Source of the DNA: a bacterium
Lineage (GTDB): Bacteria > Planctomycetota > Planctomycetia > Planctomycetales > Planctomycetaceae
DNA length: 64,000 bases
Assembly (NCBI GenBank): GCA_016125225.1
Contig: WGME01000018.1
Coordinates: 1 to 64,000 of the forward strand
Direction: 5' to 3'
Under the pieces are notes generated by a model. It searched no databases, was not told the origin of the DNA, and saw only the letters and a list, made by a program, of their open reading frames with translations. Positions 1 through 64,000 of the stretch are shown here, piece after piece. Position 1 is the first letter of the stretch, and every line of letters begins with the position of its first letter. The translations under genes and the position numbers were made by a program.

Positions 1-197
1 ACCGCAAACGACCGCCCAAGCAAGACGGCCGCAAGCTGAAACGGTACCGTCACCGCTGGCATGTCGAGCAGACCATCAGTTGGCTCGGCCACTGTCGAAG
101 ACTGCTGGTCCGACACGAACACTACGACCACCTCTACTACGACTTCACCCAACTCGCCTGCATCCGACTGCTGCTCAAACGCCTGATGGCCTTATGA
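1..197 (+). CDS. IS5-type DDE transposase, C-terminal fragment (cut by window edge)
   Basis: Open from the first bases (frame starting at base 3) to TGA at 195-197, giving 64 visible residues. The stretch RYRHRWHVEQTISWLG followed by RRLLVRHEH is the C-terminal signature of IS5/IS4-type DDE transposases. The E in HVEQT is the likely third catalytic acid, followed by the conserved WL and RRL/R residues. The N-terminal DDE residues lie outside the window, so whether the element is intact cannot be judged. The right end of the element should lie shortly after base 197; I could not identify its terminal inverted repeat. Confidence 0.8.
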   Translation, partial: RKRPPKQDGRKLKRYRHRWHVEQTISWLGHCRRLLVRHEHYDHLYYDFTQLACIRLLLKRLMAL

Positions 198-345
198 AAT
201 GCTCTCTAACCATATTTGTGATTTCCAGAATGTCCCGCAAATGCTGCTTGATCATCGGATTGCTACGGGTATCTGGTGATATCCCGAGTCTTCCACAGAT
301 TATGCCCATGACGTCCGCCAGGGGGATGCCATCGACATTTAGTTA
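180..345 (-). pseudogene. Protein-like reading frame running into the IS (gene remnant)
   Basis: On the minus strand a second frame is open just downstream of the stop of the neighbouring hypothetical gene. It reads NVDGIPLADVMGIICGRL and later MIKQHLRDILEITNMVREHF before entering IS sequence and stopping near 177. It has no good start codon; the only ATGs are internal, e.g. at 309. Its composition looks like real protein, and it is in a different frame from the 339..968 gene. The simplest reading is that it is the 3' part of that gene, shifted by an indel near 340 and cut off by the IS. A small separate gene is the alternative. Confidence 0.35.
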
Positions 346-968
346 CCGGGGAGCATAGAATCGCTCATCGGGTCAATCAATAGATTTGCATCAATGTCAT
401 CTTCAGGCAGATCTTTGATGGCTTCAAACATTGACGGAGTTGCAATGAGCAGGAAAGAATCTGCTCCCGTGTCTGCAACGTAGCATCGTTCTACTTTCCC
501 TCTCGAAAGCAGTAAAGACGAAATAAAACAGGCAAAACGTCGCAATACCAGCGACTGCTTTTCCCAATCAGGCAGGCCGGCTCTAAGCTCATCTGAAGAC
601 AACAGAGAGGAAGTGACTGCACCGAGCCGAACAAACCAACCTTCTTCGCAGAGAAAGTCAGAAACATCCGAGAGCGATCGATCAAACGGATGCAAGAATT
701 CTTGAATTTCTTGTGAGTAGAATCTTGGACCTGACCGCGATAGGTGTTTCGGGTCAAGCCAGAGTACTCGATGTGTTTCTTCCAGTATCACAGACTTCAG
801 AGACGTTCCCAACTCCTTTATCCATTTTTGATCGTCTCGGCTTGCTAGCGAGAAGAATCCGAGTTCAAAAAGTCGACCAAGCACACCAAGCATTTCAGCA
901 TTCCTACAAGACGAATAGCGAAGGACGGCAATAGTCGACCAACGGGAACCCCCAGTTGATAACCACAT
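339..968 (-). CDS. Hypothetical protein, possibly damaged
   Basis: Encodes about 209 residues with no recognised family. The protein is mixed alpha/beta in look, with acidic and aromatic clusters such as DDQKWIKELG, FLCEEGWFVRLG and DLPEDDIDANLL. This argues for a real gene rather than a random open frame. ATGs at 968 and 977 are possible starts; they touch the palindromic repeat at 969-1072, so the true start may be internal (ATG at 893) or lost. The C-terminus ends at MLPGN, and protein-like sequence continues in another frame towards the IS. It may therefore be a degraded host gene in an accessory patch. Confidence 0.45.
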   Translation of the reverse strand: MWLSTGGSRWSTIAVLRYSSCRNAEMLGVLGRLFELGFFSLASRDDQKWIKELGTSLKSVILEETHRVLWLDPKHLSRSGPRFYSQEIQEFLHPFDRSLSDVSDFLCEEGWFVRLGAVTSSLLSSDELRAGLPDWEKQSLVLRRFACFISSLLLSRGKVERCYVADTGADSFLLIATPSMFEAIKDLPEDDIDANLLIDPMSDSMLPGN

Positions 969-1072
969 GTGTGCCACTGGCTTTGCCAGTGCCTATGATT
1001 GTCGGTCACAAGGCACGTCAACCTGTCTATGGAATCAGCAACAGAAAGTAGCACTGGCAGAGCCAGTGGCAC
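969..1072. repeat. Hyphenated palindromic element, GTGCCACTGGC type (copy 1)
   Basis: Left arm 969-992 contains GTGCCACTGGCTTTGCCAGT; right arm 1051-1072 is its reverse complement with a single G-T-type difference. Each arm is itself palindromic (CACTGGC...GCCAGTG). The spacer is 58 bases and not conserved with copy 2 (32377-32450). The short dispersed inverted-repeat form resembles REP/BIME or MITE-like elements. No coding content is evident. Confidence 0.8.
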
Positions 1073-1134
1073 TCTTTACCTCATGCCTGCATTCATCAGC
1101 GGCTTCTACCGATAGTCATCACTCACCGTTGCGA

Positions 1135-1692
1135 TCACTTGATCGTCGCGGGGATTTCGCTGCCTTTGGGATAGAACTTCATTGACAGCGAGTTGACACA
1201 GTGGCGGGTGTTCTTGGCGGTCATGCGTTCGCCTTCGAAGACGTGGCCGAGATGGCCGCCGCAGTTCGCGCAGAGAATTTCCACGCGATAGCCGTCACGG
1301 TCGGTTTCCCGGCGGACCGCTCCGGGTATTTCATCGTCGAAACTGGGCCAGCCGCAATGGCTGTCGAACTTGTCTTCCGAGCGATACAGCGGGGCATTGC
1401 AGCGGCGGCAGACATAGGTCCCCGCCTCTTTATGGTTTGTGTATTCCCCCACATAAGGGGCTTCCGTCCCTTTGCCGAGCAGCACCCGTTCTTCCTGAGC
1501 CGTGAGGGCATTGTAAACCTGATCGCCCGAGGGGTGACCCATGTTCGGTTCCTCTTCCAAAGCCGCGGCAACAGCCACGGGCACATCAGCGGCAGGCTCA
1601 TCAACAGTCAAAGCCCCCGCCCCCGGTTGACACCCCAGCCCGGCGACACACACGAGGCCGCCGAGCCACCCTGAGACAATGATTCTTCGCAT
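1135..1692 (-). CDS. msrB: Peptide-methionine (R)-S-oxide reductase MsrB, lipoprotein form
   Basis: Encodes 185 residues. MsrB reduces methionine-R-sulfoxide in proteins, using a catalytic cysteine and thioredoxin-type reductant. The SelR domain spans about residues 60-180. It shows two zinc CxxC pairs (CRRC at 105/108, CANC at 151/154), HCGWPSF with a likely resolving Cys123, and catalytic Cys175 in RHCVNS. The N-terminus is a lipoprotein signal with lipobox LGC (Cys21) and then a low-complexity linker to residue 55. The enzyme is therefore predicted to be membrane-anchored outside the cytoplasm, unlike the usual cytosolic MsrB. It is monocistronic, with a DUF1559 gene upstream on the same strand. 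Confidence 0.93.
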
Positions 1693-1825
1693 ACCGAATT
1701 GAATCAGGCTGCGGGGTAGCGTGCAAGATCAGTGGGGCGACGGAGATGCGGTACCGGACTCTCGTCTCACAATGTGTCCCCAATCACGCTGCCGGTTCTC
1801 TGCCTCGTCATTACGAGTGGACCCG

Positions 1826-2866
1826 CTAGAATTCGCCCAGAACTTCGCCGCCACTGCGGGTGCCCAGGCTTCGCCAGATCTGACGGTCGATGTTCTCGGA
1901 AACCGATCGACCCGAACCATCACCAAGCAAGACCTGTACGATGCCCTCGTGCCAACTTCTCGAGGTGATTGCGGCGTAAGTGATACTGGTTTGGCCTTCG
2001 TTGCCATTCACGTAATCAATGTCGTACGTCGTACCAGAGACAGTATGCGGACAGTTGCTATTCGGTCCTAATGTGGTTGTGAACGCCGTAAAGGCTGGAC
2101 TGGCGGCGAAATAGTAAGAGTGCCCGGTTTGTACGACAGGGGCCCCCGGTGAGATTGCTGACAACGCCGTGGGTGATATCGGTGCCGTGGCCGTTGGCGT
2201 TCCACCAAGAATGTAGGGTTGCTGCGTCTTCACTTCGGCAAACGCGAGGGTGTTGCTGGTCCCATCGGTTACATCGCGAATCCCCAGGGCCCCGTTGGGT
2301 TGAAACACACCGCTCCCATGTCGACCGCTGGGGTCCCAGACCAGCCATTCCCCATAATTCGCGCCATAGCTGCAACCCCAGCTGGATTCATTCCCAGGGG
2401 GAACGAGACTCCGGGGGTTCGGATCGCTGGGGCAAAGTGTCGCAGCAACTTTCGTCTGGTAAATCTGCGAGAGAATGGTGGGGGCGTTCAGATAACCCCC
2501 TTCTGACCACGGGAAAAACGCCCCATACAACGCACTCTGATCGAGGAAATTCGTCAGGCGCGCCACGATCGAAGGATTCACACTATAAGGTCCAGGCATG
2601 CCCGCGATGCCGGGGATGTACGTTCCGGCCGGGGGAAACCGCGTGTAAGTGTCGTGGTAGGCATGCAGAGCCAGTCCCAGTTGCTTCAGATTATTGCGGC
2701 ATTCGGTCCGCCGCGCGGCTTCTCGGGCCTGTTGAACGGCTGGCAATAACAAGGCAATCAATATTGCAATAATGGCTATCACCACCAGCAATTCAATCAG
2801 CGTGAAACCACGAGACTTTGGCGGAATGTGGCGACGACAAACAATCTTGGAGGACGTATTTAACAT
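1826..2866 (-). CDS. DUF1559 family prepilin-like protein
   Basis: Encodes 346 residues. A type IV prepilin N-terminus follows a short basic leader: RG then [20 protein letters not shown], with the +5 glutamate after the predicted prepilin-peptidase cut. [14 protein letters not shown] follows, then [15 protein letters not shown], the hallmark of the DUF1559 (SBP_bac_10) family that is heavily expanded in Planctomycetes. The C-terminal part contains [11 protein letters not shown] and [13 protein letters not shown], the conserved H-x-G...DGS end signature. The role is unknown; it is presumed pseudopilin-like or surface-associated and processed by PilD-type peptidase. A sigma-70-like promoter lies about 95 bases upstream. 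Confidence 0.93.
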
Positions 2867-2958
2867 CAGCCCACAATCTCCTCAAAAAGGTAAACCCTGA
2901 TTGAGGCGTGAGTGAGAGCTTGACCCCGCCTGCTAGAAAACCATCCACACAGATCGTA

Positions 2959-2987
2959 ACAATAGTACACTCTAAGAGCGTTGTCAA
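2959..2987 (-). promoter_or_regulatory. Sigma-70-type promoter for the DUF1559 gene
   Basis: Reading the minus strand, TTGACA (2987-2982) is followed after exactly 17 bases by TATTGT (2964-2959). The -35 is a perfect match and the -10 matches 4 of 6. Transcription would start near 2952, leaving about 85 bases of leader to the ATG at 2866. Confidence 0.55.
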
Positions 2988-3030
2988 AATCCGCCCACAA
3001 AAATTGGCGAGGCAGCGAAGTTCAAGGCCA

Positions 3031-3453
3031 TCAATCCGCAACGGCAAGCAGATCCTTCAGCGACTGCTCTTTCACATAATCTCCCGGTTTGCGGCCGTGT
3101 TTGTTTGTGAGACTCGGATCTGCCCCCGCAGCGAGGAGCATGCGGATGATTGCCGTCGCCTCGGCCTGCCGTTCCGCAGTCTCTGGGGCTCCCGTTGTTA
3201 TCACGGCTCGATGTAACGGAGTGGACCCCGACCGACGGCACGCCTGATTCACATTCGCTCCGTGTTCGATCAATGTCTGCACGGCTATCACCGAACGAAA
3301 GCGGACCGCGTGATGCAACGCCGTCACGCCGTTCTTGTCACAGGCATGAATGTCGGCCCCATCCGCCAGCAACTGCAAGAGGCGTTCACGCTGGTCGTGC
3401 GGGTCAGGATGCCGCTCGGTACAAATCTCTGATAAAGGCAGGATGGAACTCAT
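3031..3453 (-). CDS. Ankyrin repeat protein
   Basis: Encodes 140 residues from ATG 3453 (MSSILPLSEIC). At least three ankyrin units are visible: LLQLLADGADIHACDKNG, VTALHHAVRF...TLIEHGANVNQ, and STPLHRAVI...RMLLAAGADPSLTNKHG. The TPLH/TALHHA turns and the GAD/GAN loop are typical of the fold. It probably mediates protein-protein contacts in the cytoplasm, as no signal peptide is seen. An alternative start at 3495 adds 14 residues and would bring the gene to within 5 bases of the HAD phosphatase stop. The two genes are therefore probably co-transcribed. Confidence 0.8.
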   Translation of the reverse strand: MSSILPLSEICTERHPDPHDQRERLLQLLADGADIHACDKNGVTALHHAVRFRSVIAVQTLIEHGANVNQACRRSGSTPLHRAVITTGAPETAERQAEATAIIRMLLAAGADPSLTNKHGRKPGDYVKEQSLKDLLAVAD

Positions 3454-3499
3454 GGCGGTTACGCCCGCTGGAGCACGGTGTTCTGCTGACATCATCCCA

Positions 3500-4135
3500 T
3501 CACGCGGACAGGCATTCCAGCAATCCCCGCAATTGCGACATCTCCGTGAAGGTGTGCTCGGCGGGATGATCAGTTGGCGTATTCGCCGGGTTGTAATGCA
3601 GTGTCCGCATGCCGGCCGCGAGACCGGCGGCCAGACCCACCTCGCTGTCTTCAATGACGACACATTGATTCGGAGGGAACCCCATCGCTTTCGCCGCGTG
3701 CAGGAACAACCCAGGATCGGGTTTCCAGCACTGCACTTCATAGGCACTGAATAACCGCTCCCCGAAATGCGGAGCGAGTCCGGTCACCGCCAGGGCATGA
3801 CGAATTTTAGCCAGCGGCGCACTCGAGGCGACACACATCGGTTGAGGCAACGCGGCCAGCAACTCAGCGACACCAGGATTGGCCTGCAACCGGGTATCAA
3901 ACAACTCCGCGACCCGCTTTCGATACCGGGGTTCAAAGTCGGCAGGAACCTCACGCCCCAGCCGTGATTCGAGATCAACGACAATGTTCGCAAACTTCCG
4001 CCCGCGATACTTCATGGCCATCGATTCAATCGTGTCCTCCAATTCCGGCAGCAGATCAAGATACCCCTGCTGACACAGGCCCTCGCTGTCCACAAGGGTG
4101 CCATCAAGATCGAAGAGAAGGCAAATGTCCGGCAT
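3500..4135 (-). CDS. HAD superfamily phosphatase (subclass IA)
   Basis: Encodes 211 residues. Motif I is FDLDGTLVDSE with nucleophile Asp9 and Asp11. Motif II is the Ser in CVASSAP, motif III is the Lys in CWKPDPGLF, and motif IV is VIEDSEVG. The alpha-helical cap between motifs I and II places it in the beta-phosphoglucomutase/YniC-like HAD-IA group, which act on small sugar phosphates. The exact substrate cannot be told from sequence. It is directly upstream of the ankyrin gene on the same strand. Confidence 0.88.
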   Translation of the reverse strand: MPDICLLFDLDGTLVDSEGLCQQGYLDLLPELEDTIESMAMKYRGRKFANIVVDLESRLGREVPADFEPRYRKRVAELFDTRLQANPGVAELLAALPQPMCVASSAPLAKIRHALAVTGLAPHFGERLFSAYEVQCWKPDPGLFLHAAKAMGFPPNQCVVIEDSEVGLAAGLAAGMRTLHYNPANTPTDHPAEHTFTEMSQLRGLLECLSA

Positions 4136-4330
4136 GTTCCGTTAGTTTCCGATAACTGATCAGATCTTTGACTCAGGCAGCCGAAGTCCGTCGGCGATGA
4201 GTCGAGCGATGCACGAGTTGACGTAGGGTACTCCCACTGACCATTCTGATGCAGCGCGGTCATTCTTGCAAAAAGGTTGCTAACATTGCCATCTCCGAAA
4301 GGTGTTCCCGAATTTCAGGCACCGGCCGCG

Positions 4331-5503
4331 ATGCATTCGGTAAACGGTACGCCGTCGTCGTTGGTCAACGGCACGACACATATCGATCCGGTTCCTAGTA
4401 CACCACCGGTCAGCATCGATGTCCCCAAAACGTTGGATTCGCTCCAGATCTTGCGAGCTTGGGCGGCTTTCATGGTTGTCGCCGTACACTTGGGGATGGA
4501 CACGGAACAACGCTATGGAACATGGATCCTGCCGAAGTTTACCCAGGCAGGCATCATCGGCGTTGATGTTTTCTTCTGCCTAAGCGGCTTCATCATGTAT
4601 TACACCAGTTGGCGACGGTTTGGTGTAGCGAATGCCGTTCGACAGTTTTTCTACCGACGACTGGTTCGTATCTATCCCATCTATTGGATTGCCACACTGC
4701 TGCTGATGGCGTTGGCATGTTGGCCGGAAAGTCACCTGAGTACCGGCTCCCTGTCAATGCGTCGTGTGATCACCTCGTTCCTGTTACTGCCTCAATCTGG
4801 TAACCCTATACTCGTTCAGGGATGGACGCTGGTGCATGAAGTCCGCTTTTATGCCATCTTTGGTGTCATGCTGTTACTGTCAAGAAGAGCCGGACTCGGG
4901 GCGATGGCTGTCTGGGCCATGCTATCCTTCGCAGTTCTGTTGACCAGCTATTTCAACCAGCCACTCCTTGATTCCGGATTACCAGCCAGAGCCATCACCT
5001 ATCTGTGCCATCCTTCGTCGATCCAGTTTGTTCTGGGTGTCGGGTCCGCGTGGATCATCTGTCATCAGAGAACACCGAAATGGCTTGATGCCTGCCTGTT
5101 GCCCGTGGCGGTGGTATTGATCGCGATTGTCGTACAATGGTTTCCCGAACTGGCACCTAAGACGAAGTACTACGCCATTACACTGTTCACGATACCAAGC
5201 ATCTTATTGATACTCGGAGCAGCCCTGGCAGAACGACGCTGGCGCCCCAAGCTTCCGGGGTTGGGCATCGCCTTGGGCAATGCGTCTTATTCCGTGTATT
5301 TGATTCATACGATGATCCTTGGACCGATGGTGTGGAACCTCTTTCCCAGTTCCGAAAGCACGTCACTCCGGCTCATCTGGGCTGGCATTTGTGTCGTAGT
5401 CATTCATCTCTTGTGTTGGCTGTTTCATATTTTCGTGGAAAATCCCATCCATACGCGAACCCTGCGCGCAACTCCCACGGTTTCTATGAGTCCGGCAAAT
5501 TGA
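4331..5503 (+). CDS. Acyltransferase 3 family integral membrane protein (OafA-like)
   Basis: Encodes 390 residues from ATG 4331; an upstream TTG at 4277 would add 18. These proteins transfer acyl groups (often O-acetyl) to extracytoplasmic glycans. Family marks are LQILRAWAAFMVVAVHLG with the conserved R and H in TM1, GVDVFFCLSGFIMYY, RRLVRIYPIYWIATLL and, near the end, SYSVYLIHTMI. About ten hydrophobic segments are visible. No glycan biosynthesis genes are adjacent, so the acceptor is unknown. Confidence 0.88.
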   Translation: MHSVNGTPSSLVNGTTHIDPVPSTPPVSIDVPKTLDSLQILRAWAAFMVVAVHLGMDTEQRYGTWILPKFTQAGIIGVDVFFCLSGFIMYYTSWRRFGVANAVRQFFYRRLVRIYPIYWIATLLLMALACWPESHLSTGSLSMRRVITSFLLLPQSGNPILVQGWTLVHEVRFYAIFGVMLLLSRRAGLGAMAVWAMLSFAVLLTSYFNQPLLDSGLPARAITYLCHPSSIQFVLGVGSAWIICHQRTPKWLDACLLPVAVVLIAIVVQWFPELAPKTKYYAITLFTIPSILLILGAALAERRWRPKLPGLGIALGNASYSVYLIHTMILGPMVWNLFPSSESTSLRLIWAGICVVVIHLLCWLFHIFVENPIHTRTLRATPTVSMSPAN

Positions 5504-5876
5504 GCGTGCCATGGAGTGCTCGATTGCGGCTCTGCAGCGTATCTCGCATGTGGTGATCTGTTCGGCGGGGAGCGATTGCGTCCGGTTCGGGACGTGACGG
5601 TGTTCGTGCCGTGCGGTTCCTGCTCGAACTGTGCTTCGGATTTGATCCGCTGAAGCAACCCAACCGCACCTTTTGAAGCCGGAGTCGGTGTTCGCACCCT
5701 TGACTTGTCAGTCCTGTTGACCCGATCACCCTCGATCCGTGCGTAGGCTGCCGAGATGACGACCACCGCAGTCGGTCATCTCTGAATGACGGAAACCAAT
5801 CTCCGCCGAATGGGTCTGATGCGCTCACTATTTAGCCCCCCGCGGCTTGTCAAAGGGGGAATATCGGCGTTGGCTG
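5504..5876. other. Intergenic region, no convincing gene
   Basis: 373 bases between convergent genes. The open frames here have Arg/Ser/Pro-rich, low-quality translations and look like shadows. No clear hairpin-plus-T-run terminator was seen. Confidence 0.5.
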
Positions 5877-6230
5877 CTAGGACTTCAACACCGAAGATTC
5901 CAGCATCCACTTGGGCATCGGAATCGCGGGATGCCGAATGATCAGCAACAGCACCCCCGCAAGGATCACGAGAATGGGGATTTCGATATCAATCGAGATG
6001 CGTCCGGTCTGGCGCAACACCGATAGCAGACTCATGATGATGAAAAAGGAACCGACCACAACAGTGGCTTTGTTGAATCCACCAACCAGAAACGTCAGCA
6101 GACCCACCCCCGCAATCCCCAGAGTCCAGACCCAATCGATTCCGGGAACAATGTCCAAAGTCGTCAATAACCAGCCACTCCCGACGATAATCAACAGCAG
6201 GGGAATCACCAGCGACTTGGCATTGGACAT
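5877..6230 (-). CDS. Small integral membrane protein (LiaF/DUF5668-like)
   Basis: Encodes 117 residues from ATG 6230 (MSNAKSLVIPLL); a start at 6245 is also possible. Four hydrophobic segments fill the protein: SLVIPLLLIIVGSGWLL, WTLGIAGVGLLTFLVGG, TVVVGSFFIIMSLLSVL and IPILVILAGVLLLII. The pattern resembles the transmembrane part of LiaF-type or DUF5668 envelope-stress proteins, but no C-terminal domain is present. Function unknown. Confidence 0.7.
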   Translation of the reverse strand: MSNAKSLVIPLLLIIVGSGWLLTTLDIVPGIDWVWTLGIAGVGLLTFLVGGFNKATVVVGSFFIIMSLLSVLRQTGRISIDIEIPILVILAGVLLLIIRHPAIPMPKWMLESSVLKS

Positions 6231-6425
6231 GAGTAATCCCGTCACGCAATTCCATGTTCATGGAAAATGAGAGTTGTCGCGATCAGTATGAGGGGCGATG
6301 GATGCAAACTTCAACTCTCAATCGCGTGTAGGGATTCACCATCTGCATCAGAATGGCAGCGTCCCATCTGATGAAAAGTTGCGATAGAGGTCGACTGTTG
6401 GCCTTCACCCACGCATGATCGATCA

Positions 6426-7388
6426 TCACACCGTGCGATGCGTGAACGGACCAACCACCGTACCAGCCGAGATTGTTACGGCTCCATCAAGCACCACGTG
6501 CGGGCCGATGCGGCAGTCGCTGCCAATCTGTACCGGGCCACGGATGATCGTGAAGGGTTCGATGACCGTGTCGGCTCCAATTTCCGCCCGGGCATCAATG
6601 TGCGTCAACGTCGGGTCAACAATCGTCACGCCGGAGAGCATCAACCGTTGCAATGTGGCCTGTTGAATGGTCTGCGTTACCTCGGCCAACTGCACGCGCG
6701 TGTTGACCCCGAGGGCTTCAACGATGTCGAAAGCTGTCAGAGCAAGTACCGGATGCCCGGCATTCAGCAGCACTTTCGGACAGTCGGTGAGATAGTATTC
6801 GGCCTGGGCATTATTGGGCCGGATCTCATCGAGGGCTCCCAGCAGCTTCTGGGAATCGAACGCATAGCAGCCGGTGTTGATTTCCTGAATCGACTTCTCT
6901 TCCGGCGAGGCATCTTTCTCTTCGACGATCTTGACGAAGTTCCGATTGCTATCGCGGACGATACGGCCGAGTCCCTGATTGGCCGGAGTGACGGCCGTGC
7001 CGATGATCGACGCGGCGGAGTGTTCAGCTTGTGCTGTTAATAACTTCGTCAGCGATTCCGGCTTCAACAGCGGGGTATCACCGGCCAGGATCAACACCGG
7101 TCCGTGATGACTGGCGAGTTGATCACGGCACATCATCACCGCATGCCCAGTTCCCTTTTGCTCGGACTGCAACGCGAATTCGATATCGGCATGTCGAGCC
7201 AATGAGGCTTGCACCAGATCGGCCCGGTGCCCGACCACGGCGACGATGCGGGTGGCTCCTGCTGCCCGGGCGGCATCAATCACATAGTCAATCATCGGCC
7301 GACCGCAGACTTCGTGCAGCACTTTGGGCAAGGCCGACTTCATGCGTGTGCTTTTGCCAGCCGCCAGAATGATCGCCAATGCAGACAT
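6426..7388 (-). CDS. glmU: UDP-N-acetylglucosamine pyrophosphorylase (GlmU N-terminal type)
   Basis: Encodes 320 residues from ATG 7388, preceded by GACGAGG. It makes UDP-GlcNAc from GlcNAc-1-phosphate and UTP for peptidoglycan and LPS. The nucleotidyltransferase domain (about 1-230) shows LAAGKSTRMKSALPKVLHEV, the QKGTGHAV loop and AGDTPLL with the metal-binding Asp. From about residue 255 a few left-handed beta-helix turns are present (IGADTVIEPFTIIRG, IGSDCRIGPHVVLDG), and then the protein stops. Full GlmU is about 450 residues, so the acetyltransferase active site is missing. A separate GlcN-1-P acetyltransferase would be needed elsewhere, or the role is that of a stand-alone pyrophosphorylase. 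Confidence 0.9.
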   Translation of the reverse strand: MSALAIILAAGKSTRMKSALPKVLHEVCGRPMIDYVIDAARAAGATRIVAVVGHRADLVQASLARHADIEFALQSEQKGTGHAVMMCRDQLASHHGPVLILAGDTPLLKPESLTKLLTAQAEHSAASIIGTAVTPANQGLGRIVRDSNRNFVKIVEEKDASPEEKSIQEINTGCYAFDSQKLLGALDEIRPNNAQAEYYLTDCPKVLLNAGHPVLALTAFDIVEALGVNTRVQLAEVTQTIQQATLQRLMLSGVTIVDPTLTHIDARAEIGADTVIEPFTIIRGPVQIGSDCRIGPHVVLDGAVTISAGTVVGPFTHRTV

Positions 7389-7410
7389 CGAGACCTCGTC
7401 CCTGGTGTGA

Positions 7411-7445
7411 AAACAAGAAAGCCCGGAGAGACGCATCCCCGGGCT
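7411..7445 (-). terminator. Intrinsic terminator of the outer-membrane protein gene
   Basis: On the minus strand AGCCCGGGG pairs with CTCCGGGCT (nine pairs including one wobble) across an 8-base loop, followed by TTCTTGTTTT. It sits between the barrel gene stop and the glmU start, so it separates the two same-strand genes. Confidence 0.65.
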
Positions 7446-7465
7446 TTGCATGATAGCAAGTCGAA

Positions 7466-8605
7466 TCAGAAGCGGATGCCGCCGCGGATGAGAACCTGGT
7501 TTCCGGCATCGAACTTCTGAATGTTGTCTTCGAACTCAAAGTTACGCCCCAGATCCCAGGCGACTTCGATGAATTTATCAAAGGTCACATGATCGCTACG
7601 CAGACCCAAGGCCAACCGCCAGTCTTCGTATTGCACGCGGTTGCTGGGTCCGCTGCCGACCGGGGTCAGGTCGATCTGATAGGCTTCGACATTGTATTCG
7701 CTGGAAAGGTACAACCAGTGATGACCACCCCAGAAGTGGCCCACAAACCGACTGATGCGAGCCTTCGGGAACAACAGGCGGAACTCCCACACATCGTTCG
7801 GCGTATAAACCACCCCCGCATGCGGGATGATGATGTCATCGACGCGGTCCCAATACTGCACGCCGAGAACGAGCATCAACGTGGGGTCAACCTGATAGGT
7901 CGCCGCAATGCGGGTATCGAAGTTCCAGGCATTCGAAGTGAGGTTCGATTCCGTGTCGGTATTGATCGAGGGATTGAAATCGAAGTCGAGGGTCCAGCCG
8001 TTGGACTTCACCTTGAGCAGTTCCAGATCCCAGCCGAAGCGGTAAAGATTGACCCGGTATGTATTCGACAACGGGCCACCAAAGTTCCAGGCGCGATAGT
8101 CGAACTGTGGAGCCGACGAGAAGACCCAGCCAGGCACAAACGGAGAGTTGTGACGCAGTTCGGTATCGAGTTCGAACATCTCGACATCGGAACCAAGATC
8201 TTTGACTGGGGCTTGCGGAATGTAGCCGATTTCCAGCTTCGGAATATAACCAAACCGATAGGGTTGCGGCCCATTCACTCCAGAGAAGACCGGCCCGCAC
8301 GGCTGACCATACACACCGGGACCAAAGGCCGGATCACCGCCATACATGAACGGGTCTTGTCCCGCGGGCATGCCGAACGATTGATACGGGTCGGCCCCCA
8401 TCGGTGCTTCCAGCGTGGGTCCCATCGTCGGCCCTCCGGGTTGCATGGTCCCGGCACCGGAATTGAACGGATCATAAATCGGAGTGGGACTTTGCCCGCG
8501 AATTGCTGCCGCCAGTTTGGGAGAAAATTCGTACACCGACGGCATTGTTCCGGCTTGCGGATCGGCCGACAGCAGCAGCATCAGGCAAACGCTGAATGGA
8601 TTCAC
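7466..8605 (-). CDS. Predicted outer-membrane beta-barrel protein
   Basis: Encodes 379 residues from GTG 8605 (preceded by GGGGCG). The start gives a hydrophobic N-terminus (VNPFSVCLMLLLSADPQAG) that can act as a signal peptide. A Gly/Pro-rich region (about 45-120) is followed by alternating aromatic/polar strands such as WTLDFDFNPSINTDT, TLMLVLGVQYWDRVDD and HHWLYLSSEYNVEAYQIDL. The C-terminus, QVLIRGGIRF, ends in Phe as in BAM-assembled barrels. No specific family was recognised. A weak promoter (TTGACG, 17 bases, AAAAAT) lies upstream. It is divergent from the M50/SecA-like operon. Confidence 0.65.
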   Translation of the reverse strand: MNPFSVCLMLLLSADPQAGTMPSVYEFSPKLAAAIRGQSPTPIYDPFNSGAGTMQPGGPTMGPTLEAPMGADPYQSFGMPAGQDPFMYGGDPAFGPGVYGQPCGPVFSGVNGPQPYRFGYIPKLEIGYIPQAPVKDLGSDVEMFELDTELRHNSPFVPGWVFSSAPQFDYRAWNFGGPLSNTYRVNLYRFGWDLELLKVKSNGWTLDFDFNPSINTDTESNLTSNAWNFDTRIAATYQVDPTLMLVLGVQYWDRVDDIIIPHAGVVYTPNDVWEFRLLFPKARISRFVGHFWGGHHWLYLSSEYNVEAYQIDLTPVGSGPSNRVQYEDWRLALGLRSDHVTFDKFIEVAWDLGRNFEFEDNIQKFDAGNQVLIRGGIRF

Positions 8606-8958
8606 AGTTCGCCCCGGAATTGGGAGAGAAGGGATCTGGCGAGAGACGGCTTGAGCCGAACTCAAAAGCGGCGGGATTTTTTCCGAAGTTGTCCGGGGCG
8701 TCAACACCAACTCCGGCCTAATTCGCCGACTTTTTCGGTCATGTTCCATTGCGAAGGTCTCAAAATCAGCAGTTCTTGCCGATCGGGGAACGATCGAACC
8801 TCTCGCGGTCAGAAAGCGAGACGTTCGATAGTCAGACGGAAGTGTCATTCCGAACCGGGCTTTACAGAGGGTTTGCTCCCGAGTTATTCCTCACATGTTC
8901 ATTCCACCAGTCCATTGCCCGCCACTCGGCGGTGGCGGCTTTTCCATCCACAATCCTG
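8606..8958. promoter_or_regulatory. Divergent intergenic region upstream of the M50-HlyD/SecA-like operon
   Basis: 353 bases between the barrel gene (minus) and the protease-fusion gene (plus). The plus frame is open through much of it, but the translation (Ser/Arg-rich) does not look like part of the protein. The only notable structure is the hairpin at 8919-8942 just before the start codon. Confidence 0.5.
8919..8942 (+). repeat. Terminator-like hairpin in the leader of the M50-HlyD gene
   Basis: CCGCCAC and GTGGCGG form a 7-bp GC stem with loop TCGGCG, followed by C and TTTT. It ends 16 bases before the ATG at 8959. The same 24 bases occur at 52782-52805 between convergent genes. In this position it could attenuate expression or block ribosome access; equally it could be a stray copy of a dispersed repeat. 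Confidence 0.6.
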
Positions 8959-11109
8959 ATGTCGACGGTAACCCTGGGACTGCCGTTTCGCATGCGTCCC
9001 GACCTGCAAGTGACGCCGGTCGACTGGGCGGGAGAGCGATTGTATGTCGTGAAAGATCCCCTGGCGTTGCGATACTTTCACTTGCCCGCGACGCAGTTTG
9101 CCGCCCTGGAAGCCTTGCAGGATTGCTCCAGCCTGAGTGCCTGGAGTGAGCGGCTGACCGAAACGCCAGAGAACCCCACATTAGCGCAATTGAGACACTG
9201 GCTGCAGGAGTTCCTGCAATGGGGGCTGGTCACACGCGAGCGCTGGGTGGAACGTGATCATCGGCTCGAATCGGAAAAGCCGTGGTGGTCGCATCTGGCC
9301 CGCTACATCCAGAACCCGTTGTATCTGCAGTTTCCCGGCTTCGACCCATCGCCCTGGCTGGACCCGCTGCATCGATGTTGCGGTTGGGTACTTTCGACAC
9401 CGGGCGTGTGTGGATCGCTGTTACTGGCCCTCATCATCTGGCTGGGAACATTGACCCACTTCGCCACGTTCACCCATAGGCTTCCCGATTGGACACAGTT
9501 GCAACACTGGCAGACGTGGTGTTCGATCTGGCTGGCCATAGGCGTCACGAAGATCATTCATGAACTCGTGCATGGACTGGCGGCCCGCCGTTATGGTGCC
9601 GAATGCCATGCCCTCGGGTTCGCACTGATTCTCTTCAGTCCGGCGTTGTATTGCGATGTGTCCGATGCTTGGCGGTTGCCGCGTCGCTGGCCTCGTATGG
9701 CGATTGCCTTGGCGGGCATCTGGGCGGAAACCGTGTTGGGGGCCAGCACATTGCTGATGTGGTGGGGCACGCGCCCAAGCCTGTTTCACGACTGGTGCTG
9801 GCATGTGACCGCCGTCAGCAGCATCGCCACCTTGATGATCAACTTGAATCCGCTGGCCAGATACGACGGCTACTTCCTGCTGTGTGATGCGTTCGGGTTG
9901 CCGAACCTGAGGCAACAGGCCGATGCCGTCGTTGAACAGGATCTGCGACAGTGGGTGCATGGGCCGCAAGGGAACTCGATGCCGATCGCACTCCCCCTTC
10001 GATTACGGGTGGGGCTGTGGTGTTACGCGGCGGGCTCGTGGGTCTATCGCATCATGATGATCGTCTCGATGGGCTATGGACTGGCCACTCTGTTGGAACC
10101 AGTGGGGCTGGAAGCTTTGACCTGGATCTATGCGGCCATGAGTCTTGGTTCATTGGCCTGGCTCACTGTTCGCCGCAGTGGGAAGATTTTCGCGAATGGA
10201 TCGGGTCCTCGACGTTGGCTGAGTGCGTTCGGCGTCATGTCATTGCTCGTCAGTGTGGGATGGTTTGCCACCACGGTTCCCATCCCCTGGCCGGAATCGG
10301 CGATGTTCGCGCTGATTCCTCAGGAACCCCAATCGGTCTATGTGACAACTCCCGGTGAATTGATTGAAATTGCCGTTCGACCGGGGGAACGAGTGGCCGC
10401 GGGACAGTTGCTGGCCCAGCTACAAAACAGCGAACTCGACCGGCAACGCCTGAATCTTCTGGTGAGTTGTGCCCAACAGGAACAGCTTGTGGAACTCGCC
10501 CGGAAGCAGCAACAACCCGGACGGCAGGAAGAAGCGCAAGCAGCACTCAATACCTTCGTCGAACAACTCGCGGAAATCGATCGCCGACGTGAGCGGCTGC
10601 AACTTCTGGCTCCGTGTGCGGGAACCGTCTTGCCACCCGATCTGATTCCGGAACCTCAGAGTTCGGATGCCGACCAACGCATGCCCCGCTGGTCGGGATC
10701 GCCACTCGAACCGGCAAATCTCGGCGCCCGGCTGGAACCCGGCACATGGCTGGCACAGATTGTTCCCGACCCGCAACCACGGGCACTGGTTTCACTGGAA
10801 CAACATCAACGGCCGGAGGTCACGCCCGGCATGCGCTGTGAACTGCAACCAACGAGACAACCACGCGAGCGTTGGTCGGGCACGGTGCTGGAAATCGCTC
10901 CCCGGGCGGATCAGTTATCGTCATTGGCTTCGTCATCATCGGAACCCGGAGCAACGAGCAAGACGTATCCCACGCTCGTTGCCATTGAAGCCGATGCCGC
11001 TACGTTTCCTCCAGGAACCACCGGACTGGCCCGCTTCATCGGCCGCCCGCGCACCTTGTGGGATCGCGGTCTGGAAGCCTTCCGGCGTGCTGTCCCCGTG
11101 GTCTGGTAA
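8959..11109 (+). CDS. PqqD-like / M50 protease / HlyD fusion membrane protein
   Basis: Encodes 716 residues from ATG 8959; ATG 8992 is an alternative, and neither has a good SD. Residues 12-95 look like a PqqD-type winged helix (RPDLQV, VVKDPLALRYFHL), the fold used as peptide-recognition element in RiPP systems. Hydrophobic segments from about 150 carry an M50 (site-2 protease) centre: HELVH at 201-205 and NLNPLARYDGYF at 295-306 with the metal-ligand Asp303. After further TM segments to about 440, residues 455-560 form a split biotinyl/lipoyl-like HlyD hairpin (GELIEIAVRPGERVAAGQLL, coiled coil, then LLAPCAGTVLPP) and an adaptor barrel to the end. The layout suggests a membrane machine that binds, possibly cuts, and exports a peptide. 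The SecA-like gene follows after 13 bases. Confidence 0.85.
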   Translation: MSTVTLGLPFRMRPDLQVTPVDWAGERLYVVKDPLALRYFHLPATQFAALEALQDCSSLSAWSERLTETPENPTLAQLRHWLQEFLQWGLVTRERWVERDHRLESEKPWWSHLARYIQNPLYLQFPGFDPSPWLDPLHRCCGWVLSTPGVCGSLLLALIIWLGTLTHFATFTHRLPDWTQLQHWQTWCSIWLAIGVTKIIHELVHGLAARRYGAECHALGFALILFSPALYCDVSDAWRLPRRWPRMAIALAGIWAETVLGASTLLMWWGTRPSLFHDWCWHVTAVSSIATLMINLNPLARYDGYFLLCDAFGLPNLRQQADAVVEQDLRQWVHGPQGNSMPIALPLRLRVGLWCYAAGSWVYRIMMIVSMGYGLATLLEPVGLEALTWIYAAMSLGSLAWLTVRRSGKIFANGSGPRRWLSAFGVMSLLVSVGWFATTVPIPWPESAMFALIPQEPQSVYVTTPGELIEIAVRPGERVAAGQLLAQLQNSELDRQRLNLLVSCAQQEQLVELARKQQQPGRQEEAQAALNTFVEQLAEIDRRRERLQLLAPCAGTVLPPDLIPEPQSSDADQRMPRWSGSPLEPANLGARLEPGTWLAQIVPDPQPRALVSLEQHQRPEVTPGMRCELQPTRQPRERWSGTVLEIAPRADQLSSLASSSSEPGATSKTYPTLVAIEADAATFPPGTTGLARFIGRPRTLWDRGLEAFRRAVPVVW

Positions 11110-11122
11110 CGAGGAACTCAAC

Positions 11123-12991
11123 ATGTGGTCCTCGTGGTTCCAGTCAAGCTCGGTCGCAAGCATCGTCGAACATTCGCGCCAGTTCGCGCTGCGTCCCGAT
11201 ATTGATCTGTTGCGGACTTCGCGACAACTGCAGGCCCTTGCGCGGGAACGCCCGCTGACGACATCGGACTACGAACGAGCGTGCGGTCTGCTGCGCGAAA
11301 CCACACGCCGCGCGCATGGCACGCCCCATTATGCCGAGCAGATTCAGGCCGCCTGGCACATGCACACGTCGGCCGCGGTCGAGATGGAAACCGGCGAAGG
11401 GAAGACGCTCACCGCCTTGATGGTTGCCTATCTGCTCGCACTGCCGGGCCGAGGCTGTCATGTTCTCACCGCGAATGATTACCTCGCTGAACGGGATTGC
11501 CAACATGCTCAACCCGTGCTGGAACGGCTGGGCCTCTCAGTCGATTGGATCGGCCAGGCCGATACTCCCGCCGAGCGTCGAATCGCGTATGCGGCTGATG
11601 TCACATTCACCACGGTCACACAAGTCGGCTTCGATCTGCTGCGTGACCGCGTGGGCAAGGCGACGGGGACTTATTTGAATGGGGCCGATGGTCCGGTTCA
11701 ACGACCGTTAGCCACGGCGGTCATTGATGAAGCCGATCTGGTGATGCTCGACGAAGCACGGACACCGCTGTTGCTGGCCGTTGCAGAACCTTTACCACCG
11801 GGACTGGTTGATGCCTGTGGATGGGCCGCCGGACTGGCCGAACAACTGCGTGCGGACGATCACTTTTTGATCTTTCCGCGACGCAAAGCCATTCAACTGA
11901 CCGAGGCGGGTTGCCAGCAGGTGCTGTTGAGTCCGCGACCGCAAAGCCTGCATGGGTCAGCCGAAAGTTTGTACCGCCAGGTGGAGCGGGCGTTGGAAGC
12001 CCGGTGGATCTATCAACGCGATCAGGATTATCTCGTCGCTGACAACAAGGTCGCGATCATCGGTGGTACTACGGGCCGAGTCCTGCAGGGGCGCCAATGG
12101 CAGAACGGCTTGCAACCCGCGATCGAATGGAAAGAACGGGCCGAGTTCTCGCCACAAACCCGGTCCAACGGATCGATCACCATTCAAACGCTGCTGAACC
12201 TCTATCCCCAGCGCTGCGGGATGAGTGGCACCTTATGGCATGATCGGCAGGAACTTCAGAACATCTATCAGTTGCACACCGTCCGCATCGCGCCGCGAGT
12301 CCCCAGCCAGCGACGCCGGCGGCCCACGCGCTGCTTTGCCAGCCTGTCCGCGAAAGTGGAGGCGATTGTCCGAGAGTTGATAATGTTGCATCGAGAGCAA
12401 CGTGCGGTCTTGGTCGGCGCGCCTTCAATTGAATCGTCGGAAGCATTGGCAGCCGCCTTAACGAGCCAGCAGCTTCCCTTTGAACTCTTGACCGCCCGGG
12501 AACCGGAACGGGAAGCGGAGATTGTCGCACGAGCCGGTCAACCGGGGAACATCACCATATCCACCAACATGGCTGGTCGCGGGACCGATATTCAAATTGC
12601 CGATGCCGTCCGTCAGACCGGAGGACTGCATGTCATTGTCGCCGGGTTGCAGGCCAGTCCACGGACCGATCGACAGTTGATCGGTCGGACTGCGCGACAA
12701 GGCGACCCAGGCACATGGCAGGAGTTTCTTTCCTACGACGATGAACTCTTTCAACAGTGGCAGCCCGAGACGGCCGCCCGATGGAAACGGCAGGCTCGTA
12801 TAAACCCGCAAGGTGAAATTGCCCCTCGACATCGCCGCCGCTTTGCCGCCGTGCAAGACATCCTGTCACGGCAGCAGCAGCAACAACGACAACAGCTATT
12901 CCGCCAGACCCGTGAGATCGATCGCTGGGCCCAATCGGTGGGGCTCGACCCGTTACTGGAATGGCTCGACGAAGACCGTCAGGCCGCCTGA
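11123..12991 (+). CDS. Minimal SecA-like translocase ATPase
   Basis: Encodes 622 residues from ATG 11123 with SD GAGGAA six bases upstream. NBD1 has Walker A METGEGKT (88-95), VLTANDYLAERD (114-125) and DEAD (202-205) followed by LDEARTPLLL. A preprotein-crosslinking-like region follows, including AIEWKERAEFSPQTRSNGSI and GMSGTL. NBD2 has TNMAGRGTD (about 481-489) and RQLIGRTARQGDPG (517-530) with the arginine finger. Only about 90 residues follow, against roughly 300 in housekeeping SecA. Most of the helical scaffold and wing and the Cys-rich zinc tail are absent, so it is not the essential SecA. Close coupling to the M50-HlyD gene suggests the two act together in export. Confidence 0.88.
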   Translation: MWSSWFQSSSVASIVEHSRQFALRPDIDLLRTSRQLQALARERPLTTSDYERACGLLRETTRRAHGTPHYAEQIQAAWHMHTSAAVEMETGEGKTLTALMVAYLLALPGRGCHVLTANDYLAERDCQHAQPVLERLGLSVDWIGQADTPAERRIAYAADVTFTTVTQVGFDLLRDRVGKATGTYLNGADGPVQRPLATAVIDEADLVMLDEARTPLLLAVAEPLPPGLVDACGWAAGLAEQLRADDHFLIFPRRKAIQLTEAGCQQVLLSPRPQSLHGSAESLYRQVERALEARWIYQRDQDYLVADNKVAIIGGTTGRVLQGRQWQNGLQPAIEWKERAEFSPQTRSNGSITIQTLLNLYPQRCGMSGTLWHDRQELQNIYQLHTVRIAPRVPSQRRRRPTRCFASLSAKVEAIVRELIMLHREQRAVLVGAPSIESSEALAAALTSQQLPFELLTAREPEREAEIVARAGQPGNITISTNMAGRGTDIQIADAVRQTGGLHVIVAGLQASPRTDRQLIGRTARQGDPGTWQEFLSYDDELFQQWQPETAARWKRQARINPQGEIAPRHRRRFAAVQDILSRQQQQQRQQLFRQTREIDRWAQSVGLDPLLEWLDEDRQAA

Positions 12992-13009
12992 TCACGGCCA
13001 CGGTCAATC

Positions 13010-13951
13010 TCACAACTTCAGCGAATCGATCGCAGATCGCAAGACACCGGCACTGTGCTGCAAGGCGGCTTGCTCGCTATCGTTTAAGTGCAACGGCAAC
13101 CCGGTGATGACGCCTTGCCCGCCGACTACATGCGGCAACGCCAGGGTCACATCATGCACATCGCCGACTTGCTTGGTCCGCGAACAAACGGTCAGCACGG
13201 CCCGTTGATCATGCAGAATGACATTCACAATGCGGGCTAATGCACTGCCGATGCCATAATAGGTAGCCCCTTTACCGGTGATGATGCGGTAGGCCGCCTT
13301 GCGGACACGCTGATCGATATCAATGCGATCGTCGTCTGAGAGAATAATGCCGCGAATCTTGCAGTACTCATCGAGCCGCAGGCCACCGACCGTGACGGCC
13401 GACCAGGCGAGCACTTCAGAATCGCCATGCTCGCCCACCACATAGGCATGGGCATGATGACTGTCGATGGCGAGTTTATTGCCGAGCAGCACACGGAAGC
13501 GGGCGGTATCGAGCGTGGTGCCTGAACCCAGAATGCGACACGCTGGCACTCCCAATCGTGTGGCGAAATGCGAAGTGAGGTGCGCCATCACATCCACCGG
13601 GTTGGTCGCCACAACCAGGACCGCATCGGGAGCATGCTTTAAGATCGCGGGCACCACTTCGGAGAAGACGGCGGCATTGCGTTCCAGTAACTGCAACCGG
13701 GTTTCCCCTGGCTTCTGATTCACCCCCGCCCCAATCACCACCACTTTCGAGTCGACGAGATCAGCATAGTCACCGGCTCGCACCGATAACGGGTGGGCAA
13801 AAGGGACCGCGTGAAACAAATCATCGGCTTCAGCAATCGCTCGATCGGTATTGCGATCGACCAGCACAATCTCGCGACCCACCCCCTGCATGATCAGGGC
13901 ATAAGCGGCTGTCGAACCCACAAAGCCGCAGCCCACAATGCCAATTTTCAT
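13010..13951 (-). CDS. ldh: L-lactate dehydrogenase
   Basis: Encodes 313 residues, the full family length. It interconverts pyruvate and L-lactate with NAD(H). The Rossmann motif is [13 protein letters not shown] at the N-terminus. The substrate-specificity loop reads [11 protein letters not shown] with Gln79, as in LDH; malate dehydrogenases have Arg there. The catalytic His lies in VVGEHGDSE and the substrate-binding Arg in LDTARFR. It faces the SecA-like gene with 18 bases between the two stops and no obvious terminator. Confidence 0.93.
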
Positions 13952-14151
13952 TGCGTTACTTTCTATCGTTCAGGAAACGGGGTCAGCGGTTGTCTGCTCG
14001 GGGTGTCTTCGCCAGTCCGTCTCAATTGTACCAGAACTTGGGAGAGACACCTCCTGCGGCTTGACGGAATCATCCGGAACGGGAATAGTGGTCTAGGGCA
14101 TTGAGAACGCCCAAGAACGACCTCGCGAACCGCTACCGTGCTGGCAAGGGT

Positions 14152-14427
14152 ATGGCCAAGAAAAAAGCATCTGATGGACCGGCTGCGGGTACCCGTGTCC
14201 GTGTGCGGCCGAACGTCTGTTCGCCCGAATTTCCTGACGTTTCACTCGCTGGCTGGACCGGCACCATCGTCGAAAGCTCGGGCAAAGCCCCCGATGTGAA
14301 GGTGGTGCTGGAATGGGATCAGGAGACGATGTCCAATATGCCCGCCGACTATGTCAGCAAGTGTGAAGCCCAACAGCTTTACTATGCGATGGCCTGTCTG
14401 GCGGAAGCGGAGATCGAACCGGTCTGA
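14152..14427 (+). CDS. Small hypothetical protein, SH3-barrel-like
   Basis: Encodes 91 residues from ATG 14152, with AAGGG just upstream. It begins with a lysine-rich MAKKKAS segment. RVRVRPNVCSPEFPDVSLAG and WTGTIVESSGKAPDVKVVLEWD resemble a small beta-barrel of KOW or SH3 type. No family was firmly recognised and no signal peptide is seen, so it is probably cytosolic. It ends 15 bases from a convergent gene. Confidence 0.65.
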   Translation: MAKKKASDGPAAGTRVRVRPNVCSPEFPDVSLAGWTGTIVESSGKAPDVKVVLEWDQETMSNMPADYVSKCEAQQLYYAMACLAEAEIEPV

Positions 14428-14441
14428 TTCGATTCTTCGGC

Positions 14442-14708
14442 TTAATGATGCCCGCCGTTCGCCTTCTTCGGCAAAGCCACGGCGTACAACATCGCGACTG
14501 AGCCAATCGACATCAGCGAAAAGGCGGCCCAGTCCGACGGATCGAGCACCGGCCGCGATTCCTGCGAGACCTGCTCTTTATCGAGCATGCCACGAATACC
14601 CGGGTCATCCGCAGGCGGCTCGAACAGCACCAGCTTGTCAACATACAGAAATGTCACGCCCCACATCAGGATGAACAAACCTGCGGCAAAACCACACGAC
14701 CGGACCAT
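14442..14708 (-). CDS. Small hypothetical membrane protein
   Basis: Encodes 88 residues from ATG 14708 (GAAAGG upstream). An N-terminal TM segment (CGFAAGLFILMWGVTFLYV) and a C-terminal one (WAAFSLMSIGSVAMLYAVAL) flank a polar loop, and the tail is KKANGGHH. No function is recognised. It is divergent from leuB and convergent with the preceding small gene. Confidence 0.65.
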   Translation of the reverse strand: MVRSCGFAAGLFILMWGVTFLYVDKLVLFEPPADDPGIRGMLDKEQVSQESRPVLDPSDWAAFSLMSIGSVAMLYAVALPKKANGGHH

Positions 14709-14981
14709 GCGAAAACCTTTCGAGACACCGAAAGCCAGGGGTGTCACACTCGGAGTGACGTGTGCTTGGATTATCGGTGATTGCCCTCTGGCTCTGCATC
14801 CTCGGTCACGAGCGCCGCAGAAGCGTCAAAATCTTCGAGAGGTCGGCAGCAAAGGCAGATTCTCCGCCGCCGTTCCTTCCCGAAAGACCGGTCTGACCGT
14901 ACATTGCACACTGGTTCGGCAGCCCATCGCTGCCCGTGGTTCGCTGTTTTCGCCGCTCTAATCTGCAAAGGCCGTTCGATC

Positions 14982-16058
14982 GTGCATGCCAACATCGTGC
15001 TCTTGCCGGGTGATGGGATTGGTCCTGAAGTTCTCGCCGAAGGAGCTCGCGTTCTGACGGCGGTCGCCGAGAAGTTCGGCCATCAATTTTCCATGGCCTC
15101 TTTCCCCATCGGCGGCTGTGCAATCGATGAATTCGGCACGGCTTTACCCGACCAGACCCTGGCAGCCGCCCGCGATTCGCAAGCCATTCTCTTGGGTGCC
15201 GTCGGTGGTCCCAAGTGGGATGATCCCTCGGCCAAGACGCGCCCGGAAGCCGGCCTGTTGAAGATCCGCAAGGAACTTGGTCTGTTCGCCAACCTGCGGC
15301 CGATCTCTGTCCTGCCGGAACTCGTGCAGTTTTCACCGTTGAAGCCCGAGATCGTCAATGGTGTCGATATCCTCTTCTTCCGCGAACTGACCGGCGGATT
15401 GTACTTCGGGGAGTCGGGGACTCGCCCGGCGAAAGATGGTTCCGGCGAAGAGTCGTTCTCGACCATGATCTACAGCACCGGTGAAGTCGAACGCATCGTG
15501 CGACTCGCCGCTCAAGCCGCCCGGAAACGCCGTAACAAAGTCACGTCGGTCGACAAAGCCAACGTGCTCGAAGTTTCTCGTCTGTGGCGCAAGACTTTTG
15601 AACGCGTCATGAAATCCGAATTTCCGGACGTGACCTATGAGAACGTGCTGGTCGACGCCGCGGCCATGCACCTGATCTCCAAGCCAAAGTCGTTCGATGT
15701 GGTGGTCACCGAGAACATGTTCGGCGATATTCTGACTGACGAAGGTTCGATGCTGCCCGGTTCGATGGGACTGTTGCCGTCGGCATCACTGGGATCTTCC
15801 GGCCCCGGCTTGTATGAACCGATTCATGGTTCGGCTCCCGATATCGCCGGGCAAGGCATCGCCAATCCGCTCGCAACCATTCTGGCCGTCGCGATGTTGC
15901 TGCGTCATTCGCTGCAGTTGGAAACGGAAGCCGCCCTGGTGGAAGCCGCCGTACAGAAGGTGCTGCAGGCCGGTCATCGCACGAAGGATCTCGCGGGCAA
16001 TGGACCGTGGGTCAAGACCCAAGCCATGGGTGATCTGGTGATCGCCGCGCTGGCATAA
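14982..16058 (+). CDS. leuB: 3-isopropylmalate dehydrogenase
   Basis: Encodes 358 residues from GTG 14982, with AAAGG about 9 bases upstream. It oxidises and decarboxylates 3-isopropylmalate to 2-oxoisocaproate in leucine synthesis. Motifs are [11 protein letters not shown] at the N-terminus, [30 protein letters not shown], the catalytic region [16 protein letters not shown], the metal site [12 protein letters not shown], and [19 protein letters not shown]. The open frame extends upstream to 14781, but that part does not match the family. No other leu genes are present here. Confidence 0.96.
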
Positions 16059-16081
16059 AGATCGATATCAGGGTGGAGACA

Positions 16082-16170
16082 GGGTGGCGGGGGCGCACCG
16101 CGTAGCGGAAGCCCCCGTGATTCATGGATACCCGATTCGGGGGCTTCCTGACGGTGCGCCCCCGCCACCC
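16082..16170. repeat. Long inverted repeat between convergent genes
   Basis: GGGTGGCGGGGGCGCACC at 16082 pairs with GGTGCGCCCCCGCCACCC ending at 16170. A second block (AAGCCCCCG with CGGGGGCTT) pairs inside it, with a small asymmetric bulge (CGCGTAGCGG against CCTGAC). The whole forms one GC-rich hairpin of about 89 bases. It lies between leuB and a convergent methyltransferase gene, so it may stop transcription from both sides, although no T-run is present. It may instead be a mobile palindromic element. Confidence 0.8.
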
Positions 16171-16198
16171 ATCGCACTGTCCTAGGAGTTCGCGAAGC

Positions 16199-17200
16199 TC
16201 AAACCGGTACGCCTTCAATCACATCGACGCCGGCCGCGGTCGGTACGATGCGATTGAGGCGGAATCCGCTGGCCTCGAACAGTTCACGATACTCCGATTC
16301 GGTCCGCTCGATGCCGCCGGGAATCACGAGCATGGTGAGATCGAGCAGCTTGGCAAAACTCGGATCGTTACCCGGTGGGATCACCGTCTCAATCACCAGC
16401 AGTCTGCCATTTGCCGGAATGGCTTTTCGGACGAGTGACAGAATGTGTTGCGACTGCTCATCGCTCCAATCGTGAATGACATGCCGCAGCAGATAGGCCT
16501 CCGCTCCAGACGGAACACTGTCAAAGAAACTCCCACCGACCGCTGATCCGCGCTCACCCAAACCGGCCGCGATCAACGCCTGCTGAGCCCGCTCGGCCAC
16601 ATGCGGCAGATCGAAAACCTGCCCCCGTAAGCGCGGATGACGGTGCAGAATTTCGATCAATTGGCTGCCATTGCCACCCCCGACATCCATCAGCGACTGA
16701 AACGCGGAGAGATCGTAGGCATCGATAATCGCGGCCGTTTCACCACCGTGAATTGACACCATGGCCCGATCAAACTCGGCGGCCTGCTCGGGATGCTCAC
16801 CGAGATAGTCGAACAGCGGCTGCCCATACCGATGCTGAAAACCGGTCTCGCCGGTCTGCACGCTATGCAGCAACTCGCCCCACGCCTGATACTGCACGCC
16901 CCCCATCATCAAGGCCATCGGCCGTACCGTCGCCGGATGATCATCCCGCAGATACTCGGCTTGGGGGGTGAGCGTGAATGTACCCGGTGACGTTTCCGCG
17001 AAGATGCCGACACTCGCCAGTCCGCGCAACAACCGTCCCAGTGAGCGGGCATGCGTTTCCGTGAGTTGTGCCAGTTCGGCCACGGTCTTCGGCTCTGACC
17101 GGAGATGATCGGCCAACTGCAGACGCGTCGCGACATGCAGCATCTGTGAGACCCAATATCCGGAGATCATCTGACTCAACCGCAGGCGTTCCGTTGCCAT
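16199..17200 (-). CDS. SAM-dependent O-methyltransferase (COMT/CrtF-type)
   Basis: Encodes 333 residues from ATG 17200 with SD GGAAGTGAG. An N-terminal dimerisation winged helix (about 10-90: VSQMLHVATRLQLADHL, TVAELAQLTETHARSLGRLL) precedes the methyltransferase core. The SAM motif is LMDVGGGNGSQL and the catalytic/aromatic region is LLRHVIHDWSDEQ. This is the plant COMT-like family that includes hydroxyneurosporene and small-molecule O-methyltransferases. The substrate is not deducible; no carotenoid or polyketide genes are adjacent. Confidence 0.9.
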   Translation of the reverse strand: MATERLRLSQMISGYWVSQMLHVATRLQLADHLRSEPKTVAELAQLTETHARSLGRLLRGLASVGIFAETSPGTFTLTPQAEYLRDDHPATVRPMALMMGGVQYQAWGELLHSVQTGETGFQHRYGQPLFDYLGEHPEQAAEFDRAMVSIHGGETAAIIDAYDLSAFQSLMDVGGGNGSQLIEILHRHPRLRGQVFDLPHVAERAQQALIAAGLGERGSAVGGSFFDSVPSGAEAYLLRHVIHDWSDEQSQHILSLVRKAIPANGRLLVIETVIPPGNDPSFAKLLDLTMLVIPGGIERTESEYRELFEASGFRLNRIVPTAAGVDVIEGVPV

Positions 17201-17356
17201 CTCACTTCCCGCTTTCCAAGGTGTCTCACAGGTGAGAATTCGAAGGCTTCCCCCGCAGTCAGTCTGACGCAGATGCTCGAGAGTTGGTAGTCTCAAACAT
17301 GCAGCCTGATGAAGCCGAACGCTCGTCGACACGTTCTTTCAGCAAGGAGACACATC

Positions 17357-17797
17357 ATGTCACGCACACGCCTGTTCGCGATGGTCAGCCTGACACTGCT
17401 CGCTGGTGTCAGCCTGTGGTTCACATCCAGTAACTGGGCCCAAGAGAAAGCCCCGGAGAAAGCCAAAGTCCAGGCCGATCTGCCCCTGAAAGCATTCATG
17501 CGCCAGAAGCTCGCCGCCAGCAGCGAGATTCTCGAAGGGATCACCACCGAGAATTCCGCCCTGGTGAAGTCGGGAGCCGAGACGTTGACCGAACTGAGCC
17601 ACACCGAGAAGTGGCGCGTCTCGAACGATGTGATCTACAAGCAGTTCAGCGAAGAGTTTCAACGGAATGCCAAGAAGCTCGCCGATGCGGCTGAGAAGGG
17701 CAACTATGACGACGTCACCCTGAAGTGGATCGATGTCACTTTGAGCTGCGTGGAATGCCACAAGTTTGTGCGGGGCCTGCGTCTCGCCGGCGAATAG
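17357..17797 (+). CDS. Exported small c-type cytochrome-like protein
   Basis: Encodes 146 residues from ATG 17357 with a strong SD (AAGGAGA, 6 bases before). The signal peptide (LFAMVSLTLLAGVSLWF) ends near ...NWAQ. The mature part is helical and Lys/Glu-rich, and a single haem site CVECH lies near the C-terminus (about residues 133-137). The arrangement (four-helix protein with CxxCH close to the end) resembles cytochrome c' or the planctomycete c-type cytochrome-like families. The electron-transfer partner is unknown. Confidence 0.8.
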   Translation: MSRTRLFAMVSLTLLAGVSLWFTSSNWAQEKAPEKAKVQADLPLKAFMRQKLAASSEILEGITTENSALVKSGAETLTELSHTEKWRVSNDVIYKQFSEEFQRNAKKLADAAEKGNYDDVTLKWIDVTLSCVECHKFVRGLRLAGE

Positions 17798-17813
17798 GAT
17801 CCGCGCAAAAGAA

Positions 17814-17847
17814 CATCAGCGCGATGCCTGACGACATCGCGCTGATG
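17814..17847 (-). terminator. Intrinsic terminator downstream of rplU
   Basis: A perfect 13-bp stem CATCAGCGCGATG/CATCGCGCTGATG with an 8-base loop. On the minus strand it is followed by TTCTTTT, right for ending rplU. It also lies just past the stop of the plus-strand cytochrome gene and may serve both. Confidence 0.85.
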
Positions 17848-17874
17848 AAAGATGATTCAAACAACCACACGGCG

Positions 17875-18240
17875 TTACTCGGCGGTCGCTTCCGCAACTG
17901 CGGCTTCCACCACCTGCAGGTTTGGCACGTTGATACCCGTGATCTTCACCTGGGTATGCTTCTGGCGATGCCCGGTGTGACGCTTCGAGGCATGACGCCG
18001 ACGCAGTTTTTGAATTTCCAACTTCGGACCCTTGAAGAGGTCGTTCACCACTTCTGCGGTGACCGAAGCGCCGGAAATGACCGGCTGGCCGACGATGCTG
18101 GCCGCACCGCCGTTGGCGAGCAGCACTTGCTCAAACGTCAGCGTGTCGCCGTTTTTGGCGGCGTTGCGGTAGTCCACCACCAGCACATCACCCGGTTGCA
18201 CGCGATACTGCCGGCTACCGTCTTCAAATACAGCGAACAT
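17875..18240 (-). CDS. rplU: 50S ribosomal protein L21
   Basis: Encodes 121 residues from ATG 18240 (MFAVFEDGSRQYRVQPGD). bL21 binds 23S rRNA domain structures near the L20 site. The body is typical (VVDYRNAAKNGDTLTFEQVL, GPKLEIQKLRRRHASKRHTGHRQKHTQV split over the basic loop), with a short acidic extension AAVAEATAE. It follows the RNase E/G gene on the same strand, the order seen in many bacteria. The usual next gene, rpmA (L27), is missing: a terminator and an opposite-strand cytochrome gene come next. Confidence 0.95.
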   Translation of the reverse strand: MFAVFEDGSRQYRVQPGDVLVVDYRNAAKNGDTLTFEQVLLANGGAASIVGQPVISGASVTAEVVNDLFKGPKLEIQKLRRRHASKRHTGHRQKHTQVKITGINVPNLQVVEAAVAEATAE

Positions 18241-18366
18241 CGTCGCAATTCCCACGTTCAAAAGGACTTCTGAGGAATCGTACCGCCGGGATTTCGGGCA
18301 AATAACATGGGGTCCATGGGCACCCCGAGCGCACGAATTTCCGGCGGAAAGCGAAAGTGTAGCAAA

Positions 18367-19974
18367 CTAGCCGCGAGATTTCGAGCCATCCGGCACTGCC
18401 ACCCGCACTTCCACACCTAACTCATTGCTGGATTGCAATTTAAGGTGCTCCGGCGAGACATGCGTCAGGCCATTGATGTTGATCGCCACGTCGTAGGATT
18501 CTTCCATCTGCATGATGTCGCGGCGTTTGCGGTTGTTGAGGAAGGCCGCCACGCGGTCCTGAACTTCCACCGTCACCTTGCAGACTTCGGGGTGATTGGC
18601 GTGCGTCATCAGCATCCGCATGACGTCAATCGCCATGCTCTCGGCGGTCTTTACCTGGCCCGTGGCCCGGCAACAGGGACAGTCTTCGTAAACGCTGCGA
18701 CGAAGTGAAGGCCGAATGCGTTGACGGGTCATCTCGATCAGACCGAACGGGCTGATACGGAGCACCTTCGTGCGAGCGCGATCCCGTTCCACGGCTTCCC
18801 GCAAAGCCCGCTCGACACCCCGACGATGCCGTTCTTCCCGCATATCGATGAAGTCGCAGACAATCACACCCCCCATGTCGCGCAGGCGGAGTTGACGGCT
18901 GATTTCATCTGCCGCGCGGAGGTTAACGCGATACGCATTCTCTTCGGCGTCATCATCGGCGCGGTAGTTGCCGCTGTTCACGTCGATGGCGACCAACGCC
19001 TCCGTCTGATCAATCACAATCGAACCACCGCCCTGCATTGGAACATGGCGGCTGTGAATCTTCGTGATCTCCTGCTCGATGTGGTACATGTTGAACAAGG
19101 GGTCTTTGCCCTCGTACAACTGCACCCGGTCTTCATGCTTGGGCAGCACGATTTTCATGAACTCCCGTGCCCGTTCATAAGCCCGTGGTTCATCGATGAG
19201 GATGCGATCCACTTCGCCGTTGTAGATGTCCCGGATGGTCCGGGTGATCATGTCACTTTCTTCATAGATGTCGATGGGGGCCGGGAACTTCTTGATGCGG
19301 CGGACAATCACCTGCCATAGCCGCAGCAGATAGTTCAAGTCGCGCTGCAGATCGGCTTGTGAACGATCAATCCCCGCCGTGCGGATGATGAAGCCGAGAC
19401 CTTCCGGCGGATTGAGTTCCAGCAGGGCACGTCGCAGTTTCTTGCGGACATCTTCTTCGACAATTTTCCGGCTGACGCCGACACGCTGCAACGCAGGCAT
19501 CAGCACCAGATAACGGCCCGGGATGCTGATGTAGGTCGACAGCGTGGGCCCTTTGGCACCGATGCCTTCCTTAATCACCTGCACCAGAACTTCGCTGCCC
19601 CGCTTGAAGATCTCCTGAATAGGAGGCTTGCTGCGGGCATTGCGTTCGTTATGCCGGCGGGGCCGACCACGTCGCGCGGGAACGGGTTCGTCGTCTTCAT
19701 CATCTTCATCGTCCGGCGGACCATCGACGAGATGCTTGTAGTACTGGTACTCCACGTCACTGACATGGAGGAAGCCGTTGCGGCCGACACCGAAGTCGAC
19801 GAACGCCGCCTGAATGCTGGGTTCGACGTTAACGACCCGGCCTTTGTAGATGTTCCCGACGTAGTTTTCGAGGCTGTTCCGCTCGACGTAGAGTTCTTCA
19901 AGCACGCCATCTTCGACGATGGCAATGCGACTTTCCTCCGGTTGGAGGACGTTCATCAGCATTTCTTTGCGCAC
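18367..19974 (-). CDS. rng: Ribonuclease E/G family endoribonuclease
   Basis: Encodes 535 residues from GTG 19974 with SD AAAGGTG. It cleaves single-stranded RNA in rRNA processing and mRNA decay. The N-terminal S1 domain (about 37-150) is interrupted by an acidic then basic insert (residues 84-118: DDEDDEDDEP then RRGRPRRHNER). The catalytic Asp residues are in LVAIDVNSGNY and VIVCDFIDM. The zinc-link is CPCCRATG. There is no long C-terminal degradosome scaffold, so its length is RNase G-like. It precedes rplU, consistent with a shared transcript. Confidence 0.93.
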   Translation of the reverse strand: MRKEMLMNVLQPEESRIAIVEDGVLEELYVERNSLENYVGNIYKGRVVNVEPSIQAAFVDFGVGRNGFLHVSDVEYQYYKHLVDGPPDDEDDEDDEPVPARRGRPRRHNERNARSKPPIQEIFKRGSEVLVQVIKEGIGAKGPTLSTYISIPGRYLVLMPALQRVGVSRKIVEEDVRKKLRRALLELNPPEGLGFIIRTAGIDRSQADLQRDLNYLLRLWQVIVRRIKKFPAPIDIYEESDMITRTIRDIYNGEVDRILIDEPRAYERAREFMKIVLPKHEDRVQLYEGKDPLFNMYHIEQEITKIHSRHVPMQGGGSIVIDQTEALVAIDVNSGNYRADDDAEENAYRVNLRAADEISRQLRLRDMGGVIVCDFIDMREERHRRGVERALREAVERDRARTKVLRISPFGLIEMTRQRIRPSLRRSVYEDCPCCRATGQVKTAESMAIDVMRMLMTHANHPEVCKVTVEVQDRVAAFLNNRKRRDIMQMEESYDVAININGLTHVSPEHLKLQSSNELGVEVRVAVPDGSKSRG

Positions 19975-20698
19975 GTGTCACCTTTCCGGTGGTCGGGCGG
20001 GGTGCGCGGAGAGCTGGTCGGGCATCGCTGCCCTGCTCCGTGAGATTCCGGTACTCAGAGTCAAAGAGAACTGATGTTGTCCACACCACCTGTTCCGGAG
20101 AGCCTGCCTGATGCCGAGCGAATGACGGGTTCCGATCGCCAGGCGATGGGTACCGTCCCCTCGATTCGTGAGGGAGCTGCGGCGGGCATTTCCGGTTTGC
20201 TGGGTTGGATTGAGAACCGTGCTCTGCAGGCAGAGGGCGATCCTCGGGAGTTCTCGTAAAACTCAGAGCTGGAATCTGTGGTTGAGCGATCCCTGGGGAA
20301 GAGATGGGGGGCGGCAGTGTCTCTCGGCAAGACGCGGAAACAAGCAGGTTCTGTTCATCGAACAGAACGCTGGCACGCCACGGAACCATGCAAGACAGGG
20401 CGACGGAATCACCCGACGACAACAATCTCGGCCAGACGGGCAACGAGTCTGTTGACGGGGTGCAGGACGAAGCCGGGCTTCGCCGAACCATCTCTGTTAG
20501 CACTAAACCACGCACACGACCACTACTTATTGAGTTTCCCAAAATGTACTGTAAGCGGTTCGTTTGGTCGGCGAAGGGAAACATCCCTTTGCCTTCCGGC
20601 ATTCCTCGACCCGACTGACATGAGATGCGTCAGTCCGGCTGTTGGTCACATAAGTCTCGAGGGAGCCCATTCTGACTGCGGCAGTTTCGCCGGTCCGT
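19975..20698. other. Long intergenic region, no convincing gene
   Basis: 724 bases between the RNase E/G start and the ptsI stop. Open frames on both strands translate to Ser/Pro/Arg-rich sequence without domain-like patterning, so I do not call them. The RNase E/G promoter should lie at the left end. The size is unusual for this compact stretch; an ncRNA is possible but no defined structure was found. Confidence 0.5.
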
Positions 20699-22447
20699 CT
20701 AGGGGGCCGAATCGGGACAAATTTTCTTCAATTCTCCTCGCAAGAACGTCTCCACATCGCGGGCGATATCGAAGGTTTCCGCCCGGTTTGCGATTCGCTC
20801 TGCCTTGGCAATCGTGAGATTGCGAATGACCTCTTTCAACTCCGGAATCGTCTGTGGCGTGACGCTGAACTGCCGGATGCCCATGCCGATCAGCAATGGC
20901 AGGAACATCGGATCTGAACTCATCTGACCACAAACCGAGACCGAAATCTGATGCTTCCGGGCAGCCGTCACAACGCCTCGCAACAGCCGGAGAATCGAGG
21001 GATCTCCAGCGCGATAAAGCGACGCCACGGCCGGGTCACCCCGGTCAACTCCTAAAGTGTACTGAATTAGATCGTTGGTCCCAATCGAGAAAAAGTCAAC
21101 TTCCCGCGCGAATTCATCAGCGAGCACCGCCGCGGAGGGGACTTCGACCATCATGCCGACGGGCACATCCTTGCGGAACGGGATGCCCTGCTCCTCAAGA
21201 TCCTCGACCACGTCGCCCAGAATCATGCGGGCCTGACGGAATTCCATCAGGGTCGACACCAGCGGAAACATCACCCGCAGATCGCCATGTACGGCGGCCC
21301 GCAAGATGGCACGCAGCTGGGTCTTAAACAGATCTAAGTGCTGCAGGCTCAAACGGATACTGCGCACGCTCAGGGCCGGATTCACTTCGTCCGGATACTC
21401 AGCTTTCAGCGCGCCGGGCATCTTATCGGAACCCAGATCGAGCGTGCGGATGATAACCGGCTGCGTCGGAAAGGCTTGCAAAACTTCGCAGTAGGCCTGG
21501 TAGTGATCCTCTTCGGTGGGTTCCCTCTGTGATTCCAGATAGAGAAATTCTGTACGGTACAGGCCAATGCCCTCAGCTCCGCGATGGGCGGCCGTCATGG
21601 CTTCCTGCGGGAATTCAATGTTGCCGCACAGGGTAATCGGAACGCCGTCCTGCGTTTCCGATTTCAACTGGCGGAGTGATTCCAGCCGCTTGGAAAAACT
21701 CTTGTAGCGTTCTTCCGAGGCCCGGTATTTCCCCAGCGTGTCTTCATCGGGGTCGATGATGACCGTGCCGTGGCTGCCATCGATGATGATGGTTTCACCG
21801 CCGGAGACATCTGCCAGAAACTTACCAATCCCGACGACAGCCGGGAGCTCAAGGGCTCCAGCGAGAATGGCGGTATGACTGGTTTCGCCCCCGACCTCGG
21901 TGGCAAAGCCCATGATGAACTGCTTATCGAGGGCGGCGGTCTCACTCGGTGTGAGATTATGGGCCAGCAATAAGACCGGGCTGGTCAGGTGGCTCAGCTC
22001 TTCCCGCTTTTCTCCCAAAAGGTACTTCAGCAGGCGTTTTTCCAGATCGTAAAGATCGACGGCCCGGTCAGCGAAGTACTGATCCCCCAGAGCTTGAAAC
22101 CGCTTGGCATACTGGCGGAAGACGCGGCTGACGGCGAATTCCGGTGAAAAAGACTTCTCCCGGATGAGCAATTCGATTTCACGAACCAACTTTTCATCAC
22201 GGGCCAGCATCAGGTGGGCTGAAAAAATCGCCGCATACTGGGCACCCAACCGCTCGCTGGCCAGCCGTTCGTTATCCCCGATTTCCTGACAGATCGCTTC
22301 CACGGCGGAGCGAAAGCGAGAGATCTCGGCATCCACGGCGTCGATGCTGACGAAACGCTGCGGAATGCGGAACGATTCCGCGCCAAGAACTAAAACGGGG
22401 CCAATCGCGACACCTGGCGAAACAGCGATTCCCCGCTTGATGAGCAT
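20699..22447 (-). CDS. ptsI: Phosphoenolpyruvate-protein phosphotransferase (Enzyme I)
   Basis: Encodes 582 residues, full length. EI takes phosphate from PEP onto a histidine and passes it to HPr. The phospho-His site is [11 protein letters not shown] in the swivelling domain. The PEP-binding barrel has [12 protein letters not shown], the metal/PEP region [36 protein letters not shown], and the catalytic Cys in VSVCGQM. It is the last gene of the hpf-ptsN-ptsH-ptsI series on the minus strand, with about 130 bases between ptsH and ptsI. Confidence 0.96.
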
Positions 22448-22580
22448 TCGCCGCGCGTTCCCGTTTTAGACCCACATGCAAACAACCAAGTCGTCGCCAT
22501 TGCCCCCAGTTGGCATGGCGACGAAACATCTCGGTAGATTGCACCCCACTCAGGCAGACTCAGTGCCGTAACGATGTCGA

Positions 22581-22901
22581 TCAACCCACGGAGACAGCCG
22601 CGGAAGGTTTCGCTTCCGCAGGTGTAGGTGCAAATCCACTGTCGAAGAGTGCAGCCAGATGCTCGATGGCCTCGGCAGCATCCGGACCATCCACTTCCAG
22701 TTCCAACACGGCTCCCGGCGCGGCGGCCAAGGTCATCAGATCCAGAATGCTCTTCGCATCGACCTGCATGCCGGGCTTGTTGAGATGGATGCGGCTTTGA
22801 AACTTCATGGCAGACTGAGCCAAAACCGTACATGGGCGAATGTGTAACCCGTGTTCGGATTTGACGGTCACTTCACGTCGATATGACTGTGTTTCTGCCA
22901 T
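22581..22901 (-). CDS. ptsH: HPr family phosphocarrier protein
   Basis: Encodes 106 residues, slightly longer than classical HPr (about 88) because of an Ala/Pro-rich C-terminal tail (FAPTPAEAKPSAAVSVG). Phospho-acceptor His20 lies in HGLHIRP. A serine at position 51 (AKSILDLMTLAA) matches the regulatory Ser46 site of Gram-positive HPr, although no HPr kinase gene is in this window. It receives phosphate from Enzyme I and would pass it to the EIIA encoded upstream. Confidence 0.93.
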   Translation of the reverse strand: MAETQSYRREVTVKSEHGLHIRPCTVLAQSAMKFQSRIHLNKPGMQVDAKSILDLMTLAAAPGAVLELEVDGPDAAEAIEHLAALFDSGFAPTPAEAKPSAAVSVG

Positions 22902-22984
22902 GGTCTATTCAATCTTTACTTGTTTGGGAACGGGGTCAGGCCAGCACCTTGCCCCGCTTCCCTTCATAGACAACCGCAAGCCTC

Positions 22985-23455
22985 TCAAAGTTCGTTGTTG
23001 TCAGCTTCCTGCAGCAGTTCGAGAATGGCACTCTTGTCTTTGGACTGCCGCAAGAATTTGCAGAAGCTCTGGTTCCGCAAATGCCGCGAAATGTTTTCGA
23101 GTCCGCGAAGATGATCGCCCGGACGATCGGGAGGCGAGACCAACAGGAACAGGATGAACACCGGTTCCCCGTCGAGACTGGCGAAATCGACACCTTCACG
23201 AGCCAATGCGACCGTCGCGACGAGTTTGTCGACCGAAGCGTGTTTGGTATGAGGCACGGCGACACCGTTGCCGATCCCCGTGGAGCCCAATTCTTCCCGC
23301 TTGAGAATGGCCGCCACGATGCCGTCTTCGTCTTCAGCCTTCACGCTGCCGGACTGACGCAAACTGGCTACCATCTCGCGAATTGCGGCTTCCTTATTCC
23401 CAGCGGTGAGATCAGGAACAATCGCATCCGCGACAACAAAGTCGCAAAGTTTCAT
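22985..23455 (-). CDS. ptsN: PTS EIIA domain protein, PtsN/fructose type
   Basis: Encodes 156 residues covering one PTS EIIA type-2 domain. The phosphorylated histidine is His69 in GVAVPHTKH. Other family marks are [15 protein letters not shown] just before it and [15 protein letters not shown] after it. There is no EIIB or EIIC part, so it cannot itself import sugar. By family and by its place between hpf and ptsH it is a regulatory phosphoprotein. Its regulatory target is not shown by the sequence. Confidence 0.92.
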
Positions 23456-23648
23456 ATGTCTTCCTTCGGCGGGACTACAGAGTTCCGCATGAGGGTCTCA
23501 CTGCCTGACCAGTCCGGCCGGGCAGACTCGTTAACATTCTCTGCTGAAATCTTCTGCAGGCAGAGACACAACTCTCGGACGATTCACAACTGTGACCCAG
23601 ACAGAGCCACATGGACATTTGAAGGATACCGGGTCTTGGAACTGCAGC

Positions 23649-23996
23649 TTACGAAGCCGAGGACTCCGCCGCTTCGGCACCCAGTTCACCCAGGGAAGGA
23701 TCCCGGCGGTGATCCTGGATCTTCTCCTTATATTTCTTCAGTTGATGCTCCATCTTCACCAAGGCGGCATCGAAGGCTACGCCCGCCTCTGCTGCCGTTT
23801 CCGTGGCGACAAAATTGTGCTTGTGTTCCGCATCGACCAGAATTTCTGCCATCGCCTGACCATTGGAAAAATCAAAGGTCACTTGAATGGCGGCAATCCG
23901 TTCAAAATAGGTTAAAAGCTTCTCCGCTTTTTGAGCGACATGGTCACGCGTCTCGGCATGCAAATGTCCGTGACGACAAGTGATGGCTACTTGCAC
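23649..23996 (-). CDS. hpf: Ribosome hibernation-promoting factor (HPF/YfiA family)
   Basis: Encodes about 115 residues from GTG 23996 (SD GGGAG 9 bases upstream); ATG 24035 is an alternative. GTG fits better: it begins VQVAITCRHGHL, which aligns with the usual HPF N-terminus, and the promoter at 24057-24084 would leave ATG 24035 only about 15 bases of leader. The fold marks are HVAQKAEKLLTYFERIAAIQ and AEILVDAEHKHNFVA. HPF binds the 30S decoding region in slow growth. It is the short form, without the C-terminal dimerisation domain. It is the first gene of the regulatory PTS operon. Confidence 0.9.
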   Translation of the reverse strand: MQVAITCRHGHLHAETRDHVAQKAEKLLTYFERIAAIQVTFDFSNGQAMAEILVDAEHKHNFVATETAAEAGVAFDAALVKMEHQLKKYKEKIQDHRRDPSLGELGAEAAESSAS

Positions 23997-24056
23997 TGAA
24001 GCCGACTCCCTGCTGGTTATTCCGTCAGATATCATAATGTATGGGTCCAACCGGCC

Positions 24057-24084
24057 ATTCTAGCCCATCGATACAGATGGTCAA
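24057..24084 (-). promoter_or_regulatory. Sigma-70-type promoter of the hpf-ptsN-ptsH-ptsI operon
   Basis: On the minus strand TTGACC (24084-24079), a 16-base spacer and TAGAAT (24062-24057). Each hexamer is one base off consensus. The predicted start is near 24050, about 54 bases before the GTG start of hpf. Confidence 0.65.
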
Positions 24085-24211
24085 TTCTCACGCCTCACGA
24101 AGTCGGGAAAGACTCAGAGTTCCCAGCCAACTTTTGAGCTTCACTCTTCGCAACTCATGTGCCAGTGAGGGATTTGGACCATTCACCGGCTGAAAACTGA
24201 TCAAACAAACA

Positions 24212-24577
24212 CTAAAACTCGATCGTTTCATTGGCTTGGTCGCCGGATAAATCGGCCTCAGAGGTTCGTGGCAGCACCTGTGGTTCTGGCGATTTCGCTG
24301 GCAGAATCCACTCGGACAGCCGGATTTCAGAACGCTTGGGCTCGGCCGCGGTTTGAATTACCGTTGGTTCACTGCCTGCATCAACCTGCCTGGAAATTGA
24401 GCGATAGTAGTTGGAAGAATCGCTCTTTTTGGAGGGCAAAAACTGGAGCCCCAGCCAGGGAGACCGGGAATTGCTGTCGACCGAGACGCTACTGCGCTCC
24501 AGCGCACACCCCGATTGCCCCATCAGCAGGCAAGCAGAGACGGAAAGATAAGCGATTCGCTGACAATTGACCCACAT
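24212..24577 (-). CDS. Hypothetical lipoprotein
   Basis: Encodes 121 residues. The N-terminus (RIAYLSVSACLLMGQSGC) is a lipoprotein signal with the lipobox Cys at about 24. The rest is polar and low in secondary-structure signal (SRSPWLGLQFLPSKKSDSS, Glu/Pro-rich tail), with no recognised domain. It lies alone between the PTS operon and a secreted hydrolase, all on the minus strand. Confidence 0.65.
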   Translation of the reverse strand: MWVNCQRIAYLSVSACLLMGQSGCALERSSVSVDSNSRSPWLGLQFLPSKKSDSSNYYRSISRQVDAGSEPTVIQTAAEPKRSEIRLSEWILPAKSPEPQVLPRTSEADLSGDQANETIEF

Positions 24578-24673
24578 AGACCAGCCCTGATCGGGGCCAC
24601 CGGAAACCTGAGAAGCTTACGGTCTACCACAATTGTCACCAGCGGAGAAGAGGGAAAAAGACTCACAATTCCT

Positions 24674-26635
24674 TCAGCGAGCCGGCCAGCCCCATCTCAC
24701 ATCGAAAATTTCTGAAGAGACAACTGTCTCGCGAAACCCGCCTTTGGCCTCCCGCTCGAACTTCAGCACGGCGACATCTCCCAAACGGGGATAAAGCTGG
24801 GCGTTCGACCCGCGGAATTCCGGCTCATGAAACGTGTGGCCCGAGTTGATCACCACATAACGGTGCCGATTCAGTGGATTCGGATAGACCAAGGGGACGC
24901 CATACTCACCGGGATTCCATGATTCGCCCCGGACTTCGATGGCGGTTTTGGTCCATCCGATCGGTAATCGATCGACTACGCGGGCGAGAATTGAGTTGGA
25001 ACCGGGGTCGCCAAAGAGAATCAGATGATGGTTCTCCAGCACCTCTTCCGTCACTTGTGTGTCGTTCAAGATGGGCAATTTGGCGCGGAAGAACTTGTCG
25101 TATTCGGCGGCAAAGCGGTCGAGCGTCCAATTCGCCCAGTCTGCCTGCTCTTGCGACCAGGGCTTGCCTGTGCCACGCACGCAGAGAAACGAGCGGGTGA
25201 AGGCATCGTCGATCGGCCCCTGCAAATGGTGTCGCTTCGCTTTCCCCGGTTCAGTCTGATACTGGTGCGACTCCCGGTAGTCCATACCCGACCAGCCATC
25301 CTGGGTATTCAGGAAATAGACTTCAGGCAGTAAGCCCCCGGCCGCACTCAGCAAAGGCAACGGTTCGGACCCGTCAATGGAAACGGTGTCTGCCACGTCG
25401 CGCGTGATAGCCAGCACCCCGACATTGCTGGTGGTGACATTCAGTTGTCCTGAAGCGGGATCGACTGCAGCTTCCACCACGGAGGGTTCATACGGCAACA
25501 GTTGCTCTTCCACGGTGATCCACACACACGAATTGTACTTCGGTGTGCAGGTGGTGAACCGGATCTTTGAGGGCGCGGGAAACAGCGGCCGCCCTTTTTC
25601 GGTGGCGGCGGCATGAAACGCCATGAACTCCTTCAGACTGTCGGGATGAAACTTGTGCTCGGTTTGCGGGCCGATCAGCAACGGAATCTCCACGCCCAGT
25701 TTTTCCGCCTGGTCGTGCATGGTTTTCGCAGCCAGCAACTGCTTATCGAGTTCGCCGCCATAACCGATGATGGGCACGTCCGCCGCATTCAGCGTGTAGT
25801 CCACCGCATCATAAATCCGGATCAGTTTCTGATGCAGCGGCGACAACGGTTCTTTCAGATTGAGGTAGTTAATCGTATCCGAAAACCCGGCCCCCGCCCC
25901 GACGGAACTCCATTTGTCGGGGTAATGCAGCCCGAGATGCCAGGCGCCAGCCCCACCCATCGAGAAGCCCCACAAGGTCACGCGGCGATCATCGATCGGG
26001 AAGAGCTTGCGGGTCTCTGCCCAGGCTTCGAAAACGTCCACCTCCCCGGCCCAACGGTAGGCGTTGTTGGTACGCCCGAAGACATCGAGCTGAATCCACT
26101 CGATGTCCTGCTTCAAAGGCTTGCCTTCGTGCTGATGAAAGAAGCTCACCTCATTCAGCGTGTCGCCCCGTCCATGCAGAACCAGATGCAACGGCCATTG
26201 CTTCTTGGTGGAACGATCGAAGTCCTTCGGCAAGGTCACGGCGAAGGGTTGGATCGAACCATCCAGTTGAGATTCGTACCCGAACACCGTGGTCATTCCG
26301 GCCCGATCCAGCCACGGAGCCAGGCCCTCACTAAACGATGACAGGCGTTGTTGTCCCGCGGCCAAAACCTGATCGGCCCATTTGACGTAATCGGGTTTAT
26401 GGAACTCGTTGTGCCGGATGATCCATTCGACCGCCTTGGCACAGACGGCGATATCGACAGTGCGCTGAGCAATGGCATCCGGAACCTGCAATTGCTCCGT
26501 CTGCGAAGTCAGTTCCCGGGTTTTCATCAACCAACTTTGCCGTTGATCTTCCGGGACAGTTTCAGCAGCGGTGGCAGTGACGGCCAACATACCGATCCAC
26601 ACAGGGGCTGTTCGGAGCAGGCGGAAGAGCATCAT
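24674..26635 (-). CDS. Secreted alpha/beta hydrolase (esterase/peptidase-like)
   Basis: Encodes 653 residues from ATG 26635. The signal peptide (LLRTAPVWIGMLAVTATAAE) is followed by a helical region (to about 110) and a prolyl-oligopeptidase/esterase-D-like hydrolase domain. Visible are the oxyanion region LHLVLHGRGDT, nucleophile elbow GFSMGGAGAW, the Asp region IGYGGELD, and His in PQTEHKFHPDSL. The C-terminal 300 residues hold beta-rich sequence and a second mixed domain (LILFGDPGSNSILARVVDRL, YVVINSGHTF) often found in planctomycete hydrolases. Substrate unknown; location extracytoplasmic. Confidence 0.82.
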   Translation of the reverse strand: MMLFRLLRTAPVWIGMLAVTATAAETVPEDQRQSWLMKTRELTSQTEQLQVPDAIAQRTVDIAVCAKAVEWIIRHNEFHKPDYVKWADQVLAAGQQRLSSFSEGLAPWLDRAGMTTVFGYESQLDGSIQPFAVTLPKDFDRSTKKQWPLHLVLHGRGDTLNEVSFFHQHEGKPLKQDIEWIQLDVFGRTNNAYRWAGEVDVFEAWAETRKLFPIDDRRVTLWGFSMGGAGAWHLGLHYPDKWSSVGAGAGFSDTINYLNLKEPLSPLHQKLIRIYDAVDYTLNAADVPIIGYGGELDKQLLAAKTMHDQAEKLGVEIPLLIGPQTEHKFHPDSLKEFMAFHAAATEKGRPLFPAPSKIRFTTCTPKYNSCVWITVEEQLLPYEPSVVEAAVDPASGQLNVTTSNVGVLAITRDVADTVSIDGSEPLPLLSAAGGLLPEVYFLNTQDGWSGMDYRESHQYQTEPGKAKRHHLQGPIDDAFTRSFLCVRGTGKPWSQEQADWANWTLDRFAAEYDKFFRAKLPILNDTQVTEEVLENHHLILFGDPGSNSILARVVDRLPIGWTKTAIEVRGESWNPGEYGVPLVYPNPLNRHRYVVINSGHTFHEPEFRGSNAQLYPRLGDVAVLKFEREAKGGFRETVVSSEIFDVRWGWPAR

Positions 26636-26694
26636 GTTCCGTCGATCTTTCGTGGAATTCAGGCCAGAAGTCCGTGGTGCACGTGAAGAACGTT

Positions 26695-26913
26695 TTAGCC
26701 GACTGTGGGTGCCGTTTCCGTCGCGACGAACCCGCAAGTTTTATGGGTGCCATCGCAAAACGGCTTCTTCTGGGAAGCTCCACAGCGGCACAACGCCACA
26801 TTGGCCCCTTCCGCGACCGGGTAGGGGTTCCCGAGATGGTCAGTCAGAGTGATCGGACCGGTCACAAGCAATGGACCACTTTCACGGACTTTAATGGAGA
26901 CAGGAGTCGTCAT
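26695..26913 (-). CDS. CDGSH-type iron-sulfur protein
   Basis: Encodes 72 residues from ATG 26913 (AAGG upstream). The motif CRCGASQKKPFCDGTHKTCGF is present in full: C-x-C-x2-S-x3-P-x-C-D-G-T-H, the three-Cys/one-His ligand set of a 2Fe-2S cluster. The N-terminal half (GPLLVTGPITLTDHLGNPYP) matches the bacterial stand-alone form. These proteins probably serve in redox or cluster transfer in the cytosol. An upstream extension of the frame was rejected as non-homologous. Confidence 0.9.
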   Translation of the reverse strand: MTTPVSIKVRESGPLLVTGPITLTDHLGNPYPVAEGANVALCRCGASQKKPFCDGTHKTCGFVATETAPTVG

Positions 26914-27220
26914 GGCCAACCTTGCTGTGAGGTGAGTAGAGAACAAGACACCCCAGCCAGCGTACAGGGACGACCGTCGATCAGCAAACTGCTGGGTAGA
27001 AAGCGAAACCGGCCCCGAACGCCAAATTCGGCAATCACGGCTTGCCGAAATGCATGACCGCCAATCGCCACCAGTGAACAAAAAGCCTCTAACGAAAATG
27101 CAACGTGTCGACGGAGCCAGATGATTGCTTCCAACTGGAGTCGAGGAAATAATTTCAGATGTCTGCGCATCACATCATCGTCGAGCCACCATCCGGGGTT
27201 GTGAACCAACAGGACAGCCG
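26914..27220. promoter_or_regulatory. Divergent intergenic region
   Basis: 307 bases between the CDGSH gene (minus) and the DUF1549/DUF1553 gene (plus). It must hold promoters for both. I saw no strong -35/-10 pair, hairpin or extra gene. Confidence 0.4.
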
Positions 27221-29149
27221 ATGTTTCGAACCGCCTGCCTCACGCTGAAATTTGCCGCTCTGTGCGGTCTGCTGCTGATCGCTACACCGAGTCCGTCACT
27301 GGCTCAGAAAAGCGGGAAGAAAAAGCCGCCCCCGCCACCTCCACCGCCGGTCCCGGTCCGACGCATCGTGGTCGACAAGGTCAATCCCGAAGAAACCACC
27401 CGGGCCGTGGCTTCGGCCAAGCTGATTGACCGCATGATCAATCAGAACTACACGAAGTACAAAGTCAAACCCAATGAGATGACCACCGACGAGCAATTCG
27501 TGCGGCGGGCCTACCTTGATATCACGGGCACGATCCCCACCTTCAAGCAGGCACGGGCGTTCGCGATTAACAAAGGCAGCGACAAGCGGCAGCGTTTGAT
27601 CGATACGCTCCTGAACACGCCGGAAGCCTCCGGGCATCTGTACAACTATTGGGCCGACGTCCTGCGGCTACGCGACCGCGAAGTCACCAATAACGCGCCC
27701 GGCAAGGTTTACAACGAATGGGTGAAGGAGTCGCTGGAGAAAAACGTCCCCTACGATCAGTGGGTTTTGGAGATGCTGACCGCCGAAGGGAAGTATCTCG
27801 ATAAACCGGCCACCGGATATCTCCTACGTGACTCGGGCATGCCCCTCGATTCGATGAACAATACGGTCCGCATCTTCCTGGGCACCCAGATTGGTTGTGC
27901 CCAGTGTCACGACCATCCGTTCGATAAATGGCGGCGGAAAGAATTCTACGAAGTCGCTTCGTACATGTATGGTACCTCGTACCGCATGAATGCCGGCGAC
28001 AAGCAGAAGTTCGGCGGCCAAAACGTCGTCAACAAGTTCCGCGAAGAACTGAAGAAGATTGACGAGAAGTATGATGGCGGCGGCAAGTACAACCGTTTCC
28101 TCATCGGTAACCTTGTTGAAGTCTCCGATACCGGTCGCAAGCTGATCTTACCGGATGATTATCAGTACGACGATGCCAAGCCGAAGTCGGCGGTCAATCC
28201 CCGCACGATTTTCGATCCGCAGCCGCAAATCTCGCCGGGCGACACGCCGCGTGTGGTCTTCGCCAAATGGCTGACATCGCCGCAGAATCCCCGGTTCGCC
28301 AAGACCATCGCCAACCGCATGTGGAAGCGGTTGTTCGGCATTGGCCAGATTGAACCTGTCGATGACATGATGGATGAAACCGTCGCCGAGAATCCCGAAC
28401 TGATGAACTACCTCACCTCGGAAATGGTGCGGTTGAAGTTCGATGTGAAAGAATACCTGCGGATTCTGCTCAACACGGAAGCCTATCAGCGGCAAGCCAC
28501 CTTTGCCGAAGTGATCCCCGGAGAAGAATATCACTTCCCCGGTCCGATTCTTCGCCGGATGTCGGCGGAACAAGTCTGGGACTCGTTCATCACTCTGGCG
28601 GTTTACGATCCGGAGCAGTATCAGGCGGAACCGGCTCGCGTGCAGACCGAACTGCTGAATGTGGATCTGGCCAAGATCTCGCCGGAAGAGATCTTCAAGC
28701 GGGACGAGGAACTACGCGAGGTCACCAACTCGAAGCACCGTGATGCCCGCAACAAGAACTACACCTACCAGGGAGTCCTGCTGGCACGTGCCGCCGAGCA
28801 ACCAGCTCCCATGCCGGCCAGTCACTTCCTGCGACAGTTCGGCCAGTCTGATCGCGAATCAATTGAAGCCTCTACGACCGATGGATCCGTGCCACAGGTG
28901 CTGCAGATGTTTAACGGCACCATTACCCATATGATTCTGCATCCCAAGTCGCTGATGTATTCCAATGTCGTGCTGGCCAAGACCCCGGCCGAGCGGTTGG
29001 ACGTGATCTTCCTGAGCATTCTCTCCCGAAAACCGACTGCGGAAGAAAAAGAGATTGCGATGGAAGAAATCGAGCAGCACAAGGAAGCGGGCTATGGCAA
29101 CGTCATCTGGTCGCTGGTCAACACGCGGGAGTTTCTGTTCGTGCAGTAA
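27221..29149 (+). CDS. DUF1549 and DUF1553 domain-containing secreted protein
   Basis: Encodes 642 residues from ATG 27221 (AGGACAG upstream). It has a signal peptide ([21 protein letters not shown]) and a Lys/Pro linker ([15 protein letters not shown]). DUF1549 follows ([32 protein letters not shown] with a possible haem-binding CxxCH), then DUF1553 ([29 protein letters not shown]). Such proteins are found in high copy in Planctomycetes and Verrucomicrobia, nearly always next to a DUF1501 protein as here. They are thought to act in extracytoplasmic breakdown of complex carbon. The biochemical role is not established. Confidence 0.93.
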
Positions 29150-29170
29150 ACCGGAAAGCGAGATCGTTTG

Positions 29171-29545
29171 ATGGAATCGGGGACGACACCGTCGACCAGT
29201 GGCCCACGTTATCACGGGTACTTCCAGATTCTGATTCTGATCGCGTTTGTGCAGGCAGGCATCATCGGAGTCGCGGCCTATGTCGGGTTGCAGAAGGTCG
29301 AACGGGCCGTGGCCTCGATTGAACGGGGAGAGCAACGGCTAAGTCGCGTGGCTGACGCCGCTGATTCCCTCGGTGAAGCCAGTATACAGAAAGCCCAGGC
29401 CGTGCTGGATCGGCTCGACAAATTCGATCCGGAACGACTTGGCGAAGGAACCACAGAAGGTTTGCGACAGTTCGGCAACGCCGCCAAAGACCGGGCCATG
29501 GAAATGCTGAAATCGGCTGGCAACCAGCCCGCCGCCAACCCATAA
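29171..29545 (+). CDS. Small membrane-anchored hypothetical protein
   Basis: Encodes 124 residues from ATG 29171, 21 bases after the DUF1553 stop. One TM segment (YFQILILIAFVQAGIIGVAAYVGL in two parts, about 18-42) is followed by a helical, probably coiled-coil tail (VERAVASIERGEQRLSRVAD; EASIQKAQAVLDRLDKFD). It sits between the DUF1549/1553 and DUF1501 genes, so it is likely translated with them and could anchor or organise the pair. No family was recognised. Confidence 0.7.
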   Translation: MESGTTPSTSGPRYHGYFQILILIAFVQAGIIGVAAYVGLQKVERAVASIERGEQRLSRVADAADSLGEASIQKAQAVLDRLDKFDPERLGEGTTEGLRQFGNAAKDRAMEMLKSAGNQPAANP

Positions 29546-29589
29546 ACGATTCACACGCACACAACTTTGATATTCAGGAAACGTCGTCC

Positions 29590-30903
29590 ATGTTCGATTT
29601 CACTCAGAAATTCGATGATCTCTCGCGTCGGTCGTTCATGGAGTATGCGGCGAAATCGCTGCTGGGTGTGACGGCATTATCCGCCGCCCCCCTGTTCGCC
29701 GCGGATGCCAAGGCCGCACCGGCCAAGAAGAAAGCTGGCCCGGTGACCCCGGCCACGGCCGATCGGGTCATTTATCTCTTCATGACCGGGGCCATGAGCC
29801 ACCTCGACACCTTCGACTGCGTTGGCGGCCGGGCGAATGAAGCCGGTACCAAGCCCATTTCCACCAAAGCTTCCGGCCTGACACTCGGCTCGTGGCTGCC
29901 CAATCTGGCCAAGGTGGCCGACCAGTTTTCGATTGTCCGCTCACTTCACACAGAAACGGCCGACCATGAAAAGGGCCGCTATCTGATGCGGACCAGCTAT
30001 CCGGAAATCGCCTCGATCCGTCACCCCGGCATGGGGAGTTGGGTGATGCGGTTGCAGGGTGTGCGGGCGGGCCGTTCGCTACCAGACAATGTCGTCATCA
30101 ATGGCGATAACCGTCATCCCGGCGCGGGCTTCCTCGAACCCATTTACACCCCAATTCCCATCGGCGATCCCAACGCAGGTTTGCAGAACACCAAGCAACC
30201 GGAATATCTCACCGGGGGTTCATTCCGCACGCGGCTCGATCTGATCGACAAGTTCGACACCGGTTTCCGTAAGAAGTATCCGCAGAAGCAGGTGGAAGCC
30301 TATTCCGAATTCTACAAGCAGGCCACCGCCCTCATGCAGAGCGAAGACCTGAAAGCCTTCGATCTCAACGAAGAGAAAAAGGAAGAACGCGAAAAGTATG
30401 GCATGGACCGTTTCGGTCAGGGCTGCATGCTCGCCCGCCGGTTGATTGAAAACGATGTCAAGTTTGTGGAAGTCACCTTCGGCAACTGGGACATGCACAC
30501 CGACATCTATGACAAGATCGGCGACACGGCGGGCAACATGGACCGCGCTGTGGCGGCGTTGCTGGAAGACCTGAAGACCCGTGGGTTGCTGAAGCGGACC
30601 ATGGTCGTCCTGGTTTCCGAGTTCGGCCGCACCCCGAAGATCAACCAGAATGATGGCCGCGACCATCACCCCGGTGTGTTCTGTGGACTCATGGCTGGCG
30701 GGGGCATCCGCGGCGGCATGGTCTGGGGCACCTCCGACAAGGATGGACACAGCCCCGACAAGGATGCCGTGACCGTCGCCGACTTCAATGCGACTATTGC
30801 CCACGGCCTCGGTCTGCCGCTCGACGAAGAAGTCTTCTCCCGTAGCGGCCGCCCCTTCAAGGTCGCTCACGACGGCAAGCCGGTGACCAAGCTCTTCGGC
30901 TAA
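29590..30903 (+). CDS. DUF1501 domain-containing protein, Tat-type signal
   Basis: Encodes 437 residues. The N-terminus has a twin-arginine-type signal (SRRSFMEYAAKSLLGVTALS). The body shows DUF1501 (sulfatase-like fold) features: YLFMTGAMSHLDTFD, LPNLAKVADQFSIVRSLHTE, HPGMGSWVM, TMVVLVSEFGRTPKINQNDG and RDHHPGVFCGLMAGGGI. It is the standard partner of DUF1549/1553 proteins. It is the last gene of a three-gene operon ended by the terminator at 30920-30952. Confidence 0.94.
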   Translation: MFDFTQKFDDLSRRSFMEYAAKSLLGVTALSAAPLFAADAKAAPAKKKAGPVTPATADRVIYLFMTGAMSHLDTFDCVGGRANEAGTKPISTKASGLTLGSWLPNLAKVADQFSIVRSLHTETADHEKGRYLMRTSYPEIASIRHPGMGSWVMRLQGVRAGRSLPDNVVINGDNRHPGAGFLEPIYTPIPIGDPNAGLQNTKQPEYLTGGSFRTRLDLIDKFDTGFRKKYPQKQVEAYSEFYKQATALMQSEDLKAFDLNEEKKEEREKYGMDRFGQGCMLARRLIENDVKFVEVTFGNWDMHTDIYDKIGDTAGNMDRAVAALLEDLKTRGLLKRTMVVLVSEFGRTPKINQNDGRDHHPGVFCGLMAGGGIRGGMVWGTSDKDGHSPDKDAVTVADFNATIAHGLGLPLDEEVFSRSGRPFKVAHDGKPVTKLFG

Positions 30904-30919
30904 TGCATCACAGCCATTT

Positions 30920-30952
30920 AGCCCCCGGTTGCTTGCAACCGGGGGCTTTTTT
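30920..30952 (+). terminator. Strong intrinsic terminator of the DUF1549/1553-DUF1501 operon
   Basis: A perfect stem of 11-13 bp, AGCCCCCGGTTGC with GCAACCGGGGGCT, runs directly into a T-run of six. It lies 17 bases after the DUF1501 stop. Confidence 0.95.
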
Positions 30953-30977
30953 CACATCCCCATAAAGACACGGCCGC

Positions 30978-31196
30978 TTAATACAACCCATACCAAGGCG
31001 ACTGCGCCCGCACACGGCGGCGGATTTCGCGTTGCATCTCCCGGAGAAGTTGCGTCTTCTCGGCATCATCTGCAACGGCGAGCCGCTCGGCATATTCCGT
31101 CTCGACGATCAGGCGGACATGCGGTTTCAAGGCAGCCCGCGCCCGCCAAAACCCATCCGCGACAATACCGTTCACTGTTTTCATCTTCGCAACCAT
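30978..31196 (-). CDS. Small hypothetical protein
   Basis: Encodes 72 residues from ATG 31196; ATG 31184 is also possible. The protein is helical and charged (LIVETEYAERLAVADDAEKT, EMQREIRRRVRAQSPWYGLY), with a conserved-looking aromatic end. No family was recognised. It is convergent with the DUF1501 operon and divergent from cysQ. Confidence 0.55.
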   Translation of the reverse strand: MVAKMKTVNGIVADGFWRARAALKPHVRLIVETEYAERLAVADDAEKTQLLREMQREIRRRVRAQSPWYGLY

Positions 31197-31342
31197 AGCC
31201 GTTCGCCCAGACGGCGACCAGACAATTCCGCTGTCACTGCAGACTTTCCTCTCCGGCGATCGGGCTGTGATCAGGATCGCAATTCGCTACAATCGCCACG
31301 AATGGAGTTTCAGCACGCTTTGCAGAGATCAGGATTCGGCTC

Positions 31343-32338
31343 ATGACATCGGCTTATGCGGGTGAATTGGCAGCAGCACTTCAGGCAGTTCGTGATGCGT
31401 CGCGCATCTGCCGTTCGGTTCAGGGGAACATCGCTGCCGATGCCTTGGAAAAGAAGGACAAAAGCCCGGTTACCATTGCCGACTTCGGCAGTCAGGCCGT
31501 GGTCTGCCGCGTGATCGGCGACGCCTTCCCGCACGATCCCATCATTGCCGAAGAAGATTCCCGCGAGTTGCTGAACGAGCAGAACGCCCCGTTTCTGCAC
31601 CTCATTCACGACGAAATCTGCAAGCAGTGCATTGAAGCCTCGAAGGAACAGGTCTGCCGGTGGATCGATCGTGGCGGTGCGGAAGAGTTCTCGCATCGCT
31701 TCTGGACGCTCGACCCCATCGATGGCACGAAGGGCTTTCTGCGGAAAGAACAGTACGCAATTTCTCTGGCGTTGATTGTGGAAGGCCAGATCGTCCTCGG
31801 CGTGCTGGGCTGCCCCAACTTGCCGATGGTTGCCAGACAGGATGAGACCGCCGGCTCCTTATTCTATGCGATTCGCGGTGAGGGAGCCTTCGTGTTGCCC
31901 TTGGAAGGCGACGCGGCCCCGCAACCGATTCATGTTTCCGGCACCACGCACTCCGCACAGGCCCGGTTCTGTGAATCGGTGGAGTCGGGACATAGTTCTC
32001 ACAGTGAATCTGAATTGATCGCTCAGAAACTTGGTATCACCGCGGCCCCGGCACGACTCGACAGTCAGGCCAAGTACGCCGTGGTGGCCCGGGGCCAGGC
32101 CGACATTTATCTCAGGTTGCCGACGAAGAAAGATTACGTCGAACGCATCTGGGATCATGCCGGCGGCGTGCTGGTGGTGGAGGAAGCCGGCGGCAAAGTG
32201 ACCGATGTCACGGGCAAGCCGCTGGAGTTCACCCACGGTCGCGGATTGGAACAGAATCGCGGCGTCGTGGTCACCAATGGCAAGCTGCACGATCTCGTCC
32301 TACAGACCGTCAGCAGCGTCCTGCAACCGCAAGGCTAA
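31343..32338 (+). CDS. cysQ: 3'(2'),5'-bisphosphate nucleotidase, inositol monophosphatase superfamily
   Basis: Encodes 331 residues. It removes the 3' phosphate from PAP/PAPS, a by-product of sulfate activation. The Mg-dependent, Li-sensitive phosphatase motifs are PVTIADFGSQAVVC (N-terminal Asp), IIAEEDSREL, the central LDPIDGTKGFL and the C-terminal WDHAGGVLVVEEAGG. Length and the KGFLR sequence fit the HAL2/SAL1-like branch better than inositol monophosphatase. No sulfate assimilation genes are nearby. Confidence 0.9.
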   Translation: MTSAYAGELAAALQAVRDASRICRSVQGNIAADALEKKDKSPVTIADFGSQAVVCRVIGDAFPHDPIIAEEDSRELLNEQNAPFLHLIHDEICKQCIEASKEQVCRWIDRGGAEEFSHRFWTLDPIDGTKGFLRKEQYAISLALIVEGQIVLGVLGCPNLPMVARQDETAGSLFYAIRGEGAFVLPLEGDAAPQPIHVSGTTHSAQARFCESVESGHSSHSESELIAQKLGITAAPARLDSQAKYAVVARGQADIYLRLPTKKDYVERIWDHAGGVLVVEEAGGKVTDVTGKPLEFTHGRGLEQNRGVVVTNGKLHDLVLQTVSSVLQPQG

Positions 32339-32376
32339 GAAGCCCGGGGATCGCTATCCTTCGGGATGACCTCAAC

Positions 32377-32450
32377 GTGTGCCACTGGCTGTGCCAGTGC
32401 CTTCGTCAATGATTTATGACGGCTGCGCACTGGCACAGCCAGTGGCACAC
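32377..32450. repeat. Hyphenated palindromic element, GTGCCACTGGC type (copy 2)
   Basis: Arms 32377-32400 and 32427-32450 are perfect reverse complements over 24 bases, beginning GTGTGCCACTGGCTGTGCCA, with a 26-base spacer. It is nearly the same as the element at 969-1072 except for one or two central bases per arm and the spacer. It sits between the convergent cysQ and TPR genes. Confidence 0.88.
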
Positions 32451-32497
32451 AATGACGGTAGCACGCTCTCTGTAACCATCACTGCGTCCGCCAAAAC

Positions 32498-33031
32498 TCA
32501 CGCGCTCAACTCCAGCAGCTTCCGAAACTCGGCAGACTCGCGGATCGGGTTAAAGTCGGTTTCGTCGTCGATCAGTTCGCGTAACTGCGGGGCTTTACGC
32601 AGGGCTCGCCCTAACCAGGACAGAGCCTGTGATTTCTGCCCACTGAGGGCGTAGTAACAGGCGAGATTGTACAACAGCACCGGTTCATCAGGATGGGCCT
32701 GTACGGCGTCATGCGTGGTCGCAATGGCATGGGCCAACTGCCCGAGTCGCTTATAGCACCAGGCTAGCCCCATGAAGACATCGACTTCATCCGGCTGCAG
32801 CATCTGGCAAGTCTGAAACTCATCAAGCGACTCGGCATAGCGTTCCAGCAGACGGAATGCATCAGCCCGATGATGATGGTAGGTGTAGGCGTCAGCCGTG
32901 GGGTCGGCGATAGATCGCAGTTCTTTGAGTGCCTGCTCGGCCATCCCGAGCATCAGGTAACCCTCGGCCCGTTCCAGACGTCGTTGATCTTTACGATCAC
33001 TGGCCATCAGCAATGCCATGACACTGCCCAT
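32498..33031 (-). CDS. TPR repeat protein
   Basis: Encodes 177 residues from ATG 33031; internal ATGs at 33019 and 33004 are possible. About three or four TPR units are visible: AEGYLMLGMAEQALKELRSI, YHHHRADAFRLLERYAESLDE, DVFMGLAWCYKRLGQLAHAI, and NLACYYALSGQKSQALSWL. A final EFRKLLELSA helix closes the array. There is no signal peptide, so it is likely a cytosolic adaptor. It lies upstream of the palindromic element. Confidence 0.85.
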   Translation of the reverse strand: MGSVMALLMASDRKDQRRLERAEGYLMLGMAEQALKELRSIADPTADAYTYHHHRADAFRLLERYAESLDEFQTCQMLQPDEVDVFMGLAWCYKRLGQLAHAIATTHDAVQAHPDEPVLLYNLACYYALSGQKSQALSWLGRALRKAPQLRELIDDETDFNPIRESAEFRKLLELSA

Positions 33032-33165
33032 TCACTCTGACTGAGGACGTGTTGCGAATTGTCATCGCAATCTTTTCACCATTCTCTACTCTTTCGAGCG
33101 ACCGTCGTCCACTGTTCGAGGTGAAAATCTCACCCCCTTCGCAATGATTGATGCAGGCAACACTA

Positions 33166-33987
33166 TCAGGAACGCAAACCGGCGGCCTGCATCAACTGAT
33201 CGGTCGAGCGGTATGCCTCCGTCACCCAGGCTTCGATCTGGTCCGGCTCGGGTGAGTATTCGAGTTCAATCGAAATCGCCCCGTCGATTTCCAAGGCCGC
33301 GAGTTCCTGCAGATAAGGACCGAAATCGACCACGCCGCGTCCGGGTGGCAAATCGCCATGCACCCGGCCATCGCAATCGGAGATGTGGACATGAATCGCC
33401 CGCCCCTTTAACCGCCGCAGTTCTTCCGGCGCGACTTGGGCTAGGCAAAGATGCGAGATATCGATATTGGCCTGCACCGCCGGATGAGCCGTGTCATCAA
33501 GAAACCGCACCATCGCATGCACATTGTTCAACAGCGACAACGGAAACGGTTCCAGTTCGAGGGCAATCTGCAAGCCAAGATCGGCGGCATAGTCACCCAG
33601 CCGCAAACAGCTTTCGACCGCCGCCTGCCATTGCGCGGCGGGGGGAATCACTTCCCGATTCCAGATGTATTCCCCCAGCACCAGCAGCAGATTGCGGCCG
33701 CCGAATTCGTACACCATGTCGAGGTATTTCTGGCAACGATCGAGATGAAACCGCTGCACGCTCGGATTGAAATCGATCAACCCAGTGGCGACGCAGCAAA
33801 CCGAAACGATGGGCAAATCGAGTCGCTCACATTCCCGGCGAATCCGCTGGCGTTCGGTGATGGAGATTTCGAGCGGGTCGGCGAAGATGTCGACCGAATC
33901 GAAGCCAATTTCCTTGGTTTTCTGCAGTCCCCAGGCCGTTTCCCGCCCCGCTTGTGCCCAGGCCGAATTGATCAGTCCCAACTTCAT
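33166..33987 (-). CDS. Sugar phosphate isomerase/epimerase-like TIM barrel protein
   Basis: Encodes 273 residues from ATG 33987 (MKLGLINSAWAQAG); the open frame goes further up but is not family-like. This is the AP endonuclease 2/xylose isomerase-like barrel. Candidate metal ligands lie in IALELEPFPLSL (Glu), NIDISHLCLA (Asp/His), IHVHISDCDGRVHGDLPPG and ISIELEYSPEPD (Glu). These Planctomycete proteins are usually sugar or inositol isomerases, but the substrate cannot be fixed. It is divergent from the PhoD gene. Confidence 0.85.
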   Translation of the reverse strand: MKLGLINSAWAQAGRETAWGLQKTKEIGFDSVDIFADPLEISITERQRIRRECERLDLPIVSVCCVATGLIDFNPSVQRFHLDRCQKYLDMVYEFGGRNLLLVLGEYIWNREVIPPAAQWQAAVESCLRLGDYAADLGLQIALELEPFPLSLLNNVHAMVRFLDDTAHPAVQANIDISHLCLAQVAPEELRRLKGRAIHVHISDCDGRVHGDLPPGRGVVDFGPYLQELAALEIDGAISIELEYSPEPDQIEAWVTEAYRSTDQLMQAAGLRS

Positions 33988-34155
33988 CCGCTGCCATTCC
34001 TTGAAGAAGTCTTCCCGTGCCGCCACTACTGTAACAACCGGCATGGGTTGCTGGCGAATCTGATCTTTACCGGTTCTTGTTCGATTCTTGATGAGAAAGC
34101 GTCCCCGATCTCGCCACAATGGTCGTGGTTGACCATTGTGGCCTCGAGACCTGCC

Positions 34156-35886
34156 ATGACGAATCGTCGCGAATTCCTGCAAGCCGCCGGCTTGAGCCTG
34201 CTGACTCCGTTTGTGGTTTTGGCCCAGCGGACGCGAACCCATTCGGATGCGACGGATTCAACCGACCCGGCCACGGTTTTTGGTTTGTCGATCGCATCGG
34301 GCGATCCCTCGCCAGTGGGGGTGGTCTTGTGGACGCGGATCAATCCCGAGCAGTGGTCCGTCGACGAGCACCTGCTGTTCGAAGTGTCCCGCGATCCGAA
34401 CTTTCGACAACCGGTCATGATGGGCGAAGTCGAGCCAACCGAGTTCGCGGCGGATCGCGATTACACCGTACATCTCGATCTCGATGGGCATCTCGCTCCT
34501 GGTGAGACCTACTATTACCGCTTTGAATATCGTGGCGTCTACAGCCGGGGTGGTCGCTGCCGCACACTGCCCGATCCGTCTTCAACGCCCCATCGATTGC
34601 GATTGGGTGTCGTCACCTGCCAGGACTACACCAACGGCTACTACGCCGCCTTCAGTCATCTGGCAATGGAAGACGTCGATTTCCTGTTGCATCTGGGAGA
34701 CTTCATTTACGAGTCGGTCGGCGACCCGGCGTTTCAACCGCTTCCTTATGCCGACCGGCAGATTGAGTTGCCGAGTGGTCAACCGGCGGCGATCGATCTC
34801 AACGATTACCGCCATCTCTACCGCACCTACCGCAGCGACCCGTTGTTTCAAAGCGCCCTTGAAGCCCATACGCTCATCTGCCTGTGGGATGATCACGAAA
34901 CCGCGAACGATTGTTACTGGGACTACGATCGCGACACCCTTGGTGCTCCCGATCACCCTTTGACCAAAGGTGATGCCAATGGAGGCAACCCGCAACTGCT
35001 CAAGCAACTGAAACTCGATTCCCAGCGTGCCTGGACGGAGTATGTTCCTGCCCGCGTGGTCTTCAATTCCCAGGCGACGCACCCGTTCAATGCCCTGCAG
35101 ATTTACCGCCCGTTTCAGTTCGGATCATTGGTAGAACTCTTCGTCACCGACGAGCGAACCTATCGCAGCGCTCCCCCCTGTGGACCCGACAACCGGACAC
35201 TCAACCGCGGGTGCGAGGGGCAGATTGATCCCGACCGCAGCATGCTCGGCATCACGCAGCGTGACTGGTTCCTGAATGGGGTCACAACCTCGCAGGCGAT
35301 CTGGAAGGTTTGGGCCAACGAAGTGTTTCTGGGGCAGGTCAAGCTCGGTCGCCGCGATGGCAAGAAGCTCTACATCAATCTCGATGCGTGGGATGGCTTC
35401 GAAGCCGAACGTCAACTGCTGCTGCAGACTATCGGCGCGGCCGGTGTCGAGAACTTCGTGGCCTTAACAGGCGACTTTCATTGCTATATCGCCTCGTATC
35501 TCAAGGTCGACTATTCCAAGCGAAGCAATCGTCCCGGCAAGAATCTGGTGGGCGTGGAGTTCATGACACCGGCGGTCACTTCGTCTACCTTCATTGACTA
35601 CATCCTGAGCTTCCTGCCCACTCCGGATGTGGAGGCGTTGCAGGCCGACGATGCCGCGAACCCATCTCGCTTTTACTTCGAGAATGTGGTCAAAGCCACG
35701 AACCCGCATATCCACTTCTTCGATAGCCAGGAATGGGGCTATTCGATCGTCGAATTCACGCCGCGCGATGTGACCTACTCGGCTTACAGCGTCGACAAAT
35801 CGGTCAACAGTTTCACGGCTGATAAGCGACTGATTCGTCAGTTACGCGTGCCGGTGAATCGCATTCAATTCCAGGACATCGTCTGA
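34156..35886 (+). CDS. phoD: PhoD-like alkaline phosphatase, Tat-exported
   Basis: Encodes 576 residues from ATG 34156; the longer open frame upstream overlaps the isomerase gene and is rejected. The N-terminus is a Tat-type signal (TNRREFLQAAGLSLLTPFVV). A PhoD N-terminal beta domain follows (FGLSIASGDPSPVGVVLWTR). The metallophosphatase domain has VVTCQDY, HLGDFIYES, CLWDDHETANDCYWDYD and LTGDFHCY. PhoD enzymes hydrolyse phosphomono- and diesters extracellularly using Fe/Ca. The gene stands alone, and no Pho-box was identified. Confidence 0.93.
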   Translation: MTNRREFLQAAGLSLLTPFVVLAQRTRTHSDATDSTDPATVFGLSIASGDPSPVGVVLWTRINPEQWSVDEHLLFEVSRDPNFRQPVMMGEVEPTEFAADRDYTVHLDLDGHLAPGETYYYRFEYRGVYSRGGRCRTLPDPSSTPHRLRLGVVTCQDYTNGYYAAFSHLAMEDVDFLLHLGDFIYESVGDPAFQPLPYADRQIELPSGQPAAIDLNDYRHLYRTYRSDPLFQSALEAHTLICLWDDHETANDCYWDYDRDTLGAPDHPLTKGDANGGNPQLLKQLKLDSQRAWTEYVPARVVFNSQATHPFNALQIYRPFQFGSLVELFVTDERTYRSAPPCGPDNRTLNRGCEGQIDPDRSMLGITQRDWFLNGVTTSQAIWKVWANEVFLGQVKLGRRDGKKLYINLDAWDGFEAERQLLLQTIGAAGVENFVALTGDFHCYIASYLKVDYSKRSNRPGKNLVGVEFMTPAVTSSTFIDYILSFLPTPDVEALQADDAANPSRFYFENVVKATNPHIHFFDSQEWGYSIVEFTPRDVTYSAYSVDKSVNSFTADKRLIRQLRVPVNRIQFQDIV

Positions 35887-36028
35887 CCACACTGCTGACC
35901 GACCGCAAATGACTAGTTGCGAAGATCGGCTTGCAATCGTGTCAGTGTCGGCAACTCGGGCAGACGTCTCATGGGGAATTGTTTACACTCACGGTGTCCC
36001 AGGTTCGTCCCTCGAACACTGATCGCCG

Positions 36029-38575
36029 ATGCGACGCCATTGCCCTCTTCGATTACTGCCGACTCTCTCGTGCGGGCTGCTGTTGTTGGCGGCACCGATG
36101 GTCGTCTCTGCCGATGAAGAGTTGCGACGTTATTTCGACCAGTTGCGTCAGCGGGGGTTGTTCAGCCTGGCGGAACATGCGGCCTTATCGCGGCTCGATG
36201 ATCCGTTGCTGTTGCCCGACCGTCGGACTGAGCTAGTCATCGAATACGCGAAAACACTCGCCGATCATGCGGGTTATGTTTCGCCGAATCAGCAAACGGA
36301 ACTGCTCATCCAGGCGGATCAGGTCTTGCAGTTAGAAATCCAACGGGATGCAAAACACGCGCCCGTCCTGGAAATGCAACGCACGTTTCTGCAGGCCTAT
36401 CAGGCCGAGCTATTGCGCTGGGACGTCGTGCTTTCGCCTCATGATGCGGCCTTGCGGTCGCGCTGGCTCAAAGTCGTTGAGACCGTGTTGCAGACTCTGA
36501 AATCGCAGGCTCAGACGTTCGATGAATTGCTACGCGACTCGCGGCGCGACCCAGAGGCGGGCAATGAACCATTCGAACTTCGTCAGCGGTTGGCGCTGAT
36601 TCATTGGCAGCGCGGCGTGCTGTTACGAGATCGGGCTGCGGAAACCGCCACGAATGATCCGCAACGCAGTGCTGATCTCGTCGAGGCCATCAGTGAATTG
36701 ATGGAATCGCTGAGTGGCACCGTGGATGTTGAAGCCAAGGTGTCGAGTCAGTTGGTACTAGCCGATTGTACCCGCCTGCAACTACAGCCCGAACGTTGTC
36801 GTGAGATGTGCGATGCCATCCTGAAAACAGCCGACGAACTCCCGGCCGATCTGCGTGACGGCGCACGAGCCTGCCGGATTCGGAGTTGGCTCGACCAGGG
36901 TCAGGCGGTGACCGCTGCGCAGGAACTCTTGACCCTGAGGCAGACGCAACATGTGCTCTCGGGCGAACTCTGGTTCGTGCAGTTGCAGACACTGCTGGCG
37001 ATGCGCGATATCGCTCTCAAAAAGCATGACGACGACCTGACGAAGACTCTGACCAGCGAAGCGGAACTGGTGCTGCAGCGCGTGCGAGAACAAGCCGGTG
37101 GTCGCTGGTCGCGGTACTGTCAGCAGTTGTGGGAACGTGATGCGGCACTGCAAGACTATGGGGCCGATCTCGATCGCTGGTTGCAGAGTGCACAAGGCCA
37201 CGCACGCAGTGGGCACCGAGCCGAAGCCGCAGTCGCCTATGCCGAGGCCATCGCCTTGGCGGAGCAACAAATGCGCACCGAGATGGTGATCGACTTGCGT
37301 TACACACGCGGTTCGCTGCTGATTGATATGAATGAGTTCGCGGCAGCCGCCACCGAACTGCAAACGATTGTTTCGCAAGCCCCGCAACATCCCAAGGCGG
37401 CATCGGCGTCGCTGCTCGAAGCCTATGCCCTCGGTCGACTGTATGCGGCGGAACGATCGCAGCCACGTCGTGAGGCCTATACCGAGGCACTGCACCAGCA
37501 TCTCGAACGGTATCCGCAAGATTTCACCAGCGACGATGTGCGTTACATGCTGGCTCAACTGGAAGAGCAACGGCTACAACTCTCGAAGGCCTTACCGTTG
37601 TATCTCGCGATCTCCACGGAGCATCCGCAGTCAGTCGCGGCGACAGGGGGTGCTTTGCGGTGCTATGTCGGATTGATTCAGCGATTGCAGCAACTGCAGC
37701 GCGACTGGCAACCCTTTCAGCAACAGGCACGGATCGAGTTGACCCGGCGTGTCGAGACCTGGAAGAACCCGCCGGCCGAATGGTCGACTGAGCAGGCCAC
37801 GATTGCCTTGGGATTGGCTCGACTGCAACTGGAAGCCTTGCCGCCCGATTATGTCGCCGCCGAGGATTGGCTGCAGCGTTTGCAGGCCGCCGTGCAGGCA
37901 CCACTGCATCAGAATGCCGACTGGAAGGCGATCGCCAATGATGCCCTGCCACTCCAATTGATTGCATGGGCTGGTACCGATCAAAGCACCCGGGCTCAGC
38001 AGTTACTGTTCGCACTGGATGGGCAGGACCACCAGGCGTGGCTGGCCGTGATCAAAGGTTTGGAACCCTTATCGCAACGTTCAGACTCGCCACACAGCGT
38101 CGATTTACGGAAACTGATGCGGGAGGCCTTGCGACGGCTGGAACCCTTGCGAGGCCAGCTATCAGACTCGGCACAAATCGACTTCGATTTGATTCGAGTG
38201 GAAACACTACTGGTCACGGGAGAAGCCTCCCAGGCGAAGGCGATCGCCGAGTCTCTGGCATCGCGAACGGCTCAGGATCGAGTCGTGCAACAAGCACTGG
38301 CCGAGTCACTGACACGGAGTCGACAGCCCGATATCCAGAAAATCGCGGTGACCGTGTGGCGGCGCCTGGAAAGTTTTGAATCGCCTGGTTCACTGGCCTG
38401 GCTGACAGCCCGTGCCCATGTGATCGATGCCCTCGGTTGGTCCGGTCAAACAGCCGAGGCGGAAAAACTGCTGAACGTCACGCGTGTCCTCTACCCCAGT
38501 ATCGAAGACCCTCAACTTCAGCAGCAATATCAGGAGTTGCTGCAACGCTGGGGCCAGGCGTCTTCGCCTAAGTAA
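36029..38575 (+). CDS. Large secreted TPR-like protein, planctomycete-type
   Basis: Encodes 848 residues. It has a signal peptide (LLPTLSCGLLLLAAPMVVSAD). The mature part is almost wholly alpha-helical, rich in Ala, Leu, Gln and Glu. Many degenerate TPR-like helix pairs occur, e.g. GHRAEAAVAYAEAIALAEQQ, FAAAATELQTIVSQAPQHP and LQLSKALPLYLAISTEHPQS. It probably lies in the periplasm as a scaffold. No catalytic domain was seen and no close family was recognised. Confidence 0.75.
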   Translation: MRRHCPLRLLPTLSCGLLLLAAPMVVSADEELRRYFDQLRQRGLFSLAEHAALSRLDDPLLLPDRRTELVIEYAKTLADHAGYVSPNQQTELLIQADQVLQLEIQRDAKHAPVLEMQRTFLQAYQAELLRWDVVLSPHDAALRSRWLKVVETVLQTLKSQAQTFDELLRDSRRDPEAGNEPFELRQRLALIHWQRGVLLRDRAAETATNDPQRSADLVEAISELMESLSGTVDVEAKVSSQLVLADCTRLQLQPERCREMCDAILKTADELPADLRDGARACRIRSWLDQGQAVTAAQELLTLRQTQHVLSGELWFVQLQTLLAMRDIALKKHDDDLTKTLTSEAELVLQRVREQAGGRWSRYCQQLWERDAALQDYGADLDRWLQSAQGHARSGHRAEAAVAYAEAIALAEQQMRTEMVIDLRYTRGSLLIDMNEFAAAATELQTIVSQAPQHPKAASASLLEAYALGRLYAAERSQPRREAYTEALHQHLERYPQDFTSDDVRYMLAQLEEQRLQLSKALPLYLAISTEHPQSVAATGGALRCYVGLIQRLQQLQRDWQPFQQQARIELTRRVETWKNPPAEWSTEQATIALGLARLQLEALPPDYVAAEDWLQRLQAAVQAPLHQNADWKAIANDALPLQLIAWAGTDQSTRAQQLLFALDGQDHQAWLAVIKGLEPLSQRSDSPHSVDLRKLMREALRRLEPLRGQLSDSAQIDFDLIRVETLLVTGEASQAKAIAESLASRTAQDRVVQQALAESLTRSRQPDIQKIAVTVWRRLESFESPGSLAWLTARAHVIDALGWSGQTAEAEKLLNVTRVLYPSIEDPQLQQQYQELLQRWGQASSPK

Positions 38576-38743
38576 CCCTGGTTTTTCAGGCGGTAGTGTG
38601 AAACCTTGCCGTACGGGCGATGTCTGTTCGACTCAAGATCTGTCGAACTTGAAGATTTTGCATGAAACCGGAAATGATTTTCGGTAATGTCTGCGTGGCG
38701 TCACCCCGACGCCTTTCAGACCACTGGCATAGGAAGCCCCATC

Positions 38744-38968
38744 ATGCAGCTCACCGCGGTCTTTGTCGAAACCGGTGACGGATACCTCGCGTTTGTCGAG
38801 GAACTTCAAAATCTGAGCACGCGCGGCACCACGTTGGAAGAAGCCCGCACCCGACTGTACGATGTCATCCACGAGCAGTTTGAACAGAATCGCGAACTGG
38901 CTGAAGGGACGTTGAGTTTATCACATCTACCGTTCCGCAAAGAGCCGTTGATTCTCGCGAACGCATAA
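38744..38968 (+). CDS. HicB-family protein without HicA partner
   Basis: Encodes 74 residues from ATG 38744 with SD AGGAAG. The sequence [39 protein letters not shown] is the partial RNase H-like HicB fold (beta-beta-alpha; the GxYxAxxxE and TxxEAxxxL pattern). There is no C-terminal DNA-binding domain and no HicA-like toxin on either side, so it is probably an orphan regulator or remnant rather than an active toxin-antitoxin pair. Confidence 0.7.
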
Positions 38969-39044
38969 GGCTCGTCGAGCAGGCAGGATCTCCTGTCGAT
39001 CTCGTGACAGGTGCATCCAGACTGACTCCAGCGACGATACTTCC

Positions 39045-39800
39045 ATGCGACATGACGGTCGACTTGCCAACCAGCTTCGGGAATTTCGTGTCACGCGCCG
39101 GTTTACCGGTGCCGCTCCGGGCAGTGTGCTGATCCAGTCGGGGCGGACGACGGTTCTGTGCACGGCCAGCGTGGAAGCGGAATTGCCCAAGTGGAAAGCC
39201 GTGCCCGATCCGTCACAGGCGAGCGGTTGGTTGACCGCTGAGTATTCAATGCTGCCCGGCAGTACCGCTCCACGAAAACGTCGCGAGCGGGAAAAAACCG
39301 ATAGTCGTTCGACGGAAATTCAACGACTGATCGGCCGGAGCCTGCGCTCCGCCATCGATTTCAAAGCCCTGGGTGCTCGCACGATCACCATCGACTGTGA
39401 CGTGCTGGAAGCCGATGGGGGCACTCGAACCGCGAGTATCACCGGCGGTTTTCTCGCCTTGTGCGATGCCATCGCCTCGATCCGCAGCGAACTTCCGGCA
39501 GACCGCCCCGTCATCGTGCGCAGTATTGCCGCGATCAGCGTGGGGATGGTCGCCGGTGAACCGGTGCTCGATCTCGACTATGTCGAAGACAGCCAGGCTG
39601 AGGTCGATCTCAATGTGGTGATGAGTGGCAGCGGCGAGTTCATCGAAGTGCAAGGCACCGCCGAGGGTCTTCCCTTCTCGCGTGAGTTGCTCGATCGGCA
39701 GCTCGATCTGGCCACTGAGGGGATTGCTCAATTGACCCGCCTGCAACACGAAATTCTCGGGCCGGAATGGCCTCTGGACACGAATCGGCCAAACTGCTAG
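39045..39800 (+). CDS. rph: Ribonuclease PH
   Basis: Encodes 251 residues, full length. RNase PH trims the 3' end of tRNA precursors by phosphorolysis. Family marks are [92 protein letters not shown] and [16 protein letters not shown]. The phosphate-binding Arg/Thr residues in GGTRTAS are intact. Confidence 0.95.
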
Positions 39801-39927
39801 GTTTCCGCCGCATTCGCCACATTGTCCTCAAGTTTTCGTTGCGCAGAGCCGAGCGGGCGCTCGAGCCAGGGCCGTCATGGTCCGGGTATCTCTGCGTGGC
39901 GATGTTCGCTCCGGAAGGGAGTCTGAG

Positions 39928-40971
39928 ATGCGAACCCCCATCGCGTTGGGATTGTTAGCAACCCTGTTGACCGCCGGTTCTGTACCGGCGGCTTCCCGGA
40001 TCGAAGCGATCCGCGGGAAAGAGTACCGGCTGTCGGAACGGCATGGCCCCTGGATGATCATGGTGGCCAGCTTCCGGGATGTCCCGAAAGATCGTCGGGA
40101 AGAAGGCCTGTCTGCCGATGAAGCCGCCGCAGAACTCGTGTATGAACTGCGTCAAAAAGGGATTCCGGCGTACACGCACGCACAAAACGCGGTCGTGGAA
40201 CGGATTGAAACCGTCGATCGCCTCGGCCGCGACGATGACCGTATTTATGCGGCTCAGCGTGATATGATCAGCGTGGTAGCAGGCAACTATCCGTCGATTG
40301 ACGACCCCGTCGCACAAAAGACTCTCTTGTGGATCAAGCGCTACGAACCCGAGTTCATGCGTGATGAATCCGCCGGTGGGATTTATCGTCAGTCCACGAC
40401 GCGCAAGGGACCGCTGTCGGGCGCGTTCATGACCATCAATCCTCAGGTCAAACCGGAAGATGTGATCCGTCGGAAATCCGATCCCGACATTGTGCGGATG
40501 AACAACTCGACCCGCTTCCCGCTGATGTCGAACAAGGGCGAGTACACGTTACAGGTCGCCACCTTCACCGGACGTCATGTCACCCCGCTGGCCGGCAGCC
40601 GCTTTCAAGGGAAAGAAGAGTTGTTCGATCGCGAGTTGGAAAACCCCAGCGGCTACGGACTCAATCGAGCCGGGGAAGATGCCGAGCATCTGGTTGCCGA
40701 ATTGCGAGCACAGGGCGTCGAAGCCTATGTCCATCACGACCGGTATGAATCGATTGTGACCATCGGCAGCTTCGCCTCAAAGAACGATTCGAACATTGTC
40801 CGGCTGGCTCGTGAATACGGCCCGAGCTACCGACCCCATCCGCAAACGCAACAGGAAGTGTTGCAGCCGTATGTGGTGATGGCCAAGAACCCCGCCGACC
40901 CGAATGCCCCCCCATTGAGCTGGCCATTCGATCTGAACTTACAGGTCATCCCGGTGCCACGTTATCGCTGA
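39928..40971 (+). CDS. Secreted protein with two SPOR-like modules
   Basis: Encodes 347 residues from ATG 39928 with SD GGAAGGGAG. The signal peptide (PIALGLLATLLTAGSVPAAS) is followed by two similar modules. The first (about 40-130) has GPWMIMVASFRD...AAELVYELRQKGIPAYTHAQ. The second (about 213-300) has GEYTLQVATFTG...AEHLVAELRAQGVEAYVHHD and then IVTIGSF. The pattern of a strand ending in ASF/ATF, a helix, then GIPAY/GVEAY is that of SPOR-like folds, which bind denuded peptidoglycan. A wide connecting segment (130-210) separates them. The peptidoglycan role is inferred only. Confidence 0.7.
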   Translation: MRTPIALGLLATLLTAGSVPAASRIEAIRGKEYRLSERHGPWMIMVASFRDVPKDRREEGLSADEAAAELVYELRQKGIPAYTHAQNAVVERIETVDRLGRDDDRIYAAQRDMISVVAGNYPSIDDPVAQKTLLWIKRYEPEFMRDESAGGIYRQSTTRKGPLSGAFMTINPQVKPEDVIRRKSDPDIVRMNNSTRFPLMSNKGEYTLQVATFTGRHVTPLAGSRFQGKEELFDRELENPSGYGLNRAGEDAEHLVAELRAQGVEAYVHHDRYESIVTIGSFASKNDSNIVRLAREYGPSYRPHPQTQQEVLQPYVVMAKNPADPNAPPLSWPFDLNLQVIPVPRYR

Positions 40972-41000
40972 GACAGACCTTATTATTGTCGCATCAAAAG

Positions 41001-41026
41001 CAGCCCGGAGTACAGACTCCGGGCTG
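41001..41026. terminator. Bidirectional intrinsic terminator
   Basis: A perfect 11-bp stem CAGCCCGGAGT/ACTCCGGGCTG with a 4-base loop lies between convergent genes. On the minus strand CTTTT follows; on the plus strand TGTTCATTT follows, a weaker run. Confidence 0.8.
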
Positions 41027-41047
41027 TGTTCATTTCCGATCTCACCA

Positions 41048-41863
41048 CTAAACCGATGGTGGTTGCCAGTCGCCCCAATGCGAAAGATATTCTTTGTAAA
41101 CGGGCAGGTCGCTCGCCTGTGATTCCAGCCAGCCTTTGGTGTTCCGTACGATTTCCTGTTCCTGATCGAGCCCCAGCTTTCCGAGCAGCACGCGCGATCG
41201 CAGGAAGACAAAATAGGTATCGAGCACGTCACAACGGCAGTAATCGTTGACGGCTTCGACTTCGCCACGGTCGTACATATCCTGCACCTGCGAACCATCG
41301 ACGCCGGTCTTGCCCGGCTTGCCGATCAGGTTCGCGATCAGGTTCAATCCCCCGACGAGCCGGCCGGCGCCAAAGTTCGACAGCAGGTCATACAGATCGA
41401 GATGGGCATCGGCGTTGTAGCGGTTGCGGGCCTGTTCGAAACTCCGGGCATCGACATTGAACCATGCCGGGACCGAGTACCCATAACGGAACGCCGCCAG
41501 TTCCAACACCGGCAGGTCGTATCCGCGACCATTGAAACTCACCAGGGTCGGGCGGCCATAGTGATTCCATCCCTGCCAGAAGAGCCGGGTGATCACTTGC
41601 GGGCGATACAACGGAGCATCCAACGTCACCAGATCGAGCAGGCGATAGTCTCGATCGACCTTCGCGACGGCCACGGAAACGGGCAGCATGAACGTCGTCG
41701 GCAAGATGTCCTTGCCGTTCTCGGCCAGCAATTCGGCTCGATACCGTGCCAACGCTTCCGGCGCTCCCAACCCTTCGCCGGGGTAACGAATGCGTGACAC
41801 CAAGTCGACATCCGCGATCGTCTCGATATCAAAGATCAGATAGGACACATTCGGGTTCGACAT
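41048..41863 (-). CDS. Predicted 3'-5' exonuclease, DnaQ-like (PolB exo2 type)
   Basis: Encodes 271 residues. Exonuclease motif I is [10 protein letters not shown], motif II region is [19 protein letters not shown], and motif III is [15 protein letters not shown] with the Tyr-x3-Asp pattern. [13 protein letters not shown]-type sequence ([15 protein letters not shown]) lies between. This is the stand-alone PF10108-like family related to the proofreading domain of B-family polymerases. It is probably a cytosolic DNA/RNA exonuclease. It starts 7 bases after the ThuA gene stop, so the two are co-transcribed. Confidence 0.88.
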
Positions 41864-41870
41864 GGCTGGC

Positions 41871-42722
41871 CTATTTCTGCTGGGACGCGGCGGGCAACTG
41901 CGGGGGCAATTTCAGCAGCTCTGCCTCAAGATCCACATTCACACCATCTGCCGGGATCTCGCGGTGCAGACTCCACAGTACGCCCTGAGTGACCAAACGG
42001 CGATACTCCGGCCGTTCCCAATGGCGATGAAAGTGCAAACCACTGAAGCCGAACGACCGACCGCCATCCGGTCGGTTCCAACCCCAGGCGACCATCTGCG
42101 GCTCATCATCGATGAGGGCCTGCATCAGAGGCGTCACTTTTGATGCCGGCACGGTCTTGAGCGCGTAGTAAAATTCGTCGTGAACCTGAATGGGTTCGAT
42201 GCCACGAGTCACTGGATGGTCCGCAGTCGCTGGAGCCAGCCGGGTTTCGAGCACCTGATATTTGCGGTCGGGACCACCATGACAGGCACCGAACAGGCTG
42301 GCAAACGCGGTCACGGGTTCGGCGGATTTGGTCCCCATTCCCCAATGCAGGCAAGACAGACATCCCTTCCGCTCGGCGAGTCGCTGAAACGCCGCCAGCC
42401 GGGCAGGATCGTTGGAGATCCAGTGTGCACCGGCCGTGAGAAAGAGCACGGCACCATCAGCCCCGTCCAGCAATTCCGGACCCTCTGCCCAGGGTTCATC
42501 AGCGGCGACCATGCGCACCTCAATTCCGGGTTGTCCACTGAGCAAGCGATTCAGAATTCGCAATCCGGCGAGGTATTCGTGCGTGGAAACGGGGTGGCCG
42601 TCGGGCTGCTGATAGAGCAGCAACAGACGCTGAGCGGGTACCGGATCGGCCGAAAATCCGCGAATCGGCCCGTAAAGAACGACGGCGATTAGACCCATCG
42701 CAACCACAGCCAGACGGGACAT
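41871..42722 (-). CDS. ThuA domain-containing secreted protein
   Basis: Encodes 283 residues from ATG 42722 with SD GGAAAG. It has a signal peptide ([20 protein letters not shown]). The ThuA (class I glutamine amidotransferase-like) fold follows: [58 protein letters not shown] and [20 protein letters not shown]. The family is linked with trehalose or other sugar use and is very common in Planctomycetes. Its reaction is unsettled. It is first in a two-gene unit with the exonuclease. Confidence 0.88.
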
Positions 42723-42859
42723 TGGCAACGCTTTCCGGAAGAACTTCAGTAAAAAATCGAGACGTGCAGAAATTGTTGTACGAAGACCCGCGTGCCATTG
42801 CCACTGTTCTTGATAGAGACCAAGTCTGCACTTGTCGGTTGAACTAGCGGAATAGCCCG

Positions 42860-45043
42860 ATGCGACTCACATTACGAACCCTACTGGCCTATCTGGATGA
42901 CGTTCTGGAACCCGCGCAGACTAAGGAAATTGGTCTGAAGATTCAGGAAAGCCCGGTGGCTGCGACCCTGGTGAGCCGGGTCCGCGAAGTCATTCGCCGC
43001 AGGCGTTTGGGGGCTCCCGACCTGGAGGGGGCGGGCCAAGGGATCGATCCGAATATCGTGGCACAGTACCTCGACAACACGCTGCAAGAGGACCGCGTGT
43101 CGGATGTTGAACGTGTCTGCCTGGAATCGGACCAGCACCTGGCCGAGGTTGCGGCGTGCCATCAGATTCTCACACTGGTCATCGGCGACCCGCAGGAATT
43201 GACCCCGGATCGGCTCGATCGGATGTACGCGCTCGGCCCGGTTCCCGGCGATGCCCTCGGGGGACCGCCGTCACCCTCTTCCGTAGCGGTGCGAAGTCCA
43301 GCAGCCGATCTGAATCCGGCGGGAGCCAACCCCTTCCGAGACAGTCTCCCGGACTACCTGAAACCCTCGCCCTGGTCGCAGCGAATGGCACCGGTGGCTT
43401 TGATTGCGGTGGTCGTGGTGGCGGCAGTGCTGGCCCTGGCCTTGGATCGAGACCTGACCAACACCGTGTTGGGTCTGCGAACCGCCCAGACTGAAAAGTC
43501 AGATTCCCCCACCGCAATAAAACCAACCACGGAACCGGGCGAACCAATCGCGGCGAACGCTCAGCCAACGGAATCTCTCCCCCCTAACGGTGCCACCGCC
43601 ACTGTGGCTATGGCTAACCCCGCAGCCGAAGACCAGCCCATCTCGGTACTGCCGGAAGGAATCGATCCGCCCCCGCCGCCTGATCAGCCCGCACGATCAA
43701 TGGTTGCAGGGACGACGAATATCGTTCCTGTCCCCGAGCCCATGACCGTAGCTGCGGTGACGCCTACTCCCACAACTGTTTCGACCGTGCCGACGACTCC
43801 GCCTGAGAAACCGAATCCCACGGTGCCCCCTGCGACTTCCCCATTGCCCGCCGCGCCGATGCCCATGGAACCACCCGTCACGGCACCTCCGGCGATTCGC
43901 GTGCCCATGCGGTACCTGTCGACCGACGGCATCCTGATGCGGTTCAACCCGGAAGACGGTCACTGGTGGGTTCAACCCCGCCGGTCGGAACTTCACCCCG
44001 GTGAAGTGTTCGGTTGCCCGGACCCCTTCGAAGCGACTCTCGAACTTGACGGCGGGGCTCTGCAGGCAACGTTGCTGGTCGACACCATCTGGAAAGTGCT
44101 GCCCGCCACGCCCGATTGCCGCATCCGTTTCGAGCTGACGCGCGGACGTGTGTTGCTGGATCGCAAACCGGGTGAGAACTCCGCGGCTCCTCTCAAGGTG
44201 GAAGTTCAAGCCGGTCCCCGACTCTGGACATTGGAATTGGCGGCGGGCACAACGCGGTGTGCCCTCGACATGCAGCCCGCACGCCCCATGGGACAGCCGT
44301 TGCCCGAGGGGGTGGAGGCCTATCGACTCGCGTGCTTTGCTCCCCGTGGCGTGATGGTCGCCAAGTCCGCCGACCATCCCGACGTCACCATTCCGTCCGG
44401 AGAGATGGTCTGGTTGAACCGCCCCAAAACCGATTCGAATGCCCTGTCTGATCCGTTGCCAGCCTGGCTCGATGCCGACCGTCGGATGGGCACCACGACC
44501 CTGCGTCGGTATGCCATGCTGTTCGAACGCGAGTTCGACGCCGACACGCCGGTCGATCTCTCGATCCCCGCGTTGGCCAAAGATCCCCGGCCGAAGATCG
44601 CCGAGCTGGCCACCCGTTGCCTTGCCACCACGGGTTCGTACTCAGCCCTGGTTGCAGCCCTGGTGCGTTCGGAACACCCGGAAGCGCGGGCTGCCGCGGC
44701 CCAGGGACTACGGGGCTGGTTGGTGGGTGGCCCGGAACGCGTGGTCCTGCTGGAGCAGGAGTTGGGTCTGCACTACCCCGATGAAGAGAGCGTTGCCGTG
44801 TTCCAGTTACTGATCGGATACAGCGAGAAAGACGCCCGCGACGAACAGATCTCGCTGCAACTGGTCGATCGACTGCGGTCCAATTTTGTGGAAGTGCGCG
44901 AACTGGCGATTGAGCAACTGGAGTTTCTGACCGGTCGCCGGAACGACTACCGGGCCACCGGTGCTCCTTCGCAGCGCGAGCCGGCGATTCAACGCTGGCT
45001 GAGCCACATCGAGCGCGAAGGGGCCTTGGTCAAACCGGAGTGA
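42860..45043 (+). CDS. Anti-sigma/FecR-like membrane protein with HEAT-like C-terminus
   Basis: Encodes 727 residues. The N-terminal cytoplasmic part has two copies of an anti-sigma-like helix unit (LLAYLDDVLEPAQTKEI and IVAQYLDNTLQEDRVSDVE). One TM segment spans about 176-196 (MAPVALIAVVVVAAVLALAL). A long Pro/Thr-rich linker (about 205-345) follows, then a FecR-like beta domain (ELHPGEVFGCPDPFEATLEL; RGRVLLDRK) and HEAT-like helices (LSIPALAKDPRPKIAELA...). It may sense the periplasm and act on an ECF sigma factor, but none is encoded here. Such genes recur in Planctomycetes without a known role. Confidence 0.75.
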   Translation: MRLTLRTLLAYLDDVLEPAQTKEIGLKIQESPVAATLVSRVREVIRRRRLGAPDLEGAGQGIDPNIVAQYLDNTLQEDRVSDVERVCLESDQHLAEVAACHQILTLVIGDPQELTPDRLDRMYALGPVPGDALGGPPSPSSVAVRSPAADLNPAGANPFRDSLPDYLKPSPWSQRMAPVALIAVVVVAAVLALALDRDLTNTVLGLRTAQTEKSDSPTAIKPTTEPGEPIAANAQPTESLPPNGATATVAMANPAAEDQPISVLPEGIDPPPPPDQPARSMVAGTTNIVPVPEPMTVAAVTPTPTTVSTVPTTPPEKPNPTVPPATSPLPAAPMPMEPPVTAPPAIRVPMRYLSTDGILMRFNPEDGHWWVQPRRSELHPGEVFGCPDPFEATLELDGGALQATLLVDTIWKVLPATPDCRIRFELTRGRVLLDRKPGENSAAPLKVEVQAGPRLWTLELAAGTTRCALDMQPARPMGQPLPEGVEAYRLACFAPRGVMVAKSADHPDVTIPSGEMVWLNRPKTDSNALSDPLPAWLDADRRMGTTTLRRYAMLFEREFDADTPVDLSIPALAKDPRPKIAELATRCLATTGSYSALVAALVRSEHPEARAAAAQGLRGWLVGGPERVVLLEQELGLHYPDEESVAVFQLLIGYSEKDARDEQISLQLVDRLRSNFVEVRELAIEQLEFLTGRRNDYRATGAPSQREPAIQRWLSHIEREGALVKPE

Positions 45044-45125
45044 GGGCGGAAGGGGGTCGGGTCGGTTATAATCCCCTCGACGATCTGGACAAGTTGAGTT
45101 CCCTGACGATTGACCCCACACTCCC

Positions 45126-46037
45126 ATGACCAACGTAGCGACACCGACATCCCATCCAGTCACGACCCTGCGTCATCTTCTGGAGATGATCCGGTTCAGT
45201 CATACGGTCTTCGCCCTGCCCTTCGCGTTGCTCTCGGCGAGCTTGGCCTGGCATCGGCCTGATTCCCGTTTCACGTGGAACCAACTGCTCGGCATCCTGC
45301 TATGCATGGTTCTGGCCCGGTCGGCCGCCATGGCCTTCAACCGCATCGTCGACCGCAAGTTCGATGCGGAGAATCCCAGAACGGCCGGTCGCCATCTGCC
45401 GGCCGGGTTGCTGTCGCTCCCCATGGCGACCCTGTTCCTGATGGGTTGCTGTCTCGGGTTCATCGCCGCGACGGCACTGTTCCTGCCGAACTGGTGGCCG
45501 CTGATTCTCTCCGTACCCGTGCTCGCCTTTCTCCTGGGATATTCCTACGCCAAGCGGTTCACCTCACTGTGTCACTACTGGTTGTCCGCCGCTTTGATGC
45601 TGGCCCCGATTGCTGCCTGGATTGCGATCCGGGGGACCGTCGAATGGCCACCGGTGATGCTCGCGGCCGTGGTCTTTTTCTGGGTGGGCGGCTTCGACAT
45701 TCTGTATGCCTGCCAGGATGCCGACTACGACCGCGAGCGCGGCCTGCACAGCCTGCCCGCAAAACTCGGCATCCCGAGAGCCTTGCGACTGGCCGCCGCC
45801 AGCCATGCCGTGACCGTCATCATGCTCGCCGGCTTGTGGTGGGTGAGCGGCCTGGGCCCGATCTTTCTCGCCGGGGTCATCGTGGTCTCGGCCCTGCTGA
45901 TCTATGAGCATGCCCTGGTCAGCCCCGCCGATCTCAGTCGCGTCAACCAGGCTTTCTTTCACGTCAACGCGGTTATCAGCCTCGGCCTGCTGCTGTGTGC
46001 CCTGATCGATTTGTGGTGGACTCAACCCGGTCTATGA
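45126..46037 (+). CDS. mqnP: UbiA-family prenyltransferase, probably MqnP of the futalosine pathway
   Basis: Encodes 303 residues, nearly all membrane-embedded (about eight TM segments). The prenyl-diphosphate Mg-binding motifs are AFNRIVDRKFD (N-x3-D-x3-D) and DADYDRERG. It attaches a polyprenyl chain to an aromatic acid. Family similarity is to 4-hydroxybenzoate octaprenyltransferase, but the presence of mqnE 1.3 kb downstream makes the menaquinone precursor the likely acceptor. Its stop overlaps the leader of the first Uma2 gene. Confidence 0.88.
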   Translation: MTNVATPTSHPVTTLRHLLEMIRFSHTVFALPFALLSASLAWHRPDSRFTWNQLLGILLCMVLARSAAMAFNRIVDRKFDAENPRTAGRHLPAGLLSLPMATLFLMGCCLGFIAATALFLPNWWPLILSVPVLAFLLGYSYAKRFTSLCHYWLSAALMLAPIAAWIAIRGTVEWPPVMLAAVVFFWVGGFDILYACQDADYDRERGLHSLPAKLGIPRALRLAAASHAVTVIMLAGLWWVSGLGPIFLAGVIVVSALLIYEHALVSPADLSRVNQAFFHVNAVISLGLLLCALIDLWWTQPGL

Positions 46038-46066
46038 ATCAAGATGAGGGAGGAAGGAGCTTCACC

Positions 46067-46621
46067 ATGTCCATCGCCCAGCAGACCATCTCGGCTACCG
46101 AATTCGAGCAGATGACGTTCGAGCGTCCGACCGAACTCATCCGTGGTGACATTGTGGAGTGTGAAATGCCCACGTTTCAGCATGGCTCTGTTGTCGCTTG
46201 GATCACCATCCTTCTGGGAATCTGGAACAAGACTCACAAACTGGGATCGATTGGAACCAACGACTCGCATGTTCTCACCGAACGCGATCCCGACACCGTG
46301 CGTGGTCCCGATTGTGCTTTCATTCGATTTGATCGCCTGCCCGGAGGCAAGCTCCCTGTGGGCGTGCTGACCATTCCCGTCGACTTGGCGGTGGAAGTCC
46401 TTTCCCCGTCGGATCGCTGGACGGAGGTGATGGAAACGGTACTGGAGTACCTGAAGAGTGGCGTGGTCCAGGTCTGGGTGGTTGACCCGGAGAAACGGAC
46501 AGTGGCGATACATCGGGCTGACCAGACACCGGTCTATCTCTCGGAAACCGACTCGTTGACCCGCCCCGAGTTACTCCCCGGTTTCACGTGCCAGGTCGCG
46601 GAGTTCTTCGCGGACCTGTAG
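46067..46621 (+). CDS. Uma2 family (DUF820) endonuclease-like protein, copy 1
   Basis: Encodes 184 residues from ATG 46067 with a near-perfect SD (AGGAAGGAG); ATG 46034 is an alternative. It is a PD-(D/E)XK-fold protein: TELIRGDIVECEMP, TVRGPDCAFIRFD and LAVEVLSPSDRW with the active-site Asp and Glu, followed by GVVQVWVVDPEKRTV and LLPGFTCQVAEFF. Uma2 proteins are expanded in cyanobacteria and Planctomycetes and their targets are unknown. It begins 30 bases after mqnP and is followed by a paralogue 15 bases downstream. Confidence 0.9.
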   Translation: MSIAQQTISATEFEQMTFERPTELIRGDIVECEMPTFQHGSVVAWITILLGIWNKTHKLGSIGTNDSHVLTERDPDTVRGPDCAFIRFDRLPGGKLPVGVLTIPVDLAVEVLSPSDRWTEVMETVLEYLKSGVVQVWVVDPEKRTVAIHRADQTPVYLSETDSLTRPELLPGFTCQVAEFFADL

Positions 46622-46635
46622 TTGGAGCTATGCCC

Positions 46636-47211
46636 ATGTCGTCGACGCTACCATCCGCTGAACCAACCGAGCGACTCATCACGGCCGAGGAGTTCGAGGT
46701 GATGGAGTTCGAGTTTCCCGTAGACCTGATCAAGGGAAGGATCGAGCAATTGCCCCCACCCGGTGCCTCGCATGGCCGCATTTGCATGAATGTCGCCTTT
46801 CTGTTGGAGGTCTGGTCACGGTCGAATGGACTCGGCACGGTGATGACGAATGACTCCGCCGTGGTCACAGAATTCGATCCCGACTCGGTCCGGGGTTGTG
46901 ATGTCTTGTATGTGACCTGGGAAACACTGAAAGAGAAGACCCTGCCGAGCGGCGCATTGCGGGTGGCCCCGGACTTGGTGGTCGAGGTCTTGTCGCCATC
47001 CGATCGCTGGTCGAAAGTGGAAATGAAACTCGAGGATTACTTCACCACGGGGGTGAAAGAAATCTGGGTCATCTCGATTGAAGATCGCTCGGTCTGGGTC
47101 TGCCGGCCGGGTCAACCGCATCGTCTGCTGGACACATCCGCCGCACTCGTGAGTCCCGCCCTGCTCCCGGGTTTCACCTGCCGGGTGGAGGAATTTTTCC
47201 TGCACGTCTAA
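46636..47211 (+). CDS. Uma2 family (DUF820) endonuclease-like protein, copy 2
   Basis: Encodes 191 residues from ATG 46636 (GGAG 8 bases before); ATG 46630 is closer to the SD than is usual. It aligns with copy 1 throughout: LITAEEFEVMEFEFPVDLIK, SVRGCDVLYVTWE, LVVEVLSPSDRWSKVEMKL, GVKEIWVISIEDRSVWV and LLPGFTCRVEEFF. The copies are clearly diverged, so the duplication is not recent. It probably shares a transcript with mqnP, copy 1 and mqnE. Confidence 0.9.
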   Translation: MSSTLPSAEPTERLITAEEFEVMEFEFPVDLIKGRIEQLPPPGASHGRICMNVAFLLEVWSRSNGLGTVMTNDSAVVTEFDPDSVRGCDVLYVTWETLKEKTLPSGALRVAPDLVVEVLSPSDRWSKVEMKLEDYFTTGVKEIWVISIEDRSVWVCRPGQPHRLLDTSAALVSPALLPGFTCRVEEFFLHV

Positions 47212-47296
47212 AATCTGTTAGTCTGGGGTCGTGGGCTACGGTTATCTGGTTGTCTGCCTTGGGACCCATTCGCACGGATACAGATTGACGGAACTC

Positions 47297-48436
<1,140 letters not shown>

Positions 48437-48540
48437 GTGAAGCCCATCTGCTCGCGGTTAGGTTGGACACCGGGAATTCGAAGCGGTAGTGTAGGCGTGG
48501 CGCTGACGGTCACTTCAAACCCTTCAGACTGGACCGCCCG

Positions 48541-49101
48541 ATGTCTGCCGAAACTCCCACGGATCATCCGCCAGACGTTTCCCCCGCTGAAGTCGAAGTC
48601 AGCGAAGACGAATCGACACCTGAGAGTGCGGCACTCAGCCACATCGCTGGGTTGCTCCAAGCCGGTGACAATGGAGCCAACTGGTTCTTCTGGATTGCTG
48701 GTCTCTCGCTGGTCAACACCGCGATTGCTCATTCCGGCGGGAGCATGCAGTTCGTCATCGGGCTGGGCGTGACGGTCATTGTCGATGCCATAGCTCAGGC
48801 ACTCATTCAGGAGCAGCCGGATCTACGGGTGATCGCCTCGAGCATCGCGATTGGGTTTTCTGTCTTTTGTTCGATCATCTCCTGTCTGTTCGGTTGGCTG
48901 TCCCGCAAACGCATCATCCCGATTTTTGCTTTGGGGATGTTCATCTACTTCCTCGACGGCCTGATCTTCGTGCTGTGCCAGGACTGGTTCAGTGCCGCCT
49001 TCCATGGCTACGCCCTCTTCAGTATGTGGAGCGGACTGTCTGCTTACCGGCAGTTCAATCAATTCGAAAACGAATTGGCCGACGCCGCTGAACCCGCATG
49101 A
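48541..49101 (+). CDS. Hypothetical multi-pass membrane protein
   Basis: Encodes 186 residues. An acidic, Pro/Glu-rich cytosolic N-terminus (about 1-45) is followed by four or more hydrophobic segments (WFFWIAGLSLVNTAIAH, FVIGLGVTVIVDAIAQAL, IGFSVFCSIISCLFGWL, IIPIFALGMFIYFLDGLIFV) and a short tail QFENELADAAEPA. No family was firmly recognised. It is followed 10 bases later by a small gene, probably an operon. Confidence 0.75.
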   Translation: MSAETPTDHPPDVSPAEVEVSEDESTPESAALSHIAGLLQAGDNGANWFFWIAGLSLVNTAIAHSGGSMQFVIGLGVTVIVDAIAQALIQEQPDLRVIASSIAIGFSVFCSIISCLFGWLSRKRIIPIFALGMFIYFLDGLIFVLCQDWFSAAFHGYALFSMWSGLSAYRQFNQFENELADAAEPA

Positions 49102-49111
49102 CTGATGCTGT

Positions 49112-49330
49112 ATGCCACAGAAACTTGTTACCATCTATCTCACGAACGAGGCGTATGCCCAGGGCTTCTTCGGAACGTCACCGGGGGCGGCCGCGCATGG
49201 TCACGTCGAAGAACATCTCGCGGCAGAGTTGGCGGCGGGTTGGCGTGTGGTCAACGTGGCTGGCTTCGGTGGCTACAGTGATGTGGTGACGGTCCGTGGC
49301 TGGTTTATGGTGGTCCTCGAAAAAGATTGA
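49112..49330 (+). CDS. Small hypothetical protein
   Basis: Encodes 72 residues starting 10 bases after the previous stop. The sequence KLVTIYLTNEAYAQGFFG, HVEEHLAAELAAGWRVVNVA and VTVRGWFMVVLEKD looks like a compact alpha/beta protein (beta-alpha-beta-beta). No family was recognised. Confidence 0.65.
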   Translation: MPQKLVTIYLTNEAYAQGFFGTSPGAAAHGHVEEHLAAELAAGWRVVNVAGFGGYSDVVTVRGWFMVVLEKD

Positions 49331-49381
49331 CCAGTAGCGACTCATCCCCATCGATCTCACCCACCTCAGAGACTGCATCCC

Positions 49382-49780
49382 ATGACGGCCCCGTTTCACG
49401 TGAAATCTCTCGACCATGTCACCATCGTGGTCAAAGACCTCGCCGCGACCCGCCGGTTCTATGTCGAGGTGCTGGGCATGCAGGAAGTCGCCCGGCCGAA
49501 CTTCAGCTTCGCTGGGCAATGGTTCCAGGCGGGTCCGACCCTGATTCACACTATTCTGGAATACGAAGGTTCCACCGCGGCGGGTCTCGGCAGCACTCGA
49601 AACACCCGCGGCCACCATTTCGCCTTCCTGGTGGATGACGTGCGAGCCGCCGAACAACGCATGACCGAATTCGAAGTGCCGCTGGTTTCCCCCGCCAAAC
49701 TCCGGCCGGACGGTGCCCTGCAGCTGTTCGTTCACGACCCCGATGGCCATCTGGTCGAGCTGAGTTCCCCGCCGGTGTGA
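49382..49780 (+). CDS. VOC (glyoxalase/bleomycin resistance) family protein
   Basis: Encodes 132 residues, one VOC domain made of two beta-alpha-beta3 modules. Likely metal ligands are His in LDHVTIVVKDL, His in GHHFAFLVDDV and Glu in DPDGHLVELSS. These enzymes include glyoxalases, dioxygenases and epimerases; the substrate is not readable here. It is in the plus-strand series of small genes at 48.5-50.1 kb. Confidence 0.88.
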   Translation: MTAPFHVKSLDHVTIVVKDLAATRRFYVEVLGMQEVARPNFSFAGQWFQAGPTLIHTILEYEGSTAAGLGSTRNTRGHHFAFLVDDVRAAEQRMTEFEVPLVSPAKLRPDGALQLFVHDPDGHLVELSSPPV

Positions 49781-49868
49781 GACGGAAAAATTCGTACTGG
49801 AGCGCGGTCCCGGCTGTGACGTATACTGAAGGAAACACCGTCACCGTCTCTGCTCGAAAGACCTGCGC

Positions 49869-50060
49869 ATGGCCTCGAATGCCAGCAAGAACATGATCTT
49901 CGCCTCATTTGGTGTCGCCGGACTGGTCGCCGCGGCCTGCCTGCTCGACATGGCCACCGGCATTCCCTTCGCCCGTCAGATGGTCTTCGACATCCTCTTC
50001 CTGCTGGCAGCGGCCGTGGTCGGCTACCTGGCGTGGGATGCCTACAAAGACCTCGCGTAG
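49869..50060 (+). CDS. Tiny membrane protein
   Basis: Encodes 63 residues with two TM segments (IFASFGVAGLVAAACLLDM and MVFDILFLLAAAVVGYLAWD) and a short loop; it has the look of a hairpin membrane protein. No family was recognised. It is followed by 245 bases without a visible gene. Confidence 0.65.
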   Translation: MASNASKNMIFASFGVAGLVAAACLLDMATGIPFARQMVFDILFLLAAAVVGYLAWDAYKDLA

Positions 50061-50305
50061 CTTCCGCATCCCTGAGTGAGTGCGGTTCCGGTGGCGTGCT
50101 GAGTAGCGCAGCAGACGGGCGCGGCGAGACAACATTTACCGACGCCCTAGCTGGCTTGAGCGCGTGCCACGGATCGAAAATCCGTCTCAGTAGCATTACG
50201 CTAATGTTCTGCCGACGTGCATCGCTTCGTCACTTGTGCCACAATATCGAGCCATTCTCCCGGAATGCGAAGCTCGACCTAAATCACCTGGCATAAGGGA
50301 ACCCG

Positions 50306-51169
50306 ATGAAGTCGCAATGGATTCTGTTCGGCTGGCTGGTTGCTTCATCCATGGCTTCAGCGCAAGAGCCACCGGTCAATATCACGCCCGATGTTGTCTA
50401 CGGCCACAAAGATGGCCTCGCGATGACCTTCGATGTCTTCACTCCCAAAGAGAAGCCGAACGGTGCCGCCGTCCTCTTTATGGTCAGTGGCGGCTGGTAC
50501 TCGAACTGGACTCCACCACAGCAGACCTGGGGTATGTTCTACCCGCTCACCAGCAAAGGCTTCACCGTCTTCGCAGTCCGGCATGGCAGTAGCCCGAAAT
50601 ATGGCATTCCTGATGCCGTGTCCGATGTCCGCCGCAGTGTCCGTTACATCCGGATGAATGCCGAGACGTTCCACATCGACCCCAACCGCATCGGTGTCTA
50701 TGGCATGAGTGCCGGCGGGCATCTCTCGTTGATGCTGGGCACCGCGTCGGATGACGGCCTGGCTGACAACAAAGACCCGGTGATGAAAGTCAGCGATCGC
50801 GTACAAGCCGTCGTGGCCTTTGTCGCCCCGACCGACCTGACCATTGCCGTGCGTGAAGCTCCCAATCGGCTCCCCGCCTACGACCGCTTTCCAGCACTCG
50901 ATCTGGCCATGGCCCCGGCTAAGGCGCACTCTCCCTTGTTTCAGGTGACCGCCGATGATGCTCCGACGCTGCTGATTGTTGGCGTCAAGGATGACCTCGT
51001 CCCGATCGCCCACAGCCAGCGGATTCAGGCCGCGTTCAATGAACAGAAAGTCGTCAACAAACTGGTGGAGTACCCGAACTCTGGCCACGGACTCGTCCCG
51101 ATGGAAATGCAGCAGGCGGCAACAGAAATGGTCGCCTGGTTCGAAACCCACCTTGCCGCCCCGAAGTGA
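50306..51169 (+). CDS. Secreted alpha/beta hydrolase (BD-FAE-like esterase)
   Basis: Encodes 287 residues with SD AAGGGAA and a signal peptide (WILFGWLVASSMASAQ). The hydrolase fold has the strand LFMVSGGWYS near the oxyanion hole, nucleophile elbow GVYGMSAGGHLSL, acid VGVKDDLVPIA and His in YPNSGHGLVP. Serine esterases of this type act on feruloyl or acetyl esters of plant and algal polymers. The exact ester is unknown. It is followed by the ceramidase-domain gene on the same strand. Confidence 0.88.
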   Translation: MKSQWILFGWLVASSMASAQEPPVNITPDVVYGHKDGLAMTFDVFTPKEKPNGAAVLFMVSGGWYSNWTPPQQTWGMFYPLTSKGFTVFAVRHGSSPKYGIPDAVSDVRRSVRYIRMNAETFHIDPNRIGVYGMSAGGHLSLMLGTASDDGLADNKDPVMKVSDRVQAVVAFVAPTDLTIAVREAPNRLPAYDRFPALDLAMAPAKAHSPLFQVTADDAPTLLIVGVKDDLVPIAHSQRIQAAFNEQKVVNKLVEYPNSGHGLVPMEMQQAATEMVAWFETHLAAPK

Positions 51170-51232
51170 ATTCAACCGCTTAACGCGCTCGCTCCTGCCC
51201 CGTGCCCTCCCCCCGCGATTTGAGGAATGCCG

Positions 51233-52768
51233 ATGCTGCCCATGTTCGATGCGAGCCACAGATTTTGTGTGGCGTGGTTGTTGTCTTGGCTGGTCCTGCT
51301 GACGGTCATGGCTCCGGTGGCTAATGCCGAGACGCCGGTCTTGAAGGTGGGCATCGCACAAGTCGAGATCACCCCGCCGCTCGGCTTTCCGATCGCGGGC
51401 TACTATCACGAGCGACTCGCCACCGGGCAGAAAGATCCCCTGTGGGCCAAGGCGGTTGTCTTTCAGCAGGGTGATACCCAGGCTGCCTGGGTCGCCTGCG
51501 ATCTCACTGGCATCGCCATTGATCTTTCGACGCAGGTCCGTCGCCGTGCGGCAGAGCAGACCGGCATTCCCGCCGCGAACATCGTGGTGTCCGCGACTCA
51601 TTCGCACACCGCACCCGACTACACCAAGTCGCTGTATCTACACCTTGGCCCCCAGCAACTGGTCAAGACGGAGCAAGATCAGGCCCGTGCGAACTATGCG
51701 GGTCAACTGATCGCCAATACGGTCCAAGCCATCATCAACGCTCAGCAGAATGCGCAACCGGCCCAACTCCTCTTCGGAACGGGGACGCAGGAACAACCGA
51801 TTTCGTTCTGCCGCCGCTTCGTGATGCGCGATGGCTCGGTCCGCACCTGGGTGGGGCTCAAGCATCCCGAGGCGTTGCGTTCCACAGCTCCCATCGATCC
51901 CGAAGTCGGGCTGCTGCAGATCAACCGCTCGAGTGATGCCCAGCCCATCGGGCTCCTGAGCAGTTTCGCGTTGCATCTCGATACCGTCGGCGGAATGGAA
52001 TGGAGCGCCGATTACCCGTACTACCTGCAGGAGTCGGTCCGGGCGAAGCTGGGTCCCGATGTCGTCTCGATCTTTGGAACTGGAACCTGCGGTGACATCA
52101 ATCATGCCGAACCCACAGGACAACCTCGCAACTCGACTTCGGTCATTGGCAACTCGCTGGGTGCTACGGTCACCGGAGCTTTGTCATCGTTGAAGCCCAT
52201 TGATCAGCCGACATTCCAGGTGCGCTCGTGCGTGGTGCCGCTGCCGTTGGAAGAAGTTTCACCGGCCGACATTCAGCACAGCCTGCAGATGGTGCAGGCC
52301 ATCAGCCAGGGCGAGAAGGCCGACTTTTTCGATCACGTGACGGCCTACAAACGGCTGGTCCTCGATCGCCTCTGGAACAAGACGCCCGTGGTCGATGCGT
52401 CCCAATACATCTCATTGGGACTGACGCATCAATGGGCTGGAGTCGGCGAAGTGCTGCCGATTGAAGTCACCGTGATGACGCTCGGCTCCGAGACCGCGAT
52501 CGTCTTTCTGCCGGGTGAAATTTTTGTGGAACTCGGCCTCGCAATCAAGCACGCCTCGCCGTTCAAGACCACGCTCATCGTGGAACTGTCGCAGGCGGTG
52601 GAGACCATTTACATCCCCAACCGGCAGGCTTACGCCGGCGGCGGGTACGAGGTGACCAACTCGCTCGTGCAACCGGGCTCGGGAGAAATGCTGGTTGAAG
52701 CTGCTGTCGGGTTGCTGCGAGATGCCGCGACCGAACAGGTGACCAACGCCACCACTGCCGCGAAGTGA
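51233..52768 (+). CDS. Neutral/alkaline non-lysosomal ceramidase N-terminal domain protein
   Basis: Encodes 511 residues from ATG 51233 (GAGG 8 bases upstream; ATG 51227 is too close). It has a signal peptide (CVAWLLSWLVLLTVMAPVANA). Ceramidase-fold marks are VGIAQVEITPPLGFPIAGYY, AVVFQQGDTQAAWVACDLTG, the catalytic/zinc region VSATHSHTAPDYTK, and FGTGTCGDINHAEP. Genes of this type are numerous in Planctomycetes and are not shown to be true ceramidases. It is exported and probably hydrolyses an amide or ester outside the cytoplasm. Confidence 0.88.
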   Translation: MLPMFDASHRFCVAWLLSWLVLLTVMAPVANAETPVLKVGIAQVEITPPLGFPIAGYYHERLATGQKDPLWAKAVVFQQGDTQAAWVACDLTGIAIDLSTQVRRRAAEQTGIPAANIVVSATHSHTAPDYTKSLYLHLGPQQLVKTEQDQARANYAGQLIANTVQAIINAQQNAQPAQLLFGTGTQEQPISFCRRFVMRDGSVRTWVGLKHPEALRSTAPIDPEVGLLQINRSSDAQPIGLLSSFALHLDTVGGMEWSADYPYYLQESVRAKLGPDVVSIFGTGTCGDINHAEPTGQPRNSTSVIGNSLGATVTGALSSLKPIDQPTFQVRSCVVPLPLEEVSPADIQHSLQMVQAISQGEKADFFDHVTAYKRLVLDRLWNKTPVVDASQYISLGLTHQWAGVGEVLPIEVTVMTLGSETAIVFLPGEIFVELGLAIKHASPFKTTLIVELSQAVETIYIPNRQAYAGGGYEVTNSLVQPGSGEMLVEAAVGLLRDAATEQVTNATTAAK

Positions 52769-52781
52769 AATCTAAAAACTT

Positions 52782-52805
52782 CCGCCACTCGGCGGTGGCG
52801 GCTTT
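52782..52805. terminator. Hairpin between convergent genes, repeat of the 8919-8942 sequence
   Basis: CCGCCAC/GTGGCGG stem with loop TCGGCG, then CTTT; identical over 24 bases to the hairpin upstream of the M50-HlyD gene. Here it lies between the ceramidase-domain gene and the topoisomerase B gene, where it can serve as a terminator. Confidence 0.65.
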
Positions 52806-52812
52806 GAGGCCC

Positions 52813-54717
52813 TCACACGTCGAGGTCGTCGACCAGAGTTGCGTCTTCCATGATCGCCTTGTAGCGCTCGGCCGGATCTTTGCCCAGCAGTTGGGTAAAG
52901 GTCTGGTCGGCCTCGATCATGCTTTCGATGTCGACCCGCAGCAGCGTCCGCGTCTTCGGGTCCAGCGTCGTCTCTTTCAACTGAGACGCACTCATTTCCC
53001 CCAGACCTTTGAATCGGAAGATCTCCGGCTTGCGGTTCGGCGGCAGACTCGCCAGCACCTCTTCCTTATGAACATCATCCTGGGCGTAGGTGGTCTGTGT
53101 GCCGGTGACGATGCGATAGAGCGGCGGTTGGGCCAGGTAGACCTTGCCCGATGTGATCAGATCACGCATGTGCCGGAAGAAGAAGACGAGCAGTAGCGTG
53201 CTGATGTGGTAACCATCGGAGTCGGCATCCATCATCAGAATCACGCGGTCATACCGCAGACGATGAATATCAAAGTTCCCACCGATGCCGGTCCCCAGCG
53301 TCTCCACCAGATCCTTGATTTCCTGGCTTTCGAGAATCTTGCTGGTGGCGAGCGCTTCGGTATTCAGGATCTTGCCTCTCAAAGGCAGGATCGCCTGCGT
53401 GCGACTGTCGCGCCCCATGCCCGCGGTGCCACCGGCCGACTGACCTTCGACGATGAACAGTTCCGACTCACCGGGATTGCTCGACCGGCAGTCGAGCAGC
53501 TTGCCGGGCAAACTCGTCCGGCGATTCGTCGGCGATTTCCGGCGGACTTCACTCGCCGCTTCGCGACTCGCCATACGGGCCCGTGCGGCGAGCACGATCC
53601 GGCCGATGATGGCATCCGCGATCGAGGAGTTATTGTTGAGCCAGGTCTCGAGTGCCGGCCGCACGAGACTTTCAACAGCGGCGGTCATCTCTGGATTGTT
53701 CAACTTCTCCTTGGTCTGCCCCTGGAACATCGGGTCGCCGAGGAAAACCGAGAGGATGCCCACAACCCCTTCGCGGATGTCACTGTTCTCGATCGTGACT
53801 CCCTTGAGTTTGATATCGTGGACTTCGAGATAGTTGCGGACCGCCTTGCTGATCGCCGAGCGTAACCCCGATTCATGGGTGCCGCCGGCATGCGTGCGGA
53901 TGCCGTTCACATAGCTGCGAAGCTGATCGTCGGTGGCTTCCGTCCAGCGCAGCACCGCTTCGATCTTCGCCTGGCCATCATCCTTGCTGATGAAGAAGCT
54001 CTGGTCGTGTGTGGTCTTCTTCTGGCTCTCCGTGAGGATCTTATCGAGAAAGGCCGCGATTCCTTCCGGATGGTGGTACTCGTGACTTTCCTTCTTCGAC
54101 TCATCCACGAACAGCAGCTTCAGCCCCGCGTGGATGTACGAGATGTCTTCGAGGTGTTGGCGGATGGTGTCGGTGTGGAAATTGGTCTTGGGAAAAATCG
54201 TCTCATCGGGCCGGAAGTAAATCGCGGTGCCATGCCCACGAAAGGGCTTCACCTGGCGGACCGGTGTGGTCGGTTTGCCGCGTTTATACCGCTGCGACCA
54301 TTCATAACCATCGCGGTGAATGGTCGCTTCCATCTCAACGGACAACGCGTTGACGACCGACGAGCCGACCCCGTGCAATCCGCCACTGCGAGCATAAGCC
54401 TTGTGCGAGAACTTCCCGCCAGAGTGCAGCGTGGTGAGGATGGTTTCGAGCGCCGATTTTTTCGTTTTGTTGTGCGTGTCGACGGGGATGCCGCGGCCGT
54501 TGTCCTGCACCGTCACTGAGCAGGCATCCTTGTGCAGGGTCACCCGGATTTCGTTGGCTTCCCCGGCGAGGAACTCATCGACGCAGTTGTCGACAATTTC
54601 CCAGAGGAGGTGATGCAGGCCACGGACATCGACCCCGCCGATGTACATCGCCGGCCGCATCCGCACGGCCTCTAGGCCTTCCATGACTTCAATATCAGCA
54701 GCGGTATAAGTGGACAT
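52813..54717 (-). CDS. parE: Type IIA DNA topoisomerase subunit B (ParE/GyrB-type)
   Basis: Encodes 634 residues, the ParE-like length. It is the ATPase/TOPRIM subunit that pairs with the subunit A gene upstream. The GHKL ATPase has EIVDNCVDEFLAGEANEI, VTVQDNGRGIPVD and ARSGGLHGVGSSVVNALS. The TOPRIM domain has LFIVEGQSAGGTAGMG and MMDADSDGYHI with its metal-binding Asp residues. The C-terminus has MSASQLKETTLDP. The A-subunit gene and a Y1 transposase lie upstream on the same strand. Gyrase or topo IV identity is not certain. Confidence 0.9.
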   Translation of the reverse strand: MSTYTAADIEVMEGLEAVRMRPAMYIGGVDVRGLHHLLWEIVDNCVDEFLAGEANEIRVTLHKDACSVTVQDNGRGIPVDTHNKTKKSALETILTTLHSGGKFSHKAYARSGGLHGVGSSVVNALSVEMEATIHRDGYEWSQRYKRGKPTTPVRQVKPFRGHGTAIYFRPDETIFPKTNFHTDTIRQHLEDISYIHAGLKLLFVDESKKESHEYHHPEGIAAFLDKILTESQKKTTHDQSFFISKDDGQAKIEAVLRWTEATDDQLRSYVNGIRTHAGGTHESGLRSAISKAVRNYLEVHDIKLKGVTIENSDIREGVVGILSVFLGDPMFQGQTKEKLNNPEMTAAVESLVRPALETWLNNNSSIADAIIGRIVLAARARMASREAASEVRRKSPTNRRTSLPGKLLDCRSSNPGESELFIVEGQSAGGTAGMGRDSRTQAILPLRGKILNTEALATSKILESQEIKDLVETLGTGIGGNFDIHRLRYDRVILMMDADSDGYHISTLLLVFFFRHMRDLITSGKVYLAQPPLYRIVTGTQTTYAQDDVHKEEVLASLPPNRKPEIFRFKGLGEMSASQLKETTLDPKTRTLLRVDIESMIEADQTFTQLLGKDPAERYKAIMEDATLVDDLDV

Positions 54718-54781
54718 AGAGTGGTAGGGCTTGATGGTTAGTGGTTAGGTATTCGGGTGTTGGAGAAGGGGCTTTGCTTTT

Positions 54782-54874
54782 AGCCCCGGAGGGGCTGTAG
54801 ATCGTAGCCCCAGGCGTGAGCCTGGGGACTAAGGAATCAGGAGCGTCACAAGTTCAACCAGCCCCGACAGGGGC
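54782..54874. repeat. Left cluster of three GC hairpins flanking the Y1 transposase
   Basis: Three palindromes: GCCCCGGAGGGGC (54783-54795), CCCCAGGCGTGAGCCTGGGG (54808-54827; loop GTGA) and GCCCCGACAGGGGC (54861-54874). They lie between the transposase gene and the topoisomerase B start. Their counterparts lie at 55340-55422, and the first is repeated there in inverted orientation. Confidence 0.85.
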
Positions 54875-54882
54875 GACAGACA

Positions 54883-55332
54883 TCACTCCCACAAATACGC
54901 CTCGTCATATTCAATCTGATGACGAACCAACAACTGCAGCAACTCGTCCTGAAACGTGACCTGCCGATGATGTTCTTCCTGCTGCTGGATGTATCGCATG
55001 ACCTGTTCCCGATTCGATTCGCTCACGGAAAACGCGGAATATCCCGCCTGCCATTGAAACGGTTGGTCAGGCCATTTTTCATGCACCCAGCCGGATGAGT
55101 TGGCTTTGATTGTCCTGACGAGATCTGCAATTGCCAACCGTGGCGGATAGGAAATGAGGAGATGGACATGGTCAGCAATCCCACCGATGGCGACGGCCGT
55201 GCCATCCAGTTTTCGTACAATCCCGCCGAGATAGGCATGTAGGTCATCCATGATGCGGTCTGTGATCCACAGGTGTCGTCCCTTTGTGCTGAACACGAGA
55301 TGCACCATCAACTTGGTATAGGTGTGAGCCAT
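54883..55332 (-). CDS. Y1 (HUH) transposase, IS200/IS605 or REP-associated type
   Basis: Encodes 149 residues. The HUH motif is IADHVHLLIS and the catalytic tyrosine is in WQAGYSAFSVS. The start YTKLMVHLVFSTKGRH and the end HHRQVTFQDELLQ...EYDEAYLWE are typical of single-domain Y1 transposases, which nick and join single-stranded DNA at hairpin ends. There is no accessory TnpB. Three hairpins lie on each side, more than the single subterminal hairpin of ordinary IS200 ends, suggesting a REP-linked (RAYT-like) element. It is inserted between the two topoisomerase genes in the same orientation. Confidence 0.92.
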   Translation of the reverse strand: MAHTYTKLMVHLVFSTKGRHLWITDRIMDDLHAYLGGIVRKLDGTAVAIGGIADHVHLLISYPPRLAIADLVRTIKANSSGWVHEKWPDQPFQWQAGYSAFSVSESNREQVMRYIQQQEEHHRQVTFQDELLQLLVRHQIEYDEAYLWE

Positions 55333-55339
55333 GTCTGTC

Positions 55340-55422
55340 GCCCCTCCGGGGCTTCGATCATCGTTGATTCTGCCGTCCCCACGCTCACGCGTGGGGCTAT
55401 GTTCTCAGGCCCCGATGGGGCC
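55340..55422. repeat. Right cluster of three GC hairpins flanking the Y1 transposase
   Basis: GCCCCTCCGGGGC (55340-55352), CCCCACGCTCACGCGTGGGG (55377-55396) and GGCCCCGATGGGGCC (55408-55422). In reverse complement, the first is identical to the left-hand GCCCCGGAGGGGC. The second becomes CCCCACGCGTGAGCGTGGGG, the same GTGA loop as the left-hand copy with paired stem changes. Confidence 0.85.
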
Positions 55423-55440
55423 AAATTCGGATCTAGCGTC

Positions 55441-57831
55441 TCACCCGCCGTTCTCCAACGTGGCCCAGTCGACGAGTTGGATTTCGGGTTTCAGAATCTG
55501 AGCGAAGCTGCTGCGGTGAGCGGCGCGGAAGCCTTTGCCGCCGCGGCCGGTGACGGCGTATTTCATCTGGCCGCAGGTGAGTGTCTTGTCGCCGCTGGTT
55601 TGCACGCGGAGGCAATCGCTCGGCCGGGTCATGAGCGCCGCACCCAGCACTTCGTCTTTGTCATCCAGCTTGATGCCCCGCACGCCGCGACCGGCGCCGG
55701 AAAGAATCGGCACATCGTCCACCGCGAAGTGGATGACCCGCGCGCCGTGGGTTGCGAGAAAAATGCTGGTGGCTTCCCGTGTCAGTTCGACGGAGACCAC
55801 ACGGTCTCCTGCCGCGAGTTTGCAATAACGGCGGCCCCCTTTGGTTGATGCCGGCCGGAACGGACTCAACGGCACCTGCAGAACATTCCCTTGAGCCGTG
55901 GCGACGAAGACATACGGGGGCGGCGGCTGATCGTTTTTCGTTTTGCCATCCGCCGGTGTGAAGCGGGCATCGGTGGTGACCGCCGCAATGATGCTCACCC
56001 CGTCGGACAGTTTGACATGCTTCGATAAGGGTTCGCCATAGCCGCTGCTGGCGGGGACATCGGTGACGGGCAGTGTGTATGCGGTTCCATCGCTGGCGAA
56101 GTACACAATGTGATCGAGCGTGCTACCGGGCAGAACATCGAGCACGGCGTCGCCTTCGCGGACGCGCGTCGTCTCGACACTTTGAAGCCGTCCCACACGT
56201 TTGATCCAGCCATCACGGGTCAGCACCACGTTGGTGTTCTCGCGGACGATGTAGGCCGTCGGATCGAACTCGGCGATCTCCTCACTGCTCCCGATACTGG
56301 TGCGGCGTTTGTCGCCATGCTTCTCGGCGACTTCTTCCAACTCCGTCTTGATCAGAGCCCAGAGTTTTTTCTCAGAAGCCAGCAGCTTGCGAATCTTCTC
56401 GGCAGCGGCGCGTTTCTCTTCCAGTTCTTCAAGGATCACATTGATTTCGAGTTGCGAAATGCGATAGAGCTGCAATTCGAGAATCGCGTTCGTCTGTTCG
56501 TCATCGAGTGGGAAGGCCTTCATCAGCTTCTCGGCGGCGTCTTTCTTACCGCTGCTGCCGCGAATGATTTTCAAGGCGCGATCGAGATCGTTGAAGATGA
56601 TCGCGAAGCCTTCGAGGATATGGATGCGGCGTTCGAGTTGTTGAAGCTGATAGTTGAGCCGCCGCTTCACCACGGCCATACGGAACGTGAGGAAGTGCCG
56701 CAGCATATCGGCCAGGTTGGAGCGGGCGGGCACCATCGTACCGGCGGCATCGGGCACCAGGCAGGTGCTGTTGTAATTGAAATTCTGCTCCAGCGGCGAA
56801 TGCTTATAGAGGTAAGCCATCACCGCTTCAGGGTCGGCTCCGGGTTTCAGTTCGAGCACGATCCGCAGGCCATGCTTCGAGTCGGTCTCGTCATTGACAT
56901 GGACCAACTGCGGCAACTTGCGACTGGCGACGATGCCGCCGATGACATTCACGAGTGGCCCCGATTCCACGCCGTAAGGCATCGAGTGAATCACATACTG
57001 ATTCTCAATGACGCCTTTGCGGTCTCGATCGGGCCGGTATTCGCCCCGAACTTTGATGGAGCCGCGGCCTTCTTCATAGATCTGCCTCAGGTCTTTACGG
57101 TCGGTGACGATGCGGCCGCCTAACGGAAAGTCCGGGCCTTTGATGTGCTTGAGCAGGTCCTTGGTTTCGGCCTCCCAGTTCTCAATCAGATGAGTACACG
57201 CGGAGATCACTTCGCCGAGATTATGTGGCGGGATGTTCGTTGCCATGCCGACGGCGATGCCGGACGAACCGTTGACCAACAAATGCGGGAACCGCGCGGG
57301 CAGCACCACCGGTTCCTGTTTACGGCCATCGTAGTTGTCGCGGGTGTCGACGGTGTCGAACCGCAGTTCGCTCATCAACTCTTCCGCGATCGCCATCAAC
57401 TTGGCTTCGGTATACCGCTCGGCCGCGGGAGGCAGGCCCATGATCGAGCCAAAGTTCCCCTGCCCAAATACCAGCGGATAGCGCAGCGTGAAGTCCTGCG
57501 CGAGTCGCACCAGAGCTTCATAGACCGGAACGTTGCCGTGTGGATGGTAATCGCCTGTCGTATCACCCGAGATCTTGGCACACTTGATGGGCTTGCTGTC
57601 GGCGAGCAACCGCAGGCCGTCGTGCATCACATACAGGATGCGGCGTTGAACGGGCTTCAGGCCATCACGCACATCAGGGAGTGCCCGAGACGTGATGACC
57701 GACATGGCGTAGTTGAGGTAACGCCGCCTCGTTTCCTGGCTGATGGGAACATATTGAATGCGATCGCCGCCGTCTCCGTTGGTCGAATCGGGTTTCGAGG
57801 AGGCATCCGAACGGGAACTGCGCTTGGCCAC
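55441..57831 (-). CDS. parC: Type IIA DNA topoisomerase subunit A (ParC/GyrA-type)
   Basis: Encodes 796 residues, the strand-breaking subunit. The start [20 protein letters not shown] and [11 protein letters not shown] is the family signature, GDYHPHGN follows, and the DNA-linking Tyr140 is in [12 protein letters not shown]. The quinolone-region residues lie at [12 protein letters not shown] coiled coil/exit gate spans about 380-520, then a beta-pinwheel of about six blades ([21 protein letters not shown] and similar). A GRGGKGF motif like the GyrA box (762-767) lies in the last blade, not in the first. The pair with the B subunit is split by a Y1 transposase. Gyrase or topo IV identity is unresolved. 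Confidence 0.92.
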
Positions 57832-58183
57832 GAGGCGATCCTTGTATCCATTCGATAGTGTTCATGCGCCGCGGGCCTCAAGACAGAGAAGCTGCGGAGA
57901 CTTTGCGGAATCCATAGCATTTTCCGATCAACGTGACCAGTCGGGACGTATCAGATACAACGATTACCGGGGATTTGCAACCTATTCTAAGCCGTTAAAT
58001 CCCAATCAGTTGGAAAGCCTGGCAAGAGCGCTCTTCCAGGAGCAAATAGACTGATTGCGCGAATCCCTGTTGGCCGAATTCTGGTAGTGCAGATGTCTTC
58101 GTAGAAAACGCATCCCGCCATGGGTATCGGTCTCTTGTGACCAAACCCGTGGATCAGGATTTTCGGCCCAGGGAGGGGAGACG
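57832..58183. promoter_or_regulatory. Divergent intergenic region of the topoisomerase A and secreted-protein genes
   Basis: 352 bases. It must hold the promoters of both the topoisomerase A gene (minus) and the 58184 secreted-protein gene (plus). The perfect 12-bp palindrome AAGAGCGCTCTT at 58024-58035 could be an operator. No gene was seen. Confidence 0.4.
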
Positions 58184-58630
58184 ATGTCTCGCTGCAGTCT
58201 TGCTTTGACCGTTCTGTTGACGGCGTTGATGATGCCGTCTGTCTGGGCACAACAGCCCATGCCCATGGGTTCCGCTGGTGTCGGACCCACGTATGCGATG
58301 CAACCATCTCAGGCCGGGTATGTGCAGCTGGGTGCGTCGCTCTACCCGTCTCCGCGACCGAACATTCCGGTTGGCGTGGGTTCCACGTTCATTACGAATC
58401 AGGCGTTCGCTCCGCACGAGATGCTGTATCCGCACACGTATCGGGCGCTCTATCCCCCGTACTATCACCGCGTGAAGGGTGGCTACTATTGGACACCGTT
58501 CGGCATGCGGACTCATGAGAAGTGGGAACTGCAAGGCACGATGGTGCAGGTCAAGTACCGTTCCAGCCAGCCGTTCTTCCATAAGCTCGCGGCCCCCACG
58601 ATCTCCACCAATGGTGGTCCGTGGTACTAA
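58184..58630 (+). CDS. Small secreted protein of unknown function (cluster member 1)
   Basis: Encodes 148 residues with a strong SD (GGGAGGGGAG). The signal peptide (LALTVLLTALMMPSVWAQ) precedes a Pro/Tyr/Gly-rich mature part (GYVQLGASLYPSPRPNIPVG, HTYRALYPPYYHRVKGGYYW, GTMVQVKYRSSQPFF). No catalytic motif or known family. Tyr-rich motifs and lack of Cys suggest a structural envelope protein. It is first of four secreted-protein genes on this strand. Confidence 0.75.
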   Translation: MSRCSLALTVLLTALMMPSVWAQQPMPMGSAGVGPTYAMQPSQAGYVQLGASLYPSPRPNIPVGVGSTFITNQAFAPHEMLYPHTYRALYPPYYHRVKGGYYWTPFGMRTHEKWELQGTMVQVKYRSSQPFFHKLAAPTISTNGGPWY

Positions 58631-58668
58631 GCCTGGCGTCGTCGAATCAGGGATGAGGGAGACGACCC

Positions 58669-59148
58669 GTGAGCACGGTTGGACTGACACGTACACTGTT
58701 CGTCCTCGTCGGAGCGACGTTTGGTGCGACGACAGCTGTTGAAGCCCTGGAAATGCATCCTCCCTGGGTGTATTGCCCGCATACGAAAGAAAAATCGCCG
58801 TACTTCCCGCCTTGGGTCGGCTGCGATCATGTGAAAGATAAATCACCATATTATCCGCCGTGGGTCGGGCATAGTTGCGACTCGGTGAAGTCGCCCGCCT
58901 ATCCCCCGTGGATTGGTACAAAGTGCCATCAGTTGGAAGCGCCTCGCGATGGTTTCTGGGCCTATCCCGTGAACTGGCGGGATGTGGACTGGAGTCAGGC
59001 CAAGTTTGGTGGGATTCACCAGCGAACGCAGGCCTTCAGCTTGTGGTTGGAAAACAAGAAGAACGACGACGCTCCGCCGCCACGGATGGACATCCTGGAA
59101 TACTTCCGGGACCCGCCGCTGACTGGACCGGGTCGCGTGAAATACTGA
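58669..59148 (+). CDS. Secreted PPW-repeat protein (cluster member 2)
   Basis: Encodes 159 residues from GTG 58669 with SD GAGGGAG. A short signal peptide (LFVLVGATFGATTAVEA) is followed by four tandem units of about 17 residues: HPPWVYCPHTKEKSPYF, PPWVGCDHVKDKSPYY, PPWVGHSCDSVKSPAY and PPWIGTKCHQLEAPRD. Each unit has one Cys and usually a His. The tail (PVNWRDVDWSQAKFGG...PPPRMDILEYFRDPPL) is not repeated. The units could bind metal or crosslink by disulfides. No known family is recognised. Confidence 0.8.
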   Translation: MSTVGLTRTLFVLVGATFGATTAVEALEMHPPWVYCPHTKEKSPYFPPWVGCDHVKDKSPYYPPWVGHSCDSVKSPAYPPWIGTKCHQLEAPRDGFWAYPVNWRDVDWSQAKFGGIHQRTQAFSLWLENKKNDDAPPPRMDILEYFRDPPLTGPGRVKY

Positions 59149-59226
59149 GAACACGTTTCGCATCGGAAATCCGACAACGAGCAAACTTCAAACCGTGGCG
59201 TGTGGACGCCAGCAAGGATGTTCATT

Positions 59227-59802
59227 ATGACTCGGCCCACGTACTCGCTCTTGGCTCTGGCATGTGGTGCAATGCTGTTGAGCTGGACCTCGGCCCAGGC
59301 CTCTGAACCCGGCGTGGTGCGGATCAGCAAGAAAGCCGCCGCTGAGCCCACCATTCGGGCACAGTCCGATGGTATTCAGCAGGTGAGCTGCCCGGAATGT
59401 CAGAAGGGCTTCGCCGGTTCGGGGTATTCCTCGCACGGTTACAGCGGTGGCATGGTGCACAGCCATGAAGAGCTGCACGGCGACTTCGATTTCGATGGCA
59501 ACTGCGATTACTGCGTGAAGAGCCATCGTGATCCGATGCTCGAATACTTCAAGTGCAAGTTCGGCTTCCTGATTCCGACCGGTTGCGGCGGAGCCGGGTG
59601 CCCTCCGTTCGGACGTTATGCCCGCGTCTATCCGCAAGATCCGAGCTACTTCGATCAGCGGGATGGTCAGGTTTACGGAGCTTCGGGCTATGGAGTTCCC
59701 GTCTCTGTGCCCCTCGCACCGGTTGTGAGCCATACCTACAACTACAGCTGGGGCATGCCTTCCAGCCGGTTGACTCCGGTATCACGGTTGGCTCAGTACT
59801 AA
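59227..59802 (+). CDS. Secreted Cys/Gly/Tyr-rich protein (cluster member 3)
   Basis: Encodes 191 residues from ATG 59227; AAGGATG lies about 8 bases upstream. The signal peptide (YSLLALACGAMLLSWTSAQA) is followed by EPGVVRISKK, a segment also seen in member 4. Two Cys pairs follow (SCPECQKGF and CDYCVKSH), then CKFGFLIPTGCGGAGC and a Tyr/Pro-rich end. The zinc-ribbon-like CxxC spacing suggests a metal-stabilised or disulfide fold outside the cell. Function unknown. Confidence 0.78.
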   Translation: MTRPTYSLLALACGAMLLSWTSAQASEPGVVRISKKAAAEPTIRAQSDGIQQVSCPECQKGFAGSGYSSHGYSGGMVHSHEELHGDFDFDGNCDYCVKSHRDPMLEYFKCKFGFLIPTGCGGAGCPPFGRYARVYPQDPSYFDQRDGQVYGASGYGVPVSVPLAPVVSHTYNYSWGMPSSRLTPVSRLAQY

Positions 59803-59893
59803 TAGTCGTGCCGTGAATGTGGGACCGGGTTCGTACTTAACAAATTGCTGGTTGTTCCCTGAGTTTGAGACTCTGTGACAGAAAGCCACCGCC

Positions 59894-60661
59894 ATGAGGG
59901 CGTCTCTCCGCACAATCCACTACGCGACGGCCTGCCTGTGCCTCGCGGCGCCGATGTCCCAGGCTGTTGCTCAAGAGCCGAGTGTCGGTATCGTGCGCAT
60001 CAGCGATGCCAAGGGTAGCTTCGTCCAGCCCGCCGGTATGAAGGGAGAATATCACTCCATGTCCGGCAACGTGGGCTACGGTTACTCGATGGATGGCAGC
60101 TGCCCGCACTGTCAGGGCTATGGTGGCAAGCACGGCGGTAAGAGCTGCAGATTCTGCGAGCATTACTGCACGCACTCGGCCGACCACGGCTACTCGATTC
60201 CCGCCAAATGGCCGATCCAACGCCGTGGCGTGCAATATCAAAGCCTCTTCCCGAACGCCTGGTACGGCACTCCGGAATGGAATGCCATGCAGGTGCAAGG
60301 GGCTCCGATGGTCTACCAGCCGACTGACACGACGCAACTCGGCTTCTACTACCAGCACGTTCCGTTCTGGCAGCCGCAACCCAATCCGTTGCCGCAACGC
60401 CCGATCCCGGCTGAATGGCATCGTTATGCTCCGGTGGTTTACGCCTCACAATTCCAGAACGGCTACACCAAAGGCGGCATGAGCAGCGAATACCCGGTTT
60501 ACTACGAAACCGTAACACCGACTCAACCCACACCGACCGAATTGCAACCGGTGCCCGAACCCATGACGACGGAACCGTTACCGCCGGCTCCCCCGGCTCC
60601 GGTGCCCGCTCCGGTGCAAGAGTCCGCCGTGCCGTTGCCCCTGCAACGCGTCAGCTACTAA
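59894..60661 (+). CDS. Secreted Cys/Pro/Tyr-rich protein (cluster member 4)
   Basis: Encodes 255 residues. The signal peptide (YATACLCLAAPMSQAVAQ) is followed by SVGIVRISDAKGS, which matches EPGVVRIS of member 3. A Cys-rich segment (SCPHCQGYGGKHGG, SCRFCEHYCTHSADHGYS) precedes a Tyr/Gln/Pro-rich middle (WYGTPEWNAMQVQ, YYQHVPFWQPQPNPLPQ) and a Pro/Thr-rich tail (VPEPMTTEPLPPAPPAPVP) ending LQRVSY. The tail looks like an extended linker. The gene is likely paralogous to member 3 and has a terminator 50 bases downstream. Confidence 0.78.
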   Translation: MRASLRTIHYATACLCLAAPMSQAVAQEPSVGIVRISDAKGSFVQPAGMKGEYHSMSGNVGYGYSMDGSCPHCQGYGGKHGGKSCRFCEHYCTHSADHGYSIPAKWPIQRRGVQYQSLFPNAWYGTPEWNAMQVQGAPMVYQPTDTTQLGFYYQHVPFWQPQPNPLPQRPIPAEWHRYAPVVYASQFQNGYTKGGMSSEYPVYYETVTPTQPTPTELQPVPEPMTTEPLPPAPPAPVPAPVQESAVPLPLQRVSY

Positions 60662-60710
60662 GCTAGCAACATCAACCACGCGAACTGCACACGGCAGGTC
60701 GCATCACGAG

Positions 60711-60738
60711 AAGCCTGGGGATTCTTCCCTGGGCTTTT
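60711..60738 (+). terminator. Intrinsic terminator of the secreted-protein cluster
   Basis: GCCTGGGG pairs with CCCTGGGC (two wobble pairs) across a 6-base loop, followed by five T residues. It ends the plus-strand run of genes from 58184. Confidence 0.75.
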
Positions 60739-60827
60739 TCGTTTAGGATGGCTGCCGTGTGAACCTTTAAGCGGCACGGTATGATCGCCGGGACATATCA
60801 CGTCATTCCTGTTCCGGGGGAATCATC

Positions 60828-61784
60828 ATGCCCATCTGGTTGCATGTCACCGCTTGCTTCGCGATGCTGTGTACACTGTCGACAGCCGCAGCCGAAGAAC
60901 CACCGATCCTGTCGCTGGTGGATTATCTGACCGGGTCTCCTCCGGCCTCGATGATGGGCTACACCCCTTCAGAACTCGATCCCCGAAATCCTGCGAATCA
61001 GGCACGACTGACGACAACATCACTGAAAGCCGATCTGGTGGCTTTACGTCCCGCGTTTGATGGTCTGATTCTGTATGGGTATCACGAGGCCTCCACGCCC
61101 CGCACGTTGGCCATCGCTAAAGAACTGGGTTACCGGGCCGTATTGCTCGGAATCTGGGATATCAAATCGACGTCGGAAATTGATGGTGTGGCTGAACTGA
61201 CGAAGCAATACCGCAGTCAAATGGCCATCGGCATCATTGTGGGAAATGAAGGTCTGACTTTCGGCCGCTATGAAGAAGCCGATCTGGCGATCGCCGCCGA
61301 ACAGTTACACTACCGGCTGGGTAATACGGTCCCCCTCACCACGACGGAACCCTTGGTGGGCTATCAACGGCAAGTGATCAAAGAGTTCGGTGACTTTCTG
61401 TGTCCGAACATTCATCCGGTTTTTGATCGTCCGAATTTGAACGCCATCGACGCGGCCGCCTGGACCCGCACCGAAGCGGCCAGGTTAGCATCCGAGACGG
61501 GGAAAAGTGTCCTTGTCAAAGAGACCGGTTTCCCCCATGCGGGAAAAGATCTGTATACCCCTGACACTCAACGGGAATTCTGGCAGGCCTATCTGGCACC
61601 CGGCCGACTTAACGCCGTGAAAGATGTTTATGTTTTTCACGGTGTTGCCTTCGAGGCATTTGATCTCGCCTGGAAAGCCGAAGCGTCGGGACTCGAATTC
61701 GAGCGATCGTGGGGCCTCATGTCGTCACAACGGCAGCCCTACCCGGCTTTCGACATCTGGAAAGCCGCGGCAAATAAACCTTAA
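60828..61784 (+). CDS. Secreted glycoside hydrolase-like protein (GH17-type barrel)
   Basis: Encodes 318 residues with SD GGGGGAA and a signal peptide (TACFAMLCTLSTAAAE). The barrel has LVALRPAFDGLILYGYHEAS, LGYRAVLLGIWD, the acid/base candidate in IGIIVGNEGLTFG, FLCPNIHPVFD, and a nucleophile candidate in VLVKETGFPHAGK. VGNE and ETGFP correspond to the GH17 beta-glucanase signature pair. It probably cuts a beta-1,3 or related glucan, but the identity is motif-based only. Confidence 0.75.
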   Translation: MPIWLHVTACFAMLCTLSTAAAEEPPILSLVDYLTGSPPASMMGYTPSELDPRNPANQARLTTTSLKADLVALRPAFDGLILYGYHEASTPRTLAIAKELGYRAVLLGIWDIKSTSEIDGVAELTKQYRSQMAIGIIVGNEGLTFGRYEEADLAIAAEQLHYRLGNTVPLTTTEPLVGYQRQVIKEFGDFLCPNIHPVFDRPNLNAIDAAAWTRTEAARLASETGKSVLVKETGFPHAGKDLYTPDTQREFWQAYLAPGRLNAVKDVYVFHGVAFEAFDLAWKAEASGLEFERSWGLMSSQRQPYPAFDIWKAAANKP

Positions 61785-61874
61785 TCGCAAGGTTCAACGT
61801 CGCCCAACAACGGAAGCCCGGTCAGGTTTCCCCGCCAGGCTTCTTGATGATCGTGTCGACTGAGACCTGAATGC

Positions 61875-62117
61875 TCAGATCTTCCGGTAGCCGAGTTCTT
61901 CGATCACGCCGTAAAGCTCTTCGTAGGTGATGAAGCGGCGATGTCGGTTCAGCTTGTACTGATCGACCGCGTTCGCCAGTTCCTGAACCTCGGGCCGCGA
62001 GCAGGTGGGTGTCGAACGAAACTGCCGCCGCTCCGGCACACCGAGCGGACGCTCCGTGGTCCCGCCGCCACGTCGATCAACGAAGGTCTCGGGGTTCTGT
62101 TGCAGCACGGTTTCCAT
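61875..62117 (-). CDS. Small hypothetical protein
   Basis: Encodes 80 residues from ATG 62117 (AGGAG 7 bases upstream). It has a basic N-terminal half (DRRGGGTTERPLGVPERRQF) and a helical C-terminal half (EVQELANAVDQYKLNRHRRF, ITYEELYGVIEELGYRK). No signal peptide or known family. The C-terminal half resembles short regulatory helical motifs seen in planctomycete small proteins. Confidence 0.65.
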   Translation of the reverse strand: METVLQQNPETFVDRRGGGTTERPLGVPERRQFRSTPTCSRPEVQELANAVDQYKLNRHRRFITYEELYGVIEELGYRKI

Positions 62118-62221
62118 TAGCATACTCCTGTGGTGGTTTCCCCGGTGAAGCATAGTTCAGAAATTGGAAACCGGCCGACCGCGCTCATTCCCTCGCATTC
62201 CTCTGCAACCTTGTGGCTGCC

Positions 62222-63217
62222 ATGAGTACGAAAATAACGATTCTCGGGGGTGGCGCGATGGCAACGGCCTGCGCGATCCTGCTCGCGGAACACCCCGAAC
62301 ACCAGGTCTTCATGTGGGTTCGGCAATTCGAACTCGCCGAAAAGATGCAGGCCACTCGGGAAAACCGGCGGCTATTGCCCGGCATCCGCATCCCCGATTC
62401 CGTCACCGTGACGGCCGACCTCGATTATGCCCTGCCTCATGCCACGGCGTTGGTCGCGGCCATTCCCACGCAGTTTCTGCGTGCCTCTTTGACTCATGTT
62501 CACCGGCACCTCAGCCATATTCCGCCGGTGATCAGTGTCGCCAAGGGCATCGAAAACGACACATTGCTTCGTCCAACAGAAATCATTCAGCAGGTGCTCG
62601 CCCCGCCAAATGTCGCGGCATTGAGCGGCCCGAGCCATGCTGAAGAAGTTGGTCACCGACTACCCGCGACGGTGGTAGCCGCCAGCCGTGACCTGAATTT
62701 TTCGCGACAGGTGCAACACTGGTTCAACACCGACCGCTTTCGGGTCTACACCAATATCGATCTCATTGGTGTGGAGTTAGCGGGAGCATTGAAGAACGTG
62801 ATCGCCATCGCTGCGGGCATCTCCGATGGTTTGGGTTATGGAGACAACGCCAAGTCGGCCCTGCTCACCCGCAGCCTCGTGGAGATGACCCGGTTCGGTG
62901 TGCGCTTTGGTGCCGAACCGAGCACCTTTACCGGGCTCGCAGGCATCGGCGATCTGATCACCACATGCTTCAGCCCCTTCGGACGCAATCGCCAGGTGGG
63001 CCGCCGACTCGGTGAAGGCGAACCGCTGGACCACATTCTGCAATCGATGGTCGCCGTTGCGGAAGGGGTCACTACCGCCAAAAGCATCTATCAGATCGCC
63101 ACCGAAGAAGGCATCGACATGCCCATCGTCAGTGAAGTCTATCAGGTGCTGTTCCACGGCAAGTCCCCCGCGGAAGCCACCAACGATTTGATGCTGCGGC
63201 CCCTCAAGCCCGAGTAA
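62222..63217 (+). CDS. gpsA: Glycerol-3-phosphate dehydrogenase [NAD(P)+]
   Basis: Encodes 331 residues from ATG 62222. It reduces dihydroxyacetone phosphate to sn-glycerol-3-phosphate for phospholipid synthesis. The Rossmann site is ITILGGGAMATACAI. Other marks are VAAIPTQFLRASL, ISVAKGIEND, LSGPSHAEEV, the catalytic Lys in ELAGALKNVIAIAAGISDGL and GLAGIGDLITTC. Its stop is only 3 bases from that of the convergent sulfatase, with no terminator between. Confidence 0.95.
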   Translation: MSTKITILGGGAMATACAILLAEHPEHQVFMWVRQFELAEKMQATRENRRLLPGIRIPDSVTVTADLDYALPHATALVAAIPTQFLRASLTHVHRHLSHIPPVISVAKGIENDTLLRPTEIIQQVLAPPNVAALSGPSHAEEVGHRLPATVVAASRDLNFSRQVQHWFNTDRFRVYTNIDLIGVELAGALKNVIAIAAGISDGLGYGDNAKSALLTRSLVEMTRFGVRFGAEPSTFTGLAGIGDLITTCFSPFGRNRQVGRRLGEGEPLDHILQSMVAVAEGVTTAKSIYQIATEEGIDMPIVSEVYQVLFHGKSPAEATNDLMLRPLKPE

Positions 63218-63220
63218 CCG

Positions 63221-64000
63221 TTAGCGGATCTTCAGGTCGGGCAGTTCCGACTTGATGCCTTCATCCAAAGGCATGCGATCGGGAAATGCTCCGGTCTCCG
63301 CCATGCAACGGAAAAGCTCGGCCTGCAATTCACGAACCTTGTAGGCGAACTGTGGCACCGCGATCAGATTGCGATTCTCTTCCGGATCGGTCTTCAGATC
63401 GTAGAGTTCCGCCATGTGGTGATCGGCCGTGCCATCTCCCGGCGGAGAATGAATGTACTTCCAGCGGTTGGTCCGCACGCCGCGCACATTCGGTGTATAG
63501 GGGAACTGCTTCTCATAGTTGTATTCGTAGAACCAGCTTTTCCGCCAAGCCGGATCGCCCGTCGTCGCGAGCTTCACCCACGATTTGCCATGAATGTACG
63601 GCAGCGGTTCCGCTTCACACAGTTCCAGAATCGAGGGGGCGATGTCGGTATGCAGCACCATCTGCTCGACCACCTTGGGTTGATCGACTGGCGTCAGCTT
63701 CGGATAGCGCACCAGCAACGGCACACGAATGCTCGGTTCGTGCATGGTCCGCTTGTCAACCATGCCATGTTCGCCGTTCAGAATGCCATTGTCGGTAGTG
63801 AAGAGGAAGACCGTGTTATCCAACTGCCCGGTTGATTGCAGGTGGTCATAGATCTTCCCGACGCTCTCATCGACGGAAATCAGCGTGCCCCAATAGGCCC
63901 GGGTCATCGCCGCAAAATCTTTCACAGCGGCGGGACTGCTGTCGGGGAACTTCTTGCGAAAATCGAAGAGTGGCCCATAGATTCCGTGCCAGGTGGTGAG
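63221..64000 (-). CDS. Sulfatase, C-terminal portion (cut by window edge)
   Basis: 259 residues are visible; the gene continues beyond 64000. It is the alkaline-phosphatase-fold C-terminal part of an arylsulfatase-type enzyme: [65 protein letters not shown] and [10 protein letters not shown]. The formylglycine motif C/S-x-P-x-R and the signal peptide are outside the window. Sulfatases of this type release sulfate from algal or host polysaccharides. Confidence 0.92.

Follow-up and report, generated by a model that had tools for sequence, protein, structure and literature searches.

The gene pair described here raises the question of why a shortened SecA should be encoded directly behind a fusion of an intramembrane protease with a periplasmic adaptor, and what such a combination might export. 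In the window—the whole 64,000-nucleotide stretch of planctomycete DNA that was analysed—only 13 bases separate the stop codon of gene 1 from the ATG of gene 2, and open reading frames, Pfam matches, and structure models together confirmed the composition that a sequence-only reading had assigned to the pair, namely a PqqD-like/M50/HlyD fusion followed by a SecA homologue. The features are:

8959..11109, + strand: gene 1, PqqD-like/M50 protease/HlyD fusion (ATG at 8959, 716 aa)
8980..9237, + strand: PqqD-like (RRE) leader-binding domain, residues 8-93 (predicted model; PqqD in relatives)
9325..10155, + strand: membrane-embedded M50 core, residues ~123-399 (PF02163, structure alignments)
9559..9573, + strand: HExxH, H201-H205 (H201, E202, and H205 invariant)
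9847..9867, + strand: NPLARYD, N297-D303 (N297, P298, L299, R301, and D303 invariant)
10255..11073, + strand: HlyD/MFP adaptor, residues 433-705 (PF13437, PF16576, structure alignments)
11123..12991, + strand: gene 2, short SecA-like ATPase (ATG at 11123, 622 aa)
11393..11407, + strand: Walker A GEGKT, gene 2 residues 91-95 (invariance)
11726..11737, + strand: DEAD box, gene 2 residues 202-205 (invariance)
11825..12127, + strand: preprotein cross-linking domain, gene 2 residues 235-335 (PF01043, E 3.2e-20)
12827..12937, + strand: single long helix, gene 2 residues 569-605 (predicted model)

The product of gene 1 scored above the Pfam cut-offs for Peptidase_M50 and HlyD_3 and slightly under that for HlyD_D23. 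The key residues of its HExxH and NPxxxxD motifs do not vary among 47 aligned sequences; from knowledge of the family, we take H201-H205 to provide zinc ligands and the catalytic glutamate, and N297-D303 to be the third-ligand motif. The modeled M50 core aligned with 3b4r_A (Z 9.3, rmsd 5.0) and 8vjl_A (Z 9.6, rmsd 4.6), and the modeled HlyD part with MacA, EmrA, and MexA (Z 12-13), with lipoyl halves that flank a helical hairpin (491-545) in the secondary structure of the model. The Pfam PqqD profile did not match the window protein itself, and it matched 7/18 and 25/47 members of two alignments of its relatives. The model of residues 8-93 aligned with 6jx3_B (Z 10.2, rmsd 2.7, 82 of 85 residues) and 5v1v_A (Z 10.1), both leader-binding domains of lasso-peptide systems whose entry titles describe complexes with a leader peptide. 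The model and the relatives thus argue for a PqqD-like leader-binding fold, as known from the RREs of RiPP systems, and the first 93 residues are predicted to adopt the fold that had been suggested for them. There is weak similarity to the M50 proteases of daptide systems (NF041824, residues 34-384) and to YydH/LiaK (NF058609, residues 154-314; score 21, cut-off 225), but gene 1 scores too low to belong to either group, and it has a fused HlyD part and a SecA partner; an assignment as daptide M50 was ruled out by 148.5 bits at a curated cut-off of 300. As a single query against the genome contigs, gene 1 detected no relative, and the later scan used an alignment.

Gene 2 matched the Pfam families SecA_DEAD, SecA_PP_bind, and P-loop_SecA, and had no match to SecA_SW, which was found in 0/29 and 1/41 members of two short-SecA alignments. 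The Walker A sequence GEGKT is invariant in 29 short SecA proteins, and D202, E203, and D205 of the DEAD box are invariant in the 29 as well as in the 41. In the model, residues 1-617 align to residues 14-619 of Bacillus subtilis SecA only, and one long helix ends the protein where a normal SecA continues to the wing and the two-helix finger; the structure alignment found no counterpart to the region that contains the wing, the second scaffold helix, and this finger. In a SecA tree, one branch with support 100/100 split 30 short from 15 housekeeping proteins and placed gene 2 outside housekeeping SecA, as the earlier proposal demanded, with gene 2 on a long branch (1.41).

Such a machine has been described before, and many bacteria with an outer membrane possess it. 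According to the accessible text of their article, Kamneva, Poudel and Ward (2015; PMC4452313) recognized a 'secondary SecA' module in five phyla that comprises M50/HlyD, GAF/HlyD, and HlyD proteins and sometimes a TolC-type OEP, whose parts sometimes lie apart and whose role was termed 'completely unknown'. SecA was seen there as the ATPase and M50 as the membrane part of an assembly related to type I secretion, and META1p2402-2399 of Methylobacterium extorquens AM1 is given as a module operon. The initial impression that no system of this make-up was on record could therefore not be upheld. Gene set, SecA without wing-scaffold, and an overlapping spread agree with our loci, and the window has the SecA_DEAD domain without SecA_SW, the neighboring M50/HlyD gene, and the SecA outside the housekeeping branch. 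GAF/HlyD and HlyD neighbors gave no profile match in the window, and both are present in a full module cluster on another contig (C36) of the same genome. The window pair is hence a divergent, reduced two-gene copy of the secondary SecA module. Substrate, PqqD domain, and leader are absent from the accessible text of the 2015 article and are added here, the substrate as a candidate, together with DUF3467 or SapC accessory genes and, judging from record titles, further phyla. It is the candidate cargo and its N-terminal address label that look new, not the machine.

Could the short SecA simply use SecYEG, like an accessory SecA2, so that the M50/HlyD protein only processes periplasmic cargo and passes it on? 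Accessory SecA2 systems likewise have a second SecA with a reduced scaffold, the clade lies beside actinobacterial SecA2 in the tree shown in the accessible part of the 2015 study (PMC4452313), and motor, PPXD, and first scaffold helix of gene 2 align closely to 6itc_A, a SecA bound to SecY with substrate (Z 43.4, rmsd 3.4). We nevertheless consider this use of SecYEG unlikely: the wing and scaffold parts that could dock on SecY were not found in gene 2, SecA_SW is virtually missing from the short proteins, and, in contrast to SecA2, the short SecA lacks the region of wing and finger and is coupled to HlyD/OEP proteins.

The neighborhoods indicate a larger assembly than the pair. In the module, the order is GAF-HlyD, M50, short SecA. 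Among the best 80 of 545 loci, which lean towards this arrangement because they were found with rows from SecA-linked loci, the short SecA directly follows M50 in 69 of the 73 loci with room for it, in many phyla, GAF-HlyD precedes M50 in 70/73, and a small HlyD-type adaptor occurs in 60/80; an OEP gene was seen in 23/80 and, in a second set, in 7/17 loci. The postulated adjacency of the two genes thus held across phyla, but not close to home: in the own phylum, only 17/40 loci drawn from SecA matches contained the M50 gene, and in the own family, only 4/20 M50 loci contained SecA, so that the two are often apart. Nor does a two-gene machine describe the system as it usually occurs, since GAF-HlyD, adaptor, and in part OEP join the pair elsewhere. 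Beside the pair lies a divergent open reading frame (7466..8605). Neither Pfam nor NCBIfam models matched it, the open reading frames of 42 other loci compared included no relative, and we abandoned the idea that it encodes a barrel serving as exit pore.

Type 1 secretion combines an ABC transporter, an HlyD adaptor, and a TolC channel. The module shares HlyD adaptors, the OEP channel, and large repetitive cargo with this route—the window copy is limited to the fused HlyD—but differs from it by a SecA-like motor, an M50 protease, and a PqqD-like reader for an N-terminal leader. A dedicated ABC exporter is not a conserved part of the loci: an ABC-exporter-like gene was detected in only 4 of 91 SecA+M50 loci (phmmer, one ABC exporter query).

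Adjoining the module clusters are genes whose large products carry a LExRxLL leader at the N-terminus (NCBIfam LEPR-XLL, NF012209; consensus LExRxLL[S/A]). The leader-bearing open frames beside modules run from 740 to 17,824 codons, which does not support the peptide or small protein originally envisaged as cargo. NF012209 was found in 42 of 50 module genomes, hand-picked from the 80 loci, compared with 0/14 control genomes, and was missing in the other 8. In the family of G422 (150 genomes), all 23 leader genomes have M50, the leader occurs in 0/118 genomes without M50, and 9/32 M50 genomes lack it (Fisher p 3.8e-20, with related genomes counted as independent); M50 was counted here at E <= 1e-90, and the weaker matches listed cover only HlyD (model positions 404-717). 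In the family of G411 (198 genomes), M50 is present in 18/20 leader genomes, the leader occurs in 2/172 genomes without M50, and 8/26 M50 genomes lack it (p 1.8e-17, under the same treatment of relatedness), with all 32 matches listed counted as M50, including five incomplete ones (model positions 118-631). A strict count (>=460 bits) gave 18 M50 genomes, 17 with leader, and three leader genomes without M50; at E 1e-60, two leader genomes of this family went without an M50 match. An M50 gene is no more than 8 kb away from 39 of the 53 leader genes (23/29 in the family of G422, 16/24 in that of G411), and 38 of these 39 are on the same strand as M50.

A leader-like open reading frame was recognized in 17/91 loci, compared with 2.05 by shuffling, and at least one (L065) looks spurious. 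None of 17 leader N-termini, which came from 42 loci and exclude those missed by the pattern and position limits, reached a 15-residue Kyte-Doolittle mean of >=1.8, and the absence of a strongly hydrophobic stretch, and thus of a core of the Sec-signal kind, further argues against an accessory Sec route. One might also think that the giant proteins are ordinary type 1 substrates that use an ABC exporter encoded elsewhere, with the module acting in processing, as chaperone, or in regulation. RTX repeats and Calx-beta are present in one giant open reading frame next to a cluster, and GAF domains on one adaptor family suggest sensing, but adaptors and often an OEP are encoded in the module itself, and the scarcity of ABC-exporter-like genes in the loci also speaks against it; we regard this explanation as very improbable. 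The RTX repeats as such are compatible with ordinary type 1 export.

We therefore favor a SecA-energized, type-1-like exporter for large leader-bearing surface proteins, of which the window pair would be a reduced copy, as the probable solution. Gene content—leader-reading fold, intramembrane protease, periplasmic adaptor, and SecA motor—bears out the export machine envisaged from the sequence, but not its restriction to two genes and small cargo. What the analysis shows are genes, predicted folds, motif conservation, neighborhood, and the co-occurrence and adjacency of leader and module; from these we infer leader binding, cleavage, translocation, and the inner-membrane path. The PqqD-like head of the M50/HlyD fusion would bind the short N-terminal leader, the short SecA would be the ATP motor in place of an ABC transporter and thread the unfolded chain, the M50 core might remove the leader and/or form the inner-membrane passage, and fused and separate HlyD adaptors with the TolC-type OEP would take the chain out of the cell in a single step. 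The most far-reaching version, in which outer-membrane bacteria have a distinct one-step secretion system that uses LExRxLL as its address label, with finger-less SecA and M50/HlyD replacing SecY, the PqqD-like head reading the label, M50 cutting it, and cargo of up to ~18,000 residues, appears to us evenly poised between right and wrong. As the module lies beside genes for very large tagged proteins, cargo and address label are now testable.

Studholme et al. (2004; PF07595), cited here after PMC8567305, termed a motif of planctomycete surface proteins a novel export signal. The quoted form, RRLxxExLExRxLLA, is similar to the leader described above, and 8 of the 10 longest proteins of Tuwongella immobilis carry it, while the accessible text names no exporter (PMC8567305). 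LEPR-XLL (NF012209) is presumably the same signal, a conclusion drawn from motif resemblance because PF07595 matched only 3/10 leader N-termini, all below cut-off. In the accessible text of two LEPR-XLL papers, of PMC2754498, and of PMC5615132, no exporter is named for the leader, that of a PEP-CTERM paper does not mention LEPR, and a literature search in which few subscription papers and preprints were covered found nothing linking the LExRxLL leader to the SecA/M50 module. If our proposal is true, an export signal without exporter (2004) meets an exporter without cargo (2015); some of the largest bacterial proteins would have a secretion route, a SecA would work without wing and finger, and the leader-reading PqqD fold, known from peptide natural products, would gain a place in protein secretion.

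Beside the full cluster, the genome of the window and two others of its genus have a large open reading frame that reads LEQRVLLAAP or LEVRSLLAAP near its N-terminus. NF012209 had no match in this genome, and the motif was found only with a home-made motif profile, which gave 12 hits at E <= 1, with the motif read in 4; the top hit is circular, because the profile has that very sequence as its row 1. Neither the window nor, by profile, its contig (C3) showed a leader gene, and a candidate picked from the DNA pattern in the window was rejected, as it resembles a methionine sulfoxide reductase whose start is of the lipoprotein type. Adaptor, OEP, and leader gene were not found beside the pair, and together with the long branch in the SecA tree and M50 relatives that are at most 36% identical among the matches listed (150 family genomes), this could indicate that the copy is decaying or has been repurposed and plays no part in export. 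We find this doubtful, as the catalytic motifs are intact in both proteins and both frames are open. On the favored reading, a reduced copy of the exporter, the pair may have the same role and cargo as the complete module, and perhaps shares adaptors and OEP with the cluster on C36. A second genus of the family also has a lone M50-SecA pair (L243), 51 bases apart and with no other module genes nearby, which likewise speaks against decay.

The gene calls and family matches confirm the pair described in the sequence-only reading, an M50/HlyD fusion followed after 13 bases on the same strand by a short SecA:

8959..11109, plus strand: gene 1, 716 aa, with Peptidase_M50 and HlyD_3 matches
11123..12991, plus strand: gene 2, 622 aa, with SecA_DEAD, SecA_PP_bind, and P-loop_SecA matches

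With Pfam, HlyD_D23 scored slightly under the cut-off in gene 1, and SecA_SW gave no match in gene 2. Profile searches of the 64-kb window found no further genes of the module, which consists of short SecA, M50/HlyD, GAF-HlyD, and an HlyD adaptor, with or without an OEP (TolC-type), and by their sequences the pair's neighbors look like ordinary metabolic genes (glmU-like, dehydrogenase-like, leuB-like). On the minus strand, 1826..2866 encodes a protein whose N-terminus resembles that of type IV pilins, a family common in planctomycetes. That no system of this make-up had been described was wrong, since Kamneva, Poudel and Ward (2015; PMC4452313) already described it; the copy in the window diverges from that system and is reduced to two genes.

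The window is C3:1-64000 of a 6.35-Mb genome. Besides gene 2, this genome has two other SecA_DEAD genes, one on contig C36 and a long one on C5. The C36 gene belongs to a cluster of short SecA, GAF-HlyD-family, and M50/HlyD genes, with the small adaptor and the OEP encoded divergently, and this locus (L004, C36:268000-286000) is a complete module (locus coordinates):

3252..5462: M50/HlyD
5576..7921: GAF-HlyD-family protein, in which the GAF domain itself was unmatched
7861..9774: short SecA
10005..10892: adaptor
11095..12990: OEP
from 13241: large ORF with leader and a weak Cadherin match, below the cut-off

A third full-length M50/HlyD relative (L254, C37:241343-243475, 551 bits) has no SecA or other module gene within the 19.5 kb around it.

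Modeled from 47 sequences (pLDDT 82.3), the gene 1 protein starts with a small strand-and-helix domain (10-93), continues with membrane helices (131-439), and ends in an HlyD adaptor (446-716). The PqqD-like fold suggested for its N-terminus is supported in this model, as residues 8-93 align with domains that bind the leader peptides in lasso peptide systems (6jx3_B, Z 10.2, rmsd 2.7, 82 aligned; 5v1v_A, Z 10.1, rmsd 2.7, 83 aligned); Pfam PqqD matched 25 of the 47 alignment members and not the window protein itself. In the same model, the structural matches are the site-2 protease 3b4r_A for residues 123-399 (Z 9.3, rmsd 5.0), SpoIVFB for residues 131-376 (8vjl_A, Z 9.6, rmsd 4.6), and MacA, EmrA, and MexA for residues 433-705 (Z 12-13), and Foldseek on its own returned only adaptor proteins among the best 50 matches listed. 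Residues 1-617 of the gene 2 model (41 sequences, pLDDT 91.2) align to B. subtilis SecA residues 14-619 (3jv2_B, Z 45.2, rmsd 6.4) and to the substrate-engaged 6itc_A (Z 43.4, rmsd 3.4, 599 aligned); beyond residue 619, SecA continues with the remainder of its scaffold, then has the wing, a two-helix finger, and a C-terminal tail. The nucleotide-site residues are invariant in 29 short SecA sequences. As anticipated, gene 2 stands apart from housekeeping SecA: in a tree restricted to 30 short and 15 housekeeping SecA proteins, a single branch (support 100/100) splits the two groups. The gene 2 protein has a long terminal branch (1.41) and groups with L004, L036, and L037.

The expected adjacency of the two genes is common in loci from many phyla and less regular closer to home. 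An M50 alignment search of named genomes, mostly MAGs, gave 545 loci, the best 80 of which span, per titles, Planctomycetota, Verrucomicrobia, Proteobacteria, Desulfo-groups, Nitrospira-type bacteria, Spirochaetales, Elusimicrobia, Rokubacteria, and Omnitrophota. Where there was room, SecA lies directly downstream of M50 in 69/73 and GAF-HlyD upstream in 70/73, with an adaptor in 60/80 and an OEP in 23/80, but this set is biased to the module arrangement because its query rows were taken from SecA-linked loci. Among Planctomycetota loci picked via SecA hits, an M50 gene is present in 17 of 40 and absent from 23. M50 relatives (E up to 1e-20) occur in 145 of the 150 genomes examined from the same family, with identities no higher than 36% among the matches listed, and of 20 such loci, taken wider and including the own C37 copy and one locus just 4.2 kb long, four contain SecA. 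One of this family's loci, L243, holds M50 and SecA alone, 51 bases apart, as in the window; two genomes of the own genus (L252, L253) have the fuller cluster. Short SecA genes with no M50 beside them occur in L036-L045 and L047-L050 of the family; L039-L045 also encode LEDRTLLS, LEERTLLS, or LESRTLLS-type proteins, which range in length from 457 to more than 1,500 aa and one of which contains a cyclophilin-type domain. In L146, from an Omnitrophota MAG, the module M50 gene is followed downstream by an ORF that exceeds 3,100 codons and is truncated where the locus ends, and the short SecA was found not in the locus but elsewhere in the genome.

Many of the large ORFs close to the clusters have a basic N-terminal stretch followed by LExRxLL[S/A]. 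Six of eight such N-termini passed the cut-off of NF012209 (NCBIfam LEPR-XLL), and PF07595 matched 3/10 weakly, below its cut-off. The two motifs may represent one signal. NF012209 occurred in 42/50 module genomes (from 50 of the 80 M50 loci) vs 0/14 controls. In the 150-genome family of G422 (L131, titled Comamonadaceae bacterium), all 23 leader-containing genomes have M50, nine of the 32 with M50 have no leader, and 0/118 without M50 have one (Fisher p 3.8e-20, uncorrected for kinship). In the 198-genome family of G411 (L114, Puniceibacterium sediminis), 18 of 20 leader-containing genomes have an M50 match, eight of the 26 with M50 have no leader, and 2/172 without M50 have one (Fisher p 1.8e-17, likewise uncorrected). 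Adjacency is less kinship-dependent than co-occurrence: across both families, 39 of the 53 leader genes have an M50 gene no more than 8 kb away, for which we estimate a chance expectation of about 1 in 100 in multi-megabase genomes, and 38 of these 39 are on its strand, a few kb upstream or downstream. Their open frames have 740 to 17,824 codons, some possibly cut by contig ends. Leader-like ORFs occur in 17 of 91 SecA+M50 loci vs 2.05 by shuffling, with several loci stopping short of the giant ORF's start.

NF012209 found nothing in the own genome; a motif profile gave 12 places (E up to 1), 10 in open frames >1,200 codons and none on contig C3. Four N-termini read LEQRVLLAAP (beside the C36 cluster), LEPRILLAG, LEPRVLLSG, and LEQRVLLSG. 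The first is preceded by MPRNWLRS, matching the start of the large ORF adjoining the L252 and L253 clusters (MPRNWLQK, which in L253 is preceded by a short extension, then LEVRSLLAAP).

We regard the gene content, predicted folds, invariant catalytic sites, and leader-gene association as established. The PqqD-like domain may bind the leader, the short SecA would thread the chain, M50 could remove the leader or line the passage, and the HlyD proteins and OEP would finish the export route. Alternatively, the short SecA may use SecYEG, but the 17 leader N-termini read contain no strongly hydrophobic stretch, which argues against plain Sec signals. The module could also process or regulate proteins that leave by ordinary type 1 export; ABC-exporter-like ORFs were seen in 4/91 SecA+M50 loci. 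The system's cargo signal appears to be new within the literature searched.

Among the same 91 loci, 12 encode a SapC (PF07277) protein and 24, never the same ones, a DUF3467 (PF11950) protein of about 110 aa and unknown function, in or beside the operon (L059, L060, L063, L132, L137, L150, and others); the Pfam names are based on two and four members, respectively. One long SecA (G231:C3:581985-583520) has its DEAD-domain match in two pieces within a single 1,395-codon open frame, possibly an insertion or intein.
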